Notes under the pieces: generated by a model
The model's database searches: none
Seen by the model: the letters and a program-made list of their open reading frames with translations, nothing else
What the model was told of the DNA's origin: nothing
Shown: in pieces, positions 1-64,000 of the stretch
How the letters are laid out: every line of letters begins with the position of its first letter
Position numbering within the stretch: position 1 is the first letter of the stretch
Source: Nitrososphaeraceae archaeon
GTDB lineage: Archaea > Thermoproteota > Nitrososphaeria > Nitrososphaerales > Nitrososphaeraceae
Assembly: GCA_031316115.1 (NCBI GenBank)
Contig: JALDRC010000002.1
Location: 372,001-436,000 of the forward strand
Direction: 5' to 3'
Length of the DNA: 64,000 bases
Program-made: the position numbers and the translations under genes

Positions 1-1365
1 TTTAACGATAATGAAAATATTGAAAGCGAAGATATTGGGATAGCAGTAGCAAGAGAAGAGGAACTAGTGAAGGAAGATCCAGAAAAGGCATATTTTGATA
101 TTTGGGATAAACCAATGCCTGAGATTCTAGAGAAACCTACTACTAGTAATGGCAATAGAAAATCAAGCAAGCAACAACAAAATGATAAAGAAGAGTCACA
201 AAAAGAAGTTTACAGTCAGAAATATTCAGGAAATGATTATCTTGCAGAAGCCGTTTTAATTGGAAATAAACCATACTTTGCAACAAGCGCAAAACTAAGT
301 GAGATTAACGATTTTCCTTCCATAGTCTTACTTGAATCTATACCATTGGATGAAACTACTATTTTAAAACCTACGGAGGTAATGTCATATCTAAATAAAC
401 CCTATGTCTTTGATTCCAAGGAAGAATTTTATGAATATGTTGAAGAGGTCAAGAACAATGAAGATCTATATTCACTGTTTAGACAGGTAAAATCAATCTG
501 GAAAAAATATGATGATGCAGATGATTTCCATATTTCAATTTGTGCAGCAGATACGATATTTTCATATCTACAGGATAAAATTGGATTAACTCATTACCTA
601 TTTTTTATAGGAAATAATGGATCTGGTAAATCTAATAACTTGATAATTTTTCATTATTTAGGTTATAGAAATATGATGTCTACCGATGTAACAGCAACAA
701 ATATCTATCAGTATTTGGGTAGTATGCAGGAAGGTATTGGAACGTTATGCGAAGATGAAGCAGACAATATAGACATAAATACAGATAAGATGAGAATCTA
801 CAAAAATGGTTATACAAGTGGATTTCCAGTATTTAGAACAGACACCACTTTTGGAAGAAAACAATATCGATTCTTTACATATTGCATTAAAGCATTTGCA
901 GCAGAGAAAACACCTGATTCTATAAAGGGCAAAGGATTTAATCAACGTATCTTAGAATTGCATTGTACACCTGGATTCCCACAATACGATATTTCTGAAG
1001 TCGTTAATCCTGCAGGAGAAACAGAACATGAAAAATTATTAAATGAATTATTGGAAACCAGGAAAAAGTTACTTATCTATAGGTTATTACATTTTCATGA
1101 TAAAATACCAGATATTAAACTAAATATTGAAAATAGAGAGAAACAATTGTTTAAACCAATCATTAGGATATTCCAGGACTCAAATGAGGTATTAGATGAA
1201 CTATTACCAGTTATCAGTAATTATGTAAGTCAGAAAAGGGAAAGTAACGCTGATTCTCTAACTGCTAGGATTTATCAACTTATAAAAACAATGATTAAAG
1301 AAATAAACTCACCACAATTAGAATCTGGTAAAATATGGAATAGGTGCTTTGTTGCACAACTATGA
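1..1365 (+). CDS. P-loop ATPase (replication helicase-like), N-terminal part, truncated by window edge and by a MITE
   Basis: The reading frame is open to the left edge, so the true start lies outside; the first possible internal start is a GTG at 67. A hydrophilic Ser/Gln/Lys-rich linker (first about 60 residues after that GTG) precedes a globular ATPase domain. A Walker A motif GNNGSGKS and an acidic Walker B-like stretch TLCEDEAD are visible, followed by an Arg-containing GKGFNQRILEL segment that could supply a sensor or arginine finger. This layout resembles AAA+/SF3-type replicative helicase or primase-associated proteins of archaeal plasmids and viruses; the exact family is an inference. 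The frame ends in a TGA that lies inside an inserted miniature transposon. Removing the insert and one target copy joins this frame precisely to the one ending at 2192, so the intact protein was about 240 residues longer. Probably a relic of an integrated element. Confidence 0.75.
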   Translation, partial: FNDNENIESEDIGIAVAREEELVKEDPEKAYFDIWDKPMPEILEKPTTSNGNRKSSKQQQNDKEESQKEVYSQKYSGNDYLAEAVLIGNKPYFATSAKLSEINDFPSIVLLESIPLDETTILKPTEVMSYLNKPYVFDSKEEFYEYVEEVKNNEDLYSLFRQVKSIWKKYDDADDFHISICAADTIFSYLQDKIGLTHYLFFIGNNGSGKSNNLIIFHYLGYRNMMSTDVTATNIYQYLGSMQEGIGTLCEDEADNIDINTDKMRIYKNGYTSGFPVFRTDTTFGRKQYRFFTYCIKAFAAEKTPDSIKGKGFNQRILELHCTPGFPQYDISEVVNPAGETEHEKLLNELLETRKKLLIYRLLHFHDKIPDIKLNIENREKQLFKPIIRIFQDSNEVLDELLPVISNYVSQKRESNADSLTARIYQLIKTMIKEINSPQLESGKIWNRCFVAQL

Positions 1366-1485
1366 AAATCGATAATATGATATGGAATTTTGCCAGGAAC
1401 AAATTGCAAATATAACTTCTCTCCTTTACTGTGGATGCATTTTTTTAGTCAAAATCTACGAAAATCATAGTTGTGCAACAAAGCA
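1345..1485. mobile_element. 141-bp MITE with 21-bp perfect terminal inverted repeats and 8-bp target duplication
   Basis: The left end at 1345-1365 begins TGCTTTGTTGCACAAC and the right end at 1465-1485 is its exact reverse complement over 21 bases. It is flanked by the direct repeat GGAATAGG at 1337-1344 and 1486-1493, an 8-bp target duplication. The 99 bases between the ends carry no coding frame, so it must have been moved by a transposase supplied in trans. Deleting 1345-1493 restores a continuous reading frame across the host gene. An 8-bp duplication is typical of IS6 elements, which also occur in this window, but the terminal sequence differs from those copies and looks more like IS5/IS903-type ends; family assignment is open. 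Confidence 0.9.
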
Positions 1486-2192
1486 GGAATAGGGTAAAAG
1501 TAGAGTTAGAGGGTGAAGATATCAAACCTCAAACTATCCAAACCCCTGAATTTGGTACAATATCTCAAAAAATGATTATATGTATACTTAAAGATGTGTT
1601 TAAGGCTAAACCACCTAAAAGACATAACATTGCAAGAAGTCTGGTATTCGATTTAACTATATTGGAAAAGTTGGGACAGGTATATGATTTAGATATTAAT
1701 GTCAAAGTCAGGAGAAAGACAACAACAGATTTAGAAAATGGGACACATGGGACACATGAGACGCATTTTGGGAACCCTCCCGGACTAGATTCTAACATTT
1801 ATGACACGGAATTGGAAGAAACTACCCTTCTCGAGGACGAATCTACTAAAAAGCCAGAAAATAACCATGAAAAAAGTGATAATAACGCTCAATTACCTTC
1901 TCCTGAAGGGGAAAGCAGTCCAGATAGTGAAGAATCAACTCAAAGTACTACTGAAAATAATGATATTGATCGGGACTGTTCCAATAATGCGTCCCAAGCG
2001 TCCCAAGCGTCCCAAATTCAAGAATGTAAGTGCTACTACTGTCCAGCAGAGTTCGAAACCATAGGAAAACACCTTAAACACTCGATAAATAAACACCCAG
2101 GAAAGGAAGCACAACCAACCAAGGAATCGATTGAACATATGCGGAATGAGTGGGGTTATGATATTGAACCAAAAGGAAACTATTGGGAATGA
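1473..2192 (+). pseudogene. C-terminal part of the interrupted ATPase, with a C2H2-like zinc finger
   Basis: This is the displaced 3' part of the gene that starts before the window. Genuine coding sequence resumes at 1486; the GTG at 1473 lies inside the right inverted repeat of the miniature transposon and could at best give a chance restart. The first about 85 residues look like a winged-helix domain (charged, with an LVFDLTILEKLG helix). An acidic Ser/Glu/Asn-rich linker follows, then a C2H2-type finger with CYYC and later two histidines in KHLKHSINKH. Repeated codons in the linker give the strings GTHGTHETH and SQASQASQ. The stop overlaps the start of the next gene as ATGA, indicating translational coupling in the original operon. 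Confidence 0.7.
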
Positions 2193-2335
2193 GTACAAAA
2201 ACAATTAACAAGAATTATCTTGAACCAACAAAATACTGCAAAAAATGTGAATTAATTACATCATGGGATAAATTTGGAAACTGTATATTCTGTTTGTGGG
2301 ATGAAGAAGCAAGAAAGAATCTATTGATTGATTAA
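2189..2335 (+). CDS. Small zinc-ribbon protein, 48 residues
   Basis: The ATG at 2189 overlaps the TGA of the preceding gene by the ATGA arrangement, which fixes the start. The product has two CxxC pairs (CKKC and, 16 residues later, CIFC), the classic spacing of a four-Cys zinc ribbon, plus a short helical tail. Such tiny zinc proteins often accompany replication genes of archaeal mobile elements and may bind DNA or the partner ATPase; that role is inferred from position only. Confidence 0.65.
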   Translation: MSTKTINKNYLEPTKYCKKCELITSWDKFGNCIFCLWDEEARKNLLID

Positions 2336-2431
2336 GTGGAATTTCCTATTTTGTTGCTAGATAATTAAAAAATATAGAGATTATATTTACCTTATTGTAT
2401 TTGTCTATTTCAACCCATTAAAATTACAAGA

Positions 2432-3337
2432 CTAAGGAAATTCCATAATAATTGCTTCACTAATGTAATTTTTAACTATACATGTTTTGGCTTCTCCTGC
2501 TGCTATCGCATTTGTTGTACAATCTTCTCCTTGTTCGTCTTCATATTCAAAGCAAATACTATAATCAATCATTGGATTTTGCTTGACAAGGTTTCCCCCT
2601 TCTGGGAAGTTTTGAAAGGTATTACATTCTCTTTGGTCTGGTTCAGATTCTCCTAATTGGTCTTCATTACTTTGATGTTTTATCTCATTAACAGTATATA
2701 TTCCTGGTTCTAGATTGTGGATGGTTGTTCCCTGTTGTGAACCTACAAATTGCAATATCTGGTTATTCTGTTTATCTAAAACTTCAATGTCAAACAAATC
2801 TTCTGACAATTCCTGACAAAATACATTGTTGCTTATTGTAGGGTTATCACATGAAATCCAGTCTGGAGAATTATTTTGTAATGGTTGACAATTCGCCCCT
2901 ATTTCATCCATATTTTCGCATCCAAAGATTTCCTTCTTAACCGTCAAAGATCCTGGTTGTGGTTCTTCTTCTGCTACTATTACTACCTTATTATTCTTGT
3001 TTTTACAAAAATTAACTATATTCTCGTTAATGCTGTTAGATTCTTTTTTATCACCATTACCTGACCATCGACCAGTTCCATCATCTCCTTCATTAGTCAT
3101 ATCTTTAATCATGTCTCCTCCTCCTGTCCCCTCATCAGCACTATCTACTCCATTTTTTATGATATTGTTGCAATTCACTTTTTGAAGATTTAGATTTGAG
3201 GTCTTTTGGTCTTTTCCATATGAATCTTCATATGACTGTGCAAACGATGTTGAAATTCCCATAGAAACAGTAGTTCCAAATACAAGTATTGTAGCAATCA
3301 AGAATATAGGTATAGTTCTTGATATGTTCATGTTCAT
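2432..3337 (-). CDS. Secreted protein with prealbumin-like (SpaA/Cna-B type) domain
   Basis: An N-terminal signal peptide (Met-Asn-rich start, hydrophobic core to about residue 30, Ala-x-Ala-type end TSFAQ) is followed by an acidic SYEDSYGKD segment seen in other exported proteins here. Residues about 50-110 contain a Cys/Asn-rich section ending VNFCKNKNN, similar to the 16411-16878 product. From about 125 a beta-rich domain begins SLTVKKEI, with paired cysteines and a C-terminal strand GEAKTCIVKNY, as in SpaA/Cna-B prealbumin-like domains of archaeal surface proteins. Two starts six bases apart are possible (3337 and 3331); a TATA-like run at 3347-3362 fits the inner one better. The protein probably sits at the cell surface or is released; function unknown. 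A decayed homologue of its tail lies at 11405-11532. Confidence 0.75.
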   Translation of the reverse strand: MNMNISRTIPIFLIATILVFGTTVSMGISTSFAQSYEDSYGKDQKTSNLNLQKVNCNNIIKNGVDSADEGTGGGDMIKDMTNEGDDGTGRWSGNGDKKESNSINENIVNFCKNKNNKVVIVAEEEPQPGSLTVKKEIFGCENMDEIGANCQPLQNNSPDWISCDNPTISNNVFCQELSEDLFDIEVLDKQNNQILQFVGSQQGTTIHNLEPGIYTVNEIKHQSNEDQLGESEPDQRECNTFQNFPEGGNLVKQNPMIDYSICFEYEDEQGEDCTTNAIAAGEAKTCIVKNYISEAIIMEFP

Positions 3338-4334
3338 AAAATAGGTTTAAAATATATCTAAGATAAGAAGAATATTTATTGACTATTGAAATATAATTTA
3401 TTTATATAGTATTAAGATAGAATAATAGTTATAGGAATTATTATATTGTATTTTTATGGATTAAAGACTCTTAATATTGATTATGATTAGTTAATTAAAA
3501 TTTGAAATTGCCATCATATTCAAGTAATCCTGGAAGTAATTGATTTGTGTTATGAGTAGTGTTATGTAATGGCAAGAATAGAAATTGATACTACTTTAAT
3601 CAAGTTTGGTGATAATGGTAAACCTAAATATTTTGAAAATATTAGCAAGAAATCATAATCAATTTTAATAATTCTGAAGAATTTCAGTACTAGAATTTCA
3701 TAAAAAATCCTAGCAGAACAGTCCAACAACTATACAATTAATCGAGACCTATCCTGTCTTACGGAAGAGATTACATAACTAGAGACGATTTATTACTTGT
3801 TACCGAGTCGTATTATTCATCAGACTAATAGAAAGACTATAATACTTGACTTGTTAATTTTCAAAAAAAGGTACTCGCAATCTCAAATTAGAAGAATTTA
3901 ATGAATTCTAATAAAATATAAGTTAAGATTTATTTTATTTTTTAATAATCTCATTTGTTTACCAAATAAGTAAATATACTAAATTGTAACTTTCAATAGC
4001 AATTTGTTATTATGATTTAATCGATATAAATAATAATCAAACATGAAGATATGTTTTATTTTTATTTGATTTTGAATTTACTAAATTTTTTAAATTCATG
4101 TTTTAGATACTATTTCCCATTAACAAATTCTAAATACCAGTCATTGAAATATGAAATAAGGAAACTTTATTTTTTAAATTTATTTTAAATATTGTATAAG
4201 TTTTATAATCTTCTTTTTAATCAAAATTAAATATAGAATTACTGTTTTATATTTTTACAAAAAATTTCAGAGTATATAGGCGTCCACAATAAAATTAAAT
4301 ACTTTACAATCCTTTAGTGATAGCTTTGTACAAC
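3338..4334. other. Intergenic region, possible 29-codon relic
   Basis: About 1 kb of very AT-rich DNA between divergent genes. The only coding-like stretch is a 29-codon frame at 3569-3658 (+) starting MARIEIDTTL and ending in a Lys/Ser tail. Its composition is protein-like but no promoter or neighbour supports expression. No RNA gene was recognised. Confidence 0.4.
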
Positions 4335-4348
4335 TTTTAATATAAATA
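4335..4348 (+). promoter_or_regulatory. TATA-like box for 4371 gene
   Basis: The run TTTTAATATAAATA is centred about 28 nt upstream of the ATG at 4371, which implies transcription starting at or just before the start codon (a leaderless message, common in archaea). Confidence 0.5.
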
Positions 4349-4370
4349 CGAGGTTTTTTACAGCTATTTT

Positions 4371-4754
4371 ATGAATGATATTTTAAATATCTTCCCTGTA
4401 GATACAAACAAAAAAGAAACTGAGAAAGACCGCCATAAAGATATACGTTTTACTGTTCGTATCTCACCTGAAGAATATGCATATTTTAGTAATGTGATTA
4501 GTATACTTTATAATATTAAAGTAAATGGAAGACCTTTGTTAAAAAGTATGAGTTTACCTAGTGTTTGTAAAATGGCATTACAATGGTTTTGTAATAATTG
4601 CAGTAATGGGTTTGCCAATAATGATATTGTTAATAACATAGATATTGATGATATGGAAACTTTTGAAAAATTTCTTGCTTTCCGGGTCAAGTATATGGAT
4701 TATCCCCTTGAAAATCAAATTGAAGATTTGAAAAAAGACAGATATCTCAAATAA
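4371..4754 (+). CDS. Small protein with ribbon-helix-helix-like segment
   Basis: The product has 127 residues, is soluble and has no signal peptide. Residues about 24-75 read as a beta strand (IRFTVRIS), a helix starting PEEYAYFSNVI, and a second helix SLPSVCKMALQWF, an order resembling ribbon-helix-helix DNA-binding proteins, though with a longer loop than usual. The C-terminal part is acidic and helical. The ATG is placed by the TATA-like box 28 nt upstream. Family not recognised; a DNA-binding or antitoxin-like role is a guess from fold pattern only, and no toxin gene is adjacent. Confidence 0.65.
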   Translation: MNDILNIFPVDTNKKETEKDRHKDIRFTVRISPEEYAYFSNVISILYNIKVNGRPLLKSMSLPSVCKMALQWFCNNCSNGFANNDIVNNIDIDDMETFEKFLAFRVKYMDYPLENQIEDLKKDRYLK

Positions 4755-4821
4755 TTTGTACTATAGAAAAAAGTATTCTAGTTTGTAATTTAACTATTTG
4801 AGGCTCAATAAAGCAGTCCTT

Positions 4822-4832
4822 AAATTTAAATA
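4822..4832 (+). promoter_or_regulatory. TATA-like box for 4850 gene
   Basis: AT-only run with TTTAAATA centred about 24 nt upstream of the ATG at 4850, the spacing expected for a leaderless archaeal transcript. Confidence 0.45.
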
Positions 4833-4849
4833 TTTTATAAATAAATCAA

Positions 4850-5059
4850 ATGAACAAAATATCGACTAGTATACTCGCTTCCTTGATTACTATAGTTCTA
4901 CTAACATCGATTATATTAAGTCCTATTTTAGCATCGGAAGATAACTCGGATGATACTTTTGGAACAGAAGATGAATGTGCTAAAAAATATAATCCGTACT
5001 ATGATCGAGAACGTTACCTAGGATGTACTGGTGGTATAGGAACTCCCAAAATTAAATAA
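4850..5059 (+). CDS. Small secreted protein, 69 residues
   Basis: Residues 1-30 form a clear signal peptide (MNKIST start, hydrophobic stretch of Ile/Leu/Thr, cleavage after ILASE). The mature part of about 40 residues is acidic, then carries two cysteines (DECAKK and LGCTGG) that could form a disulfide, and a Tyr/Arg segment. A TATA-like box precedes it and an inverted repeat with T-run follows, so it appears to be an independent transcription unit. No family recognised. Confidence 0.6.
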   Translation: MNKISTSILASLITIVLLTSIILSPILASEDNSDDTFGTEDECAKKYNPYYDRERYLGCTGGIGTPKIK

Positions 5060-5061
5060 AA

Positions 5062-5097
5062 ATAATACACCTTTTTTTGTATTATATGATTTTTTTA
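5062..5097 (+). terminator. Hairpin plus T-run after the 4850 gene
   Basis: A perfect 8-bp inverted repeat (ATAATACA at 5062-5069, TGTATTAT at 5078-5085) encloses a T-rich loop and is followed by seven T residues at 5091-5097. Archaeal termination depends mainly on T-runs, so the T tracts may matter more than the stem. Confidence 0.4.
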
Positions 5098-5389
5098 CTA
5101 GTATTTTGAATGATATCTGCTACTTTTGTAATCACTATATCTTCTTAAAGTATATCGAAATAATCTAATCATAATGGAATTTAAGAAAGTAATCATTTAC
5201 AATAATTATTTAAAAGAAAATAACCATTATCTTTAATTATAAAACAAATAACCCTTACCATTAATCTTACTCCAAAAATACAAAATTAATCTTATTCTTT
5301 TATTGAAATAATGCTTTAACGGTACGGATAGAACATTAAAAGATTATACACCTGAATTTGGCATTGTTTTATTCTCTATTTCTATCATC

Positions 5390-6613
5390 TTGGTTAGTAT
5401 TGTTATTTTTACAAGTTTAAATGAAATTTCACATGCAGACGCACAGCAATATTTATTTTCCTACCAATGGGGTTCTCATGGAGATAACAATGGTCAATTT
5501 GAAGAACCAACTGGTATTGGTATAGATTCATCAGATAATGTATATGTTAGTGATACTGACTTTGAGGATTGCTGTAATCCATTGCATCATACTGTACAGA
5601 AATTTATGAATGATGGAACATTTATTACAAAATGGGGTGGCAATGGGGCGTTCATTAACCCTTGGGGTATTGCTCTTGATTCATCTGGTAGTGTATATGT
5701 AGCTGACCAAGTGCATCAGAGAATAGCCAAATTCACTAGCGATGGTGTTTTTATCTTAGACTGGGCTAGCCAAATCAATCCTACCGATATTGCAATAGAT
5801 TCATCAGATAATGTATATGTGACTGAAATGTTTGACAGTCGTATTGCAAAATTTACCAGTGACGGTACTTTGATTCAAAAATGGAATACAGGTCCTCTTT
5901 GTAGAGGGATAGCAGTTGATTCTTCTGATAATATCTGGGTTACTAGTGCAAATAATGGTGATACAAACTATCTTGTTCAGCAATTTACATCAGATGGAAA
6001 CCTTTTAACACAATGGAATTCAGCTGGTAATGATGGAGTCAATATTCCAGGATTTAATGGATATGGTATTGCATTTGATTCTGAAGGTAAATTGTTTATA
6101 ACAGATACCTTTAACCATCGTATTCAAAAATATGAAACTGATGGTACACTAATTACACAATTTGGTATTCTAGGAACTGCAAATGGTGAATTTAATACTC
6201 CTCTTGATGTATCTATCGATTCACAAGGTAAGATTTTTGTAACTGACCCATTTAACCATCGTGTTCAGGTATTTGCTCAAAATAGTGCCCCAATTGCCCA
6301 AGATATTGATATAAAAATAAAGAAGAATAAACCTGTTGAAATCACATTATCTGCTACTGACGCAGATGGCGACCCAGTAACCTTTTCAATTGAAACAGGA
6401 CCTTTACATGGAACAATCACCAATTTTAATCCATCAACAGGTACTCTAATATACACACCAGAGAAAAAATTCACAGGAGAAGATGAATTTACTTTTAAAG
6501 CAACAGATGATAATGGTCAAGATAGCAATATTGCTACCGTATCAATATTGGTAAACAATAAACCTTTAAAATTCTTGCTTGGTTCTATATTAAGTTCATT
6601 AGGATTTAATTAG
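5390..6613 (+). CDS. Secreted NHL-repeat beta-propeller with C-terminal Ig/cadherin-like domain
   Basis: After a hydrophobic export segment ending HADAQ, six NHL-type repeats follow, each with a pattern like GIAIDSSDNVYVTD then FTSDGTFI, forming a beta-propeller of about 270 residues. Residues about 305-390 form a cadherin-like/Ig domain with the signature SATDADGDPVTFSI and ATDDNGQDS, typical of extracellular repeat proteins with calcium sites. Likely exported and involved in binding at the surface. The start is uncertain: the TTG at 5390 falls inside the hydrophobic segment, and the frame stays open back to 5312 (encoding FGIVLFSISII) with no ATG, GTG or TTG. Either a noncanonical start is used or one base has been lost upstream. 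Confidence 0.8.
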   Translation: MVSIVIFTSLNEISHADAQQYLFSYQWGSHGDNNGQFEEPTGIGIDSSDNVYVSDTDFEDCCNPLHHTVQKFMNDGTFITKWGGNGAFINPWGIALDSSGSVYVADQVHQRIAKFTSDGVFILDWASQINPTDIAIDSSDNVYVTEMFDSRIAKFTSDGTLIQKWNTGPLCRGIAVDSSDNIWVTSANNGDTNYLVQQFTSDGNLLTQWNSAGNDGVNIPGFNGYGIAFDSEGKLFITDTFNHRIQKYETDGTLITQFGILGTANGEFNTPLDVSIDSQGKIFVTDPFNHRVQVFAQNSAPIAQDIDIKIKKNKPVEITLSATDADGDPVTFSIETGPLHGTITNFNPSTGTLIYTPEKKFTGEDEFTFKATDDNGQDSNIATVSILVNNKPLKFLLGSILSSLGFN

Positions 6614-6760
6614 AAAATAAGATAACAAATCAAATTTCTTTTATATTTTCTTCAAAAGAGGGATTATTATAATAAAATAATACAAATTAATATGTTTATG
6701 ATTGATAATAACAAAAAAGAAAATAAATCTATAACCAAAAAAAGTAATAATGGTAAAAGC

Positions 6761-7732
6761 TTAAGGATTTCTCCAATCTCTTACTACTACATCTATAGCT
6801 CCGTCATCAATTAATGAATTGGAAAATGGTTCCCTAAAACCAATATAACCACAATGATTGTCTCCTTTTTTGAGTGCTAGTCCATAATCCTCGAAACATT
6901 CTTCAAGGTTGCCATCTCCATCTGCATCAGAAAGTGCAGGAATCTCATTTAATACATTTATATCCTTATAGTTTGTAGGAACATTTTGGTTGGGAGCTCC
7001 AACTGAACCTAATGGATTATGTTTCTCAATTAATCTATTAGCTTCTAGTCCATCGTCTTCAGGATTGTATAAATTGTAAAACTTCTCTACTTTATCATTG
7101 ATTGCATTTCCAAAAGGAGTATTATTCATTATCAATTCATTGTTAATTGCTGCCCCTAGTAAATGAACAGATTTTATTATTTTAGAAGTATTATTGATAT
7201 TTTTCAAATCTAGATATTTGACTAAATTATTTAAGGTATTTTCAACAACTGCAGCACCTAATGAATGAGCTATGATATGAATATTTGTATTTGGACAAGT
7301 CTCTTTGAATTTATAAATAAATTTTGCAAGTTCTTCTCCACTATTAATAGCATTGGCTTTAGCCTGAGGCCAAAGTACGTTGGATTTCCAACTAAATCCA
7401 ATAAGAGGGATTTTGTAACTGTTATCATTCAATGATGTTTGTATTCTATTAAATTCTTCCCCCGCATCATTTTTATCTTTGTTAAAGCCATGAATATAAA
7501 TAGCGGTTTCATTTGAACAGGTTTGAGTCACATTAAATTTTGTAATTGTATTATCAACTAATATTGTGAGTTCATTTAAATCAAAACTTGTATTATTTCG
7601 AACAGATACTATCGATAGTAACGAATGTTGTTGTTTAGTTACATCAGGTACAGAAGTAGTAGCAGATACAGATGAGATAGAAATAATTAAAAAAAGAGTA
7701 GATATCGTCAATATTATTGAAATTTCAAACAA
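6761..7732 (-). CDS. Secreted alpha/beta hydrolase (lipase-like)
   Basis: A signal peptide covers residues 1-25. An oxyanion-loop YIHGF is at about 79-83 and the nucleophile elbow AHSLGA at 155-160, with Ser157 the likely catalytic serine, as in DUF900/lipase-like alpha/beta hydrolases. A late Asp-rich loop DADGDGNLEE resembles a calcium-binding (dockerin/EF-type) loop, and two cysteines near the C terminus may pair outside the cell. The start is a TTG at 7732; no ATG or GTG is available in frame before the upstream stop. Substrate unknown, probably an ester in the envelope or environment. It is a single gene convergent with the NHL protein. Confidence 0.75.
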   Translation of the reverse strand: MFEISIILTISTLFLIISISSVSATTSVPDVTKQQHSLLSIVSVRNNTSFDLNELTILVDNTITKFNVTQTCSNETAIYIHGFNKDKNDAGEEFNRIQTSLNDNSYKIPLIGFSWKSNVLWPQAKANAINSGEELAKFIYKFKETCPNTNIHIIAHSLGAAVVENTLNNLVKYLDLKNINNTSKIIKSVHLLGAAINNELIMNNTPFGNAINDKVEKFYNLYNPEDDGLEANRLIEKHNPLGSVGAPNQNVPTNYKDINVLNEIPALSDADGDGNLEECFEDYGLALKKGDNHCGYIGFREPFSNSLIDDGAIDVVVRDWRNP

Positions 7733-7968
7733 ATGATTTTTTATTGGTATGAGTACATCTTCCTACAATTTTTTTTATATAAAAAGATTCTGGATATCAA
7801 TATATAAAGAAAACATATACTTCAATTAATCTTAAATAAATAAAAAAGAATATAGTTCATCATTATTTTACTGTTTTAAATATTAACATCAAATTTTATA
7901 GAAAGTTTTCGATGCCGAAAAAATTTTGTTATAAATCAACCTAATGACAACAACTCGAGAATAAAGAA

Positions 7969-8598
7969 TCAAGAAACCTTCTTTTCTGTATCCGTTTTTC
8001 CAATTTGTTTTCTTATTTGTTGGTATACAAAAGGAGCAAGTCCAAGTAGAACACCATATATAAATTGAGTAAAATCACCTACTTCACCCCAGAAAACCTG
8101 TAATTTATCAAAAAAATCTGGCTCAGGATGTATAGTTAGTAATACCGCAGACCTTTTTATAACATTTTCAGGAGGAATAGAATGTATTCCCTTAACCTTT
8201 ATTACTTCATCAGGTGGAAAATTAGATTTTATAGTAGCGTAAAATGTATACGGACCTACCATCTCATTCTTTGTAGGTGTAATTTTAATAGGAATTGTTG
8301 TCATACCATATGAAGGAAGGGTGATTTCACTTGAATCATATTCAAATGTTGTTTGTTTAGGTTTATTGTCTAGTGTAAGATTAATTTTCGGTGCATATCC
8401 TTCTGTTGAATTTATCTGTACTTGTATATTTTCAGGAATTTCCTGATATAAATCAATAGAATGTGGTATTGTAGAAATGTCTAATTCCAAGGGAAGAACT
8501 GCAATCCATCGAGTGAAATCACTAAATATTTTATCCTTAAAATTTCTATAGTCTGCATAGAAGAGAACTTTATACTTTTCTGGATATAATATTTTTTA
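7969..8598 (-). pseudogene. Ig-like membrane-anchored protein, probably 5'-truncated
   Basis: The C-terminal 173 residues (from a TTG at 8490) comprise a beta-sandwich-like segment, rich in STEGYAPKINLTLD and PSYGMTTIPIKI strands, and a single transmembrane helix near the end (FIYGVLLGLAPFVYQQ) with a basic tail, so the domain lies outside and the tail inside. The frame continues upstream of 8490 with protein-like sequence (YADYRNFKDKIFSDF) as far as 8598 but without any usable start codon. The gene has therefore probably lost its signal peptide and start. The visible part resembles NEW3/COG1470-like surface domains of ammonia-oxidising archaea. Confidence 0.6.
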
Positions 8599-8719
8599 TG
8601 AAAACATGTATTAAAAAAATTCAGTTCTGTTGAATTGTCATTGTTTAAATCAATTGTTGGGAATAAGTTGGTAAAACGCCTACAGTAATACTTAAAACTA
8701 ATTTTCCATTTTAATTTTC

Positions 8720-9046
8720 ATGGCAACTGAAAAGACTTTAAATCAAAATCAGCTCAGAAGGATATCAGACCTACTAGACATCGCAATCGGTAATAAAGAA
8801 CATCAACATCCAAGTGACACACAAAGGGCAGCAGTTCTTTTTTATAGTATAAATAAACTTGGTTATCAATTTGTTGATACCCATGTATATGACATAATAG
8901 ACAATAATTCTCGTTTTTCATATTCAGATACAATGAAAAAAACACTGGGTGTTATAGCTAATGCTTGTAATGACCTTGTTGAAGGTTTGTTCGATTCAGA
9001 AAATAGTATGTTTAATATTACAACTGAAGAACAGTTAAAACAATAA
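8720..9046 (+). CDS. Small soluble protein of unknown function
   Basis: The product has 108 residues, no signal or membrane segment, and is mostly helical with a central HPSDTQRAAVLFYSINKLGYQF segment and acidic C terminus. The ATG at 8720 is preceded by an AT-rich box about 28 nt upstream. Stand-alone gene. No domain recognised; size and composition suggest a cytosolic accessory protein. Confidence 0.55.
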   Translation: MATEKTLNQNQLRRISDLLDIAIGNKEHQHPSDTQRAAVLFYSINKLGYQFVDTHVYDIIDNNSRFSYSDTMKKTLGVIANACNDLVEGLFDSENSMFNITTEEQLKQ

Positions 9047-9262
9047 TAAGCATATTTTTCAAACATAATGTTCCTTTTTTGATGTTTGCAAATGGATGAG
9101 TAGAGCTGAATACATCCTCGTTATAATATAATAACATGACAGAATCACCAGTCTGTTTAACCGATTATGCAAATTCGGTCCAGTCTATTAACTTTTAATT
9201 CCTAATATTTAGCTGAAATCTATGATACTCAAATATGAGCTCATAACCGTGATAATTTTAAA

Positions 9263-10167
9263 TCACTTTTTAATTATACTATCCAATGTAGTGGTTGAAT
9301 AATATCTCTTGGTAAATTCTAACGCTTTTTTCTGCTTATCTGATAGCGGCATTCCTAACATATCTTTGAATTCCAATGCATTGATAACTGCTTTACAGCC
9401 ATAGTGATTATTAAAGTAAATTCGCAGTTTACTAGTATTGTTGTTGGTTATCTTTCCTAAAGTTATATCTTGTATTGCTCTTACCTTTTCAATCCAAGGT
9501 TGTAACTCCTCTCTAGAATAAAGGTAATTGTACCTTTGTTTTGAATTTCTTCCATGAAATCTTATAAATGAATGATTTTTTGATGTTACTATAACTTCTG
9601 ATAGAAATTGGAGATTATCTGAGGATGGTGAGTCTGTCATCACAGCTGCGATATCATAATGTTTTAACATCTCCCATGGACCCTCTGTATGCCATGATAT
9701 ATGTCTGAATTCTAATGCATATTGATATCCTGATGGAAGTCTATCAAGAAATTTCTAGGTATTTTTAATCACTTACAGTGAATCTAGGAGGTAATTGTAT
9801 CAGAATTGCACAAGTTTATTAACTAACTTGAGAGGTGAAATCTTTTCAAGAAATTCATCAAGAGAGGATATTGCTCCTTTTTCTATATCCAATCTTTTTA
9901 AATGTGTTATTGTTTCAGGAACTTTTACAGAAATTCAAAATTATATGGAGTTGTTTTATCTATTCCTACAAAAGTTTGCTTTGTTATGTATTTGTAAAAA
10001 TTTTCATAAAATGTAGAATCCATTTCTACTGTATTGAAGAATCTAGAATAATATGAAAGCCGTTTTATTTTACTGTTAGGATAAAATCCTTGTATCCACC
10101 CTCCTTCCTCTGTGGTATCAGGATAACTCCACCCAGAACAACCAATTAAGATTTGGTAAATAATCAT
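9263..10167 (-). pseudogene. DUF72 (YecE-like) protein, decayed by several frameshifts
   Basis: The N-terminal part (9925-10167) carries the family hallmark IGCSGWSYP followed by GWIQGFYP and FNTVEMDSTFY. The C-terminal part (9263-9670) contains SFIRFHGRN and YFNNHYGCKAVINALEF, which match the end of the DUF72 TIM-barrel. The intervening 250 bp still encode recognisable DUF72 sequence (KVPETITHLKRL, then SPLKLVNKL, PSGYQYALEFRH) but spread over different frames with stop codons. So a full-length gene of about 300 codons has been inactivated by at least three indels or nonsense changes. DUF72 proteins are of unsettled function. Confidence 0.8.
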
Positions 10168-10466
10168 CAGCAGTTAAGTATGTGTTATTAATTTAGATAA
10201 GGTTTGACTCAACTCAAATCTTGAGTCTTATCTTAGGTTAAAGAAAATATTACATGATTATTTTTTAGATACCTCAATATTCAATATCTTGCTATTTTTT
10301 TATTGATATATCATAAATCAAACTAGTTAACTACAACACTCATTACATTATTTTTGTTTGTTTTATTAGTATATATTGAGATTAGCAACCAGAATATTAA
10401 TTATTACCATATTATCTAATATTATTAAACAAGGTTTTTATTATTCTTAAAGTTAACCTAAATAAT

Positions 10467-10853
10467 ATGTCTAATAATACAGGTCCAAAAAGTTCTTCTA
10501 AAAATTCTATTAAAAAAACTACAACAGCGAAGGAAGTAAAAGGAACAAAATCCACTCCTATAACAATAGATTTAAACATACTTAAAGTTCTGATAAATGA
10601 ACGTACTCTTATTCCATTATTAAGAATACTAAAGAAGAACAAAGAGTTGCACACAAGAGAATTACTTATCACAATGGGTAGTTGGGGATATGGACAATCC
10701 TTATTGAAAAGAGCAACAAATTTAGGTTTGATTGAAAGAAAAGTAAAAAAAGATAAATCTCCTGGACGAGGGAAACCAAGGATTTATAATTCTTTAACAA
10801 ATAAGGGTAGAGAAGTAGTAGTATTAGCTGATAAAGTAGGATATGGAAAGTAA
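10467..10853 (+). CDS. Winged-helix DNA-binding regulator
   Basis: A basic Ser/Thr/Lys tail of about 30 residues precedes a winged-helix domain: helix LNILKVLINERTLIPLLRILKK, the helix-turn-helix ELHTRELLITMGSWGYGQSLLKRATNLGLI, and a basic wing KDKSPGRGKPRIYNSLTNKGREVV. This order is typical of the small MarR/PadR-like regulators that are numerous in thaumarchaeotes. No operon partner and no clear target; it probably binds DNA as a dimer. The ATG at 10467 follows an AT-rich promoter-like tract. Confidence 0.75.
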   Translation: MSNNTGPKSSSKNSIKKTTTAKEVKGTKSTPITIDLNILKVLINERTLIPLLRILKKNKELHTRELLITMGSWGYGQSLLKRATNLGLIERKVKKDKSPGRGKPRIYNSLTNKGREVVVLADKVGYGK

Positions 10854-10907
10854 CTTTTTGGAATAACTCTTATATTATAAGATTATTAGTATTTGAACAA
10901 ACTTTAG

Positions 10908-11093
10908 CCAAAAGTAGATAATAATTTTTGTATAGTATTTGTATTAATAGATGAGAAAATAAAAGCGGGAGCAAAAGCAGTAGGTAGAAAAATTGAAGTT
11001 CCTGATAGCAATATCGGTTCTGAATACGATACTGAAAAAACTATAGAGAGTAGAAGATTAAGAAAATATAAAGATGAATTGACAGGTGAATAA
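10908..11093 (+). pseudogene. Coding relic without a start codon
   Basis: An open frame from just after a TAG at 10905 to a TAA at 11091 encodes a protein-like, charged sequence (FVLIDEKIKAGAKAVGRK, then TEKTIESRRLRKYKDEL) but has no ATG, GTG or TTG upstream of it. It looks like the 3' end of a lost gene. Family not recognised. Confidence 0.4.
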
Positions 11094-11404
11094 CAAATTG
11101 CGTTACAATAATAAATTGTTTGAAATAGTGCAATCAATATTCTTTATAATATTGCTTTCAAAATCAACTTTCACTATTTCCACCTGAATCTATTGAAAAT
11201 TAGTTTCTTATTCATCAATTATTTTACTTTAACATAAAATAAGTTTCTAATAATAAAAGATAAATACTAGTAATGTGAACCCTACTACATGCAGTGTTCA
11301 AACCCCTTTAGGCCCATCCCATATCTGTAACTTTGTTAAGGCCCAGAAATATTGTGTTCTATAATTGGTTAGACAGATAATCAAAAAAAATACCTATTCT
11401 GCTT
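11094..11404. other. Intergenic region with possible relic coding stretch
   Basis: Mostly AT-rich without genes. At 11272-11363 a frame without start encodes NPTTCSVQTPLGPSH, with a two-Cys pattern like that of the secreted proteins here, suggesting it belongs with the relic just downstream. Confidence 0.35.
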
Positions 11405-11532
11405 TCGAATACTACTTTTAAATTAAGTATGAACAGGGAAATGACTCCTCTACAACTACAATAGCAGCTGGAGGAACCAAAAGATGTATTATAGAAAATT
11501 ACATTGTGATTGCACAAGACTTAGCAACATAA
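11405..11532 (+). pseudogene. Relic of a prealbumin-like secreted protein tail
   Basis: The translated fragment (FEYYF, stop, IKYEQGNDSSTT, IAAGGTKRCIIENYIV) lines up with the C terminus of the 2432-3337 product (CFEYEDEQGEDCTTN, IAAGEAKTCIVKNYIS). One in-frame TAA and the missing upstream part show it is dead. It ends QDLAT then TAA. Confidence 0.6.
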
Positions 11533-11812
11533 TTACAAAAATCTAAGATAGAAACAATCAATAAAAATACAAATAACAAAAAGATAAGGTAAATCCAACT
11601 TCTCTATTTTTTTTTCATTGTCTAGCAATAAATTCGTAAATTTTAATTAGTTAATTATTTAATTAATATATTCTGCTAATAACATTATAATAATTGTCCA
11701 GTAATTGAAATACACATATCTTATCTTACTATTTTTATAAAATAAGATTCTTATATATTTAATACTATCAAATTCCTAAAAACATTATACTATACCAACT
11801 AGCTTATGTTTT

Positions 11813-12800
11813 CTAATTGTCAATTTTAGCAAGCAGATAATTTCTCATATCCAGATTGAATCTTTTTGTTCCCCCAAAATATTTACATAATCTATTCTTA
11901 AAATCTGTAAATGATGAATAGCATTGACGAACAAGCAGATAGTTCTGGCTATATGCCATATTTCTTCCAAGTACTATAAACTCTGGAGATGCTGTTGGTT
12001 GATATATCGGAATCAAATCTTTTTTGTATTTATCAAAATATTCCAATACCTTTTTTGATCTGTAGTGCGGTTTTACCTTATCAAGGAACAGGTAACATTT
12101 TTGGAAACTTTCTATGTATCTGTTTTAGGTAATCTAAAAATGTATTTTCATCAAACCAGTTATATTGTCTGAACAATTGTTTTCCTTCCAAAACTTGTAG
12201 CACCAAACAAGACTGATTCCTGATGTGATCCTGTGATTTTTACAACTGGTCTTTCATCTTCTTATCCACATCTTTCTTATAATCATAGAAGAAGAAACGA
12301 TTCATCTGTAGATACTACTGTGAAACCTTCTTCTTCTTCTTTTGTTGTTGGATAGTATCCAATATCTTTCTGGCTGTTTTTAAAATCTTCTTTTTCCTCT
12401 TTTGATGCTGTGTTTACATACTTTTCTCAGTACTTTTTGTTTGAATCCCCACTTGTGCATGAGTTCGTATACATATGAGTAAAATGATATTTTATTCCAC
12501 TTCTTGTTATTATCAGATCTTACCTGTTTTGTAGTCCAACCCTGTTTGATGGATGCTAATTCATTTTTTATTTCATGTAATATCTCTTTAGGTATGTCTG
12601 GATTTCTACCACTTTTTGGCTTATTTTTTAATCCCGCTACTCCTTCTGCTGAGAATCTATCCTGTACCAATATAATCCCCAAGGTCTACTTCTATGTAAT
12701 TCATCACAAGCATAAGCAGAATGATATTATCATATTTTACTTTTATTACAAAAAAGTAGTCTTTCCTTTACCTTGGGATTAGTTTCCTTCTTTAATAATT
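11813..12800 (-). mobile_element. Degenerate IS630-family transposase
   Basis: The 5' section (12380-12800) encodes remnants of the helix-turn-helix half: ACDELHRSRPWGLYWY, then AGLKNKPKSGRNPDIP and QGWTTKQVR, which are characteristic of IS630/Tc1-like transposases. The 3' section (11813-12046) encodes the end of the DDE domain (PIYQPTASPEF, FTDFKNRLCKYF, RFNLDMRNYLL). The roughly 330 bp between them hold readable pieces in changing frames. Multiple stops and frameshifts mean it cannot make transposase. TA target duplications could not be located with confidence. Confidence 0.75.
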
Positions 12801-12969
12801 CTAATCAATTCATTTTTTTGAATACACAGTTGCGATATTACTGAATAAACGTGAAGGTAGATAGCTTTTACTCTATATCAGATAGGATTATAATAAAACA
12901 TGATTAGAAAATATATGCTAATTGGTATAATAGATTATATTCGAACAATCTCTAATGTTCCTTCCAACT

Positions 12970-12981
12970 CTAAATATATTA
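12970..12981 (+). promoter_or_regulatory. TATA-like box for 13001 gene
   Basis: CTAAATATATTA is centred about 26 nt upstream of the ATG at 13001, implying a leaderless transcript. Confidence 0.5.
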
Positions 12982-13000
12982 TATCTTGAAATAAAATACT

Positions 13001-13831
13001 ATGAATAAGAACAAAATACTGTTGTCATCTATTTTAATAGTTACAACAGGTTTACTTGCCATAAATCCTTCCTTAATAGGAAGTGTTAATGCACAACCAT
13101 ATGAAGAGGAATATGATGAAGGATCTGATAATGGGTATAGATACCAGGATGAATACGACAATGGATATGATCATGGGTATTTAGAGCAAGATAAAAAACC
13201 ACAAATATTTCCTACTAATAAAGTAGCAGAATTAGGAGATAAATGGTGGCAATGGATATTATCGTTAGATGTTAGAACAAATCCAAATCCATTTACAGAA
13301 ACAGGTCAGGAAGGTTGTGACATTGGTTTACAGGATAACAACAGATTGTTATACCTTGTAGGATCGGATAGAGATAGTGTCACTGGTTTTCCTGTACATG
13401 AATGCAAAATTGAAAAAGGGATAACCATTCTATTTCCAATATTTAATGTATTTTGTGCTGGGTTTGAACGTGATCCACCACTAACCGAAGCAGAACAAAG
13501 AATTTGCGCTAATGAGGCTATGGATTTTCCTCTTGAACTACAATTAGAAATCGATGGAAATCATATCCAGAACCTAGAGAGACAGCATAGAGTTGATTCT
13601 CCTCCTGGTGGGTTTGAATTTAATGCAGTTGAGGGAAATCCAATTACTACTGTTTTAGGTGAATCGACAGGTGTATCTGATGGTGCCTGGATTCTATTAA
13701 AACACTTAACACCTGGAGAACATACTATAACCTTTAGTGGAAAACTTGACCTTAGAGAATTACCTGGAGTAGAGGCAATTCTAGAGGCTGGTGCAACATA
13801 CAACCTTTTTGTAAAATCTGGTTATTATTAA
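13001..13831 (+). CDS. Secreted conserved protein with Trp-rich GDKWWQWILSL motif
   Basis: A signal peptide (residues 1-31, ending GSVNAQ) is followed by an acidic Tyr/Gly/Asp-rich spacer (about 32-60; NGYRYQDEYDNGYDHGY) like those of other exported proteins in this window. A globular domain of about 210 residues comes next. Its visible signatures are GDKWWQWILSL, then GCDIGLQ, VGSDRDSVTGF, a core GITILFPIFNVFCAGFE and a C-terminal beta segment GAWILLKHLTPGEHTITFSG. The paired cysteines suggest disulfides outside the cell. I know similar exported hypothetical proteins in archaea and bacteria but no assigned function. A T8 run just after the stop may terminate transcription. Confidence 0.7.
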   Translation: MNKNKILLSSILIVTTGLLAINPSLIGSVNAQPYEEEYDEGSDNGYRYQDEYDNGYDHGYLEQDKKPQIFPTNKVAELGDKWWQWILSLDVRTNPNPFTETGQEGCDIGLQDNNRLLYLVGSDRDSVTGFPVHECKIEKGITILFPIFNVFCAGFERDPPLTEAEQRICANEAMDFPLELQLEIDGNHIQNLERQHRVDSPPGGFEFNAVEGNPITTVLGESTGVSDGAWILLKHLTPGEHTITFSGKLDLRELPGVEAILEAGATYNLFVKSGYY

Positions 13832-14089
13832 CCAGATTACAAAATTCTTTTTTTTATTGTTCTATTATATCAAAATAAGAAATATAAATTCTATTAAAGA
13901 TTCATTATAATCATGTCATGATTTGTTTGCTGGGATATATGAGAATAAGAAAATAATAAAAATTATGCTACAAACTATAATTTTTCAATAGTTACAAAAT
14001 ATTAAGTTGGAATTAAAAAATAAAAAGTTTTTCCAAATCTTCCGATTGAACACAAGATTTAGATAGATTTTTAATCAAAGTATCATGTG

Positions 14090-15183
14090 TTAGTACTTTA
14101 GAAATTGTTTAAAAAAGTCATTCATTTTCGAGTATGATATCTTGGATTCAGGTATATCATATAATAACAACTGATTCTGAAATACATGGGGCATTCCTTC
14201 ATAGGCGTCTAATTTAACGGGAATGTTTGCTTGATCTAAAGCTTGATACAACCTTATCGAGTCGCTTAACACGACTTCTTTTGTGCCAACTTGTATTAAT
14301 GTGGGTGGAAAGCCTTTGGTAAAATTACCGTAAACCGGAGAAACATATGGATTCATCCGATCAGATGGCTCAGCATAGGCATCTGCAGCATGTTTCAACA
14401 TTTCATAGTCGCTTAATAATGGGTCACTGCCATTTAATGTGAAATATGTGTCCCCTTGTAAGGTTAGATCGGTATTTGGTGACATCACTACCAATGCTGC
14501 AGGAATTCCCATCCCTTTATCTCGCATCTTTAATACAGAGCCAATGTTATTGCACCCCCTGCTGAATCGCCGTACATGGCTATATCATTCAAATCATACC
14601 CATGTTTTTTTATTAATTCATCAATTACCGATATTATTTCATCGGTTGTTTTATCCCATTTCGAAAATGGTGCCAATGTATAATCGATCGAAATTACTCT
14701 TACACCTGTAGTATTTGCAACAATAACAGGACCTAGAAGAGTAGAATTAGCACTGTAAAGAATATATCCACCACCGTGTGTGTATACTATAACTTTCCCA
14801 TTATCTGTGTAGTCTTTAGGCTTTATATCAATAACATTAACACTCCCCATTTGTTTTGATTCGATATCTGCACCAAAATTATCAACTAACTTTTTAATCT
14901 GTGGAACAACACTATTCTCAGTTTCCACTTGTAGTTTTTTCCAACCATCAAAATCGGTTGGTGTGCTAGTTGCAGATCTATTCTGTCTTTCATCAGTAGC
15001 AAACATTATTTCAAGTTTATCCTGAGACTCTTTGGATATAGTTGTAGGAATGTTGAATCCATTTACTATTTTCATACTTGTATTAGATTCTTGTGCCAAG
15101 ATAGAAATTGAATGATTTTGAGTATAAATTAGTATTGATAGAGAAAAAACCACTATCAATACGAGATAGAAATTTATCTTCAT
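14090..15183 (-). pseudogene. Secreted HSL-type alpha/beta hydrolase (acetyl-hydrolase), split by a one-base frameshift
   Basis: The N-terminal part (14530-15183) has a signal peptide, the oxyanion motif HGGG at residues 136-139 and the nucleophile motif GDSAGG at 205-210. The frame then breaks in TLALY-stop at 14530. The continuation (14090-14527) starts KMRDKG and contains IQVGTKEVVLSDS (acid residue region) and the catalytic His in GMPHVF, completing the hormone-sensitive-lipase fold. Adding one G at about 14540 (CTG to CTGG) would restore TLALVLKMRDKG and one protein of about 363 residues. Apart from this single base the gene looks intact, so sequencing error is possible. Expected role: extracellular ester hydrolysis. 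Confidence 0.8.
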
Positions 15184-15248
15184 TATTTTTTACTCTGACA
15201 AATAAAATTATTTAAATTTATAGCTCTAATTTCTGAATGTTTCAGCTA

Positions 15249-15446
15249 CTAATTACAAAGGATTTCCATGAATCTTTCCTCTCTTGTTTTGATTCTTCTA
15301 TTTTTATGAATGAACTGAATTGTTTTCGAATGTACTTGTAAATTATACTTGTTTACACCCATGAACTTTCTTGTCCATATCTGATACAAATTACTTCCGC
15401 ATTCACAGTTATTCACATGTGCAATACCATTTGTATATTTATTCAA
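15249..15446 (-). pseudogene. Probable transposase C-terminal fragment
   Basis: A 65-codon frame encodes a basic, Cys-containing sequence (NNCECGSNLYQIWTRKF, then YNLQVHSKTIQFIHKNRR) resembling the tail of archaeal transposase-like proteins. It has no promoter, and the adjoining DNA contains another gene fragment in the opposite orientation. Assignment is tentative. Confidence 0.35.
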
Positions 15447-15453
15447 GGGTTAT

Positions 15454-15621
15454 TATATCCCCTTACAAGTCAAAGCAGAGTTAAGGGAACAAGTAAAAGC
15501 ATTAGATATGGAAGTGTTAAAACAAGCGCCAAGTATTGAAAACACCAACAACACAACAACAAACACAGCAAACTCAACCACAACAGGAACAGAAACAAAC
15601 AATACAGGAATATATTCCTAA
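15454..15621 (+). pseudogene. C-terminal gene fragment with Thr/Asn-rich tail
   Basis: The frame runs without a start codon into a helical stretch LREQVKALDMEVLKQAPS followed by an Asn/Thr-rich tail (NTNNTTTNTANSTTTG) and a TAA at 15619. It abuts the fragment ending at 15446, as if two truncated genes were joined by rearrangement. Not recognised. Confidence 0.4.
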
Positions 15622-16381
15622 ACTAGACTAGACTAAATAAAATAAACCGGTAACAAAACAATCAATATTATTTTTATTTATTATAGTCACTATTTTATTT
15701 TATATTATATTATATTAAACCGGCATTAGATTTAATATTTTATAATTCTAATAATCTGAAATCAATAGGCAAGATCCATAAGATTGCATCGCTAGATCCA
15801 GATAATGGTTTTATTCCTTCACAGGCATAATAAAAATATAAAATAAATAAATTAATAAAAATAATTAGATTATAATTTTATAATTTTATAAAATAGAATT
15901 CATCTATTTTTTCAAATAAGGTCCCAGGTAAGTTTAAAAAATTTTACCAGAACTGCACATCCCAGTGGAATTACTAGCAACCTTTCTTAGGAACCTTTGG
16001 AACACTGAGGTATAATATATTAGATGTTAAACTATTTACAATTTGTTAATATTCTTTCTATATGTTTTTGTATTGGAACAATATTCAAATTGTTTATAAA
16101 CATTATCTGAATGAAAAATATAGTATTCTTATCATAAAATTTAGTCTAATACATTTACCGTTGTAATAGAAAATACAGGAATAAAAATCTGAGCATTTAT
16201 TTATAAAATAAATCTATTACGCTTAGGTGATGTTTGTTTTTTAGAGTTTGTTGAAGCGCATAAATATTTTATGGTTTTATGTTATCAAATATTTGTTAAT
16301 AATTATCGAATATTTAAAGTTTCTAAAAACATTATACTACTACATTATATTCAAATAGTATCTATTTTTTTTCATATCCCA
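15622..16381. other. Intergenic region without recognisable genes
   Basis: AT-rich DNA including a TATATTATATT tract near 15700. Short protein-like scraps are present, but no frame over 40 codons with a credible start, and no RNA gene recognised. Confidence 0.4.
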
Positions 16382-16394
16382 GATATATAATATT
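16382..16394 (+). promoter_or_regulatory. TATA-like box for 16411 gene
   Basis: GATATATAATATT is centred about 24 nt before the ATG at 16411, again giving leaderless geometry. Confidence 0.5.
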
Positions 16395-16410
16395 AAGCCA
16401 TAATAGAACA

Positions 16411-16878
16411 ATGAATAGTAATAAAACCAAGATTGGTTCTATGTTTCTGTTAGCAGCAGTACTTGTTGCTGGTACAATAGTAATGACAATTCCAAAGTCA
16501 TTAGCACAGCCAGAAGACAGAGAATATGAAGACCATTATGGCAAAGTTCCATATAACAAATACTACAAGAGTTATGATGATCCATACGGGAAAGATCATG
16601 ACAAAGATCCTAAAGGTAAAATGGTTCAGGAGATAAAATGTGTCAATTTCAACGCCAATATAAATGGAATAGACATTAACAAAATACCTAGAGAAATGAC
16701 AGGTGATGCAACAGCACAAGCCCCCCAAGGAGATGAAAATGGTCTACAAGATGGTACTGGTAATGGATTGTTTGGTAACGGGGGTCTTAACATTGACAAA
16801 AATCTAGTAAATATCTGTGTTAACTTTAATCATAATGGACAATACGATGGCGAAGGTCGTGGAAGTCCTCACCCCTAA
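16411..16878 (+). CDS. Small secreted acidic/Tyr-rich protein
   Basis: The signal peptide (residues 1-33, ending KSLAQP) is followed by a charged Tyr/Asp/Lys segment (SYDDPYGKDHDKDPKGK), a section KCVNFNANINGIDINKIP, a Gly/Gln/Asp loop and a closing NLVNICVNFNHNGQ. The two Cys-Val-Asn-Phe motifs probably pair. The whole layout parallels the N-terminal half of the 2432-3337 protein (KVNCNNIIKNGVD, then NIVNFCKNKN), which here lacks the following prealbumin-like domain. Function unknown; probably a released or surface-attached protein. Confidence 0.7.
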   Translation: MNSNKTKIGSMFLLAAVLVAGTIVMTIPKSLAQPEDREYEDHYGKVPYNKYYKSYDDPYGKDHDKDPKGKMVQEIKCVNFNANINGIDINKIPREMTGDATAQAPQGDENGLQDGTGNGLFGNGGLNIDKNLVNICVNFNHNGQYDGEGRGSPHP

Positions 16879-17505
16879 ACGAATGTAAATTTTAATTGTA
16901 ACGAACAAGACGAGAGCATTGCTCAAACATAAAAACAATTCATTTTTTTATAAATATCAATTAAATAATAACAGTATTAACATAATTAAAATTTACACTA
17001 GTTTTATTTTATATACTTAATCTATAAAATATTGTATTCTAAATATCTAATAATAATTATTTACTAATAAAGGATACAAATTACTTTATATTCAAAAAAC
17101 CTATTGAAGAGTTATTCGTAGACAAGATATAATTTACAGTCTTATTTTTAACATTGAACACTAGTTTATCAAAAAATAGTACAGGATTTTTTTAGCAATA
17201 GTAATAATTGCATGGACAATTTCTAGAATGATTCTGACATCCTTTGATCTATTTAGATCTGGAAGATGAAATAATTTTAGAAGATGCGAAACTAAAAATC
17301 TTCGAGGCAGATTGGGGTTGAATAGCAAGAGTTTCAGTATTGATTTACAGATTTAATAATTAAACAAATTATACTTTCTATAAAAAATATGGTATAGAAA
17401 AATAAACATGACTTCCATAAATATTTTATATTGTATATTTAGGATATATAATATATAGAATAACAAAAGTTAATAATATTAGTAGTAGTTATCATCTAAT
17501 AAAAC
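16879..17505. other. Intergenic region without recognisable genes
   Basis: About 630 bp of AT-rich DNA. Only short unsupported frames are seen; the stretch just before 17506 presumably contains the promoter of the next gene. Confidence 0.4.
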
Positions 17506-17913
17506 ATGTTAGGGGATTTATTTTATGAGGCAAAAGGAAAAATTACAAACCAAAGAGTATTAGATACAACAGGGCCAAAATTAGAAGCATCTTTTACTGC
17601 ATATGGAAATATGAAAGATATTCCAGTAATGGAAATTGGAACTTTCTGGAGTATACCTCGTCCCGGTGGAAAAGTATATGGTGAAGATAAAGACATTATA
17701 TTTACCAGAGATAATAGTGGAGAAATTGCTACTGCTAATGCAAAAGTAATAGGTCAACCTATAAATACAGATACAATGAGATTTGTTGGGTCAGTTTTCT
17801 TCAATGCATCCTCTAACGGAAAACTTTGCTTTCTTAATGATATAGTAGGTGTTTTTGAAGCTGAAGTTAAAGAAGGTTCTGAAATACATATAAGAAAATG
17901 GGAATGGAAGTGA
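17506..17913 (+). CDS. Conserved cytosolic beta-rich protein of unknown function
   Basis: The product has 135 residues, no signal peptide, and is predicted mostly beta. Recognisable conserved stretches are GKITNQRVLDTTGPKLEASF, GTFWSIPRPGGKVYGE and the C-terminal VFEAEVKEGSEIHIRKWEW. I recall similar short hypothetical proteins in soil archaea and bacteria, with the GTxWSIPRPGG motif most conserved, but no established function. Stand-alone gene; ATG start. Confidence 0.7.
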   Translation: MLGDLFYEAKGKITNQRVLDTTGPKLEASFTAYGNMKDIPVMEIGTFWSIPRPGGKVYGEDKDIIFTRDNSGEIATANAKVIGQPINTDTMRFVGSVFFNASSNGKLCFLNDIVGVFEAEVKEGSEIHIRKWEWK

Positions 17914-18149
17914 AGAAGACATTTATAATAAAACTTTAAGTTATGTAAATTATTTTTGTAGTATTCAGATTCTTCTGTTAGCAATAATATTTTTTTTAAT
18001 AATAATGTGATTGTTAATGATCATGATTTTTGATATAATAATAAATAATGTACTTTTTTGAGTAATTCATTTAGGATTATCAATCTATTCTATTATAACT
18101 AAAGATTATCTTACAGTTATACTCTGAAACAAGTTATATGAAATGATGT

Positions 18150-18870
18150 TTTTAACATGATCCCCTTGATCATGTTCTCAAATCTGATAGCAGTAACATA
18201 TTCTCCAAACATTCTCTGATACAAGAATAGACAATTTCTACAAACCATCTCTGTCCATAGCGTACGCTATCTTTCCATTGTTGTAAATTATTTTTCTGCA
18301 TTTTTACAGAATTGTTTCTCTGGTAATGACTTGTCTTTTTACAAATAGAATTATTTCTTACCTTGATTGCAGGTTTGATTCCTATAAATGGTATAAACTG
18401 AAAATTATTGTTATTGTCATAGGCACCATCTGCTATATTCATATCTATTTCCTTATTCTACTTTATTGTTATATCTTCTATCAGTTCAGGCAGTACTTTT
18501 CCATCATGAAATTCACTGGTTACCTGTAATGATAGCATTCTCTTTCATTTGATATCTCCAGCAACATGTATCTTGAGATAACCTCTTTTTACATTCCATT
18601 TATGTCTAATCCATTCGTCTCTTCTATTTGTAACTTTAACAACAAGTACATCAATTGCCATTACAAAAATATCATCATGGAAGTTGGATTTATCATCAGA
18701 AATCTTGATATTTAATTTGTTAATTCTTCTACAGATCCTGCTCTAATCTGGAATAGATTATAATGTATCTAATGCATGTTCCCTTATTACAGCTTCAGCA
18801 TGTCTATGAGGTAGATGAAAATATGTGTATTTAGATGGATTAAATGATCATTCTAAACTATTAAGATTTT
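18150..18870 (-). mobile_element. Degenerate IS5-like transposase
   Basis: Reading the minus strand, the fragments are (from 5') RHAEAVIREHALDTL, KISDDKSNFHDDIFVMAIDV, IRHKWNVKRGYLKIHVAGD, then at 18170-18442 ADGAYDNNNNFQFIPF, GIKPAIKVRNNS and QQWKDSVRYGQRWFVE. The order DGAYD...IKPAIKVR...W..TVRYGQRW..E is that of IS4/IS5-type DDE transposases (second Asp and final Glu visible). At least four stops or frameshifts interrupt it. Terminal repeats were not identified. Confidence 0.7.
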
Positions 18871-19116
18871 GGGATTTGACACTATTACTGTTCAACCTAA
18901 AAACGGAGCAACCTATCATTACTACGACAGGGTATCAATATTGAAGAATAATGAATTACGACAAACTAATAGGCGAATTTAAGATAGTAAAGGTAGCGGG
19001 AGATTGAAAATAAATATATAAATAATCTTTTCCTATAATGCCTAACTAATTTGTAGTATATATTATCACTTTTCTTTTGAACATCTATAAATAAAACAAA
19101 CAATATCTTTAGTGCA

Positions 19117-19548
19117 ATGGGTGAAACAAAGTTTTTCAGTGGAACGATCTTCTCTCCAGTATTGGTAGTAGGATTTTCACTTTTGTTTGTATCTTGACTT
19201 TCAGAACAAAATGTAAAGGCAGAATGTCCTCAGATATGTGTAGATGAAGCAAAACAATATCTAGACGAAGCCAAGAAATCTCTTGATGCTGGAGATAAAG
19301 AAGATTCTGATACCAACATAGATAAAGCGAAAGAATCTTTAGATGACCCTAAGGAAGTTGTCCGTAGTAAGAGGTTTAGAGAGGAGATTGAAACATTAAA
19401 AGAAGATCTTTGGGTAACTCTCCCAAATAAAGAACATACAAACAGAAATAAACTGCTATTCATTTTTTGTTATAATCAATACTCCAACCATATGTCAGCA
19501 AAAATTATTATTGATTTCTTACAAAATATCAAAATTGTGGAGGATTAA
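19117..19548 (+). pseudogene. Secreted helical protein with in-frame TGA in its signal peptide
   Basis: The ATG at 19117 starts a typical signal peptide (FSPVLVVGFSLLFVS) interrupted by TGA at 19195-19197; the same frame then continues for 116 codons. The continuation contains CPQICVDEAKQYLDEAKKSLD and further alternating Lys/Glu heptad-like repeats, a small exported coiled-coil or helical bundle with two cysteines at the mature N terminus. A TGG-to-TGA change would explain the break. Position and composition are otherwise those of an intact gene. Confidence 0.55.
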
Positions 19549-20601
19549 AATCAAGTCTGTCAAATTTACAAATTATTCTTTAAAAAGAGATTATTAGATC
19601 AACATAGACATTAATAGTTTCTATTATTATTAAAAATAAACTACCATTCTATAATTTTATTATTAACATATTCCAATACCCATATACAAGTCAGATAGGG
19701 TGGTAGATAGAACGACGGTGCACTTTACCCTTTCTCTACCATCTTGTTTACTCTCTATATGTATTCTTGCTAAGATTAAACCGCTAAATATCATATTTCA
19801 AATATTATAAAATCATTTTCTAAATAGACATATCAGGTTGGAGAGTAGTTGGATAGAACAGTAGCCTGCAACTCTTCTATCAACTCTCAAATAATAAACC
19901 CACAACAGATATTATCACAAAATCAGACGACCAGAATTGTTTGAAGAGGGAGTACGGACAAAAACATACTAACAGAATTCATAATTCATGTCTATTCTGT
20001 TTTATAATTATTTCAAGTTTGTACTATTATCCAAATAACTTTATAGTTTAGCGTAACATTCAATTCTATCCATTATATCTGAATCCCATTCTTGTGGTTT
20101 TCCTAGCCTTTCTATTTATATTACATCTCTTATTTATGGGTTTAATAAAATGTTCTACTTTCAAGCCTTTACTATCATTAATACTTTTACTTCTTTGAAT
20201 CTGGTAATCTCGAACTCTTGCTTTCCATGTTCTACAGGATATATTATACTACGTTCGTAGCCTTGAAGCCAACTTTTCTAATCACTATGTATTCGTCCGT
20301 TTTTGTAAAGAAGTTCTCGGTAAACTATTTAATTTCTTAATATGAAAATGCGAGAAATTTATGGTGGACACAATACCTTTTATCATCAGATTCAGAACTA
20401 TCCTAATGATTGCTAGTTAGTCAAGTAAAATAAACTCTTCTTTTCTCTAGCGTGTCTAATACTATATTATTATAGTTATTGGGTAGTTTTAAATATCATG
20501 GCTTTGAATGCCTACATTAAAGTTTATAATCAGTCGTCTATTGATGTTTGATCTTTATCCAATTCAAATCAGATTGCTCATGCTATTCTAAGTGCTGTTA
20601 T
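19549..20601. other. Gene-free region with two related stem-loops
   Basis: About 1 kb without a supported gene. Two imperfect inverted repeats 150 bp apart (19692-19745 and 19835-19890) are described separately. The part around 20060-20300 has scraps of protein-like sequence on the minus strand in several frames, suggesting a very old gene relic that I could not identify. Confidence 0.35.
19692..19890. repeat. Pair of related imperfect hairpin elements
   Basis: Copy 1 (19692-19745) has TGGTAGA at 19701 facing TCTACCA at 19735. Copy 2 (19835-19890) has a longer stem in which GAGAGTAGTTGGATAGAA pairs with TTCTATCAACTCTC with two bulges. Both contain the string GATAGAAC in the 5' arm. They might be transcribed structures or ends of a lost mobile element. 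Confidence 0.35.
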
Positions 20602-20880
20602 CTACTTCACTGATTCCAGATCTCTTTTCATATCTTGGTATCTATTAGTTATTGCTAATCTCTTATTCTCCAGTTTTTTTACTCGCTTTTTTAATTGTTT
20701 AATATTTTCCATAATTATTTCTTTGAGTTTCATATCTTCTGTTTTATCGTATGATTTTTGTGATTCATTTAATATTCGTTTTAACATATATAGGTTATAG
20801 AAATATAGTTGATACAATTTTTCATTTAACTCTATTTGTTTCTGACATGGTGATAGTTCTACTTCTTTATATCTTACCAT
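20602..20880 (-). CDS. Small coiled-coil protein
   Basis: The 92-residue product is almost entirely helical, with heptad-like Leu/Ile spacing (KEIIMENIKQLKKRVKKLEN) and many Lys/Glu, so it probably forms a coiled coil. A TATA-like AAATAAATAA lies about 26 nt upstream of its ATG. No similarity recognised. It lies between decayed IS relics but its frame is intact. Confidence 0.5.
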   Translation of the reverse strand: MVRYKEVELSPCQKQIELNEKLYQLYFYNLYMLKRILNESQKSYDKTEDMKLKEIIMENIKQLKKRVKKLENKRLAITNRYQDMKRDLESVK

Positions 20881-21035
20881 AAATAATTAGTATTAGCACA
20901 TTAGTTATTTATTTTGTCTTTCTTTTCTATATTTTACACTTCTTTATTTACAAGGGATAAAATATATTTCTCTCTAAATTTCTAGTAAATATACTACTGA
21001 TTACACCTATTTGATAAATAAGATACAGAATAAAC

Positions 21036-21759
21036 GGCTCTGTTAAGATAAAATAATATTCAATTTTTCAACTCAAAATTACGATTATTTGCTATGGTAT
21101 CAGTTGTACATAGAGATAAAGAATTGTATCCAGTTATATGATGAAATAGATTGCATTCTGTTGTCTACATGTTGATAGTAATCATCAAAATGATTCAATT
21201 CTATCCTTCAAATACTGGTTTACTCTTTCCATCAAACTTTTTCTGAATTGGTGAATGTAGATAGTGTTTCAATCCAATTACATTACATGCTTGATTATAC
21301 CAGGGCACCACCATCTGTATAGCCAGTATGTTTTCCATATCTGGATACAAGAGATCTGATAAAATTCTCTGCCACAAAACATGTTTTCTTCAGAAATATA
21401 GATTCCAAGCACTGAAGAGTTAATTGGTTCAATACAAATCCATAACCAAAAATGCTGGTTACCAATCTGAATAACTGTTTCATCTATAACAAAAGCAGTT
21501 ACTCTTTTTTCTTTGTAAATCCGGAGGAACCAAATCTTGTATCCAATTCCAAACAGAAACATAAGCAATTCCCTTTTATCATCTCTAAATATAGTCAATG
21601 CTTTGATGTATTCCGCAAACTCAAACCAAGAAAAGCTACAGATAAAGAGAATACATTAAGTAATATAGTTAGATGTTCCAGTTCTTCAAATTTGATTTGG
21701 ATTCATATGATAAATAGAATGTTCTTGCGCTATACTGTTTCGCTAGGTTGCTTTGTTTT
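21036..21759 (-). mobile_element. IS6-family element, degenerate copy
   Basis: The end at 21036 reads GGCTCTGTTAAG, identical to the end of the 25291-26005 copy. The minus strand encodes IS6-type DDE transposase pieces: FVIDETVIQIGNQHFWLW, SSVLGIYISEE, VSRYGKHTGYTDGG and KFDGKSKPVFEG. A frameshift near 21390 and a damaged start show it is not functional. GAATAAAC (21028-21035) and GAATAAAT (21760-21767) are a plausible 8-bp target duplication with one change, although the second terminus has diverged. Confidence 0.75.
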
Positions 21760-21779
21760 GAATAAATCATAGATATTAA

Positions 21780-22780
21780 AAATTATTTTACTTGATTAAA
21801 TGTGTTTCCAGCTTGATTGGATAGTAGTATTCCATATAATATGATAATAATCCGCCATCCTGAATGATTGGCCAATACTTTACCTTATTTTATGGCGAAT
21901 TATGTTTTAAATACAAGATATTAAATTTGTGCAATAATTTAAATATTTATATTTTTAATCGCCAACGATCTCAAGATGAGAAAAAAACAGCCACATAAAG
22001 CTGGTTTCTTTATATATAAAAAATAAACTATTTTTAAACATTGCTACCATAATTGGTGGAAAGTTGATCTACTTTCATTGATTTAAAGATTATCTATATT
22101 TGAAAGTTCTAATTTGAATGCAGATATTTACCTTTATGAAAATAGGAGTGTTAAATTCTATTTAATGAAAATCGGAATTGGAACCATCTACAGAAACAAT
22201 AGTTACTATCAAAAATCCTACAAAAACCAAAAATTATACAATATTTAATACCCATTATTATACAGAACAAAAACCAAAGATTCTAAAATTTTAAAATTAT
22301 ATACCTATATACTGCCTCATGGTAATGGTTCTATCTTGAAATAAAGATGAATATTTACTCAATAACAAACAGATCAGGATAACAATCTCCATATCTAACT
22401 TAATATCAATATAATGCCTTAATTATTGATCTTATTTTTCTAACTTTAGATAATAAAATTACCAACTTTTTATACATATGATTTATAAGCTGTTATTATT
22501 AGTTAGTAAATATCGTTAATATCTCTATTTGTTATCTATTATGTAATTAAAATATAGAAAAAAAGACAACACTGGAAAAATGAGATGGAGAAATAAGATC
22601 GAGAGATGGAAGAAAACGTTAGAGAAAATTAATCCAAAAATATTATTGTTATTGCTATTAGTTTATCGGTAATAACCTTTTTCTTAAAATTATCTTTCTT
22701 CTACCATTTACCATTACCGGAGAATTTGAGTATAATAAATTGATTATAAATAATATTCACTTCTTATTTTCAGATCATCT
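21780..22780. other. Intergenic region without recognisable genes
   Basis: 1 kb of AT-rich DNA between an IS relic and a minus-strand operon. No frame with a credible start and no RNA or repeat was recognised. Confidence 0.4.
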
Positions 22781-23116
22781 TTATATTGTATCGTTATTGT
22801 TAACAGATGGTACAAAATCATTCTCGTCTATTTCTATTGAACCATAAATCCCAGTTGTATTCATAGATCCATATTTATTTACAATTTCTTGTGCTGTCTT
22901 CAATCCATTTCCTTTAAGTTCACCCATAACACGTTTATCGAGTCTCTCTATCTCTACAGTATTCCAGAATAGATTTTTACCAACATCGTCATTGGGCATT
23001 AACGTCTGTATTTCTGGTTTGAATGCTATTATCTTACAGTTTGATACATCAATATCTACAACGATCTTTTTATTATTTTTATTGTTGTTATTTGCTGTTG
23101 TTTTTGATGCTATCAT
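22781..23116 (-). CDS. Unknown protein, second gene of a two-gene operon
   Basis: The product has 111 residues with an Asn/Lys-rich N-terminal tail (about 20 residues), then a globular part: KIVVDIDVSNCKIIAFKPEI, FWNTVEIERLDKRVMGELKG and GLKTAQEIVNKYGS. Its ATG overlaps the stop of the upstream gene as ATGA, so the two are translationally coupled. Not recognised; the coupling suggests that the two small proteins act together. Confidence 0.6.
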   Translation of the reverse strand: MIASKTTANNNNKNNKKIVVDIDVSNCKIIAFKPEIQTLMPNDDVGKNLFWNTVEIERLDKRVMGELKGNGLKTAQEIVNKYGSMNTTGIYGSIEIDENDFVPSVNNNDTI

Positions 23117-23370
23117 TTCTTGTTCTTATTTTCCAAGTCGTCCAAATCTTCACATAAATATTCTATAGATTTTAGAATACCCCTTATCTCTTCTGTGTCT
23201 ATTTCTTCATTGTTTGTATCTAGCTCATACTGCAATTCCTGTAGTTGGAAGTCAAAATTTCCTAAAATTTGGTCTGTTATTTCCTTAAAATTCTTTCTAA
23301 GTTCCTTCTTGTTATAACATCCTCCATGTCTTCCTTCCTTGGGTATATCTGTAGTGGCATTTGTGTTCAT
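23113..23370 (-). CDS. Small acidic coiled-coil protein, first gene of a two-gene operon
   Basis: The product has 85 residues: a short N-terminal part (GRHGGCYNKKELRKNF) and then a long amphipathic acidic helix (ILGNFDFQLQELQYEL, EEIRGILKSIEYLCEDLDD) with a Lys/Asn end. Probably a helical or coiled-coil adaptor. It precedes and overlaps the 111-residue gene by four bases. No family recognised. Confidence 0.6.
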   Translation of the reverse strand: MNTNATTDIPKEGRHGGCYNKKELRKNFKEITDQILGNFDFQLQELQYELDTNNEEIDTEEIRGILKSIEYLCEDLDDLENKNKK

Positions 23371-23415
23371 TTCTTAAGATATTACCTCCTGTTTTGTTAT
23401 TACAACAACATGTTT

Positions 23416-24267
23416 TTACCTTACAAATCCCTTTTGATCGATAAGACTTTCTTTCATCCATCCATCAAAATCTTTATCGGACATATTTTTCCTATTTTCA
23501 AGGATAGAATTTGCATCTTTTCCTACTACATATCTTATTTCTTTATTGTCATCTATAATGGCACTTAAAATAGTTTGAGCAACTTCCTTAGGTGATGAGG
23601 CAGTATCACCCATAGATGATGTAAAACCAGTGAAAATCTTTTGTGTTAAGCTGGAATAAGGTGAATCTGGTGAAAAATTTTTTGCCATTTTGACATTTTC
23701 AAAGAAACTTGATCTTACTACGCCAGGTTCTATTAAAATTACTTTAATTCCAAATTCTTGTAATTCAGGCCTTATCGAGTCTGATAATCCTTCCATAGCA
23801 AATTTACTTGCTATATAAGCAGAGTTGAGTGGAATACCAACTTTTCCTCCAACTGAACTCACATTTACTATAATACCATAATTCTGTTCTCGCATAATAG
23901 GAAGAACTCCTTTTATCGCCCTGACTACACCAAAAAAGTTAGTTTCAAATTGAGCCTTTAACTCGTCTATTGAGATTTCTTCAAGAGATCCTGCTAAATC
24001 ATAACCAGCATTGTTAATTAATACATCAATCTTCTTCTCTTCGTCTATAATATGTTTTATAGTTTGGTTTACGCTCTGCTCATAATCAACATCCAACTCC
24101 AATATTTGAATAGGAAGTTTCTCTTTGTCTTTAATTTCATTAATCATTTTTGATTTATCTAAATTTCTCATAGTTGCATAAGTTTTGAAACCATTCCTTG
24201 CCAGAGATAAAGAAGTTTCATAACCTATACCGGATGAACTACCCGTAACAATTGCGATTCTTGTCAT
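23416..24267 (-). CDS. Short-chain dehydrogenase/reductase (classical SDR)
   Basis: A Rossmann fold with the cofactor motif TGSSSGIG near the N terminus (residues 8-15 from this start), the structural motif NNAG at about 85-88, catalytic Ser in NVSSVGG, and the YIASK Tyr-Lys pair, all in the standard order. An Arg in ATMRNLD after strand two suggests NADPH preference. The length of 283 residues is normal. I prefer the ATG at 24267 to the TTG at 24279 because MTRIAIVTG is the usual SDR opening. Cytosolic oxidoreductase; substrate cannot be told. Monocistronic, followed closely by the small two-gene operon on the same strand. Confidence 0.9.
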   Translation of the reverse strand: MTRIAIVTGSSSGIGYETSLSLARNGFKTYATMRNLDKSKMINEIKDKEKLPIQILELDVDYEQSVNQTIKHIIDEEKKIDVLINNAGYDLAGSLEEISIDELKAQFETNFFGVVRAIKGVLPIMREQNYGIIVNVSSVGGKVGIPLNSAYIASKFAMEGLSDSIRPELQEFGIKVILIEPGVVRSSFFENVKMAKNFSPDSPYSSLTQKIFTGFTSSMGDTASSPKEVAQTILSAIIDDNKEIRYVVGKDANSILENRKNMSDKDFDGWMKESLIDQKGFVR

Positions 24268-24581
24268 ATATAAATACAAAACTAATAAGGGAATAATAAC
24301 TTTTCAGGAACAGGTTTGTCTGATCTGTCTATCGTAGAATTATCAGACAAAAATCATAAATTCATGATACACATAAAATCTGCATTCAATTTTCGTACAT
24401 TAATATAATTCATTTAATTTGCAAAAAATATTCAACTGGAAATTATTTACTAAAAAACAACAAATTTTAGGTGTAGATCAATTACAATAAATATTCTTAT
24501 TTTAAATATAAGAGGTTATTAGATATATTATTTCTTTCTTAATGAAACTCCAGAGAAATGATAAATATTATATTTAGATTT

Positions 24582-25058
24582 TTAGAAGTCCATTGAAATT
24601 TTGGCAACACCGCTTCTAGTCATGTCAAAAGGGGGATCAATACCAGTTCCCAATACGGTAATAAGCATATCATACGATCCTTTATTGGGTATCATAATAC
24701 TTTGAACATCACTTCCGATATGGGTATGAAGATTTTCTTTAGAATAGATAGAACTCCCATTATTGTCAAAGACCCCGATGTTGTAATTTACATGTTGAAG
24801 GTTCATTTCACTAAATGGATGTTTAAACTCAATTGAAAATGGTATTTCACTTCCAGGAGCTGCAGTAGGATCCCAATTTATTAAAATTTGAAGAGCATTA
24901 TTTTCAGTTTTGACTGAAATCGGTGGTGTTGCTGAAGTTTGAGACGAATTTTGAGAAAATGAAGGTTGTTGAGAATATGAAATAACAGATAGGAGTAAAA
25001 ATGATCCTAGCAATATAGTAATAAGATTTAACTCACTTACTTTATCTTCAATTCTCAT
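24582..25058 (-). CDS. Secreted Ig-like domain protein
   Basis: An uncleaved or cleaved N-terminal hydrophobic segment (ITILLGSFLLLSVISY) with SFSQNSS downstream is followed by one beta-sandwich domain of about 110 residues: LQILINWDPTAAPGSEIPF, NYNIGVFDNNGSSIYS, ENLHTHIG, SYDMLITVLG. This pattern (peptide beginning with an asymmetric strand and ending in VAKISMDF) recurs in exported proteins of ammonia-oxidising archaea. Probable envelope protein, function unknown. Confidence 0.7.
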   Translation of the reverse strand: MRIEDKVSELNLITILLGSFLLLSVISYSQQPSFSQNSSQTSATPPISVKTENNALQILINWDPTAAPGSEIPFSIEFKHPFSEMNLQHVNYNIGVFDNNGSSIYSKENLHTHIGSDVQSIMIPNKGSYDMLITVLGTGIDPPFDMTRSGVAKISMDF

Positions 25059-25290
25059 AGCATAATTTTTTGAATTATTTGATAAAAAGGTTTCTTTTTT
25101 AATTTAGAATATGTATTAACAATCCATGAAGATAAAGCAGTTTTTTATTTTTTGATAGATTAATATGTTTATTTTGAATAGGGAGAAATTCATATTCTGT
25201 TAAGATAAGGAATAAAGTAAAAATAATCTCAAATTATCTAATCGGTATATATCAAATTTTGAAAGATTTATTTAATCTAATCTAAAAATT

Positions 25291-26005
25291 GGCTCTGTTA
25301 ACTAAGCAGAAACAGCTATAGCTAAGAACATTCTATTTATCATATGAATCAAATCAAATTTGAAAGAACTAGAACATCTAACTATATTGTAATGTATTCT
25401 CTTTATCTATGCTTTTCTTGGTTTGGAGGTTGCGGAATACATCTAAACATTGACTATATTTGAGATGATAAAGAAGTTATGTTTCTGTTTGGAATTGGAT
25501 ACAAAGATTTGGTTCCTCCCGGATCTACAAAAGAAAAAGAGTAACTGCTTTTGTTGTAGATGAAACAGATTATTCGAATTTGATAACCAACATTTTTGGT
25601 TATGGATTTGTATTGAACCAATTAACTCTTCAGTGCTTGGAATCTATATTTCTGAAGAGAAGTATGTTTATGTAGCGAAGAATTTTATCAATTCTGTATG
25701 CAGATATGGAAAACATACTGTCATACAGATGGTGGTACTGGTATAATCAAGCATGTAATGTAATTAGTTGAAACACTATCTACATTCACCAATTCAGAAA
25801 AGTTTGATGGAAAGAGTAAACCAGTATTTGAAGGATAGAATCGAATCATTTGATGATTACTATCCATGTAGACAAGAGGAATGTAATTTATTTCATGTTA
25901 ATAACTAGATACAATTCTTTATTTCTATATACAATGATACTATAGCAAACAATAATCATTTTGAGTTAGAAAAGGAGGTGAATATTATTTTATCTTAACA
26001 GAGCC
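25291..26005 (+). mobile_element. IS6-family element with perfect 8-bp target duplication
   Basis: The 715-bp element begins GGCTCTGTTAAC and ends CTTAACAGAGCC, giving inverted repeats of about 11 bases. TAAAAATT occurs immediately before (25283-25290) and after (26006-26013), a perfect 8-bp duplication as expected for IS6. The plus strand holds degraded transposase pieces (AFVVDET, HFWLWICIEPINSS, RYGKHT and DGGTG); stops and frameshifts are frequent, so it is immobile by itself. It is a sister of the copies at 21036 and 41886. Confidence 0.85.
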
Positions 26006-26389
26006 TAAAAATTTGTTTAAATTACTGAACCTACTTGTTTTAACAAAATACTTGTTTAGTCATGTAAAAAAAATCACTAGGTAAAATCGTAGGAATTTTC
26101 TAAACTTATTATTGGAAAATAAAAAAATTGAAAAATAAAATAAAATTTTTAGAACAAATTATTGAATAAATTTTTTATCAATATTAACTGATGAAGAATT
26201 ATGTAGGTCAAACGGAGTATCCTTCGAATATTTTAATGGAAAGTAACACTGATTCCGCTTCATATACTGTCAAATAAATCTCTAAGAATAAAATTTAAAC
26301 AAATTGTTTATGATTATATTTACAAAGCTGTTTACAAATAGTTAACAATACAATATTTGTAAATGCAATATAACACAATGCGAAATTTG

Positions 26390-26731
26390 TTTCAAGATTC
26401 AATGGTGACAAACATACTATAGCAATTGGATTTCTATCCACATCACTAGCAACAACACCATCTGTTCTCTCTCAAGTTCAGTTTCAATAGTATAGACATG
26501 GATCCAGACGCGGGTTTGTCATTCGATCCCTCTCAAATCACTATCTCAGCAGAAAGCACGGTTTTTTGGACAAATGATGATGCAATAGAACACACAGTAA
26601 CTTCTGATGAAGGTTCGATTCAGGTCCAATATCGCCAGGAGACACATTTGATAATACATTTGATTCTACTGGAGAATTTGGTTATCATTGTTCCATTCAT
26701 CCATTCATGACAGGTGTAGTTATCGTCAATT
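26390..26731 (+). pseudogene. Plastocyanin-like blue-copper protein, frameshifted
   Basis: Residues GLSFDPSQITISAESTVFW, TNDDAIEHTVTSDEG and, in another frame, GPISPGDTFDNTFDSTGEF then YHCSIHPFMTGVVIVN make a complete cupredoxin. The copper ligands are His in EHTV, then Cys, His and Met in HCSIHPFM. One missing base near 26615 (TCGA for TCGGA) separates the halves. The upstream signal-peptide-like sequence (AIGFLSTSLATTPSVLS) is in a further frame with a stop, so at least two lesions exist. Such small exported copper proteins are thought to carry electrons in ammonia-oxidising archaea. Confidence 0.8.
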
Positions 26732-27384
26732 AATTCTCTATATTTTTTTCTATCCTGTAATAATTATAAGAGGTCCTCGAAGGTTTTTAAAAGCTGAAGC
26801 ATAACTTCTTAAAATAAATATTTGAGTAAAGAATAGGTAGAATTGTATACATAATAATACTTGCAATATCACTATTCCTAATGGCTGTAATCAAATACAT
26901 ATATTTTTTCTAATAAAAATTAAACTTTAGATATTTAACGGTAAAACCTATTGTCAATGCTTTTATTTCTTTCTTCATTCCTCTTTGCTCTTTATTTCTG
27001 TTCTACCATATTCTCTACATATCATAGTATTAAATTTAAGAACAAATAATTTAAACAAGAAGAATCCAGAAAACTACTCACTTTGATTTCAACTAAATAC
27101 ATTCTTTTTGGGTTTTGAATTTATAATTAAACCTTCAATGTTTTCGTCCTAAAAATGAATTCTTCTCATTGGAACTAAACTGTTTGGCATTCTTTTTAAT
27201 ATATTGATTTCAAGATCATTTATTTTATAATTTGAAAAGAAATTTGTAAAAAAGCTATCTAAATAAAAAAAGTTTGTTAAATTGAAAATTAAATCCCAAA
27301 CAGAAAAAAGGTGATATTAATATCTACAAGAATTATCTTTGATACTATTTTAAAGTTTTATCCAAAGTAATCATTTCGTATTGA
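26732..27384. other. Intergenic region without recognisable genes
   Basis: About 650 bp of AT-rich sequence between the cupredoxin relic and a minus-strand gene. Nothing coding or structured was recognised. Confidence 0.4.
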
Positions 27385-27828
27385 TTAAAAGTTTTCTTCA
27401 CTTTTAATCAAAGGAATAATTCTTTCCATTATTATTTTATCAAAATCATTCTCTTCATAGTTCATAGTAAATATCAGATAATACATTTCATTTATTGGGA
27501 TAATACATCTGCTAACATTTTCATATCTCCTAAATGCATATAACAATTTACCCATTTTTGATTCAAATTTTACTCTTAATTTATGTCTAATTATTGAATT
27601 TTTTGCAAACTCACTATTTTCCTCTTTGGTAAGAAGGAAATTCACCTCTTTTCTTACTCTTTCCTTTATAATAGTACCGTTATGATCGGTTATTCCTATC
27701 CATCTTATGGATTTGTCACAACGCAATATATTTTTGGTAAAAGTGCTAAGGAAATTATTATTATTATCATTTCTTGAAGCCATAGATAATATAGTATTTG
27801 GATACTTATATCTATTAAATTCCTTCAA
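27385..27828 (-). CDS. Roadblock/sensor-like small protein (DUF6659-like)
   Basis: The 147-residue cytosolic protein has an N-terminal helical part and then a domain beginning IRWIGITDHNGTIIKERVR, with LLTKEENSEFAKNSIIRHKL, GKLLYAFRRYENVSRCIIP and MYYLIFTMNYEENDFDKII. This strand-turn-strand plus helix pattern is that of a short sensor-like family abundant in thaumarchaeotes, which I associate with DUF6659; the family name is from memory. A role in signal sensing is only inferred. Two in-frame starts are close together (27828 and 27783); the upstream one is used here. Confidence 0.6.
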   Translation of the reverse strand: MKEFNRYKYPNTILSMASRNDNNNNFLSTFTKNILRCDKSIRWIGITDHNGTIIKERVRKEVNFLLTKEENSEFAKNSIIRHKLRVKFESKMGKLLYAFRRYENVSRCIIPINEMYYLIFTMNYEENDFDKIIMERIIPLIKSEENF

Positions 27829-28759
27829 ATATGTATATCAAAATATTCAAATTTTTTCAGAATCAAACAGATTTATCGTTTCTTATTACTTCTATGATGT
27901 CAATTAATTTCTATCAACAATATCTAGATCCAGTATCTTTTAAAAAAATATATTAATTACATTATTTTCGATTTTTAGAACAAAATAATATAATACCTAT
28001 AAATTCTGAATTTTATAATATCTGAATTTCTACTTAATATTTTTATTTGTATTACTAAACCTCTTTGCTAGTAATTTAAATATCTATATTTTTGATATAA
28101 CTATTAAACTCAACCACAGAAAACCGAAGAAAAAATAATTAGATAAATATTTTCTGGTTGAAGATACATATATCTCAAAAATATTGTAATCTATAACAAA
28201 ACATATTAAAATTTTATTTGTAGGTATATTAGATTTCCTGTTCTATTTGTGAGAAATTAAGATTTTCATTAATTGTTATTAAACATATGGAAGCGCTTGA
28301 CGTGTGCAAATAGTTCAGTGCAGATGTGTTTGATCTATATATTACCTGAAAACCCGGTTTGATATTATTATTGTAATATTACTTTCTTTTCCATTGTTTT
28401 TATTTTTGAATGATATATTTAATTCAAATGTATTGTCTTAATAAATTGAAAAATTCCTTATGTGTAAGTTTTTCAAATTGACTCATTAAACTTATTCACT
28501 TTAGGAGTAAGTAACGGCAAGCTAAATTATAATTGTCGTATATCATTTAACTTTTTTAAACATTGATGTGCAACATGAGAGTATCTATATAATAATTCGT
28601 GATTCTTACAGTTGAGTATACATTTAAGGTAGTTGATTGAATAGATAAGGTAAAATAGAAGATGAAATAAACTTATTGAATTAATGACATGCTGTTAATA
28701 AACTTAAATTTTATGCGTCAGACCTTATCCTTCAGAAAGGGCAAAATATACCTCATCTT
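27829..28759. other. Intergenic region with possible minor relic
   Basis: About 930 bp without a supported gene. A short frame at 28287 (MEALDVCK, stop, FSADVFDLYIT) looks like a remnant of the start of some gene. No RNA gene recognised. Confidence 0.35.
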
Positions 28760-30249
28760 TTAGTCAGGAGGCAGAGTAAAATCCGTTTTGCCTTCCAACA
28801 TCTTATCATATGATTTTTGTGTATAATACTGTTGGTAAAAAGAAATATGGTTATCTTTTAAATCCATTAGATATTCATGAACTCTCTGAGCACCCTCTCG
28901 TCCCTTTTGCATTGCCTTTACAATTAGAGTTTCACCACTAGTAACGTCTCCTGCAGCAAATACACCTTTAATTGAGGTTCTGTAGTCACTAGTAATTGCA
29001 ATAGAATTACGCTTGCCAGTCTTGATTCCAGCTTTCTTTTGTAGAAAAGAATTAGGTCCTCTGCCAATAGCTATAAGTACTGTAGAGCTTGGCATTTTGA
29101 ATTCTTTGTTGGGTATGATCTCCATGTGCCTTTTTCCAGACTGGTCAGGAGCACTCATAACCATACTGTCAATTATGGTCTCGATGACATGTCCTTTATT
29201 GTCGCTTTCAAAACACTTTGCCTGCCCAAGAAATCTAAACTTCACCCCCTCTTCCTTTGCTTCTTCAAGCATTATTGGGTCAACATGTAATCCATTTTCA
29301 GAATGTAAACATAATACAGTAACATTACCTTTTCCTTCTGTAAGCCTTAATGCAGTTCTAGCGCAATCAAGTGAGGTATCTCCGCCTCCTATTACAATAA
29401 TATCATTCCCTAGGTTATATTTTGGATTAATCAAGTAAGATTCTAATCCTTCTGAAAAAACAGTTTCAAGAAATTCGTATCCGCTCAATACTCCTTCAAG
29501 ATTAATACCTGGAATTGTCAGATTCGCTGTGTCCTTTGAACCAGTGGTAATTAGTACAGCATCGTTTTCCTCTAAAAGTTGATATAATGTTATATCTTTT
29601 CCTATTTTGGTCTGAGTGATTATTTTGACCCCCATATCTTTAATTTTTTCAATTTCATCAATTAGGTTTTGTCTTTGAATGAATCGTATCGGAACTCCGC
29701 TTTCAGGCAGTTCCGGGCATTGTTCTTTGTTCTTTCATATATTGTTACCTGGTGACCGTATCTTCTGAGAAGAGCAGAACCTGCAAGACCTGCTGGTCCA
29801 GCACCTATAACGGCTATTTTTTTACCCGTTTCTTGTTCGATGGAAACAGGTTTTTGTCGATTTTTCCTTTCCCAATCTGCTATATATCTTTGAATAAGAC
29901 CGATCCCGATTGGCTGTCCTGACCACTTTAGAACGCAAGCATCTTCGCATAATCCTTGTAATTGAGGACAGCATCTTGCTGTTACACCCAGCAACGAGTT
30001 TGTTTCTCTGATCCTTTCATAAGCTGTTTTAAAATCTCTCCTGGCTGCAGCTTCATTCATCCCTCGAACATCCAAAAGGACTGGACAAGCATCTATACAA
30101 ACAGGAGTACCACATAAAAGACAACGTTCAGCTTCTTGCATAACCTCTTCCTCAGAATAAGATTGTTGAACTTCTGAAAAATTGGTCTTTCGGATTTCTG
30201 GGTCTGCTTTACGAAAAGGAAAGCCGCCAATACGGTTGGGATCAACCAT
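28760..30249 (-). pseudogene. gltD: GltD-like NAD(P)-dependent flavoprotein (glutamate synthase small subunit homologue), one-base frameshift
   Basis: The N-terminal piece (29662-30249) has the two Cys clusters of GltD-type proteins (C43, C46, C51, C55 in CLLCGTPVCIDACP; C93, C94, C101, C105), which bind [4Fe-4S] centres, and the FAD motif GAGPAG at 149-154. The C-terminal piece (28760-29635) has the second dinucleotide motif IVIGGGDTSLDCAR and the FAD-closing segment GVFAAGDVTSG. Near 29725 the frame slips: KEQCPELPESGVPIRF is encoded in the next frame and joins to MGVKIITQ. One added A restores a protein of about 495 residues. This is either a recent pseudogene or a sequence error. Such proteins pass NAD(P)H electrons to partner subunits; no large subunit is adjacent. 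Confidence 0.85.
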
Positions 30250-30320
30250 TCAAGATGAATGTCATCCGTTTAATTTAAAGTTACGTCATACTAAAAAATT
30301 GTAAGATCTATCTTATGTAC

Positions 30321-30902
30321 TTAGCCAGATGCATAAATCAAATATGAAATTGCAGCTATGAATAGCGCTATATCATTTAATTCGCTATCTAACTTTACGC
30401 AATGTCCATTCTCATCTACTGCCAAACCAGATGCTTCCCCAACAGCCTTACCTCTAAATCTCTTAATCTTATCCTGTATAGTGTAATGATGAAAGTCCAC
30501 TTCTGAAAGGTCAGAATATGGAAAATTATCTAGTCTACAGATGTACTTTATTGAACTATTAACATATTCGCCCCAGGACTTTTCTTCTGGATGACTTGCA
30601 AGCATGTAAAATTTGCCAGCATGTTTGAACAACTGGTCGCGAATAACAAATATCTCCTCGGTGAAGTCTTTATCAGTAACTTGATCGATGCTTTTTTTTC
30701 CACGCTTGCGAACAGAGAAAGAGAAAGGCCTGTGCTCGCCATCTACAAAATTAGTAACTATCCACTCCATCTTGTCTTTGGGTTTTATTAGTTTAAAACT
30801 AAAGCCTTCTCCTTGCTTTATTTCAGCAATTTCCTCTTTTCCTAAGAATATTTTTGCTACCGATCCTTTAGGATCTTTCTTAATTACAAACTCAGAAGAC
30901 AA
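30321..30902 (-). CDS. Conserved cytosolic protein, possibly LURP-one/scramblase-like fold
   Basis: The 193-residue protein has no signal. It has alternating strands (FVIKKDPKGSVAKIFLGKEE, GFSFKLIKPKDKMEWIV, FSFSVRKRGKK), then GKFYMLASHPEEKSWGEYV and a C-terminal hydrophobic helix DIALFIAAISYLIY after a strand with NGHCVKL. A 12-strand barrel closing on a buried C-terminal helix is the pattern of LURP-one/tubby-like proteins, so I suggest that fold at low confidence. It lies 71 bp upstream of the GltD-like gene on the same strand and may be co-transcribed with it. Confidence 0.65.
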   Translation of the reverse strand: MSSEFVIKKDPKGSVAKIFLGKEEIAEIKQGEGFSFKLIKPKDKMEWIVTNFVDGEHRPFSFSVRKRGKKSIDQVTDKDFTEEIFVIRDQLFKHAGKFYMLASHPEEKSWGEYVNSSIKYICRLDNFPYSDLSEVDFHHYTIQDKIKRFRGKAVGEASGLAVDENGHCVKLDSELNDIALFIAAISYLIYASG

Positions 30903-31908
30903 ATATTATTAATAAAATTTAATGTCATCAATAGATTTATACTTTACGACTATGTATTGAAGAATTTGGAATCATAAAAAAGAATTTTCTATTCATTGTT
31001 GTACAGTGGGTAGAATGTCTATTTCTTGATTGAATATAATATGACTTTACTGCGTATAAAAAGCTGTAAAAAGATTTATTTGGTGATACAATCGTTTTTG
31101 ACTGCATTTAGAAACATTTAGCTATCATTTTATTAAAACCGATCCAAAAATATTTATAATTAAATTTGTTACTCCAATATTTAATAGAAATAAAAGCACC
31201 ACTTGTCACAGGATTCTTTAACGTAAAATATTAATTTTCTAATAGTAACGAATTTGTATTTAGAAGATATAAATGTATACAAAAAAGAGACAAGAAGATA
31301 AATTATACAACAAAGTCTATATTTTGATTACTGAAGCCAATGTAAATTCAGGATTAATTGTTTTGTTTATATGACTATTAAGATAAATAGCGTAGTTATC
31401 GCGATAACGAGGATCTATCTATAGGATTTATCATATGTTGTTATCTGACACATTCTAACAAAATCTTATGATAACACGATTCGTTCTATTCAGAATTCTT
31501 TTATTAATATCTATTAAATAAAACATATATTTCTACTTATTTATATGAAAATTATATGAACGTGATAATATCCTTACAAACATTACTTCAAATTGTTGAG
31601 TAATTTAATTTTTAACATGATATTCCTATACTAGTATTCTAGGTTTTAGATAAAGTTTCAGATTTTAAGATTGATATTTATAATTGTATAAATCAGAGAT
31701 TACATTGATATATTTCTGAATATTAGATTGGTTAAATTCAATGACCTTCAAGGCAGCATTTATAATGAAGACAAAGAATTTTACATCCTATTTCATTATA
31801 TTAAGAGTAAATGGTTAATTCACTTTATTAGAATACAAATATATCAAAGCATCTTTAATTCATCTGCAAGTTAAATTATCTTTACACTATCGTTATTTTA
31901 AACCGACA
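30903..31908. other. Intergenic region between divergent genes
   Basis: About 1 kb, AT-rich, no supported gene. It separates divergent transcripts and must hold both promoters. No RNA gene recognised. Confidence 0.4.
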
Positions 31909-31922
31909 TTAATATTTAAAAG
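31909..31922 (+). promoter_or_regulatory. TATA-like box for the DsbA-like gene
   Basis: TTAATATTTAAAAG is centred about 28 nt upstream of the ATG at 31944, supporting that ATG over the GTG at 31938. Confidence 0.5.
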
Positions 31923-31943
31923 AATTTCAAACCATTCGTGAGA

Positions 31944-33116
31944 ATGAGTTTTCTGGTTTTCATTCTATTAAGTATTCCAATCCTAACAATAATTTCGTTT
32001 TCTCCATTTATTAACAATTCATTTGCTCAGTGGACAATACCTACAATCATAGATTCTCTAAATAATCAAAATTCAAGGTTCTTATTATATGATAATACCG
32101 AATCAAATTTAACAATACACTATCCTTCACATTGGACTTATAAAGAAAATTCAGCAAATGAAGTAGAATTTCATCCTCCTAATGGAGATGTAAATGAATT
32201 GATAAAATTAAGTGTCGATACAATTGATTCAAATTTTACAACGATTAAATCTATTGTAGATGCCACTTTAAAAGACAAAAGCAAACACCTTAAAAATTTT
32301 GAATTACATGAATCAACTCTGATACCAAATCCACAACAAAATCCGATGCAAAAGTTGGTTTATTCATATACAAATTCAAATAATACCAAAATCATGCAAC
32401 TAGACGTTGGAATGATAGATAATAATAAATTATATCTTATATCGCTAACATCAAATCCCATTAACTATTATGAATATATATCTACAGTAGAAATTATGAT
32501 AAGTTCATTAACAAATAACCTCCAACAAAAATCTTTATCTAATTATTCTACAGAGTTATTAAATCCTGTATCTGATTATATCAAACCTATTGGAAATGAA
32601 AACGCTAATATTACAATCGTTGAATTTGCAGATTATAGATGCCCATTTTGTCACAAATTTCATACAGAAACTTTCGACAAAATAAAAACTAATTTTATTG
32701 ATACGGGAAACATAAAATTTTTGTTCAGAGATTTTGTTGTAAACGATCGAGGTGAATACAAAGGTTCTACACAGGCCGCAATAGCATCTCATTGTGCTGC
32801 TGAACAAGGAAAATACTGGGAATATTCAAAAGAAATTTATGATAATTTCAAACCTGAGCCACAACAATGGATAAATATTGGTTCTCTTGTAACTTTTGCA
32901 AATAATATTCAACTCCCAGACATCAGCAAATTTAAAAATTGCATCGAATCAGGTAAATATCAAAATATTATAGTAGAAAATAGTGCAATTGCAAATAACC
33001 TAGGATTAACAGGCACTCCTGCATTTGTGATATTAAAAGATGGTAAGATAGAAACCATAATTCCAGGAGCATTACCTTATGAAGAATTTGAAAAGAATTT
33101 CAAAAATTTGTTATAA
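31944..33116 (+). CDS. Secreted DsbA-like thiol-disulfide oxidoreductase with N-terminal PsbP-like domain
   Basis: A signal peptide (ends NNSFAQ) is followed by a domain of about 150 residues with LTIHYPSHWTYKENSANEV and MIDNNKLYLISLTS, typical of PsbP/DUF1795-like modules. A thioredoxin-fold domain of the DsbA/Thioredoxin_4 type follows: ITIVEFADYRCPFCHKFH with active site CPFC, an FRDFVV strand, AAIASHCAAEQGKYWEY, and the cis-proline loop GLTGTPAFVI. It probably forms or isomerises disulfides in exported proteins, consistent with the many Cys-pair secreted proteins nearby. Related proteins are frequent in ammonia-oxidising archaea. ATG 31944 is chosen from the TATA spacing. Confidence 0.9.
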   Translation: MSFLVFILLSIPILTIISFSPFINNSFAQWTIPTIIDSLNNQNSRFLLYDNTESNLTIHYPSHWTYKENSANEVEFHPPNGDVNELIKLSVDTIDSNFTTIKSIVDATLKDKSKHLKNFELHESTLIPNPQQNPMQKLVYSYTNSNNTKIMQLDVGMIDNNKLYLISLTSNPINYYEYISTVEIMISSLTNNLQQKSLSNYSTELLNPVSDYIKPIGNENANITIVEFADYRCPFCHKFHTETFDKIKTNFIDTGNIKFLFRDFVVNDRGEYKGSTQAAIASHCAAEQGKYWEYSKEIYDNFKPEPQQWINIGSLVTFANNIQLPDISKFKNCIESGKYQNIIVENSAIANNLGLTGTPAFVILKDGKIETIIPGALPYEEFEKNFKNLL

Positions 33117-33498
33117 TAAATTCGTTACTTTTAATATAGGACAAAAAAGAGTGTTATAAACCCAAAGTTTTGAAGAAAAATATGACATTTTAGATAGGAT
33201 GCAAATATTGAATTTATTACATAGACTTCCATACTACTAACACGTATTCTATATAATAATGAAACACTATTGCTTTCAAATTTGAATAATATTTTTTTAG
33301 TTTTTATATCGATTATCATATTGTATTTGTAAATAAGAACTTTAAGAAAATGAATAGTGAATTAATTCTAAAATGTCATATTTTTCTCCTGAAATAGGAT
33401 AAACATAATAAAAAATGTATGGGATTTGATTGGAATGTTGATTTATTCTCCCCATGATCTAGTTATATAATTTATCTTGCAGCCTTCTAATACTTATA
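33117..33498. other. Intergenic region between convergent genes
   Basis: AT-rich spacer of 380 bp with several T-runs, presumably holding terminators for both flanking genes. No other feature seen. Confidence 0.4.
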
Positions 33499-34938
33499 CT
33501 ACTGTGCTGCTGCACTTATTTCAAACGTATTGACAATATTACATGTTTGTGATTGTCCGTCCTCAATGGATCCTGCTGCACTGAAATCACCGTTCTGGGT
33601 ACATTCTCCGTTAAATGCAGCAATAAGATCTCTGTTAGTGCCTGTTGGCGGATTAGCTAAGATTCCCTCGACTACTTCGTTTGGAGTTTCTGATACTTCG
33701 TAGTTGCCTGCACCTAATTCAACTTCTTGTGGATCAGTTGAACCTAGGAACGAAGATGGAACTGGATTGCCACCAGTTACGTCTATGGTAAAGTCATCTG
33801 GACCTACATTGTTATTTATTGGATTACATCTAGTTGGATTAACTCCTGGTTGGACTTGGCACTCAACATTTTTGGTTATGCTTAATGTTCCAGTACCTGT
33901 GTCACCATTTGGTACAACAGGAATAACTACATTGGCTACCTCACATTCTGCATCAACTGTGTTTGTTTCTATTAGTAGACCATCAACACATTCACTGTTT
34001 TGAATTGCACATACAACTGCTTGACCTCCAGCAATTACTGCGGAACCAGTAGCGGTAAGTAGAGCACCAGGTTCTGATTCTGCTGTTGCAATATTCTCAC
34101 AACCAATTGGAACATTGGTAGTTACTGGCACTGGACCAGCTGCTGTCTCTATCTGTGTTTCTGCCAATGTATATGTGAATCCGGGTGTTACAAATGCTGT
34201 GGTAACACCTTCATCTACATCAAGGACAAATTGTGTGTTATCGATATCAAATACATCTGGTGGAGTGTTGTCGTTTGTCAATGTCATGTCATACTGTGTT
34301 GGACCAAAGTCTCCTGTAGTTACAACACCTTCTAGATCAGTTGAACCTGCTCCAAGTATAGTATCACATTCTTGTTGGTTGGTTGCTGGGTCTTCATTCA
34401 AAGCACATTCTACACCTTTACCTATTCCTATTGGAATACCACCTGCTGCTGCTGCAGAGATAACTACATTGGCTACCTCACATTCTGCATCAACTGTGTT
34501 TGTTTCTATTAGTAGACCATCAACACATTCACTGTTTTGAATTGCACATACAACTGCTTGACCTCCAGCAATTACTGCGGAACCAGTAGCGGTAAGTAGA
34601 GCACCAGGTTCTGATTCTGCTGTTGCAATATTCTCACAACCAATTGGAACATTGGTAGTTACTGGCACTGGACCAGCTGCTGTCTCTATCTGTGTTTCTG
34701 CCAATGTATATGTGAATCCGGGTGTTACAAATGCTGTGGTAACACCTTCATCTACATCAAGGACAAATTGTGTGTTATCGATATCAAATACATCTGGTGG
34801 AGTGTTGTCGTTTGTCAATGTCATGTCATACTGTGTTGGACCAAAGTCTCCTGTAGTTACAACACCTTCTAGATCAGTTGAACCTGCTCCAAGTATAGTA
34901 TCACATTCTTGTTGGTTGGTTGCTGGGTCTTCATTCAA
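33499..34938 (-). CDS. C-terminal part of a large secreted repeat protein (prealbumin-like)
   Basis: Two complete 179-residue repeats (each from GIGKGVECALNEDP to DAECEVANVVI) are followed by a different C-terminal domain of about 130 residues starting GTGTLSITKNVECQ and ending SQTCNIVNTFEISAAAQ. Both units look like SpaA/Cna-B or prealbumin-like beta domains with conserved Cys pairs (GCENIATAE, SECVDGLL). The two repeats are almost identical even at the DNA level. The frame's first codons have no promoter; they continue the gene starting at 36354, broken between 34939 and 35213 by compensating indels and a stop. In intact form the product would be a surface protein of about 945 residues. Confidence 0.75.
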   Translation of the reverse strand: MNEDPATNQQECDTILGAGSTDLEGVVTTGDFGPTQYDMTLTNDNTPPDVFDIDNTQFVLDVDEGVTTAFVTPGFTYTLAETQIETAAGPVPVTTNVPIGCENIATAESEPGALLTATGSAVIAGGQAVVCAIQNSECVDGLLIETNTVDAECEVANVVISAAAAGGIPIGIGKGVECALNEDPATNQQECDTILGAGSTDLEGVVTTGDFGPTQYDMTLTNDNTPPDVFDIDNTQFVLDVDEGVTTAFVTPGFTYTLAETQIETAAGPVPVTTNVPIGCENIATAESEPGALLTATGSAVIAGGQAVVCAIQNSECVDGLLIETNTVDAECEVANVVIPVVPNGDTGTGTLSITKNVECQVQPGVNPTRCNPINNNVGPDDFTIDVTGGNPVPSSFLGSTDPQEVELGAGNYEVSETPNEVVEGILANPPTGTNRDLIAAFNGECTQNGDFSAAGSIEDGQSQTCNIVNTFEISAAAQ

Positions 34939-35509
34939 AGCACATTCTACACCTTTACCTATTCCTATTGGAATACCACCTGCTGCTGCTGTAGAGATAA
35001 CTACATTGGCTACCTCACATTCTGCATCAACTGTGTTTGTTTCTATTAGTAGACCATCAACACATTCACTGTTTTGAATTGCACATACAACTGCTTAAAC
35101 TCCAGCATTACTGCGGAACCAGTAGCGGTAAGTAGAGCACCAGGTTCTGATTCTGCTGTTGCAATATTCTCACAACCAATTGGAACATTGGTAGTTACTG
35201 GCACTGGACCAGCCTGCTGTCTCTATCTGTGTTTCTGCCAATGTATATGTGAATCCGGGTGTTACAAATGCTGTGGTAACACCTTCATCTACATCAAGGA
35301 CAAATTGTGTGTTATCGATATCAAATACATCTGGTGGAGTGTTGTCGTTTGTCAATGTCATGTCATACTGTGTTGGACCAAAGTCTCCTGTAGTTACAAC
35401 ACCTTCTAGATCAGTTGAACCTGCTCCAAGTAGTTCATTACACAGTACTTGGTTGTTTGCATCATTCTCTGGATCTAAAGCACATTCTACACCTTTACCT
35501 ATTCCTAGT
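33924..35509 (-). repeat. Three tandem 537-bp (179-codon) repeats
   Basis: The same landmark (start of GGCTACCTCACATTCTGC region) recurs at 33924, 34461 and 34998, giving a period of exactly 537 bp. The first two units are essentially identical. The third (first in translation) has a C insertion at about 35213, an A deletion near 35106 and substitutions that make a stop, and its start differs (DPENDANNQVLCNELL). Confidence 0.9.
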
Positions 35510-36354
35510 TCTACAGTACCTGTAGATGGAGGTGGAGTTGTACCAGAATTTTCAATTAATGAATTTATAATAGCAGAAGTTACTGTGTCTTCTGTGGATC
35601 CAGGAGTTGTTAAAGTTCTTAGAGTATCACCTAATTCTTGTAATTGGGATACATTATCTGAAGGATCTTCTAAAAGAACACTAATAGCAGTACAAATTTC
35701 AAGGATATCCTCTTGTGGAGTTTGATTCGGCTCACCTGGTTGAGTAGATAATTCTAAAACTTGGTTAAAGTTGTCTATTATAAATTTTCTCTGTTCTTCA
35801 GTCACAAAACCTAGATAATACTCAAAGGATTTTTGACAAAAAGATACATCAAATGGCTGCTCTTTACAATTCTCTATATCAGAAACAAGAAGTCCATTAG
35901 GACATTCAATTAGATCTGGATAATCACAATTCTTTAAATCATAAACAAGAAGTCCATTAGAACATTCCTTTAAATTCGGATCTTTAACATAAATTGGAGG
36001 ATATTCATAAGATGGATAGTAAGAAGAAGAATACGAAGAACCTGGATATGATTGATAATCAGAATATGTGTCTAACTTATAATTATAATCCTTAGGATAT
36101 TCATTTATTTTATTTGTTTGATAATCCGAGTAAGGTTGTTTTTCCTGTTTTTCTTTGTATGATTGCTTACCAATATCATAGTCATAAGACAAACCTTCTT
36201 TCTTATTTTCAACGGCTTTATATTCAGGTGTTGGATAGTCTTGTATTTCTTTTATTGCAATTGCATCATCTATATTATTAGGTATTGATGCAGTTACAGT
36301 ACCAAAAAATAAAAGTACAGATAACAATCCAATTCCTATCTTGGGATTGCGCAT
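35170..36354 (-). CDS. N-terminal part of the large secreted repeat protein
   Basis: A signal peptide (MRNPKIGIGLLSVLLFFG, ending DDAIA) is followed by a Tyr/Lys/Ser/Pro-rich stretch (SDYQSYPGSSYSSSYYPS). Then come two near-identical Cys-bounded 14-residue motifs (CSNGLLVYDLKNC, CPNGLLVSDIENC) and a helical domain with FCQKSFEYYLGFVTEEQ, EDILEICTAISVLLEDP and TVTSAIINSLIEN. The first prealbumin-like repeat starts at GIGKGVECALDP. The frame is lost at about 35213, where one extra C converts ETAAGPVP to ETAGWSS and soon a stop. The helical domain resembles those in the 57297-59056 and 63240-64000 genes. TATA-like box at 36371-36382. Confidence 0.8.
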   Translation of the reverse strand: MRNPKIGIGLLSVLLFFGTVTASIPNNIDDAIAIKEIQDYPTPEYKAVENKKEGLSYDYDIGKQSYKEKQEKQPYSDYQTNKINEYPKDYNYKLDTYSDYQSYPGSSYSSSYYPSYEYPPIYVKDPNLKECSNGLLVYDLKNCDYPDLIECPNGLLVSDIENCKEQPFDVSFCQKSFEYYLGFVTEEQRKFIIDNFNQVLELSTQPGEPNQTPQEDILEICTAISVLLEDPSDNVSQLQELGDTLRTLTTPGSTEDTVTSAIINSLIENSGTTPPPSTGTVELGIGKGVECALDPENDANNQVLCNELLGAGSTDLEGVVTTGDFGPTQYDMTLTNDNTPPDVFDIDNTQFVLDVDEGVTTAFVTPGFTYTLAETQIETAGWSSASNYQCSNWL

Positions 36355-36370
36355 ATAATGTATAAATTGT

Positions 36371-36382
36371 ATTTAAATATCT
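36371..36382 (-). promoter_or_regulatory. TATA-like box for the large repeat protein
   Basis: On the minus strand ATATTTAAATAC is centred about 23 nt upstream of the ATG at 36354, leaderless geometry. Confidence 0.45.
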
Positions 36383-37179
36383 AGGGTTTGATTAAAAATT
36401 CAATAAGTTAGGTATTATTATCTAATATTATATATTTTTATTATTTTATTTAACTCTTCCATGAAATGTAAGAAAGATTATTGTTTTTTTATCGTATGAT
36501 TATATAATAACTATTATTAATTACAGAGAACAGTAGAAAAATTAGAATTTAATCTAAGTAATTATTGGTTAAAATATCTAATTACTTATTTATATTCTTT
36601 CTAATAATTCCCTTATGTTATCCGATGTAAACAAATCTAGTAAATCCAAATTAAACAGTCAATTAATTTTTAGAAACAGCATTTTGTCATAAAGGTTTTG
36701 CACAAAAACTATCTTCAGATAATACTAATGAAATGAAAGATAATAAGTAAAAACAAATTTTAAAATAGATAAAAATATTGTCAAGATAAGAAGGTTTTTG
36801 GTAATATTAAAAAAGAAAGGAGATAAAGATAAGAAATAAGAATAATGATAACTTGATTTTTACGGAATCTTTCTATGTGTGGTATATATTATTACCTCAC
36901 TGAAGACCAAAATCTGGGTGGAATACTATCAAATAATATAACTTCTTTTACATTAATCTATTTTAATAGTTCATTCTATGAGGATATGTATATTATTATC
37001 TGACTAAACATCTGCATTTCTTGCTATTAAATCATAACTCATAGAAACAAAAAATTGTATCCATTTAGGTAAATACAATAAATTGTAATCATCTTTTTGC
37101 AATCATAGGTACTAACCATCAAAACTTTTTATTGAATTCTTAAAATCCTAATTCCTCTCCTATCAAATACAGATTTTCT
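36383..37179. other. Intergenic region without recognisable genes
   Basis: 800 bp of AT-rich DNA; no gene, RNA or repeat recognised. It starts a 3.8-kb stretch devoid of intact genes. Confidence 0.4.
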
Positions 37180-37540
37180 AGAATATGTAAGAAAGATGAT
37201 GTTTTGATCATATTACTGTGTATACTAATCCATCAAATCTACCATCGTCTGTATAAAGAATATGTTTTCCATATTTTTCTATTAGTGATATGATGAATTT
37301 CTGGTTAACAAACAAGTTTCTAACCGCAGAAAGATAAATTCCAGGCAAATAATTGTCGACTAATTGAATACAAAAACCATAAAAAGGAAGGCTACTTTGA
37401 TATCTGAATAATAATTTTATCTATAATAAATAGAATTAATTTCCTTTTTTCAGATCTTATAAGTTACAAACATTCACTTTTTTAATATTATCAAAAAATC
37501 TTGTTGCAAACATAAATATGCCTTCTTTGTTCATCTCCAA
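37180..37540 (-). mobile_element. IS6-like transposase relic
   Basis: The minus strand encodes scattered IS6-type pieces (YGFCIQLVDNYLPGIYLS, AVRNLFVNQKFI, EKYGKHILYTDDG) in several frames with stops. Order and spacing match the better preserved copies in this window. Ends could not be placed. Confidence 0.55.
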
Positions 37541-37773
37541 ATATAATTCACGCTTTAGATGAAAGACAGTCACTCAAACCAGGAAAACATGGACAACGAA
37601 AATACTTTACAATTACAGATAAAGTTTTATTTTTTTTAAAGTCTGATGTTAATATATTAAGAAGAAATCCTTATCTTTACACCTTACTGTTTAAGTTAAG
37701 AGACATCAAGAAAGCAGTAGATAATTATGTAAACGATAAGACAAGGCCAAGACCATACTGGTTAGGAATCTAA
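37541..37773 (+). pseudogene. C-terminal fragment of a regulator-like gene
   Basis: An open frame lacking any start encodes LKPGKHGQRKYFTITDKVLF, LRRNPYLYTLLFKLRDIKK and DKTRPRPYWLGI before a TAA at 37771. The GKHGQRKYFTITDK part looks like the wing of a winged-helix domain followed by a dimer helix. The 5' part seems to have been lost next to the IS6 relic. Confidence 0.4.
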
Positions 37774-38399
37774 AAAACCAAACATCTTAGTAATGGTCAT
37801 GATTGTAGTTAAATCTATTTATGGTAAACCAAGATGATCACGAACCATGGAATGAATAAAATAAAAATGATACCATAGAAATAAAGGTTAAATGCAGGAC
37901 GAGTATATCCAAAAGTGCTATAGTTCCAAGTAGTTGGCACTCATAGTTCAGATTAATGAAAAGCGTTCTAGTTCATACTATGAAAAGACCTATTATCAAC
38001 ACAGAAATTCAGCCAAAAGGGACAAAATTGCGGAGACAACACCTATAGTAAATTAACTCCATGTTTAAAACGGCAGTATATTTTACATGAAAATCCACGT
38101 TTACTTCACAATCCTATAATAGTAAATTTCCTATAGAAAAAAGCAAAGTCTTAACCAACGAGTTAAACAAAGAGATTAATTGTTTTAATCATATATTAAT
38201 CAGTTTAAAAACTACACTGATCCGCTTTATATAAGTACAAGAGATTAATTGTTTTAATCATATATCAATAAGTAGCATCTATGGGCTGAACATTTTTTTG
38301 TGACACTTTTCCTTTTGTATGGAACTATTTTCCTTGTTCATCTATTTTTATCACTTCTACTTTTTAATAATTTTTTTTGCAGTTTATATTTTGAAATGA
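37774..38399. other. Gene-free region containing a 26-bp direct repeat
   Basis: No gene recognised. The 26-base string beginning AGAGATTAATTGTTTTAATC occurs at 38171-38196 and again at 38240-38265, 69 bp apart; each copy includes the partial palindrome GATTAATTGTTTTAATC. It might be a protein-binding site pair or a duplication scar. Confidence 0.4.
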
Positions 38400-39300
38400 A
38401 TTCATATAGTATTACATATCATTGTATAGAGTATGTTCTGTTCTGGATACTGTCTGTAAATGAATCTTTTGATTACTGATTCTGATACCTGTTTGTCTTT
38501 GAAATCATTAAATCAAATATACTCTGCTTAATGACTTGTGAACTGATCCTATTTCCTCGTTGTGTTTATGTGTTTTGTAGGAGATGTGATCCAATTTTCA
38601 AAGTGTAGATATAGATCTTCTTAATTCCATGCTTTTATAATATAAACTGCTGTGTTTACTGATAACAAGATCTTATTGTGGTACAACATCATTGTGTGTT
38701 AGAATGGAATTTCTATCGATACTATTGCATTTTCCTTGACCGCAGACAGATCAAAGCAATAACCAACCCATTCTCTTGTAAATACATCAAACATGTTAGA
38801 GGGTATCCTCATCCATAAATACCACTTTTTTTGTGTGCTAAATTGGCTTCCAGAGTATGGTTTGGTCTGTCTGCTTTTACAATGGGTTTTTTTGAACTAA
38901 GGGTTTGTTTATTCTCTATTAATAATGTAATTTATTACATTTTTCTTAAGATTCTCTGGATTCTCCTGTTAACATGCCTACACGGAATTCTTGTTAGCAT
39001 TGCAGTCATTATGCTTTTACTAGAAGTTGATCTTTTCATGGAAATTTGTTGAATCTCTTTTTCCATCATTTTTGTCGGTCATGAAGATGAGGTTTCTGCA
39101 GTTTCTTCAATTTCTAAAATAGTAAAATCATTTCTGTGATCTTTGTTGCCGTAATACACATTTTTTACTATGGCCAGAATATGTCACTCCCATTCTAACA
39201 CCCATTTTTCTTTTATTATTATTGTTTACCAGTATTCTTATCATTTATCCTCACCATTCCTCCTTGTAGTTTCTAACATTTTAAAGGATTTTTTGTTATT
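38400..39300 (-). mobile_element. Degenerate IS3-like integrase-core transposase
   Basis: Minus-strand pieces in order: RVNRRIQRILRKM, KPIVKADRPNHTLEANLA, VFMDEDT, RMGWLLL, NSILTHNDVVP, LDHISYKTHKHNEEIGSVHKSL and RVYLI. These follow the IS3/IS150 transposase B order, including a KADRPNxTLEAD strand before the first Asp and the N-G/E-I-x-S-x-HKSLK helix with the final Glu. Frames change repeatedly and stops are frequent. No inverted repeats were found. Confidence 0.55.
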
Positions 39301-40134
39301 GTTTGTTTTCCCTTGATCCTCTTTATAAGTCCATTTTCTTTCTCCAGATCATTTTTAATGTTGTCTTTATTGGAACCTAACAATACATTCTTACCACCCT
39401 CTGTAAATTTATGTTTGAAATCTATGATACATATGATTTTAGATTGTACTTATCCCATATTTCAGCTACTATGTTTTTAGTAGTCAGTAATTCGATTACA
39501 ATTCTTGCCTTGTTTTCCACTCAATTTACTAATGCTGTTATTTTTGTCTAACACTCAATATTTCTGATCTGTTCTATCAACACAATTAAGAGTAAAAAAG
39601 TTTTCACTACAAAGTGTTTTCATTTTAATTGTGTCTAGATTAATTGCTCATTCCCAGAAAGAACCTGATTGTTATCTCTTAACAATTATAAAAAAATCTA
39701 ATTGCAAAATGTCAAAATGGTAAAAATATTTCCGCCAGATTCACCTTGTTCATATTAATATTTGAACAAAAAATTCTATCATTAGATGACTACTATTTAT
39801 GTAGATATAATTAAAAAAATACTTGAGTATAACTAGATAAAATTATTTCTTAGTTAAGATATAATTCTACTCTAGAATGCCTATTTCAAATTAGGGTTAC
39901 AAAGTAGTTTCAATCTATTTATTTTTTATTTTATTTTATTTTATTCTATTTTGTAACTAACATTTTATAATAAAAGAATTCAGTAATTTCTTAATTAAAA
40001 AAATACTAGTTTTTTAATATATGAAAATATGGAAAATGTCATCAAAAAATATAACATGTTAATTATAATTTGATCAATAAAATAAAGAAAATAAAAAATA
40101 ATATTAAAAAAATCTTTAATAATTCTTCGGAGTT
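39301..40134. other. Gene-free region, probably more transposon debris
   Basis: No supported gene. Parts may continue the IS3-like relic. A simple repeat of TTTTA units occurs at 39920-39952. Confidence 0.35.
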
Positions 40135-40146
40135 AAGATATATGAA
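40135..40146 (+). promoter_or_regulatory. TATA-like box for 40166 gene
   Basis: AAGATATATGAA is centred about 26 nt upstream of the ATG at 40166. Confidence 0.45.
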
Positions 40147-40165
40147 ATGCAATTATAATTGACTA

Positions 40166-41059
40166 ATGCAAAAGCAGAAAATTACTGCATTTTTCTTATC
40201 TGCAGTGTTATTGACTGGAGCTATAACAACAGCGATACCATATTTTTTTGGTGACGCCGATGCAACAGGAGATAAGAAGAAAAGAGACAGATATTATGAC
40301 GATAATAGATATTATGATAAATATTCTACTTATGACGAGAATTATTACGGCAAGGACAAACAATATCATGATGATGATAAGAGATATTATTCCAACTACG
40401 AGGAGTATGGAAAAGATTATGACGGAAAGGAAAAACGCGATTATGACAAATACAGTAAATATGGAAAGGATCGTGACGGAAAGGAAAAACGCGGTACTGA
40501 CAAATACAGTAAATATGGAAAGGATCGTGACGGAAAGGAAAAACGCAATTATGACAAATACAGTAAATATGGAAAGGATCGTGACGGAAAGGAAAAACGC
40601 GATTATGACAAATACAGTAAATATGGAAAGGATCGTGACGGAAAGGAAAAACGCGATTATGACAAATACAGTAAATATGGAAAGGATCGTGACGGAAAGG
40701 AAAAACGCGATTATGACAAATACAGTAAATATGGAAAGGATCGTGACGGAAAGGAAAAACGCGATTATGACAAATACAGTAAATATGGAAAGGATCGTGA
40801 CGGAAAGGAAAAACGCGATTATGACAAATACAGTAAATATGGAAAGGATCGTGACGGAAAGGAAAAACGATATTATTCCAACTACGAGGAGTATGGAAAA
40901 GATTATGACGGAAAGGAAAAACGCGATTATGACAAATACAGTAAATATGGAAAGGATCGTGACGGAAAGGAAAAACGATATTATTCCAACTACGAGGAGT
41001 ATGGAAAAGATTATGACGGAAAGGAAAAACGATATAATGATGATATAAAGATATTATAA
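40166..41059 (+). CDS. Secreted tandem-repeat protein with 18-residue Tyr/Lys/Asp repeats
   Basis: A signal peptide (MQKQKITAFFLSAVLLTGAI, ending DADA) precedes a Tyr/Asp/Lys segment and then 12 units of 18 residues (main form DYDKYSKYGKDRDGKEKR, variant YYSNYEEYGKDYDGKEKR). The mature protein is almost wholly Lys, Asp, Tyr, Gly and Glu, so it is probably unfolded or ion-bound at the cell surface. The frame ends in NDDIKIL, but the downstream DNA in another frame encodes a plausible continuation (RYYNEQKYSTSKKDKK) and a tail at 41155-41280 (SNSFNISSLLSTLNPF) like the hydrophobic tails of the other repeat proteins. The original gene thus probably ended at 41280 and has lost bases near 41040 and 41130. 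Confidence 0.8.
   Translation: MQKQKITAFFLSAVLLTGAITTAIPYFFGDADATGDKKKRDRYYDDNRYYDKYSTYDENYYGKDKQYHDDDKRYYSNYEEYGKDYDGKEKRDYDKYSKYGKDRDGKEKRGTDKYSKYGKDRDGKEKRNYDKYSKYGKDRDGKEKRDYDKYSKYGKDRDGKEKRDYDKYSKYGKDRDGKEKRDYDKYSKYGKDRDGKEKRDYDKYSKYGKDRDGKEKRDYDKYSKYGKDRDGKEKRYYSNYEEYGKDYDGKEKRDYDKYSKYGKDRDGKEKRYYSNYEEYGKDYDGKEKRYNDDIKIL
40385..41032 (+). repeat. Twelve tandem 54-bp coding repeats
   Basis: Twelve units in register encode 18 residues each; order of first two residues: YY, DY, GT, NY, DY five times, YY, DY, YY. Five adjacent units are identical in DNA. The YY variant occurs at both ends and once between, suggesting block duplication or gene conversion. Confidence 0.95.
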
Positions 41060-41280
41060 TGAACAGAAATATTCAACTTCAAAAAAGACAAGAAATTTGA
41101 TAACAACAACTATGGGAGTAGATTATAACAAATATTCAAAAAAATAAATACTCTATGGAAATGAAGAATATTCAAAAACCACCATTTAGGACAGATATTA
41201 GTTCCGAACATGAACAAGCAAGTGGAAATTCCAATAGCTTTAACATAAGTAGTTTGTTGTCCACCCTTAATCCATTTTAG

Positions 41281-41877
41281 AAAATAAACCTAAATCTCAT
41301 TTTTTTTATTTTTCTGTTCTCAAAATTTTTGATAATATTTGTATCGCAACATAGTAGGTATAGAGTAAGTGCGCATTATTTTATAATAAAAACACTTGCT
41401 CTGTTAACCTAACAATTATCTGCTACTATTTTCTCTTTTCGTAATTGTTTGCCTACCTCCATCAGTTCTTATGCAACGTATTTACCAAGTTAGTTTCCAA
41501 ATTTGGTTTATATATTTAATACAATTTCATAACTTTTACTAGATCCAGAAGTATTTCCTATCGTCAGTGTCTTTTTCAGCAAGACTTTATTATTATTAAG
41601 TATTTTGGATACTTTACATTTTGTTATTCAATCAAATTATTGATCTTGAAGGATTTAAAAAAATAACCCTCGTCGAATAATCGATCAATACATATTATTT
41701 CTCGTCATTTTCGACAAATATTCCGTCAAATAGTTTGTGAGAGAATAATATACATATATAGAACTGTCTTGTTTGAAAGAATTTTAAAAAATAGAAAATC
41801 AAACAAAATATCATAATAATTAACTATCTGATAGAGTCAGAATCTTGAAATTATAAGTATTTGATATTATAAGTATA
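41281..41877. other. Intergenic region without recognisable genes
   Basis: 600 bp, AT-rich, nothing recognised. Its right end is the target site of the IS6 element at 41886. Confidence 0.4.
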
Positions 41878-41885
41878 GGATGTTG

Positions 41886-42609
41886 GGTGCTGTTAAGTTA
41901 AGAGTATTCCACCTCCAATTTTGAATAAACTAATATTTCTAATTTTTGAATTATAGAGATTAACAAAGAATTTTATCCGATTGTATACATGTTGTAGATC
42001 ACATTTTATGATACCATTCTCGATACAAGGATAGTAATCATCAAAACATTCTGTTCTATCCTTAAAATACTCCATCAATCTTTCAATCAAACTTTTATCA
42101 AAAAGGAGAATGCAATCTATGTTTTAGATGTAAAAAGTTACATGCTTGTGGATACCATGTACCTCCATCTGTGAAAACTATATGTATACCATTTTTGGAT
42201 ACAAGAGAACTGATAAAATTCTCTGCTACAAACATGTTTCTCTCTTTTGATATATGGATTCCAAGCACAGATCTCTGAACTTGTTCAATACATATCCATA
42301 ACCAAAAATGCTGATTACCAATCTGAATAATAGTTTCGTCTATTATGAATGCTGATACTCTTTTTCTCCTGAAAATCTGTAATGAACCAAAACATTAAAT
42401 CCACTCCCAAATTGCAACATAACTTCTATTCTGATCCTTAAATAGTTCCAGTGCTTTAGATGTATTTCGTAGACTGATACCAAGAAAGTACAAATACAAA
42501 GAATACATTACTATACATGTGGATGTTCTGTTTCTTTCAAATTTCAACAACATATGTTGTTAGAATAGAACATTCATAGCTTTATCTCTTTCGTTAACTT
42601 AACAGCACC
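41886..42609 (-). mobile_element. IS6-family element, 724 bp, with inverted repeats and near-perfect 8-bp target duplication
   Basis: The ends are GGTGCTGTTAAGTTAA at 41886 and its exact reverse complement at 42594-42609. Flanks GGATGTTG (41878-41885) and GGATGGTG (42610-42617) differ at one base and fit an 8-bp duplication. The minus strand encodes the IS6 DDE transposase in pieces: AFIIDETIIQIGNQHFWLW (first Asp), GIHIVFTDGGTWY (second Asp), and SLIERLMEYFKDRTECFDD (Glu and RN-type helix) with FVNLYN at the end. Frameshifts at about 42110 and 42390 inactivate it. Confidence 0.85.
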
Positions 42610-42617
42610 GGATGGTG

Positions 42618-43095
42618 GGTCGTAATTCAATCCACAAATAGATAGTGGAATGTATGTTGACGATACCAAAATACTCTAGTTTGTTTATTCCTATTTGTTG
42701 GATAAGTTAAGCTAACTTATCATTTGTTTAAGAGTAAGGCTCTGATTTGGCGATATCATTGAAGTGGTTATCAGAAAACTCTTTTTTGAGATTGGATTTA
42801 GATATGTGTAATTTCTTAGATTATTTGTGTCTAAACTGGAAATAAACATTGGCGTCAAATCTATGATCAATCACTCTAAATACACAAGGAAGTAAATGAA
42901 TGGATTATCTATCATGAGCAGGTTTTCTAATTGTGTATGGGATATGTAGAGTGGTTTTTAATTAATGGTCAATAAATATAAAAAAAAGTTTAAAGAAGGT
43001 GTAATAAAAGAAATAATTTTTCAAGCTAATAACATATATTAATTCTAAAAATCTACGAATTATTTTTTAAAAATAAAAATAAAAAAAGATTGAGT
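42618..43095. other. Intergenic region without recognisable genes
   Basis: 480 bp of AT-rich DNA between the IS6 copy and the 3' end of the next repeat protein. Nothing recognised. Confidence 0.4.
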
Positions 43096-44102
43096 TTAGT
43101 CAGGTCCTAATGTTGATGAGATAGGATGACCTAAAAGTGATGGAGTTATATCATGATTATTTTCACTCATAGGTTCAACTTGCATTCTCTGAGGTTTCAT
43201 GTTCATGTCCTTCATGTTATGATTTCCATTATTGGTTGGTTTTTCAAAAGGATACTTGTTTTCATATGGTGCCTTCTTTTCATATGGGTTCTTCATATAG
43301 TATGGATCTTTCTTTTCAAAAGGATACTTGTTTTCATATGGTGCCTTCTTTTCATATGGGTTCTTCATATAGTATGGATCTTTCTTTTCAAAAGGATACT
43401 TGTTTTCATATGGTGCCTTCTTTCATATGGTTCTTCATATAGTATGATCTTCTTTCAAAAGGATACTTGTTTTCATATGGTGCCTTCTTTTCATATATGG
43501 GTTCTTCATATAGTATGGATCTTTCTTTTCAAAAGGATACTTGTTTTCATATGGTGCCTTCTTTTCATATGGGTTCTTCATATAGTATGGATCTTTCTTT
43601 TCAAAAGGATACTTGTTTTCATATGGTGCCTTCTTTCATATGGGTTCTTCATATAGTATGGATCTTTCTCTTTTCAAAAGGATACTGCTTTCATACGGAT
43701 CTTTCTTGTAGTACTTGATCCTTCTTCTTCTCATACGGGATCTTTCTTGTAGTATTGATCCTTCTTCTCATACGAATCTTTCTTGTAGTATTGCTCTTTA
43801 TCATAAGGAGTGTCATAATACTGATCCATCATGTAACCGTATTGACCACGTTCATCATAAGGATCATATGAATATCGGTCTCTATCACCATGTCTTTTTT
43901 TGTCCTTCCTGTCATCACAGTCTCGTTTCTTGTCTTTCTTGTGTTTCTTATCTCTCTTGTCATCATTGCAGTACTTGTCTTTCTTGTACTTCTTGTCACT
44001 TGATGCCATAACATCTTCTGTAACAGATGGAAGTGCGAGAGTTATAGCTCCACTTATCAAGACTACTGCCAAGAACATGGCTAATATCTTTCCCTTAACC
44101 AT
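43096..44102 (-). pseudogene. Secreted tandem-repeat protein with 24-residue Pro/Tyr/Lys repeats, several frameshifts
   Basis: The N-terminal part (43731-44102) has a signal peptide (MVKGKILAMFLAVVLISGAI, cleavage near DVMA) and a Lys/Asp/Arg-rich mature start with two Cys (KYCNDDKRD, KRDCDDRKD), then QYGYMMDQYYDTPYDKEQYY. The middle encodes 24-residue units (KDPYYMKNPYEKKAPYENKY plus PFEK). The C-terminal part (43096-43368) ends MSENNHDITPSLLGHPISST. Missing or added bases in T, G and A runs at about 43420, 43450, 43495, 43630, 43670 and 43730 break the frame. The size when repaired is about 335 residues. A TATA-like run lies at 44119-44129. Confidence 0.75.
43251..43690 (-). repeat. Seven tandem copies of a 72-bp coding repeat, some with indels
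   Basis: The landmark GATACTTGTTTTCATATGG recurs at 43251, 43323, 43395, 43462, 43536, 43608 and (altered) 43681, giving spacings of 72, 72, 67, 74, 72 and 73. Deviations come from shortened T, G and A runs and one TA duplication. Confidence 0.9.
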
Positions 44103-44623
44103 GAATTAATCTTTTAAGTTATAATATTTCAGAGATTGGAAGGATTATAATAGCTATTTCAAATTCTAATCTATTATAGTTATTTAATATAGTAATAAAA
44201 TAGAAAGACACACTAATAACCTTATTCTTTTATTTTTTGATAGGAAATTATTATATTTTATATCTACTTTAGTTTTTTATAGTAGAATTCTTCTACTTTC
44301 ACAAAATATTATAATTATTATATTATATAACCTTGGACAAATTATAAAAGCTGATAACAGTTAATAAATATAATAAATCTAAACCAGAAAGTAATCTATG
44401 TTCTAATAATATTATGATCTATCTCTTGGGGATATCAAGAAGAAGTTATTATGAATTGAAGAGAAGTATAATAAGGGAAATTTAAGATGTAATAAGAAAA
44501 TAAAAATTATATTTTGACCAAATATATAAAAATAAAATTCATAATTGGTTTTAAACTTACTAAAAGATTCAGAAGATTTAAAAAAGATTAGTTGAAGGTT
44601 ATTTATTGTTCAACTTCTAATTA
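44103..44623. other. Intergenic region
   Basis: 520 bp between two minus-strand genes; it contains the TATA-like promoter of the 44102 gene (44119-44129). Nothing else recognised. Confidence 0.4.
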
Positions 44624-45404
44624 TTATCTTCTATATCCATCATCGTAGTCGTAGTGATTACGATAATCTTTCTCATGATATTCTCCTCGGTAGTCGTGTT
44701 TGTCTCCGTAAGAACTGGGATAATATTCCTCGGATCCATAACCATAATGATCCTTGATATCAAAGATATTTACGTCTCTTGGATCTACAGATTGGATATC
44801 TTCAACACATACTGCAACTAATGGATTATTGGGTTGATTGTTTTGTAGTACTGTTAAGTCAAGTAATGGTACTAGTTTGAACGATGCTACTATTTGAACA
44901 TCAGATCCTGGAGTTATAGGATCACCACTAAATTGTCCATCTGCCGAAGGAGGAAGATTCTTTAATAATGCAAAACTGTCTTTAACTATTACTTTGCCTG
45001 GAGATTCAAATGATAAATCACCTACAGCTGTATCACTTACACATTCTGGTTCATTTACCAGTTGCACATAGTGATTATGCCATATTGGATTAAGAATCTC
45101 TTCATTTTGTAATTCACTATCATACACCTGCATGAGTTGTAGTTACTATTGCCTTATTGTCTGATGTTACGACACCATAACCAAATGCACCACCGGATCC
45201 ATCTGTTGGTATTTCACCTCTTGTTTTAAAAAATATTGTCTTTATTATGTCGTCTTTTATTCCAATATCTGCTTTTTTTTTCTCGCGAAAATCATCACCA
45301 TTAGAACTAGCCCATACCATAGCAAGTGGAGAAGATATTACTAAGCTAAGGCTGACTGCTAATAATGATGATAGCAGAACCATAGAACCTTTTCTTTTGT
45401 TCAT
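44624..45404 (-). pseudogene. Secreted protein with His/Tyr/Asp-rich tail, one-base frameshift
   Basis: The 5' part (45120-45404) has a signal peptide (SLLAVSLSLVISSPLA, then MVWASS) and a domain start GIKDDIIKTIFFKTRGEIP and AIVTTTHAGV. The 3' part (44624-45133) continues YDSELQNEEILNPIWHNHYVQL, the beta-rich core and LVAVCVEDIQSVDP, then a charged tail KDHYGYGSEEYYPSSYGDKH. One missing base near 45125 separates the two; restoring it joins HAGV to YDSE, giving about 259 residues. THAGV...WHNHYV is a conserved section of exported proteins in ammonia-oxidising archaea. A TATA-like box lies at 45425-45436. Confidence 0.75.
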
Positions 45405-45424
45405 TGGAAACTATTTTACAATTT

Positions 45425-45436
45425 GATATTTATAAA
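45425..45436 (-). promoter_or_regulatory. TATA-like box for 45404 gene
   Basis: On the minus strand TTTATAAATATC is centred about 26 nt upstream of the ATG at 45404. Confidence 0.45.
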
Positions 45437-45456
45437 TGACGAAACATCCTTCATTA

Positions 45457-45604
45457 TTTATTTTAGCTTGTTAGATACATATAAAGTTGTTATTTAATGA
45501 CAATAGAGATTTATTTTAGCTTGTTAGATACATATAAAGTTGTTATTTAATGACAATAGAGATTTATTTTAGCTTGTTAGATACATATAAAGTTGTTATT
45601 TAAT
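45457..45604. repeat. Non-coding 53-bp minisatellite, 2.8 copies
   Basis: Units start at 45457, 45510 and 45563 with TTTATTTTAGCTTGTTAG; the first two are identical and the third stops after about 41 bases. The period is not a multiple of three and the repeats lie just upstream of the promoter of the 45404 gene. Confidence 0.9.
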
Positions 45605-45977
45605 AATATTATATAATTAATGAACATAATTATTTTATATAAAAATAGTAGTATGTTTCTTATAAATATAATTTTAAAATACCATTGTTCGTACTTTTAC
45701 ATGGTTGTTAATTAAATGGAGTTCTTTAAGTAGATTACCAATTTCAGATTTAAAAAATAATTTAAAGAATTATCGTAAACTCATGGAATAAAAATTCAAA
45801 TTAAGTTAAAAATTAGGATAATAAACTATCTTTTTAGGTATATATAGATATCCAACTATAACTGGTTTAAAGATAGATAGATAACCAGTTTTCTAACACT
45901 TTATTGGAAATGACTTAGGTATATCTGAAAAAAATATAAATATTATATATAGAGTAGACTCCTGAAGGATCTATGTA
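45605..45977. other. Intergenic region upstream of endonuclease IV
   Basis: AT-rich promoter region of 370 bp. A run AAAAATATAAATATTATATA is centred about 35-40 nt before the ATG at 45978 and may be the core promoter. Confidence 0.4.
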
Positions 45978-46922
45978 ATGCTCAAAATAGGATTTCATGT
46001 TTCGATATCTGGCGGAATATCGAATTCTATAGATAATTCCTTAAAAATTGGATGTAATACATTTCAAATATTTAGCAGGAGTCCAAGAAGATGGGATTCA
46101 AAACCTTTGGAAAAAGAGGAAATCCAAAATTTTATAAAGAAAAAAGAAGAAAACAATTTTAATTCAGATTCAATTTTTGTTCATATGCCTTATCTCCCTA
46201 ATTTCGCTTCATCTAACAAGGAGCTTCACAAAAAATCCACTTCTGTTCTTATGGAAGAAATTGCAAGATGTGCCTCACTACATATCTCATATCTTGTATT
46301 GCATCTAGGAACTCATGGAGGAGATGGAAATGAGAAAGGAATCCAACAATTGGTAAATGCATGTAAATTTGCAATAGAAAATTACAATAAAACAGATTTA
46401 AAATTCAAATATGATAACAAAAAGAAAGATAACACCACGGATAATAAGAGTAATGATAACCAAACTAACTTGAACTCCGTAACTGTTCTACTTGAAAACA
46501 ATACAGGAAAGAAGAACAGTATAGGAAGTAGATTTGAAGAGTTAGCAATAATTCTTGATAAATTAAAATCTTCCGTGGATATGCGTTCTCATTCTTTTGG
46601 TATTTGCCTTGATACTTGTCATGCTTTTGCATCTGGTTATGATCTAAGGAAAAATGATAAAGTTTATGAAACCTTTGATATTTTCAATGATAAAGTAGGG
46701 TTAAAAAATCTGAAACTTTTACATTTAAATGATTCTAAAGGAGATTTCAATTCAAATCGTGATTTGCATGAGCATATCGGATTAGGTAAAATCGGCCTAG
46801 ATGGCTTCAAATCAATATTGAACCATAATTCTATAAACAAAATACCTATGATAATGGAAACACCTATAGATAGTAAAAGAGATGACTTTGGAAATCTAAA
46901 AGTAGTTAAAAGTTTGATTTAG
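45978..46922 (+). CDS. nfo: Endonuclease IV (AP endonuclease)
   Basis: A TIM-barrel AP endonuclease of 314 residues, starting GFHVSISGG. Metal-ligand segments are visible in order: VHMPY (His69), LHLGTH (His109), LLENN (Glu173), CLDTCHAFASG (Asp212, His215), LLHLNDSKG, the EHIGLG histidine and a METP glutamate. It cleaves DNA 5' of abasic sites in base-excision repair. A hydrophilic Asn/Lys/Asp-rich insertion lies at about residues 145-166 (KKDNTTDNKSND), outside the core. Stand-alone gene with ATG start. Confidence 0.95.
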   Translation: MLKIGFHVSISGGISNSIDNSLKIGCNTFQIFSRSPRRWDSKPLEKEEIQNFIKKKEENNFNSDSIFVHMPYLPNFASSNKELHKKSTSVLMEEIARCASLHISYLVLHLGTHGGDGNEKGIQQLVNACKFAIENYNKTDLKFKYDNKKKDNTTDNKSNDNQTNLNSVTVLLENNTGKKNSIGSRFEELAIILDKLKSSVDMRSHSFGICLDTCHAFASGYDLRKNDKVYETFDIFNDKVGLKNLKLLHLNDSKGDFNSNRDLHEHIGLGKIGLDGFKSILNHNSINKIPMIMETPIDSKRDDFGNLKVVKSLI

Positions 46923-47904
46923 AATAACTGGTTTAAAACTAAAAAACATGAGATTTATAATTTTAGCAGTAAGAGTTTATCAATATTCAAATAATTATGT
47001 AAAATATTTAGCCTTCATTATGTAAATATATAAACTATCAAAAATTTTATATTTCCCATTCAACAACATAATATATCAAATTCCACCAAGTAACATATTT
47101 AAATGCCATATATTCTTGAACAACATATTTTTGTTAAATTAAGTTATTTTCTTTTCGATGAGATTGAGTATTATATATATAGTGTGAAGATACAACTGCT
47201 AATAATGATTATCTCAGTCTAGAATTAAAGTGATTTGCAATATAACAAGGATGACAAATTTTGATATTCGTTCGAGTTTTTAATTTTATTATGATAGTTA
47301 TCTTTTAGTATTATACCGAACATATTCTAGACTTTTCTTTGTTTTTTAGTAATAATAATATCATTTATCAGGATACGAGATGTTTAAATCCACGAAGAGG
47401 TTTTTATTTCGAAATTAAAAAACTTCCAAATATCATAGTTTTAATCTAATGCCAGTTTAATTGATATCATCATAAATACAATAATTCCTAATATAGAGGA
47501 TTGATATTTGTCAATTATATGCAAAATCAAAACCTGAAAGCTAGAATAAACATTGATGAACTAGAATTAAATTAGATTTTACTGTAAGTAGTTATAGTGA
47601 TTATATCTACTATTTTCGAACAAAATAAATATCATATTTACAGAAGCATAATTAAGGCCGTAAAATAATAGATACTTTCAGAATTGCTAAGAATAATTAA
47701 TACTACAATTGATAAAAATAATTTGATTTATGGTCACCCAAAATATAACAACAGAATATAATTATCACTTTAATCCTGAATTAAAACTATTACTAAAAAT
47801 TATTTTTTTATAAATATATCGACTTTGTAAATAATCATTTAGAATTTTTTTATAGCTTGATGTTAGTAAAAAATTAGATTATTTCTCTATCTTTCATAGG
47901 AGAT
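46923..47904. other. Intergenic region between convergent genes
   Basis: Nearly 1 kb of AT-rich DNA. No supported gene or RNA was recognised. Confidence 0.4.
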
Positions 47905-48483
47905 TTATTTTAATTTTTCACTTAATTTTTGGGATTTTAGTTGCTCCAGTTTCTGTAGTTGTTCTAGTTGGTTAGTGGGAGAATTTATTTGATGGGATTG
48001 TTTTTGTTGTTGTACTGGCTCTTCTATCATTTGTGGAGTTGAGTTTGTTTGGACTTGGTCTGTTTCTGTTTCTGCACTTTGTCCGGTGCCGTCAGCCGCT
48101 TTTCCTATTACACCTGATTCACATGATGTTTCTAATTCGCCTGTTGAACATTGTGGACATTCAGGCAGTTGTACAAAACAGGCATATGGATCTTTAACCA
48201 CAAATCCTTTGAGTAATCCAAATCAACAGACAAAATTCTGGTATTGATTTGAATATTTGTTGTATGTATTATCATAATTATAGTGAGTATCATGTTTATG
48301 GGAATGATAGTATGGTTGTTGATCATATTGCATTCCATAAGAATTCTCTGCATAGGAATCGTACATTTTTTCAGAATGCTTCGATCTATCAGGTTTATCT
48401 GCATAGGCCTGCATAGAAATAGCACTTAAACCAATAAAGAGAGTGGTAGCCAATAACAAACCAAGAATTTGCGATTTGTACAT
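47905..48483 (-). pseudogene. Secreted His/Tyr-rich protein interrupted by an in-frame TGA
   Basis: A signal peptide (ILGLLLATTLFIGLSAI, cleavage at QAYA) is followed by a His/Tyr/Asn-rich segment (YYHSHKHDTHYNYDNTY) reaching QNFVC and then TGA at 48223-48225. The same frame continues directly: FGLLKGFVVKDPYACFVQL, a Cys cluster ECPQCSTGELETSC, and a Gln/Ser/Lys tail with QLEQLQKLEQLKSQK. The unbroken coding character on both sides in one frame indicates a single gene of about 192 codons with one nonsense codon, either a mutation (for instance from TGG) or an error. The His-rich stretch might bind metal. Confidence 0.65.
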
Positions 48484-49464
48484 TAATTGGACATATGAAA
48501 ACAGGTATAATTTGAGATTATATTCATTATGCGCTGACTAAACAATTTTACAGAATTGTCTAGATAAATCTTATAATATTGTTGGCTAAAATTCTAATGT
48601 TATAAATTTATAGTCAATAAGATGCTACAGTGTCTATCTGTAGATGAAGATGGAAAATAATAATAATTATTCAATTCACTTAGGTACATATTTGTCAAAC
48701 ATATATTCACAATAACTATTTAAAAATAGTCATAAGAATAAAAAATAAAAATTAATAAAAAATGATAGAATACATTGTCATCTTAATGGAATAAACATCT
48801 GGTTTTCCCTAAATATAAGGAATATGCTTAAATCTATATTATTAATTTGAACGATCTATTTTTAAAATGATCAAAACATTATAACATTTTCGTAAATCCC
48901 AAAAAAAGATAGCGTTCTAGAAGAACCAAATAAATTCCTCGATTTTTACAGTCTGATCTTTGAAGTTATATAAATATACTGATATATTTTATGGCTCTAG
49001 AAAAGATCATGGCTAAATAAATTCTAGAATTATTTTTGGGTTAGAAAAACAATTTTAATATTTTAGATAAGCAAAACAATTATTTTTTAATTTAAAACAT
49101 TGTAAATTCCTCACGATCTCCATAAAAAAGTAATCACATATATTAGATACTTTTAAGATTATCAATAGTAGAAAATAACTGATCATTTAGGGGAAGTGTA
49201 GATCTGAGTGAATTCTTGGGTTCAGACGTCAAATATACCGCTGGCGCTTCTTATAATCTTAATGTAATATGAGAGGAAAAATAAATCAGACCATCAATAA
49301 TGATAATTATCAAATTCTTTATAGATATCCTACCTCTGTATCTTTATTTGATATTAAACAATTCACTTTTCTCCAAATTTTAAGATAAATGGTTTGTAAT
49401 TTTTAACTTGAATTGTTTTCCAAAACGATCCTATTTTATTTAAGTTTCAAAAATATATCATAAA
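48484..49464. other. Intergenic region between divergent genes
   Basis: About 1 kb, AT-rich. A TATA-like run at 48504-48513 serves the minus-strand gene at 48483. No other feature recognised. Confidence 0.4.
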
Positions 49465-50703
49465 ATGTCTGGTACGTCTAATCTTGACAAAATCTCTCAA
49501 GGTCGTCTTTCGTATAATTGGGCTTTAAAATCCATGAAAATTATTTCAAAGATAACAGAAAAATATGAAAAAAGAAAACCACTTGCAGGCCTAGATCTTG
49601 CATTCTGTCTTCATATAACAAAGGAAACATCAGTCTTAATTATGGCTGCAAGGAAATTAGGAGGAAATATTATTCTATGTTCTGCTAATCCTCTTTCTGT
49701 ACAATCAGATATTCTTGAATTCTTGAAAGACAATGAAATAATAGTCCATGCTAAAACAAAAATGAACGAAAAAGAATATCTAGAAAATATAAAAAAAGTA
49801 CTAAATACTAATCCAGATTTAATAACTGATGATGGTTCAACAATGCATCTATATTGTCATAAAATGGGAAGTAAAAATGTAATTGGGGGAACAGAAGAAA
49901 CAACGTCAGGAATCAATAGACTACAGGTTTTGGATACTAAAAAACTGCTAAAATATCCTATTATCGGAGTCAACAATGCGTATACAAAATATTTATTTGA
50001 TAATCGTTATGGAACAGGTCAAAGTACTATTGATGGGATTCTTCGAACTACTAATATCTTTATCCCCGGAAAAAATTTTATTATATTGGGTTATGGATGG
50101 GTAGGAAAGGGGATATCTTCATGCCTTAGAGGGTTAGGAGCTCAAGTTACAGTAATCGAGGTAAATCCAATACGCGCATTAGAAGCATATATGGATGGTT
50201 ATATTGTTTCGAGAATAGAAGAAGTTGCAGATAAAGGCGATTTTTTTATAACATGTACAGGACAAAAAAATGTATTAAGGAAAGAACATATAGATAGAAT
50301 GAAAGATGGTGTATTTATAGCAAACGCTGGACATTTTGATGTAGAAATTGATCTCAGATATATAAAACAACAGGATAAAAACCCAATAATTGTAAGACCA
50401 AATGTTGACAGCTATAATATTAATGGCAAAACTGTAAATCTATTGTCCAAAGGAAGAGTTCTTAATCTTGTGGGTGGTGAAGGACATTCACCTGAAGTTA
50501 TGTCACTCTCGTTTGGAAATCAATTATTATCTATTCTGTATATAATAGAAAATCATAAAAAAATGCAGAATCATTTATATCCGGTTCCTAAAAATATCGA
50601 TAATACAATAGCAAAGTATGCTTTAGAAGCTTTTGGGATCGAAATTGATAATCCTACCAAGGAACAATTAGATTATCATAATGAGGTGAATATCCAAATC
50701 TAA
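49465..50703 (+). CDS. ahcY: S-adenosylhomocysteine hydrolase
   Basis: The 412-residue protein has all landmarks of archaeal SAH hydrolase: DDGSTMH (122-128), GGTEETTSG (141-149), VNNAYTKYLFDNRYGTGQS (substrate pocket, about 169-187), the NAD-binding loop GYGWVGKG (209-216), and NAGHFDVEIDL. It splits S-adenosylhomocysteine to adenosine and homocysteine with bound NAD and thereby sustains methyl transfer. The C terminus lacks the long KPxxYRY tail of eukaryotic enzymes, as is usual in archaea. Cytosolic; a single gene with long spacers on both sides. Confidence 0.95.
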   Translation: MSGTSNLDKISQGRLSYNWALKSMKIISKITEKYEKRKPLAGLDLAFCLHITKETSVLIMAARKLGGNIILCSANPLSVQSDILEFLKDNEIIVHAKTKMNEKEYLENIKKVLNTNPDLITDDGSTMHLYCHKMGSKNVIGGTEETTSGINRLQVLDTKKLLKYPIIGVNNAYTKYLFDNRYGTGQSTIDGILRTTNIFIPGKNFIILGYGWVGKGISSCLRGLGAQVTVIEVNPIRALEAYMDGYIVSRIEEVADKGDFFITCTGQKNVLRKEHIDRMKDGVFIANAGHFDVEIDLRYIKQQDKNPIIVRPNVDSYNINGKTVNLLSKGRVLNLVGGEGHSPEVMSLSFGNQLLSILYIIENHKKMQNHLYPVPKNIDNTIAKYALEAFGIEIDNPTKEQLDYHNEVNIQI

Positions 50704-51491
50704 TTACGGTCTGTAAGATTTTATTTATTCTATCTTTATATTTTAAATAAAGCTTGTATTGTTATATTTTTTAATAACTACAATGATTGGGTTTGGAGAG
50801 ATGTTGCATTTAGCTGTTACAACATTTCAAGTTGACATCAGGACAAATATTGTTACTTATTTTTTTCTGTAGATTAACTCATAAAGATTCAAACCAATAT
50901 TTTAATTCGTATGATCAAACTAAGAATTTATTTCTAATTATAAATACATGAATAATACATTGTCAGTTAAATAATGTTTAATAACATAAATTCAAAATTG
51001 AACAGTTAATAGTTTAAATGCTGATGTTTTTAGTATTTTATATGTAATCATTTATGTAAAGAAATGTTATTTATTCTAACTCGGCGTTGAATAATTCTTA
51101 AAATTTTCCTATCAAACAATAATTTGCCTTGTTAAAATTAGTTAAATATCCTAATAATGGAAATTGGTACTACAGATTCACTTTAATAACCAAAGATGAA
51201 TTTTCATCTTTAACTGCTGTAGATCCTATCAAAATTAGGTTAAAAAAAATATCCCACTAGCTAGGATTAGAATTATTTTTCAATGTTTAGACTACTGAAT
51301 GTTTTATATTTTAATTTTTTAATTGTCTTGATGATATCTAAAAACAAGGTTACTAAATCAAATTATTGTAGTAACCAAGCATAAAAGCTATTTAAAATCA
51401 TTAATTACATTTAACATAATACCATATAATTCTTCATGGCGGATTCTTCAAATTAAATAAATACCCCAATATCATTTTATTACAGGTTAAA
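50704..51491. other. Intergenic region
   Basis: About 790 bp of AT-rich DNA before the MetRS frame opens at 51492. An isolated ATG at 51437 (MADSSN, then stop) lies in another frame. No RNA gene seen. Confidence 0.4.
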
Positions 51492-51631
51492 ATAATACAC
51501 ACCCTAATACTCTAAGGGAATCGACTCTCAACAATAACAGTACGGTAATCAATCAGAAAAAAATTGAGATTTCATCACCACAATATACCAGTATCAATTC
51601 AAATGATGATTCAATAATAGTTACGTCAGCA

Positions 51632-53272
51632 TTGCCTTATGCCAATGGTGAAATTCACTTAGGTCATGTTTCTTCTACTTATTTGCCTGCTGACTTTTTT
51701 ACCCGATTCTTAAGAATATCAGGTAAAAAGGTATTTCATGTTTGTGCAACTGATGATTTTGGGACTCCTATACTTATAAAGGCAGAAAAAGAACAAAAAA
51801 CTCCCAAATCCTTTGTAGAATTTTGGAATCAACGGGATCTAGAGGATTTCAAATTACTCGGAATTTCATTTGATAAATTTTATAGGACAAGCTCTCCAGA
51901 AAATCACAATTTTGTGCAATATGTATTTAATAAATTAAAAACAAATGGACATATCTACGAAAAAGAAGTTATCCAATTTTATTGTAATCACGATAGGAAG
52001 TATTTGCCAGATAGATATGTGGTAGGAACTTGCCCTTATTGTAAATCAGAAGATCAGTATTCGGATTTGTGTGAAAAATGTGGAAGAGTGCCGGAAGAAA
52101 TACTAGATCCAAAATGCGGAATTTGTGGGAAAAAACCGGTAAAAAAAAATACAAATCATTATTTTTTCAGGTTGTCCAGTTTCTCGCAGGTGCTAAATGA
52201 TTGGCTTGTTTCAAATGTTAATTTACAGAATGATATAAAAAAATATGTTTTGAACTGGATAAAAGATGGACTCCAAGATTGGGATATAACAAGAGACTTG
52301 GAATGGGGTATAAATATCCCTATTGATGGAGAGAAAGGAAAGGTATTTTATGGCTGGTTCGATAATCATTTGTGTTATATTTCCACCTTTATGACATTAC
52401 TACAAGAAAGACATCCAGAACAGAATGGCAGAAAAACATGGAACCGATCAACAATTTATCATTTTATTGGAAAAGATATAGTTTATCATCATTTTCTGTT
52501 TTTACCTGCTATACGAATTGGAATAAATAAGGAATACAAACTTCCTGATTACATTCCTGTTAGAGGTCATCTTATGTTACATGATAAAAAAATATCAAAA
52601 AGCAGAAACTGGTATATCGGATTAAGGGATTTTATTTCTATATTTAATCCTGATTATTTAAGATTTTATATAGCCTCTATTAGTCCCTCTAATCAGGATG
52701 ATATAAATTTTGACTGGGATATGTTTTATAATAAAATTAATAACGAGTTAATCGATAATATTGGAAATTTTGTAAATAGAACTCTTACCTTTACCAATAA
52801 AAATTTTGGAGGGAAGGTTCCAACACCAGGAGAATACGATTACGAAGATAAACTAGGTATTGATGAAATAACAAAATTGCCCAGAGAGGTAGGCTCGTTT
52901 CTCGAAAAAACAGAAACAGACAAAGCCCTGAAAAATATATTGAAATTTTCAAATCATTTTAATCAGTATTTTCAAAAGAAAGAACCATGGAGAGATAAAA
53001 AATCAGCAGATACAACGATCTACTTATCTATAAATGCAGTTAGATCTTTGAGTATTATGCTAGAACCTTTTCTTCCGTTTTCTGTTGAAAGGATATATCT
53101 CCAATTATTTGGAGAGAATACTAGTAAAGTAATTTCAAATCAGAAATGGGATGATGCAGCCAAACTAAATATAAAACCAGGACATCAAATTTTGAGTAAT
53201 ATAAAACCACTATTTAAGAAAATAGATAAAAAAGAGATAGAAAAAGAGAAAGCAAAATTAGGGTCATTATAG
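51632..53272 (+). CDS. metG: Methionyl-tRNA synthetase
   Basis: A class I synthetase with the signature PYANGEIHLGHVSSTYL (HIGH motif as HLGH), two zinc-knuckle pairs (GTCPYCKSED with DLCEKCG, and PKCGICG), KISKS in DKKISKSRNWY, then an all-helical anticodon-binding domain with EPWRDKKSADT. It charges tRNA-Met with methionine. The annotated TTG at 51632 cannot be the real start because the conserved strand IIVTSA just before PYANG is encoded upstream. The frame is open back to 51492 (NSNDDSIIVTSAL) but contains no ATG, GTG or TTG. The true start is therefore a rare codon or is hidden by a lost base. The NMN adenylyltransferase gene follows after 23 bp, so the two are probably co-transcribed. 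Confidence 0.95.
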   Translation: MPYANGEIHLGHVSSTYLPADFFTRFLRISGKKVFHVCATDDFGTPILIKAEKEQKTPKSFVEFWNQRDLEDFKLLGISFDKFYRTSSPENHNFVQYVFNKLKTNGHIYEKEVIQFYCNHDRKYLPDRYVVGTCPYCKSEDQYSDLCEKCGRVPEEILDPKCGICGKKPVKKNTNHYFFRLSSFSQVLNDWLVSNVNLQNDIKKYVLNWIKDGLQDWDITRDLEWGINIPIDGEKGKVFYGWFDNHLCYISTFMTLLQERHPEQNGRKTWNRSTIYHFIGKDIVYHHFLFLPAIRIGINKEYKLPDYIPVRGHLMLHDKKISKSRNWYIGLRDFISIFNPDYLRFYIASISPSNQDDINFDWDMFYNKINNELIDNIGNFVNRTLTFTNKNFGGKVPTPGEYDYEDKLGIDEITKLPREVGSFLEKTETDKALKNILKFSNHFNQYFQKKEPWRDKKSADTTIYLSINAVRSLSIMLEPFLPFSVERIYLQLFGENTSKVISNQKWDDAAKLNIKPGHQILSNIKPLFKKIDKKEIEKEKAKLGSL

Positions 53273-53295
53273 CATTATCAAAATCAATTGGCAAA

Positions 53296-53907
53296 ATGAA
53301 TATGATTCCAGGGAAATCTCAAGAGTCGACGGAAAATCAAAGAAAACTAACCAGAGGTCTTATCATAGGTAGATTTCAACCTTTTCATAAAGGACATTTA
53401 GATTTAGTGTATCAAGTGCTTGATGAAATAAAAGAACTGATAATAGTGATAGGAAGTTCACAACATAACTATATTTTTAAAGATCCGTTTACTGCAGGTG
53501 AACGGCTTTTGATGATTCATCAAACGTTGGTTAATGAAAAAATAGATCTATCTAGAATATATGTTGTTCCAATTCCTAATTTCGAAAATAATGCTGCATG
53601 GCTAGCATATTTACAATCTATGGTGCCAACGTTTAATGTTATTTATTCGGGAAATGAATTTGTGTCTATACTCGTGAAAAGTCAAATAAGTAAAACTAGA
53701 AATAGTAAGTCAGATATAGAGGTTAGACATCCAGTATTTAAGAATAAATTAGATTATAATGGTGAAAATATCCGAAATCTTATTAAAAGTGGAAAAAAAT
53801 GGAAACATTTAGTTCATCCTCAGATCGTAAAAGTTATTGAAATGATAGATGGAGTTAATAGAATTAGGGTAGTCTCTAGAACAGATTCAAATCCCTTAAA
53901 ATGGTAA
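53296..53907 (+). CDS. nadM: Nicotinamide-nucleotide adenylyltransferase (archaeal type)
   Basis: A nucleotidyltransferase of 203 residues with the motif GRFQPFHKGH (25-34) binding ATP, a VIGSSQHNYIFKDPFTAGER loop, and a C-terminal substrate segment DYNGENIRNLI where many relatives have SGTxIR. It adenylates NMN (or NaMN) to make NAD. A polar N-terminal extension of about 20 residues precedes the fold. The start ATG at 53296 lies 23 bp after MetRS; MIPGK at residue 3 is an alternative start. Confidence 0.92.
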   Translation: MNMIPGKSQESTENQRKLTRGLIIGRFQPFHKGHLDLVYQVLDEIKELIIVIGSSQHNYIFKDPFTAGERLLMIHQTLVNEKIDLSRIYVVPIPNFENNAAWLAYLQSMVPTFNVIYSGNEFVSILVKSQISKTRNSKSDIEVRHPVFKNKLDYNGENIRNLIKSGKKWKHLVHPQIVKVIEMIDGVNRIRVVSRTDSNPLKW

Positions 53908-54236
53908 AGTCAATAACATAAAAATAAGATATATCTGGATGGTGAAGAATCCGCAATAATTATTTTATATTTTAATGAAAAGGTAAAATCAACATTATAT
54001 TAATTTTTATTTTCCAAACCATAAAAGGATTTTATTTCTATAACAATATTAATTGAGTTAAATACTCTCTTCATTACTATAAAACTGTTACTTACTACTA
54101 ATCGAAAATAATTCCATTCCTGATTAATTAAATTATTTCAATCAACGTGATATAGGATTTCCACACCATATTTGTTTATTTTTTGCGTATTTAGTATTTA
54201 TATAACTGCCTTAAACTATAATGTTAACAAATTAGT
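53908..54236. other. Intergenic region between convergent genes
   Basis: 330 bp of AT-rich spacer, presumably with terminators for both sides. Nothing else seen. Confidence 0.4.
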
Positions 54237-54599
54237 TTAAATTTGTTCGATTTCTCTTTTTACCATTTTTACTAAACCTTCAAGAGTAATGGGTTTTTTA
54301 ATAAAACAATCTGTAAATTCCTTAACCTGATCATTGTCCCAATCATAAGCTGTTATAAAACATATTTTAATGAATTCATCTTTGTTTCTTATTTTTTTGT
54401 ATAATTCAATTCCATCCATCTCTGGCATTTTCATATCTATTAACGCTAGTTTAAACGATTTTGGTCTAAAATTTTCAAGAGCTTTTATAGAACTATCAAA
54501 TACCTCAACTGAAAATCCTTCATACTGTAGCGCAAGTTTAAAACTTAGGGCAATATCTTTATCGTCATCTACGAGCAAAATCTTTGCATAATTGCTCAT
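54237..54599 (-). CDS. Response-regulator receiver protein (CheY-like)
   Basis: A single receiver domain of 120 residues: acidic pocket VDDDKD, phospho-acceptor Asp in LIDMKMPEMDG, the conserved Thr in CFITAYDW and Lys in FIKKPI. It has no output domain, so it must act by protein-protein contact. It lies 54 bp downstream of the histidine kinase on the same strand, its likely phosphodonor. Confidence 0.92.
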   Translation of the reverse strand: MSNYAKILLVDDDKDIALSFKLALQYEGFSVEVFDSSIKALENFRPKSFKLALIDMKMPEMDGIELYKKIRNKDEFIKICFITAYDWDNDQVKEFTDCFIKKPITLEGLVKMVKREIEQI

Positions 54600-54653
54600 T
54601 TTTTAATTCATTCCTTTATATTGTATATTATATATTTATATTAATCTCTTAAA

Positions 54654-56480
54654 TTAATGTTTTACAAACAATGGTAAGCTAAAATAAAAAGTTGCACCGC
54701 CTCTGCTGTCTATATTATTATTTTCTGCCCATATTTTTCCTCCATGGGCTTTAATTATATTTTTAGAAATATACAATCCCAAACCAATCCCTTGAAATGA
54801 AGTTGTAGTGAATTTTGAAAATAATTTCGCTGAAATCCTTTGATCTATTCCGCTGCCTGTATCCCTTACGCTAACCAAAACATACTGCGAGTTTTCCTTT
54901 TTTACATTTATTATTATTTCACCTTCTTTTGTAAATTTTATGGCATTACTTAATAAATTAGAAACCACTGCACCAATTCTTTCATTATCTGCTTCTACTA
55001 TGATTGGTTCATTAGGCGTATGTAAAATAATCTTGAGCTCTCTTTCCCTAGAATTTTCAAGAATGGTATTTTGTTCTTTTACAACTTTTAATATAATATC
55101 ATTTAAATTAAATACTTCTTTTTTCAATTTGAATGATTTACTTTCTATTTTTGTTACCTCTAATAGGTCATTTGAAAGTCTTTGTAACCTATATGCATTT
55201 CTTTGTAGTGATTCTATAAACTCTGTTTGCTTTTCAGGATACATTCCTAATAATTGAGAAAATCCTAAGATTGACTGAACTGGTGTTTTTATTTCGTGAC
55301 TTGCGATATTGATGAATTCTTTTTGCATTCTATCATGAATTTTTAATTCTTCATTTGCTTGTAATAACTCTTCATTGGTTCCTTTAAGCAATTTGTTGGA
55401 TTCTTCCAATTCTAAAGTTCTTGATTTGATCTCTGTGTTTAAAATAATATTCCATTTTACCAGGATTACTATTAAACTAGCTACTGCAGCTATAGTTCCT
55501 AGTAGTAGAAAAAATGTCTTTACTTCTTCTCCAATTATAACTTCGTTTATTTCTGAGTAGAAAGACAGGGTTGGGTTCACTACTTGAACAAAATATTCTG
55601 GGTTCCCTTCTATTAACACTGGATAAGTGGTAGTTAATCTTTCGCCTCTACCATAATCATATATCGCATATCCAGATATCCCTTGCAATAGTTTTACCGT
55701 ATTGTTCATTAGTATTGGATTATGATTAGTAAAGTTTTGAACTATTTCATTAAAAAAATTCTCTCCAAGTAAACTCTTATCAGCTCCAACAACAAGTAAA
55801 TTACCTTTCTTATCATATACTACCAAAAACTGGGAATTAACATCATGTATATTTCCATAATGTTCAAAAAATTTTTCTGTAGGAATTGTAACTTCCACCG
55901 CACCTACATAGCTAGAGCTATCGTTGCCCAATACAGGGACTATCAATGCAATTCGATAAATATCATCAGTTCCTATAAATCCATTAGAGAAGGTTGGTTT
56001 TAGAGATTGATTCATTTGTTTTATGTAATTTCTATTAGAAAGATCTGTATTAATCAGACTTTGATTTGGTTCGGATAACACCTCATATTTTATAATATTT
56101 TTATTATTTAAAAAATAAATTCCATTAACTTCTGTTATTTTATTTATATTACTAAGTTTTTCATTTAAAATTTTATTAAAGTTTTCTTCAAATGCTCCTG
56201 AACTTTGAACTGAAACAAGATCTACTATTCCCTGTAAGATTATCATTATCGATTGGAGATCCGACGCTATATGATCAGCAATAATAGTTGTCGATTCTAT
56301 CTTATTATCCTTGAATTTGTTGAATATGCTTTTTTTAATATTCTCTTCGGTAGTATTTTGCAAAAAGAAAAATAAACCAAGCGAAGATAAAACTATGATT
56401 ATTATTAAAATTAGGATTATGTTTTTTTTATTGATTGATAATTTATCGCTTATTGTTTTTTTTGCTTTTTCAGCTTTCAA
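54654..56480 (-). CDS. Membrane sensor histidine kinase with extracellular double-Cache-like domain
   Basis: TM1 is at residues 21-40 and TM2 at 323-342, enclosing about 280 extracellular residues. Sections such as IYFLNNKNIIKYEVLSEPNQ, NRNYIKQM and GAVEVTIPTEKFF are typical of a dCache_1 ligand sensor. A coiled-coil linker (345-385) leads to HisKA with His395 in ASHEIKTP, then the HATPase domain with NLLSNAIKF (N box), DTGSGID (G1) and GIGLGLYISK (G2). The start is TTG at 56480, the only start codon before the upstream stop. It should sense an external small molecule and phosphorylate the receiver encoded next. dCache kinases commonly bind amino acids or organic acids, but the ligand here is unknown. 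Confidence 0.93.
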   Translation of the reverse strand: MKAEKAKKTISDKLSINKKNIILILIIIIVLSSLGLFFFLQNTTEENIKKSIFNKFKDNKIESTTIIADHIASDLQSIMIILQGIVDLVSVQSSGAFEENFNKILNEKLSNINKITEVNGIYFLNNKNIIKYEVLSEPNQSLINTDLSNRNYIKQMNQSLKPTFSNGFIGTDDIYRIALIVPVLGNDSSSYVGAVEVTIPTEKFFEHYGNIHDVNSQFLVVYDKKGNLLVVGADKSLLGENFFNEIVQNFTNHNPILMNNTVKLLQGISGYAIYDYGRGERLTTTYPVLIEGNPEYFVQVVNPTLSFYSEINEVIIGEEVKTFFLLLGTIAAVASLIVILVKWNIILNTEIKSRTLELEESNKLLKGTNEELLQANEELKIHDRMQKEFINIASHEIKTPVQSILGFSQLLGMYPEKQTEFIESLQRNAYRLQRLSNDLLEVTKIESKSFKLKKEVFNLNDIILKVVKEQNTILENSRERELKIILHTPNEPIIVEADNERIGAVVSNLLSNAIKFTKEGEIIINVKKENSQYVLVSVRDTGSGIDQRISAKLFSKFTTTSFQGIGLGLYISKNIIKAHGGKIWAENNNIDSRGGATFYFSLPLFVKH

Positions 56481-56652
56481 TAGGTTTAAACTATCTCATT
56501 TCTTAAAATCTATTTCTATATTAAATATTATATAAAACTGTGAATATTTATATCAATGGTTCGATTTTAGGTTTAATAGGAAAATAAGCGTTATATACCT
56601 TCGAAAAATAAAAATGATATGTTGGTATAATTCTTTCAATACTATTCCTGAT

Positions 56653-56889
56653 TTAAATATCTTCAGATCTTATCAAAGTCAAGGTTGATATTGATTTATC
56701 ATTATTTTTGATATTTGTTTGAATGCTTTCTTTCAAGTCTTCCATGTTTTCTGATATCAGTTCTGCAACAATATCATATGGCCCTGAAATAATATCTACA
56801 TTTACTATATTATCTAATTTGGCTAAATATTGAGCTATTTGATGTTTAGCCATTGGATTGCAAATTATTAATAAATATCCCCTTATCAT
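56653..56889 (-). CDS. Stand-alone Lrp/AsnC ligand-binding (RAM) domain protein
   Basis: The 78-residue protein consists of one RAM domain: GYLLIICNPMAKHQIAQYL, NIVNVDIISGPYDIVAEL and DKSISTLTLIRSEDI, a beta-alpha-beta-beta-alpha-beta order. It lacks the helix-turn-helix of full Lrp proteins. Such solo domains bind amino acids and can join or modulate full-length Lrp regulators. It has an ATG start and lies upstream of the histidine kinase on the same strand, but a 170-bp gap makes co-transcription uncertain. Confidence 0.85.
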   Translation of the reverse strand: MIRGYLLIICNPMAKHQIAQYLAKLDNIVNVDIISGPYDIVAELISENMEDLKESIQTNIKNNDKSISTLTLIRSEDI

Positions 56890-57296
56890 GTATTTTACAA
56901 AAAGGGGGGATATAAAAGTAATAGTATACCTAAGTTAATATATCGCTGATTCTCTTTGTTTAGGATATCTAAATAGAGTTACTAAATCCTTGTTATTATG
57001 TATAATAAAAAATATATCAATACAATTTAAATTTAATCTGTTTTAGTTACAGTATATGAACGATAGTGTATTGGACCATTATCTAATCTTTCTAATAAAC
57101 AAAAAAATATAATTCCTCTATATTTTCTTTATAAATAATTTTTTTTAAATCAGGAAAATTCTTCATAAAATTATATTAAAATTTATTATCTTTTCACAAG
57201 CCTACTTCCAACTATATTTAAATAAATAAAACTATTCGTTCCTTTAAACACTAACTTTAATTTAAAATTTTAAAAAAATAGAGGATTGTCTCTTTT
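56890..57296. other. Intergenic region
   Basis: 400 bp, AT-rich. A GGGGGG run lies just upstream of the RAM gene (56900-56906). No gene recognised. Confidence 0.4.
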
Positions 57297-59056
57297 TCAG
57301 TCGAATATCGACATTATGTTTGGAAATGATGGGATTATATTATTTATGTCTAGAGGTTTGGATCCCATTCTCGTATTTTCTTGTTGTATATTCTGTACCC
57401 CTTGTTGTTCATCTTGTACTTGAGTTTGTTTTTGTTGTGCTTGTTGAATCATCTGGTTAGAGGATTGTGCTGCTATGTTATTTTCTTGTTGTATATTCTG
57501 TACCCCTTGTTGTTCGTCTTGAATTAATGGTGTATGTTGTTGGAATTTATTCTCTTCACTTGAATTTATGTTCTCATTTTGTTTTTGTGTTATGTCTTGG
57601 GGAAATGTCTGAGTAATATTAACAGATGATTCTGCCTGATTTTTGTTATTAGATTGTATCGATTTGATAGATTCTTTATGTGCTGTTATATCACTAGGTT
57701 GAATCTGAAGCTTAACATGGTTTTGTTCTGCTATACAATCAATTATTGCTAAAATAACTAATCCTATATTGTCTCCATTAACATCTCTAACTATCCCTTG
57801 ATTACTTACGATATTTTGTTGAATGTTGTCAGCCCAGTCTAGAAGTAATCCTGCCAGAATTCTAGATTTATCCTGTCCACTAGACAATAATGATGACATA
57901 GCTTCACAAATTTCCCATATATTTGCAGAGTCAAACAAAGGAATATCATTTTCATTGGTAATTTGATCTAAACTAGCTCCATTTTGATTTAAGGTATTTA
58001 TTAATTCCAAGTACGCAACTGCCAATTCATCACGAGTAAGGAAATCCATGTAGAATAAATAACAGGTTTCACAGGAATCTATTGGATCTTTATCTTTTAC
58101 ACCTAAGTACTGTTTTCCAAAGTTATGTTTTGCTCCATATTTAGAATAAGAACCTTTTTCATCCTTTATGTACTCATTTCCCTTGTTGTACTTTGATTTC
58201 TTTTCATCCTTTATGTACTCATTTCCCTTGTTGTACTTTGATTTCTTTTCATCCTTTATGTACTCATTTCCCTTTATTGATTTCTTTTCATCCTTTATAC
58301 CATTTTTGTTTACTTGATTTCTTTTCATCCTTTATACTCATTTCCCTTGTTATTTTGATTTCTTTTCATCCTTTATACTCATTTCCCTTGTTATACTTTG
58401 ATTTCTTTTCATCCTTTATACTCATTTCCCTTGTTGTCTTTGATTTCTTTTCATCTTTATACTCATTTTCCTTGGTACTTTGATTTCTTTTCATAGTCTT
58501 GGTATTTACCTTTGTAATCTGTATAATCATCACTTGCTCCAAATTCAAAAGAATCTCCTTTGTATTTTTGTTCTATATATGGTTCATCATATTTCTTCTG
58601 ATTTTTTTGACTTTTTTTATCTTTTACGTATTTTTCATCGATATTTGGAAAGTAATCTTCCTCATAATCGTTATCTGAGGATTTACTTTTCTTCTTATAA
58701 TTAAACTTATCATCAGAATAGATTTTTTTGTTGTCATTGATATCTGTAGAATAGGGATCCTCATATGGAACTTCAGTATTAAAACTATCTGTCTCATATA
58801 TGTCACCATTATTAAGATTATAATTGTTATAATAATCCTCATTATCAAAATCTTGATAATATTGATAATCATCTATATCATATTCATCGTACTCACTGTA
58901 CTTTGATTGTTCATGATTATTTTCTTCGTATTTCTTATTAGTCTTATCCTTAGCTGCTTCTGTATCGATTAAAATAAATGAAGGAGATAAAATTGTAAAT
59001 GTGCCGGCTAATAGAATTACAGCTAAGAACATCGCAGCAATCCCTGATTTGTGCAT
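57297..59056 (-). pseudogene. Secreted tandem-repeat protein with Cys-containing helical domain and Gln-rich tail; frameshifts in repeats
   Basis: The 5' part (58463-59056) has a signal peptide (GIAAMFLAVILLAGTF, cleavage near TEA) and a very acidic Tyr/Asp/Lys segment. It runs into degenerate 15-residue repeats (KSKYNKGNEYIKDEK) with frame-breaking indels between about 58290 and 58470. The 3' part (57297-58328) reads repeats in frame, then a helical domain (DSCETCYLFYMDFLTRDE, IWEICEAMSSLLSSG, LVILAIIDCIAEQ) and a Gln-rich region containing EQQGVQNIQQEN twice, ending NIIPSFPNIMSIFD. Repaired length is about 580 residues. The helical domain matches that of the 36354 and 63240 proteins. An AT-rich promoter lies about 26 nt upstream of 59056. 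Confidence 0.75.
58162..58500 (-). repeat. Tandem 45-bp coding repeats with shrinking units
   Basis: The landmark TCCTTTATG(T)AC recurs at 58162, 58207, 58252, 58291, 58328, 58369, 58412 and about 58454: spacings 45, 45, 39, 37, 41, 43, 42. The first three units are in frame and encode 15 residues; the others have lost bases and shift the frame. Confidence 0.85.
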
Positions 59057-59915
59057 TAATTATCAATCGAAAAAATCGATTATATGAAATTCTAATAATT
59101 TTTGGAGGTTTTTTTTTAATAATATTTTTTAGTCTAAAGATATTCATAATTATAACTATACATTATTATATATAAAAATATGATATTAATATTAGTACAC
59201 AATTTTATGATTGTTTTTGTTATGCTGAATTTTTTTTGATATTGAGTTTTTATATAACTATATTACAATTTTATAGCAATCTTGGGATCAGAAAAAATAT
59301 TGTTATAATGGAAGTTAAAATTCTCATCGATTCTAGATCTGAATTTTTAAATGATCACAAATATGATGATAAAGTTTTGTGTATTCACATTGTAATTTTT
59401 AATATCTTGAGTTACTTATCAGATACATTAAAAATCTTTTTCATCGTTAATCATCTTCGATTGTAGAAATACAAATACAAAAATAATTCCAAAATACTAT
59501 TTTTTAAATATCAAAAATAAGATTTACAGAATATAGTTTCTATTGAATTTATTTGTCATTTCCTTATTAATTTCCTTGATGATATGATCTTTTTATCACT
59601 GCTCAATTTGAGGTTAGCCTTTATTTTGACCAAAATTTTTGTGAGGTATTTAAAAAAGTAATTTCTTTAAAGAATATTCTATAACAAATAGGATATATTA
59701 AAAATTGTTCGGAGATGAGAAAAAGACTTTGATTGGATTCCATAATATATGTAAGATAGTAATACACTGGTTCAAACATTTATTTGATATAAATCTATAA
59801 TAGTAGTTATGTTGACTTAAACTTTCATTATGATCATACTTTTTTATGGATAGAATTAATCTATATACTAACAAGGAAATTATAAGGGAAAATCCCCAAA
59901 GTAAACATTGAAGAA
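59057..59915. other. Intergenic region between divergent genes
   Basis: 860 bp of AT-rich DNA. A 76-codon open frame on the plus strand (59236-59466) has phenylalanine/isoleucine-rich, low-information content and no promoter, and I do not consider it a gene. Confidence 0.4.
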
Positions 59916-60236
59916 ATGAATTGGATTAAAGTAGCTCAAATAGGAGATATTCCTGAAAATAAAGGCAAAGAAATCAATATCAATGGAAATAGGATCGCAC
60001 TCTTTCATGCTAATGGAAAATACTACGCTCTAGAAGCCCTTTGTAGGCATCAAGACGGATCCCTCGCTCCAGGTAAAATCGATGGAGAAGTTGTTGAATG
60101 TCCTTTACACTTTTGGCATTACAATATAAGAACTGGTGATCTTTTAGATTATCTACAAGGAGTAAAATTAGATACCTTTCCAGTAGATATCCGAGGCAAT
60201 GATATTTATATAGACTTTGAAAAACCGAAGACATAA
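59916..60236 (+). CDS. Rieske-type [2Fe-2S] ferredoxin
   Basis: The 106-residue soluble protein has the Rieske ligands CRH (Cys43, His45) and CPLH (Cys62, His65) 16 residues apart. The flanking FALEALCRHQDG-like context and FHANGKYYALEALC match the NirD/ferredoxin branch of the family. It carries single electrons between redox enzymes in the cytosol; the partner is unknown. It precedes CysRS by 58 bp on the same strand and may be co-transcribed. Confidence 0.92.
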   Translation: MNWIKVAQIGDIPENKGKEININGNRIALFHANGKYYALEALCRHQDGSLAPGKIDGEVVECPLHFWHYNIRTGDLLDYLQGVKLDTFPVDIRGNDIYIDFEKPKT

Positions 60237-60294
60237 ATAAAAACATATTGGGAATAAAAGCTTTAAATCAAGATTTCTTGCAAATCTACTTTGA

Positions 60295-61689
60295 TTGAGA
60301 CTTTATAATACTTTAACTCGAAAGTATGAAGAATTAAATATAAATAATGATACTGTGAAGATTTATCTATGTGGAGTTACAGTATATGATGACTCCCATA
60401 TTGGACATGCAAGGACAATTATTATCTTTGATACTCTTCATAGATATTTGAAATCGTTAGGTTTTAACGTTCAATTTATTCAGAATTTTACTGATATAGA
60501 TGATAAAATTATCAACAGATCTAAGAAATTGGAGATATCGCCTATGGCACTAGCAGAAAAATACATTCAGAAATATTTTGTAGATTTTTCAAGGTTAAAT
60601 ATCTTATCAGAGATAATATATCCTAAAGCAACAGACAATATTCAAAATATGATAAAACTCATATCTAATTTACTAGAAAATGAATATGCATACATCACTT
60701 TAAATGGAGTTTATTTTCATGTCAAAAACTTTCGTGAATACGGAAAATTATCAAAGAAAACCTATGAATCTCTTGAAGCTGGCGCGAGGGTGGAAATTGA
60801 TCCTACTAAACAAGATCCTCTAGATTTTGCACTTTGGAAATTTCATAGAGATGAACCAGTATGGGATAGTCCATGGGGGAAAGGACGCCCTGGATGGCAT
60901 ATTGAATGTTCTGCTATGGCGTTAAAATTTCTAGGTAATACTATAGATATCCATGGAGGAGGAAATGATCTGATTTTTCCCCATCACGAGAATGAAATAG
61001 CCCAATCTGAGGCAGTAACAAAAGAACAATTTGCAAAAATCTGGATGCATTCTGGAATGGTTAATATTAATTCTGCGAAAATGTCTAAATCTTTAGGAAA
61101 TATTATTTCTGTTGATAATGCAATTCAAAAGTGGGGAGCTAATACTATTCGAGTTTTATGTTTGTCAACACAATACTCCAAACCATTAGATTATTCTTAT
61201 TCAAATCTTTCAGAAGCCCTTGCAAAATGGAGACTTGTTGAGAATTGTTATTACGAATTAAAATTTCCTTTGAATATTTCAGATTATCAAAACGAATCTA
61301 CTACGAAGAATGAGTTTTATGAGATTTTAGCAAAAATAAAGAAATACCTCGACGATGATCTCAACACTCCTATGGCTCTGTCTGTGTTTATGAAATTTGT
61401 TTCAGAATTAAATGACAAGGCTGCCAAAGAAAAAATAACAAACGAATTTTCTAGAATGGTTATGCCGATATTTGAGGAAATAATGAATATATTTGGTTTA
61501 AAGGTTATTGAACCGTCAATAGAAGAAGTTACGAAAATTACAGAAATGATAAATCAGAGGAACAAGTTAAGATCTGAAAAAAACTTTATGGAAGCTGATA
61601 ATCTCCGCCTTCGCTTGAAGAACGAATTAAACGTTGAGTTAATTGATTATAAGAATAATAGGACAGTATGGAAAAAAACTGAAAAATAA
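60295..61689 (+). CDS. cysS: Cysteinyl-tRNA synthetase
   Basis: A class I synthetase of 464 residues with HIGH at 35-38 (DSHIGHAR), KMSKS at 262-266, the zinc ligands Cys26, Cys205 (HIECSAM), His230 and Glu234 (HHENEIAQ), and a helical C-terminal anticodon region ending in a Lys-rich tail. It charges tRNA-Cys. The start is a TTG at 60295 directly behind a TGA; MRLYNTLTRKYEE is the normal family opening, so this start is convincing. Confidence 0.95.
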   Translation: MRLYNTLTRKYEELNINNDTVKIYLCGVTVYDDSHIGHARTIIIFDTLHRYLKSLGFNVQFIQNFTDIDDKIINRSKKLEISPMALAEKYIQKYFVDFSRLNILSEIIYPKATDNIQNMIKLISNLLENEYAYITLNGVYFHVKNFREYGKLSKKTYESLEAGARVEIDPTKQDPLDFALWKFHRDEPVWDSPWGKGRPGWHIECSAMALKFLGNTIDIHGGGNDLIFPHHENEIAQSEAVTKEQFAKIWMHSGMVNINSAKMSKSLGNIISVDNAIQKWGANTIRVLCLSTQYSKPLDYSYSNLSEALAKWRLVENCYYELKFPLNISDYQNESTTKNEFYEILAKIKKYLDDDLNTPMALSVFMKFVSELNDKAAKEKITNEFSRMVMPIFEEIMNIFGLKVIEPSIEEVTKITEMINQRNKLRSEKNFMEADNLRLRLKNELNVELIDYKNNRTVWKKTEK

Positions 61690-62798
61690 ATCTAACTGAA
61701 TTTAATTTAGTTTGATTTTTAATGATAAATGATTTATATGTGATCTTAAGTTTTAATTAATAATTTCTAATCTTAAACCGGATTTAAAAATAGAATTGGC
61801 ATATCAAAGTTTGAAATTATTATCTACAAGTAGTAAATAATCCATAAAGTTCAATTTTTGTTAAAAAAATTAATTTTGGATGCAGAATATGTAGTTACTT
61901 TGATTTATCTTCCATAAAAAATACAGCCACATTTATAGATGAATTTGACTATTTTTGTATTTTAGAAAACAAAGAAAATAATTATAAAAACCCTATAGAC
62001 CATATATAGCATTAGTAGGGAATTTTTATGACAGAAATCGAAGGTTACTAACTGAACATTATCTACACACGGAGACATGTACTCTTAATCCTTTTAAAAT
62101 TCCTAATTTCAAATTAAACATATAGATACTTTGACAAGTGAAAAAGTAAATAATTATTAGACAACAGTAAAGTATTAATGGTTTTTATAAAAACAATGAT
62201 TAGCTTAAAAATAACGGAATAGAAGTAAAAAAATGTAAAAGTCATAGCCATTATTTGTGACATTGAATGAAAAGTTATAAGGCTAACCAAGGCGATAACA
62301 GAACTTGCCACTATTCTTTCTAGGGGCTTATACGTCCTTGTTTTGGTGGTTACCTCAAAGTCTCAAGCACTAAAAGTTGATTTTCCAGTAAAAGCATTTC
62401 GACAAATTTCTATCAACGAATATAACCACAAAAAGTAATTGATAATTAACATAAGTTTAGTTTCATTTTATTCGAGTTTAAAATCTAATAATGTTAAAGG
62501 TAAATCCAAATGTATCAAATAAAAAAGATTTTTTCATTTCGTCATAATCAATAAAATTAGTTCGGATCACCATTACCTAGAATATAATATGTAAAGTTAT
62601 AAATAAAAATCATAAATTAATAAAATCCCTGTTCATATACTGATATAAATCTGGTATTTTTTTAATTGTTATTTTAAAAAATAAAGATGATGTAGTATAA
62701 ATTTTGTGTCCTTTTTACAAGTTTATTTGAAGGAACATATATTCAAGTATTGTTATATTGCTTTTGTTTTGAATTATCTAAATCAATCAATAATGTGT
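61690..62798. other. Long intergenic region with an unidentified start-less frame
   Basis: 1.1 kb without a supported gene. Around 62275-62440 (+) a frame without a start codon encodes AITELATILSRGLYVLVLVV and DFPVKAFRQISINEYNHKK before a TAA. It is protein-like enough to be a 3' gene relic or a decayed small gene, but I cannot assign it. Confidence 0.4.
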
Positions 62799-62987
62799 TT
62801 AATCCGCAGCTCCACCGCTACATGCACAAAATCCAAATTCATCTATCCTGGTCTGACATAAATCACAATACCCAAAAATATTGTAATCAACTTCTATTGC
62901 TTTTTTTCCAAAGATTTTTAGATGATCATCAATACTTTCGTCGACTTTAAACTCCGAGTCCAAAGTATTATCATTGGAATTTTTCAT
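62799..62987 (-). CDS. Small zinc-finger-like protein, 62 residues
   Basis: From the ATG at 62987 the product is acidic, with a helix (DESIDDHLKIFGKKAIEV) and a C-terminal Cys module GYCDLCQTRIDEFGFCACSGG (CxxC then CxC), likely a small zinc site. A GTG at 63002 lies in frame upstream, but the TATA-like box at 63006-63017 is centred about 25 nt before the ATG, favouring the shorter form as a leaderless message. Similar tiny CxxC proteins are common in thaumarchaeotes; role unknown. Confidence 0.65.
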   Translation of the reverse strand: MKNSNDNTLDSEFKVDESIDDHLKIFGKKAIEVDYNIFGYCDLCQTRIDEFGFCACSGGAAD

Positions 62988-63005
62988 AAATATTATATAC
63001 ACAAA

Positions 63006-63017
63006 CTTATTTAAATA
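63006..63017 (-). promoter_or_regulatory. TATA-like box for 62987 gene
   Basis: On the minus strand TATTTAAATAAG, centred about 25 nt upstream of the ATG at 62987. Confidence 0.5.
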
Positions 63018-63239
63018 GTTATAAATATTTGTAAAAATATTTCGAATGCTGGTATTTATTTTATCTATTTTTATTTTACGTGTATATTTTTCAATAAACT
63101 AGAATATTTTTTAAATTATTTATATAAAAAGGTAAATTGATTTCTAAACACCATTAAAATCATTTCTTTTTATTGTTATAAGATTGATACAATAAAAAAT
63201 GAAAAAAATGATTTTCTGTTAAGTACCATTCATTAATTC

Positions 63240-64000
63240 TTACTTTATAGGCATATTAAGCAACGGTCCCGAAGGAAAAGGAACCATATTAAATATTTCA
63301 GGTTGGGATGATATTTGTAGTTCAGTTGGTTTTTCATCTATTATGTCTTTGTTCTGACTACTACTCTTTTCTGTCATGCTAAATGGTTTTTGATTGTATT
63401 GTTGTTTGTAATTTTCGTCTTCGCGGCTCATTTTAATTGTTTTTTCATTTTTATCTTTGTTCTGACTACTACTCTTTTCTGTCATAGCAAATGGTTGTTT
63501 TTTGTATGGTTGTTTTTTATCATAATTCTTATCATTTTCTGTCATAGCAAATGGTTGTTTTTTGTATGGTTGTTTTTTATCATAATTCTTATCATTTTCT
63601 GTCATAGCAAATGGTTGTTTTTTGTATGGTTGTTTTTTATCATAATTCTTATCATTTTCTGTCATAGCAAATGGTTGTTTTTTGTATGGTTGTTTTTTAT
63701 CATAATTCTTATCATTTTCTGTCATAGCAAATGGTTGTTTTTTGTATGGTTGTTTTTTATCATAATTCTTATCATTTTCTGTCATAGCAAATGGTTGTTT
63801 TTTGTATGGTTGTTTTTTATCATAATTCTTATAATATTTATTGTCAGTGGTTTCTTGTTTAAAGTCGTTCATTTGTTTTGGCATATCATCCTTACCATGA
63901 ACCTCTAACATAGTCTCTATCAGACATTTGATAACCGATTTTACTAATGGTTCTTGGTCTAAATCTTCATAAACCTTCAGACCTGTGTCTATCAGATAAT
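63240..64000 (-). CDS. Secreted-type tandem-repeat protein with 20-residue repeats, 5' end beyond the window
   Basis: The frame is open to the right edge, so the N terminus is missing; the ATG at 63911 is internal. The visible part begins with the end of a helical domain (LIDTGLKVYEDLDQEP, VKSVIKCLIETM) like the one in the 57297-59056 protein. Then come six repeats of 20 residues (NYDKKQPYKKQPFAMTENDK), two related weaker units (KSSSQNKDKNEK), and a hydrophobic tail (SQPEIFNMVPFPSGPLLNMP). The mature protein is basic and rich in Lys, Gln, Pro and Tyr. It belongs to the same exported family as 40166, 43096-44102 and 57297-59056 by layout; the signal peptide is predicted to lie outside the window. 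Confidence 0.75.
   Translation of the reverse strand, partial: YLIDTGLKVYEDLDQEPLVKSVIKCLIETMLEVHGKDDMPKQMNDFKQETTDNKYYKNYDKKQPYKKQPFAMTENDKNYDKKQPYKKQPFAMTENDKNYDKKQPYKKQPFAMTENDKNYDKKQPYKKQPFAMTENDKNYDKKQPYKKQPFAMTENDKNYDKKQPYKKQPFAMTEKSSSQNKDKNEKTIKMSREDENYKQQYNQKPFSMTEKSSSQNKDIIDEKPTELQISSQPEIFNMVPFPSGPLLNMPIK
63481..63832 (-). repeat. Six tandem 60-bp coding repeats, five identical
   Basis: The five units beginning at 63481, 63541, 63601, 63661 and 63721 are base-for-base identical; a sixth at 63781 is identical for its first 52 bases. Each encodes 20 residues. Perfect identity implies very recent expansion or ongoing homogenisation. Confidence 0.95.

Follow-up and report, generated by a model that had tools for sequence, protein, structure and literature searches.

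Several protein families are given as isopeptide-domain families in PMC12617251, including SpaA_2, DUF7601, SpaA_4 and DUF5979, with disulfides described there as prevalent in SpaA_2 and SpaA_4 and with archaeal isopeptide examples that belong mainly to DUF11. The terms 'Nitroso', 'Thermoproteota' and 'Thaumarchae' are absent from the main text of that paper, and a search of the open-licence literature returned no paper that treats domains or arrays of this kind in these archaea. For repeated genes in assembled genomes, the closest described case is that of errors which outlast polishing, and according to the Polypolish paper (PMC8812927), reads leave an erroneous repeat copy uncovered during this step.

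To this background we add a locus from a Nitrososphaeraceae genome (20 contigs, 3.16 Mb), located in a window of 64,000 nucleotides, which is the whole stretch of DNA analysed here (C12:372001-436000). Three 537-bp units stand in tandem on the minus strand at ~33923-35523 (Table 1). The original prediction of three 179-codon units is borne out by exact runs at a lag of 537 bp, which cover 33923-34454 (532 bp), 34456-34559 (104 bp) and 34677-34895 (219 bp); the 532-bp run rules out a chance repeat. A single mismatch occurs in the first 637 lag positions (34455 versus 34992), where the 3' end of unit two is compared with that of unit one. In translation order, units two and three agree at all of the 524 bp that they share, as had been claimed for them at the DNA level, and unit three ends without the last 13 bp of the unit, where the sequence becomes unique. 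In the first 91 alignment columns there are 30 differences between units one and two, with an additional 3-bp length difference, and beyond these columns the two are identical except for four lesions and the base at 34992. Such an abrupt junction between a diverged 5' part and identity with unit two suggests that gene conversion or unequal crossing-over acted on an array already in place, in combination with duplication of the 537-bp unit. The original prediction had overlooked both this old 5' part and the diverged copy that makes a fourth domain. The 5' sequence common to units two and three is not the one found in unit one, which means that no fewer than two units must be real, with the third resting on the assembly. 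No donor copy of the unit was found elsewhere in the genome, the only match being C14:5464 (66% identity), which lies over domain four.

Table 1. Features of the array gene and its neighbour (positions within the window).
Feature	Position	Strand	Remarks
Secreted thioredoxin/DsbA-like gene	31938-33116	+	adjoins array gene, convergent
Domain four, diverged, CnaB-like	33514-33900	-	candidate isopeptide residues Lys10, Glu71 and Asn124 of the modelled stretch
Unit three	33923-34446	-	open frame; matches unit two along its entire length
Unit two	34447-34983	-	open frame
Unit one	34984-35523	-	first ~91 bp diverged, rest equal to unit two apart from lesions
Lesion cluster in unit one	35097-35214	-	1-base insertion, 1-base deletion and a pair of substitutions that leave a stop
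N-terminal part: signal-peptide-like leader (by eye), Tyr/Pro-rich linker, small Cys-containing region	35524-36354	-	ORF 35170-36354

The identity of the encoded protein is clearest in domain four, for which a structural model of high confidence (pLDDT 96.6) was obtained. Its best structural match is 5u5o (Z 9.0, rmsd 3.3, 112 residues aligned), a Mobiluncus adhesin cross-linked by isopeptide, disulfide and ester bonds, and the next matches include many Gram-positive pilins among other proteins at Z 5-7, a range in which, as for any Z under 8, the similarity may reflect merely a common arrangement. Based on this model, domain four is confidently predicted to be CnaB-like, with a transthyretin-like/CnaB beta-sandwich fold. 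Relatives of domain four are present in 29 of 70 genomes of the family (our genome counted), and those inspected are mostly short secreted proteins with one domain, some having two or three. Matches in other genomes span domain four and reach no further than the terminal part of the last unit, and a search of genome contigs with the 33502-34938 half returned no named relatives.

The repeated 179-residue unit shares 15-27% identity with the other 20 domains of a 21-domain alignment, in which two Cys are conserved in 21/21 and Lys, Glu and Asn each in 18/21, these counts describing a set hand-picked from inspected loci. The triad columns, comprising Lys (first strand), Glu and Asn (last strand), are present in the unit and in domain four alike, and on this alignment the unit is an enlarged relative of domain four. 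Among the 21 aligned domains, Pfam matches at E 0.01 were to SpaA_2 (9), DUF7601 (4), SpaA_4 (1) and DUF5979 (1), and a fifth family, DUF4352, matched one member domain. Domain four itself had no Pfam match at E 0.01, and the unit ORF had only matches too weak for the cut-off, to unrelated models. The unit was modelled poorly (pLDDT 61.4), and the nine best Foldseek matches of this model were Gram-positive pilins or pilus adhesins, the best at E 0.035 and none at E 0.001. A PDB sequence search with the domain profile gave marginal matches only, to streptococcal Cpa (E 0.88 and 0.89).

Upstream of the units, the N-terminal part had no Pfam match up to E 0.1, and the N-terminal half had no match among 5 other genomes of the genus. 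By eye, 35524-35980 and the protein at 57297-58328 seem to have in common a short helical stretch containing an 'ICxAxSxLL' motif, perhaps a module of these surface proteins. The DsbA-like neighbour could supply disulfides to the array protein. The examined flank of the locus in the closest relative (L048) contained no array gene, and orthology is unsure because the neighbour is one of several family members, with 9 matches in its own genome. No known RNA family was detected in the window at gathering score, and fewer promoters and terminators were predicted in 33100-36700 than in shuffles. Elsewhere in the window, a perfect 53-bp tandem repeat (45456-45604, 2.8 copies) lies outside any ORF of at least 100 aa.

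Tandem arrays of at least 100 bp with a period of at least 12 were searched for in 848,613 bases sampled from this genome and in 800,000 bases of a relative assembled as one contig (G012, 2,836,447 bases). All 19 arrays in the G012 sample have a period divisible by three and lie inside an ORF, and most are near-perfect, indicating that such arrays are real in the family. A hydrophobic N-terminus, by a crude test, was found in 8/15 array-bearing ORFs of G012 versus 108/468 ORFs overall (p = 0.012), in line with arrays favouring secreted proteins. Near-perfect in-frame arrays are thus ordinary in the family, and the present array is of this ordinary kind.

These comparisons bear on a reading in which the unit number is an assembly artefact, with a true array of either two or more than three units and a consensus that mixes copies or strains. 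We regard this as a serious but somewhat less than even possibility, given that unit three has no unique base relative to unit two, that short reads resolve identical 537-bp repeats poorly, and that an assembly in 20 contigs, one of which (C14) opens with 61 bp of the amoC 3' end, shows that repeats troubled it. On the other hand, one base tells the two junctions apart (34455 versus 34992), and comparable arrays occur in the one-contig relative.

The lesions that split the gene are a 1-base insertion at ~35214, a 1-base deletion at ~35107 and substitutions at ~35099 and ~35097; together they span 118 bp, and the two substitutions result in a TAA stop in frame. The insertion (+1) and the deletion (-1) compensate for each other in frame, with stops between and just past them, and the resulting minus-strand ORFs are 35170-36354 and 33499-34938. 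The unit alignment and the ORFs agree with the original prediction that the damage is confined to unit one and divides the gene in this way. Every lesion lies at a distance of at least 219 bp from the diverged 5' stretch at the start of unit one and of 105-222 bp from the lone distinguishing base on the other side; a short read from this region would therefore find its better alignment in a clean unit. A damaged unit beside identical clean units and remote from unique sequence is the pattern of an error within a repeat, and amoC presents it likewise. We consider the lesions in unit one to be probably consensus errors rather than the sign of a truly broken gene.

The presence of amoC, a gene that ammonia-oxidising archaea need, identifies the organism as an ammonia oxidiser. 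Of its three near-identical copies, C15:274159 is open, and the copies at C12:96500 (96500-97100) and C15:270395 have deletions, insertions and substitutions in clusters within otherwise identical sequence. Arrays in the same genome are affected as well. The sample contained 42 arrays, 39 of them with a period divisible by three, and after C14:214832 was dropped (coding unclear), 6 of 38 coding arrays were found to be spread over several frames (C12:142950, 177011, 179587, 405923, 415241 and 430156), a count in which C12:415241, first credited to a spurious ORF, was scored as broken on inspection and the other ORF-credited arrays were scored on that assignment. Two of these, at 43241-43784 (C12:415241) and 58156-58494 (C12:430156) of the window, are arrays in secreted Lys/Tyr-rich proteins. 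Very long low-complexity arrays of GETP and GSPSGETPGQTP types, with many frame changes, occupy C12:176627-181682 (L065, L066 and L067).

Conserved genes provide a baseline for this damage. In comparison with G012, 3 of 91 such genes are broken, one of them amoC, leaving 2 of 90 when amoC is removed (at least 40% identity and at least 70% coverage against 800 kb of G012). In the reverse control, 4 of 87 genes have a stop or frame change in G012, which puts the noise of the method at a few percent. Arrays are broken more often than conserved genes (p = 0.009, Fisher one-sided), a rough comparison since arrays and genes differ in length, and the same test of broken arrays in this genome's sample versus those of G012 gave only p = 0.08. 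A 1050-bp duplicate in the sample has two identical copies, which counts against consensus error. A gltD-like gene (glutamate synthase small subunit family; 28760-30249) is split by a frame change near 29640-29700; it has one strong match in its own genome, and six strong matches in other genomes are open, at 495-514 aa. The split in this single-copy gene indicates either that errors are not confined to repeats or that the strain has real breaks. Outside the window, a gene at C12:116266-116826 (L062), which we take to be transaldolase-like, has an in-frame stop relative to its G012 counterpart.

Real lesions, that is, a young pseudogene in this strain whose units were duplicated before the break, would account for the several lesion types, a clean stop among them, and would fit the broken single-copy gltD-like gene nearby and the 2 of 90 broken conserved genes. 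We nevertheless consider this unlikely, because every visible lesion falls within 118 bp of one unit, the other ~2.7 kb being open in two long ORFs, and because copies of amoC, a needed gene, show damage in the same style beside a clean copy. A phase- or antigenic-variation switch, in which the frame break silences the surface protein and recombination with clean units restores it, is very improbable: identical tandem units of a surface protein could recombine, but the lesions lie outside homopolymer and short-repeat tracts and are of mixed type (insertion, deletion and substitutions), and a search of the genome turned up no other copy of the unit beyond the 66% match at C14:5464 over domain four.

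We therefore favour, with reasonable confidence, a secreted CnaB-like stalk protein whose units were duplicated or homogenised and whose breaks in unit one are residual consensus errors, the living gene being intact with at least two units. The original prediction offered recent expansion or a collapsed or mixed assembly as alternatives, and each appears to apply to a different part of the locus. For the array itself, a real structure with recent duplication or homogenisation of its units is probable, judging from the units and from G012, and the assembly-fault half probably holds for the lesions as consensus errors, since the damaged amoC copies and the other broken arrays are alike.

Under our preferred reading, this ammonia-oxidising archaeon encodes here a secreted protein of several domains, with a string of four related ones making up its C-terminal two thirds. 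A Lys-Asn isopeptide bond together with disulfides may lock each domain, and the four rigid domains could form a stiff extracellular stalk, the protein being either anchored or released. Such a stalk is likely, with a length that follows the unit number; identical units would recombine easily, so that length could vary. Unequal recombination or gene conversion may have duplicated and homogenised the 537-bp units, and residual long-read errors would persist where short reads from identical units align to the error-free unit. The living gene probably has a single intact frame. More tentatively, and with appreciable doubt, we suggest that terrestrial ammonia-oxidising archaea build doubly locked (isopeptide and disulfide) CnaB-like stalks whose length is tuned by rapid recombination of units.

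For curation, neither the repeat arrays of this genome nor its multi-copy genes, among them amoC, should be called pseudogenes without reads. The locus also suggests that Nitrososphaeraceae have a group of secreted CnaB-like proteins, probably cross-linked, and arrays in which the unit number may differ between strains.

Three known systems frame these proposals. The unit-one damage resembles the residual repeat errors described in the Polypolish paper (PMC8812927) in having one bad copy beside clean others, with errors beyond read length from unique sequence; it differs in that long reads with short-read polishing are presumed for the present assembly. The G012 arrays, likened to the present one by array search alone, are near-perfect and also have domain-sized units (234 bp x2.4 at 100%; 279 bp x5.0 at 99%), and 0/19 of them are without a spanning ORF. 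As for the CnaB-like (prealbumin/SpaA-type) families, here compared with SpaA_2 (PF19403), SpaA_4 (PF24514), DUF7601 (PF24547) and DUF5979 (PF19407), the present domains differ from those of Gram-positive bacteria in their archaeal host, in the extra ~50 residues of the units and in an isopeptide bond that is predicted. Like the CnaB domains of Gram-positive pilins and fibrillar adhesins, domain four is modelled as a beta-sandwich whose first strand bears the Lys, an inner strand the Glu and the last strand the Asn, and the present protein shares with those proteins conserved disulfide-capable Cys, domains in tandem and secretion.
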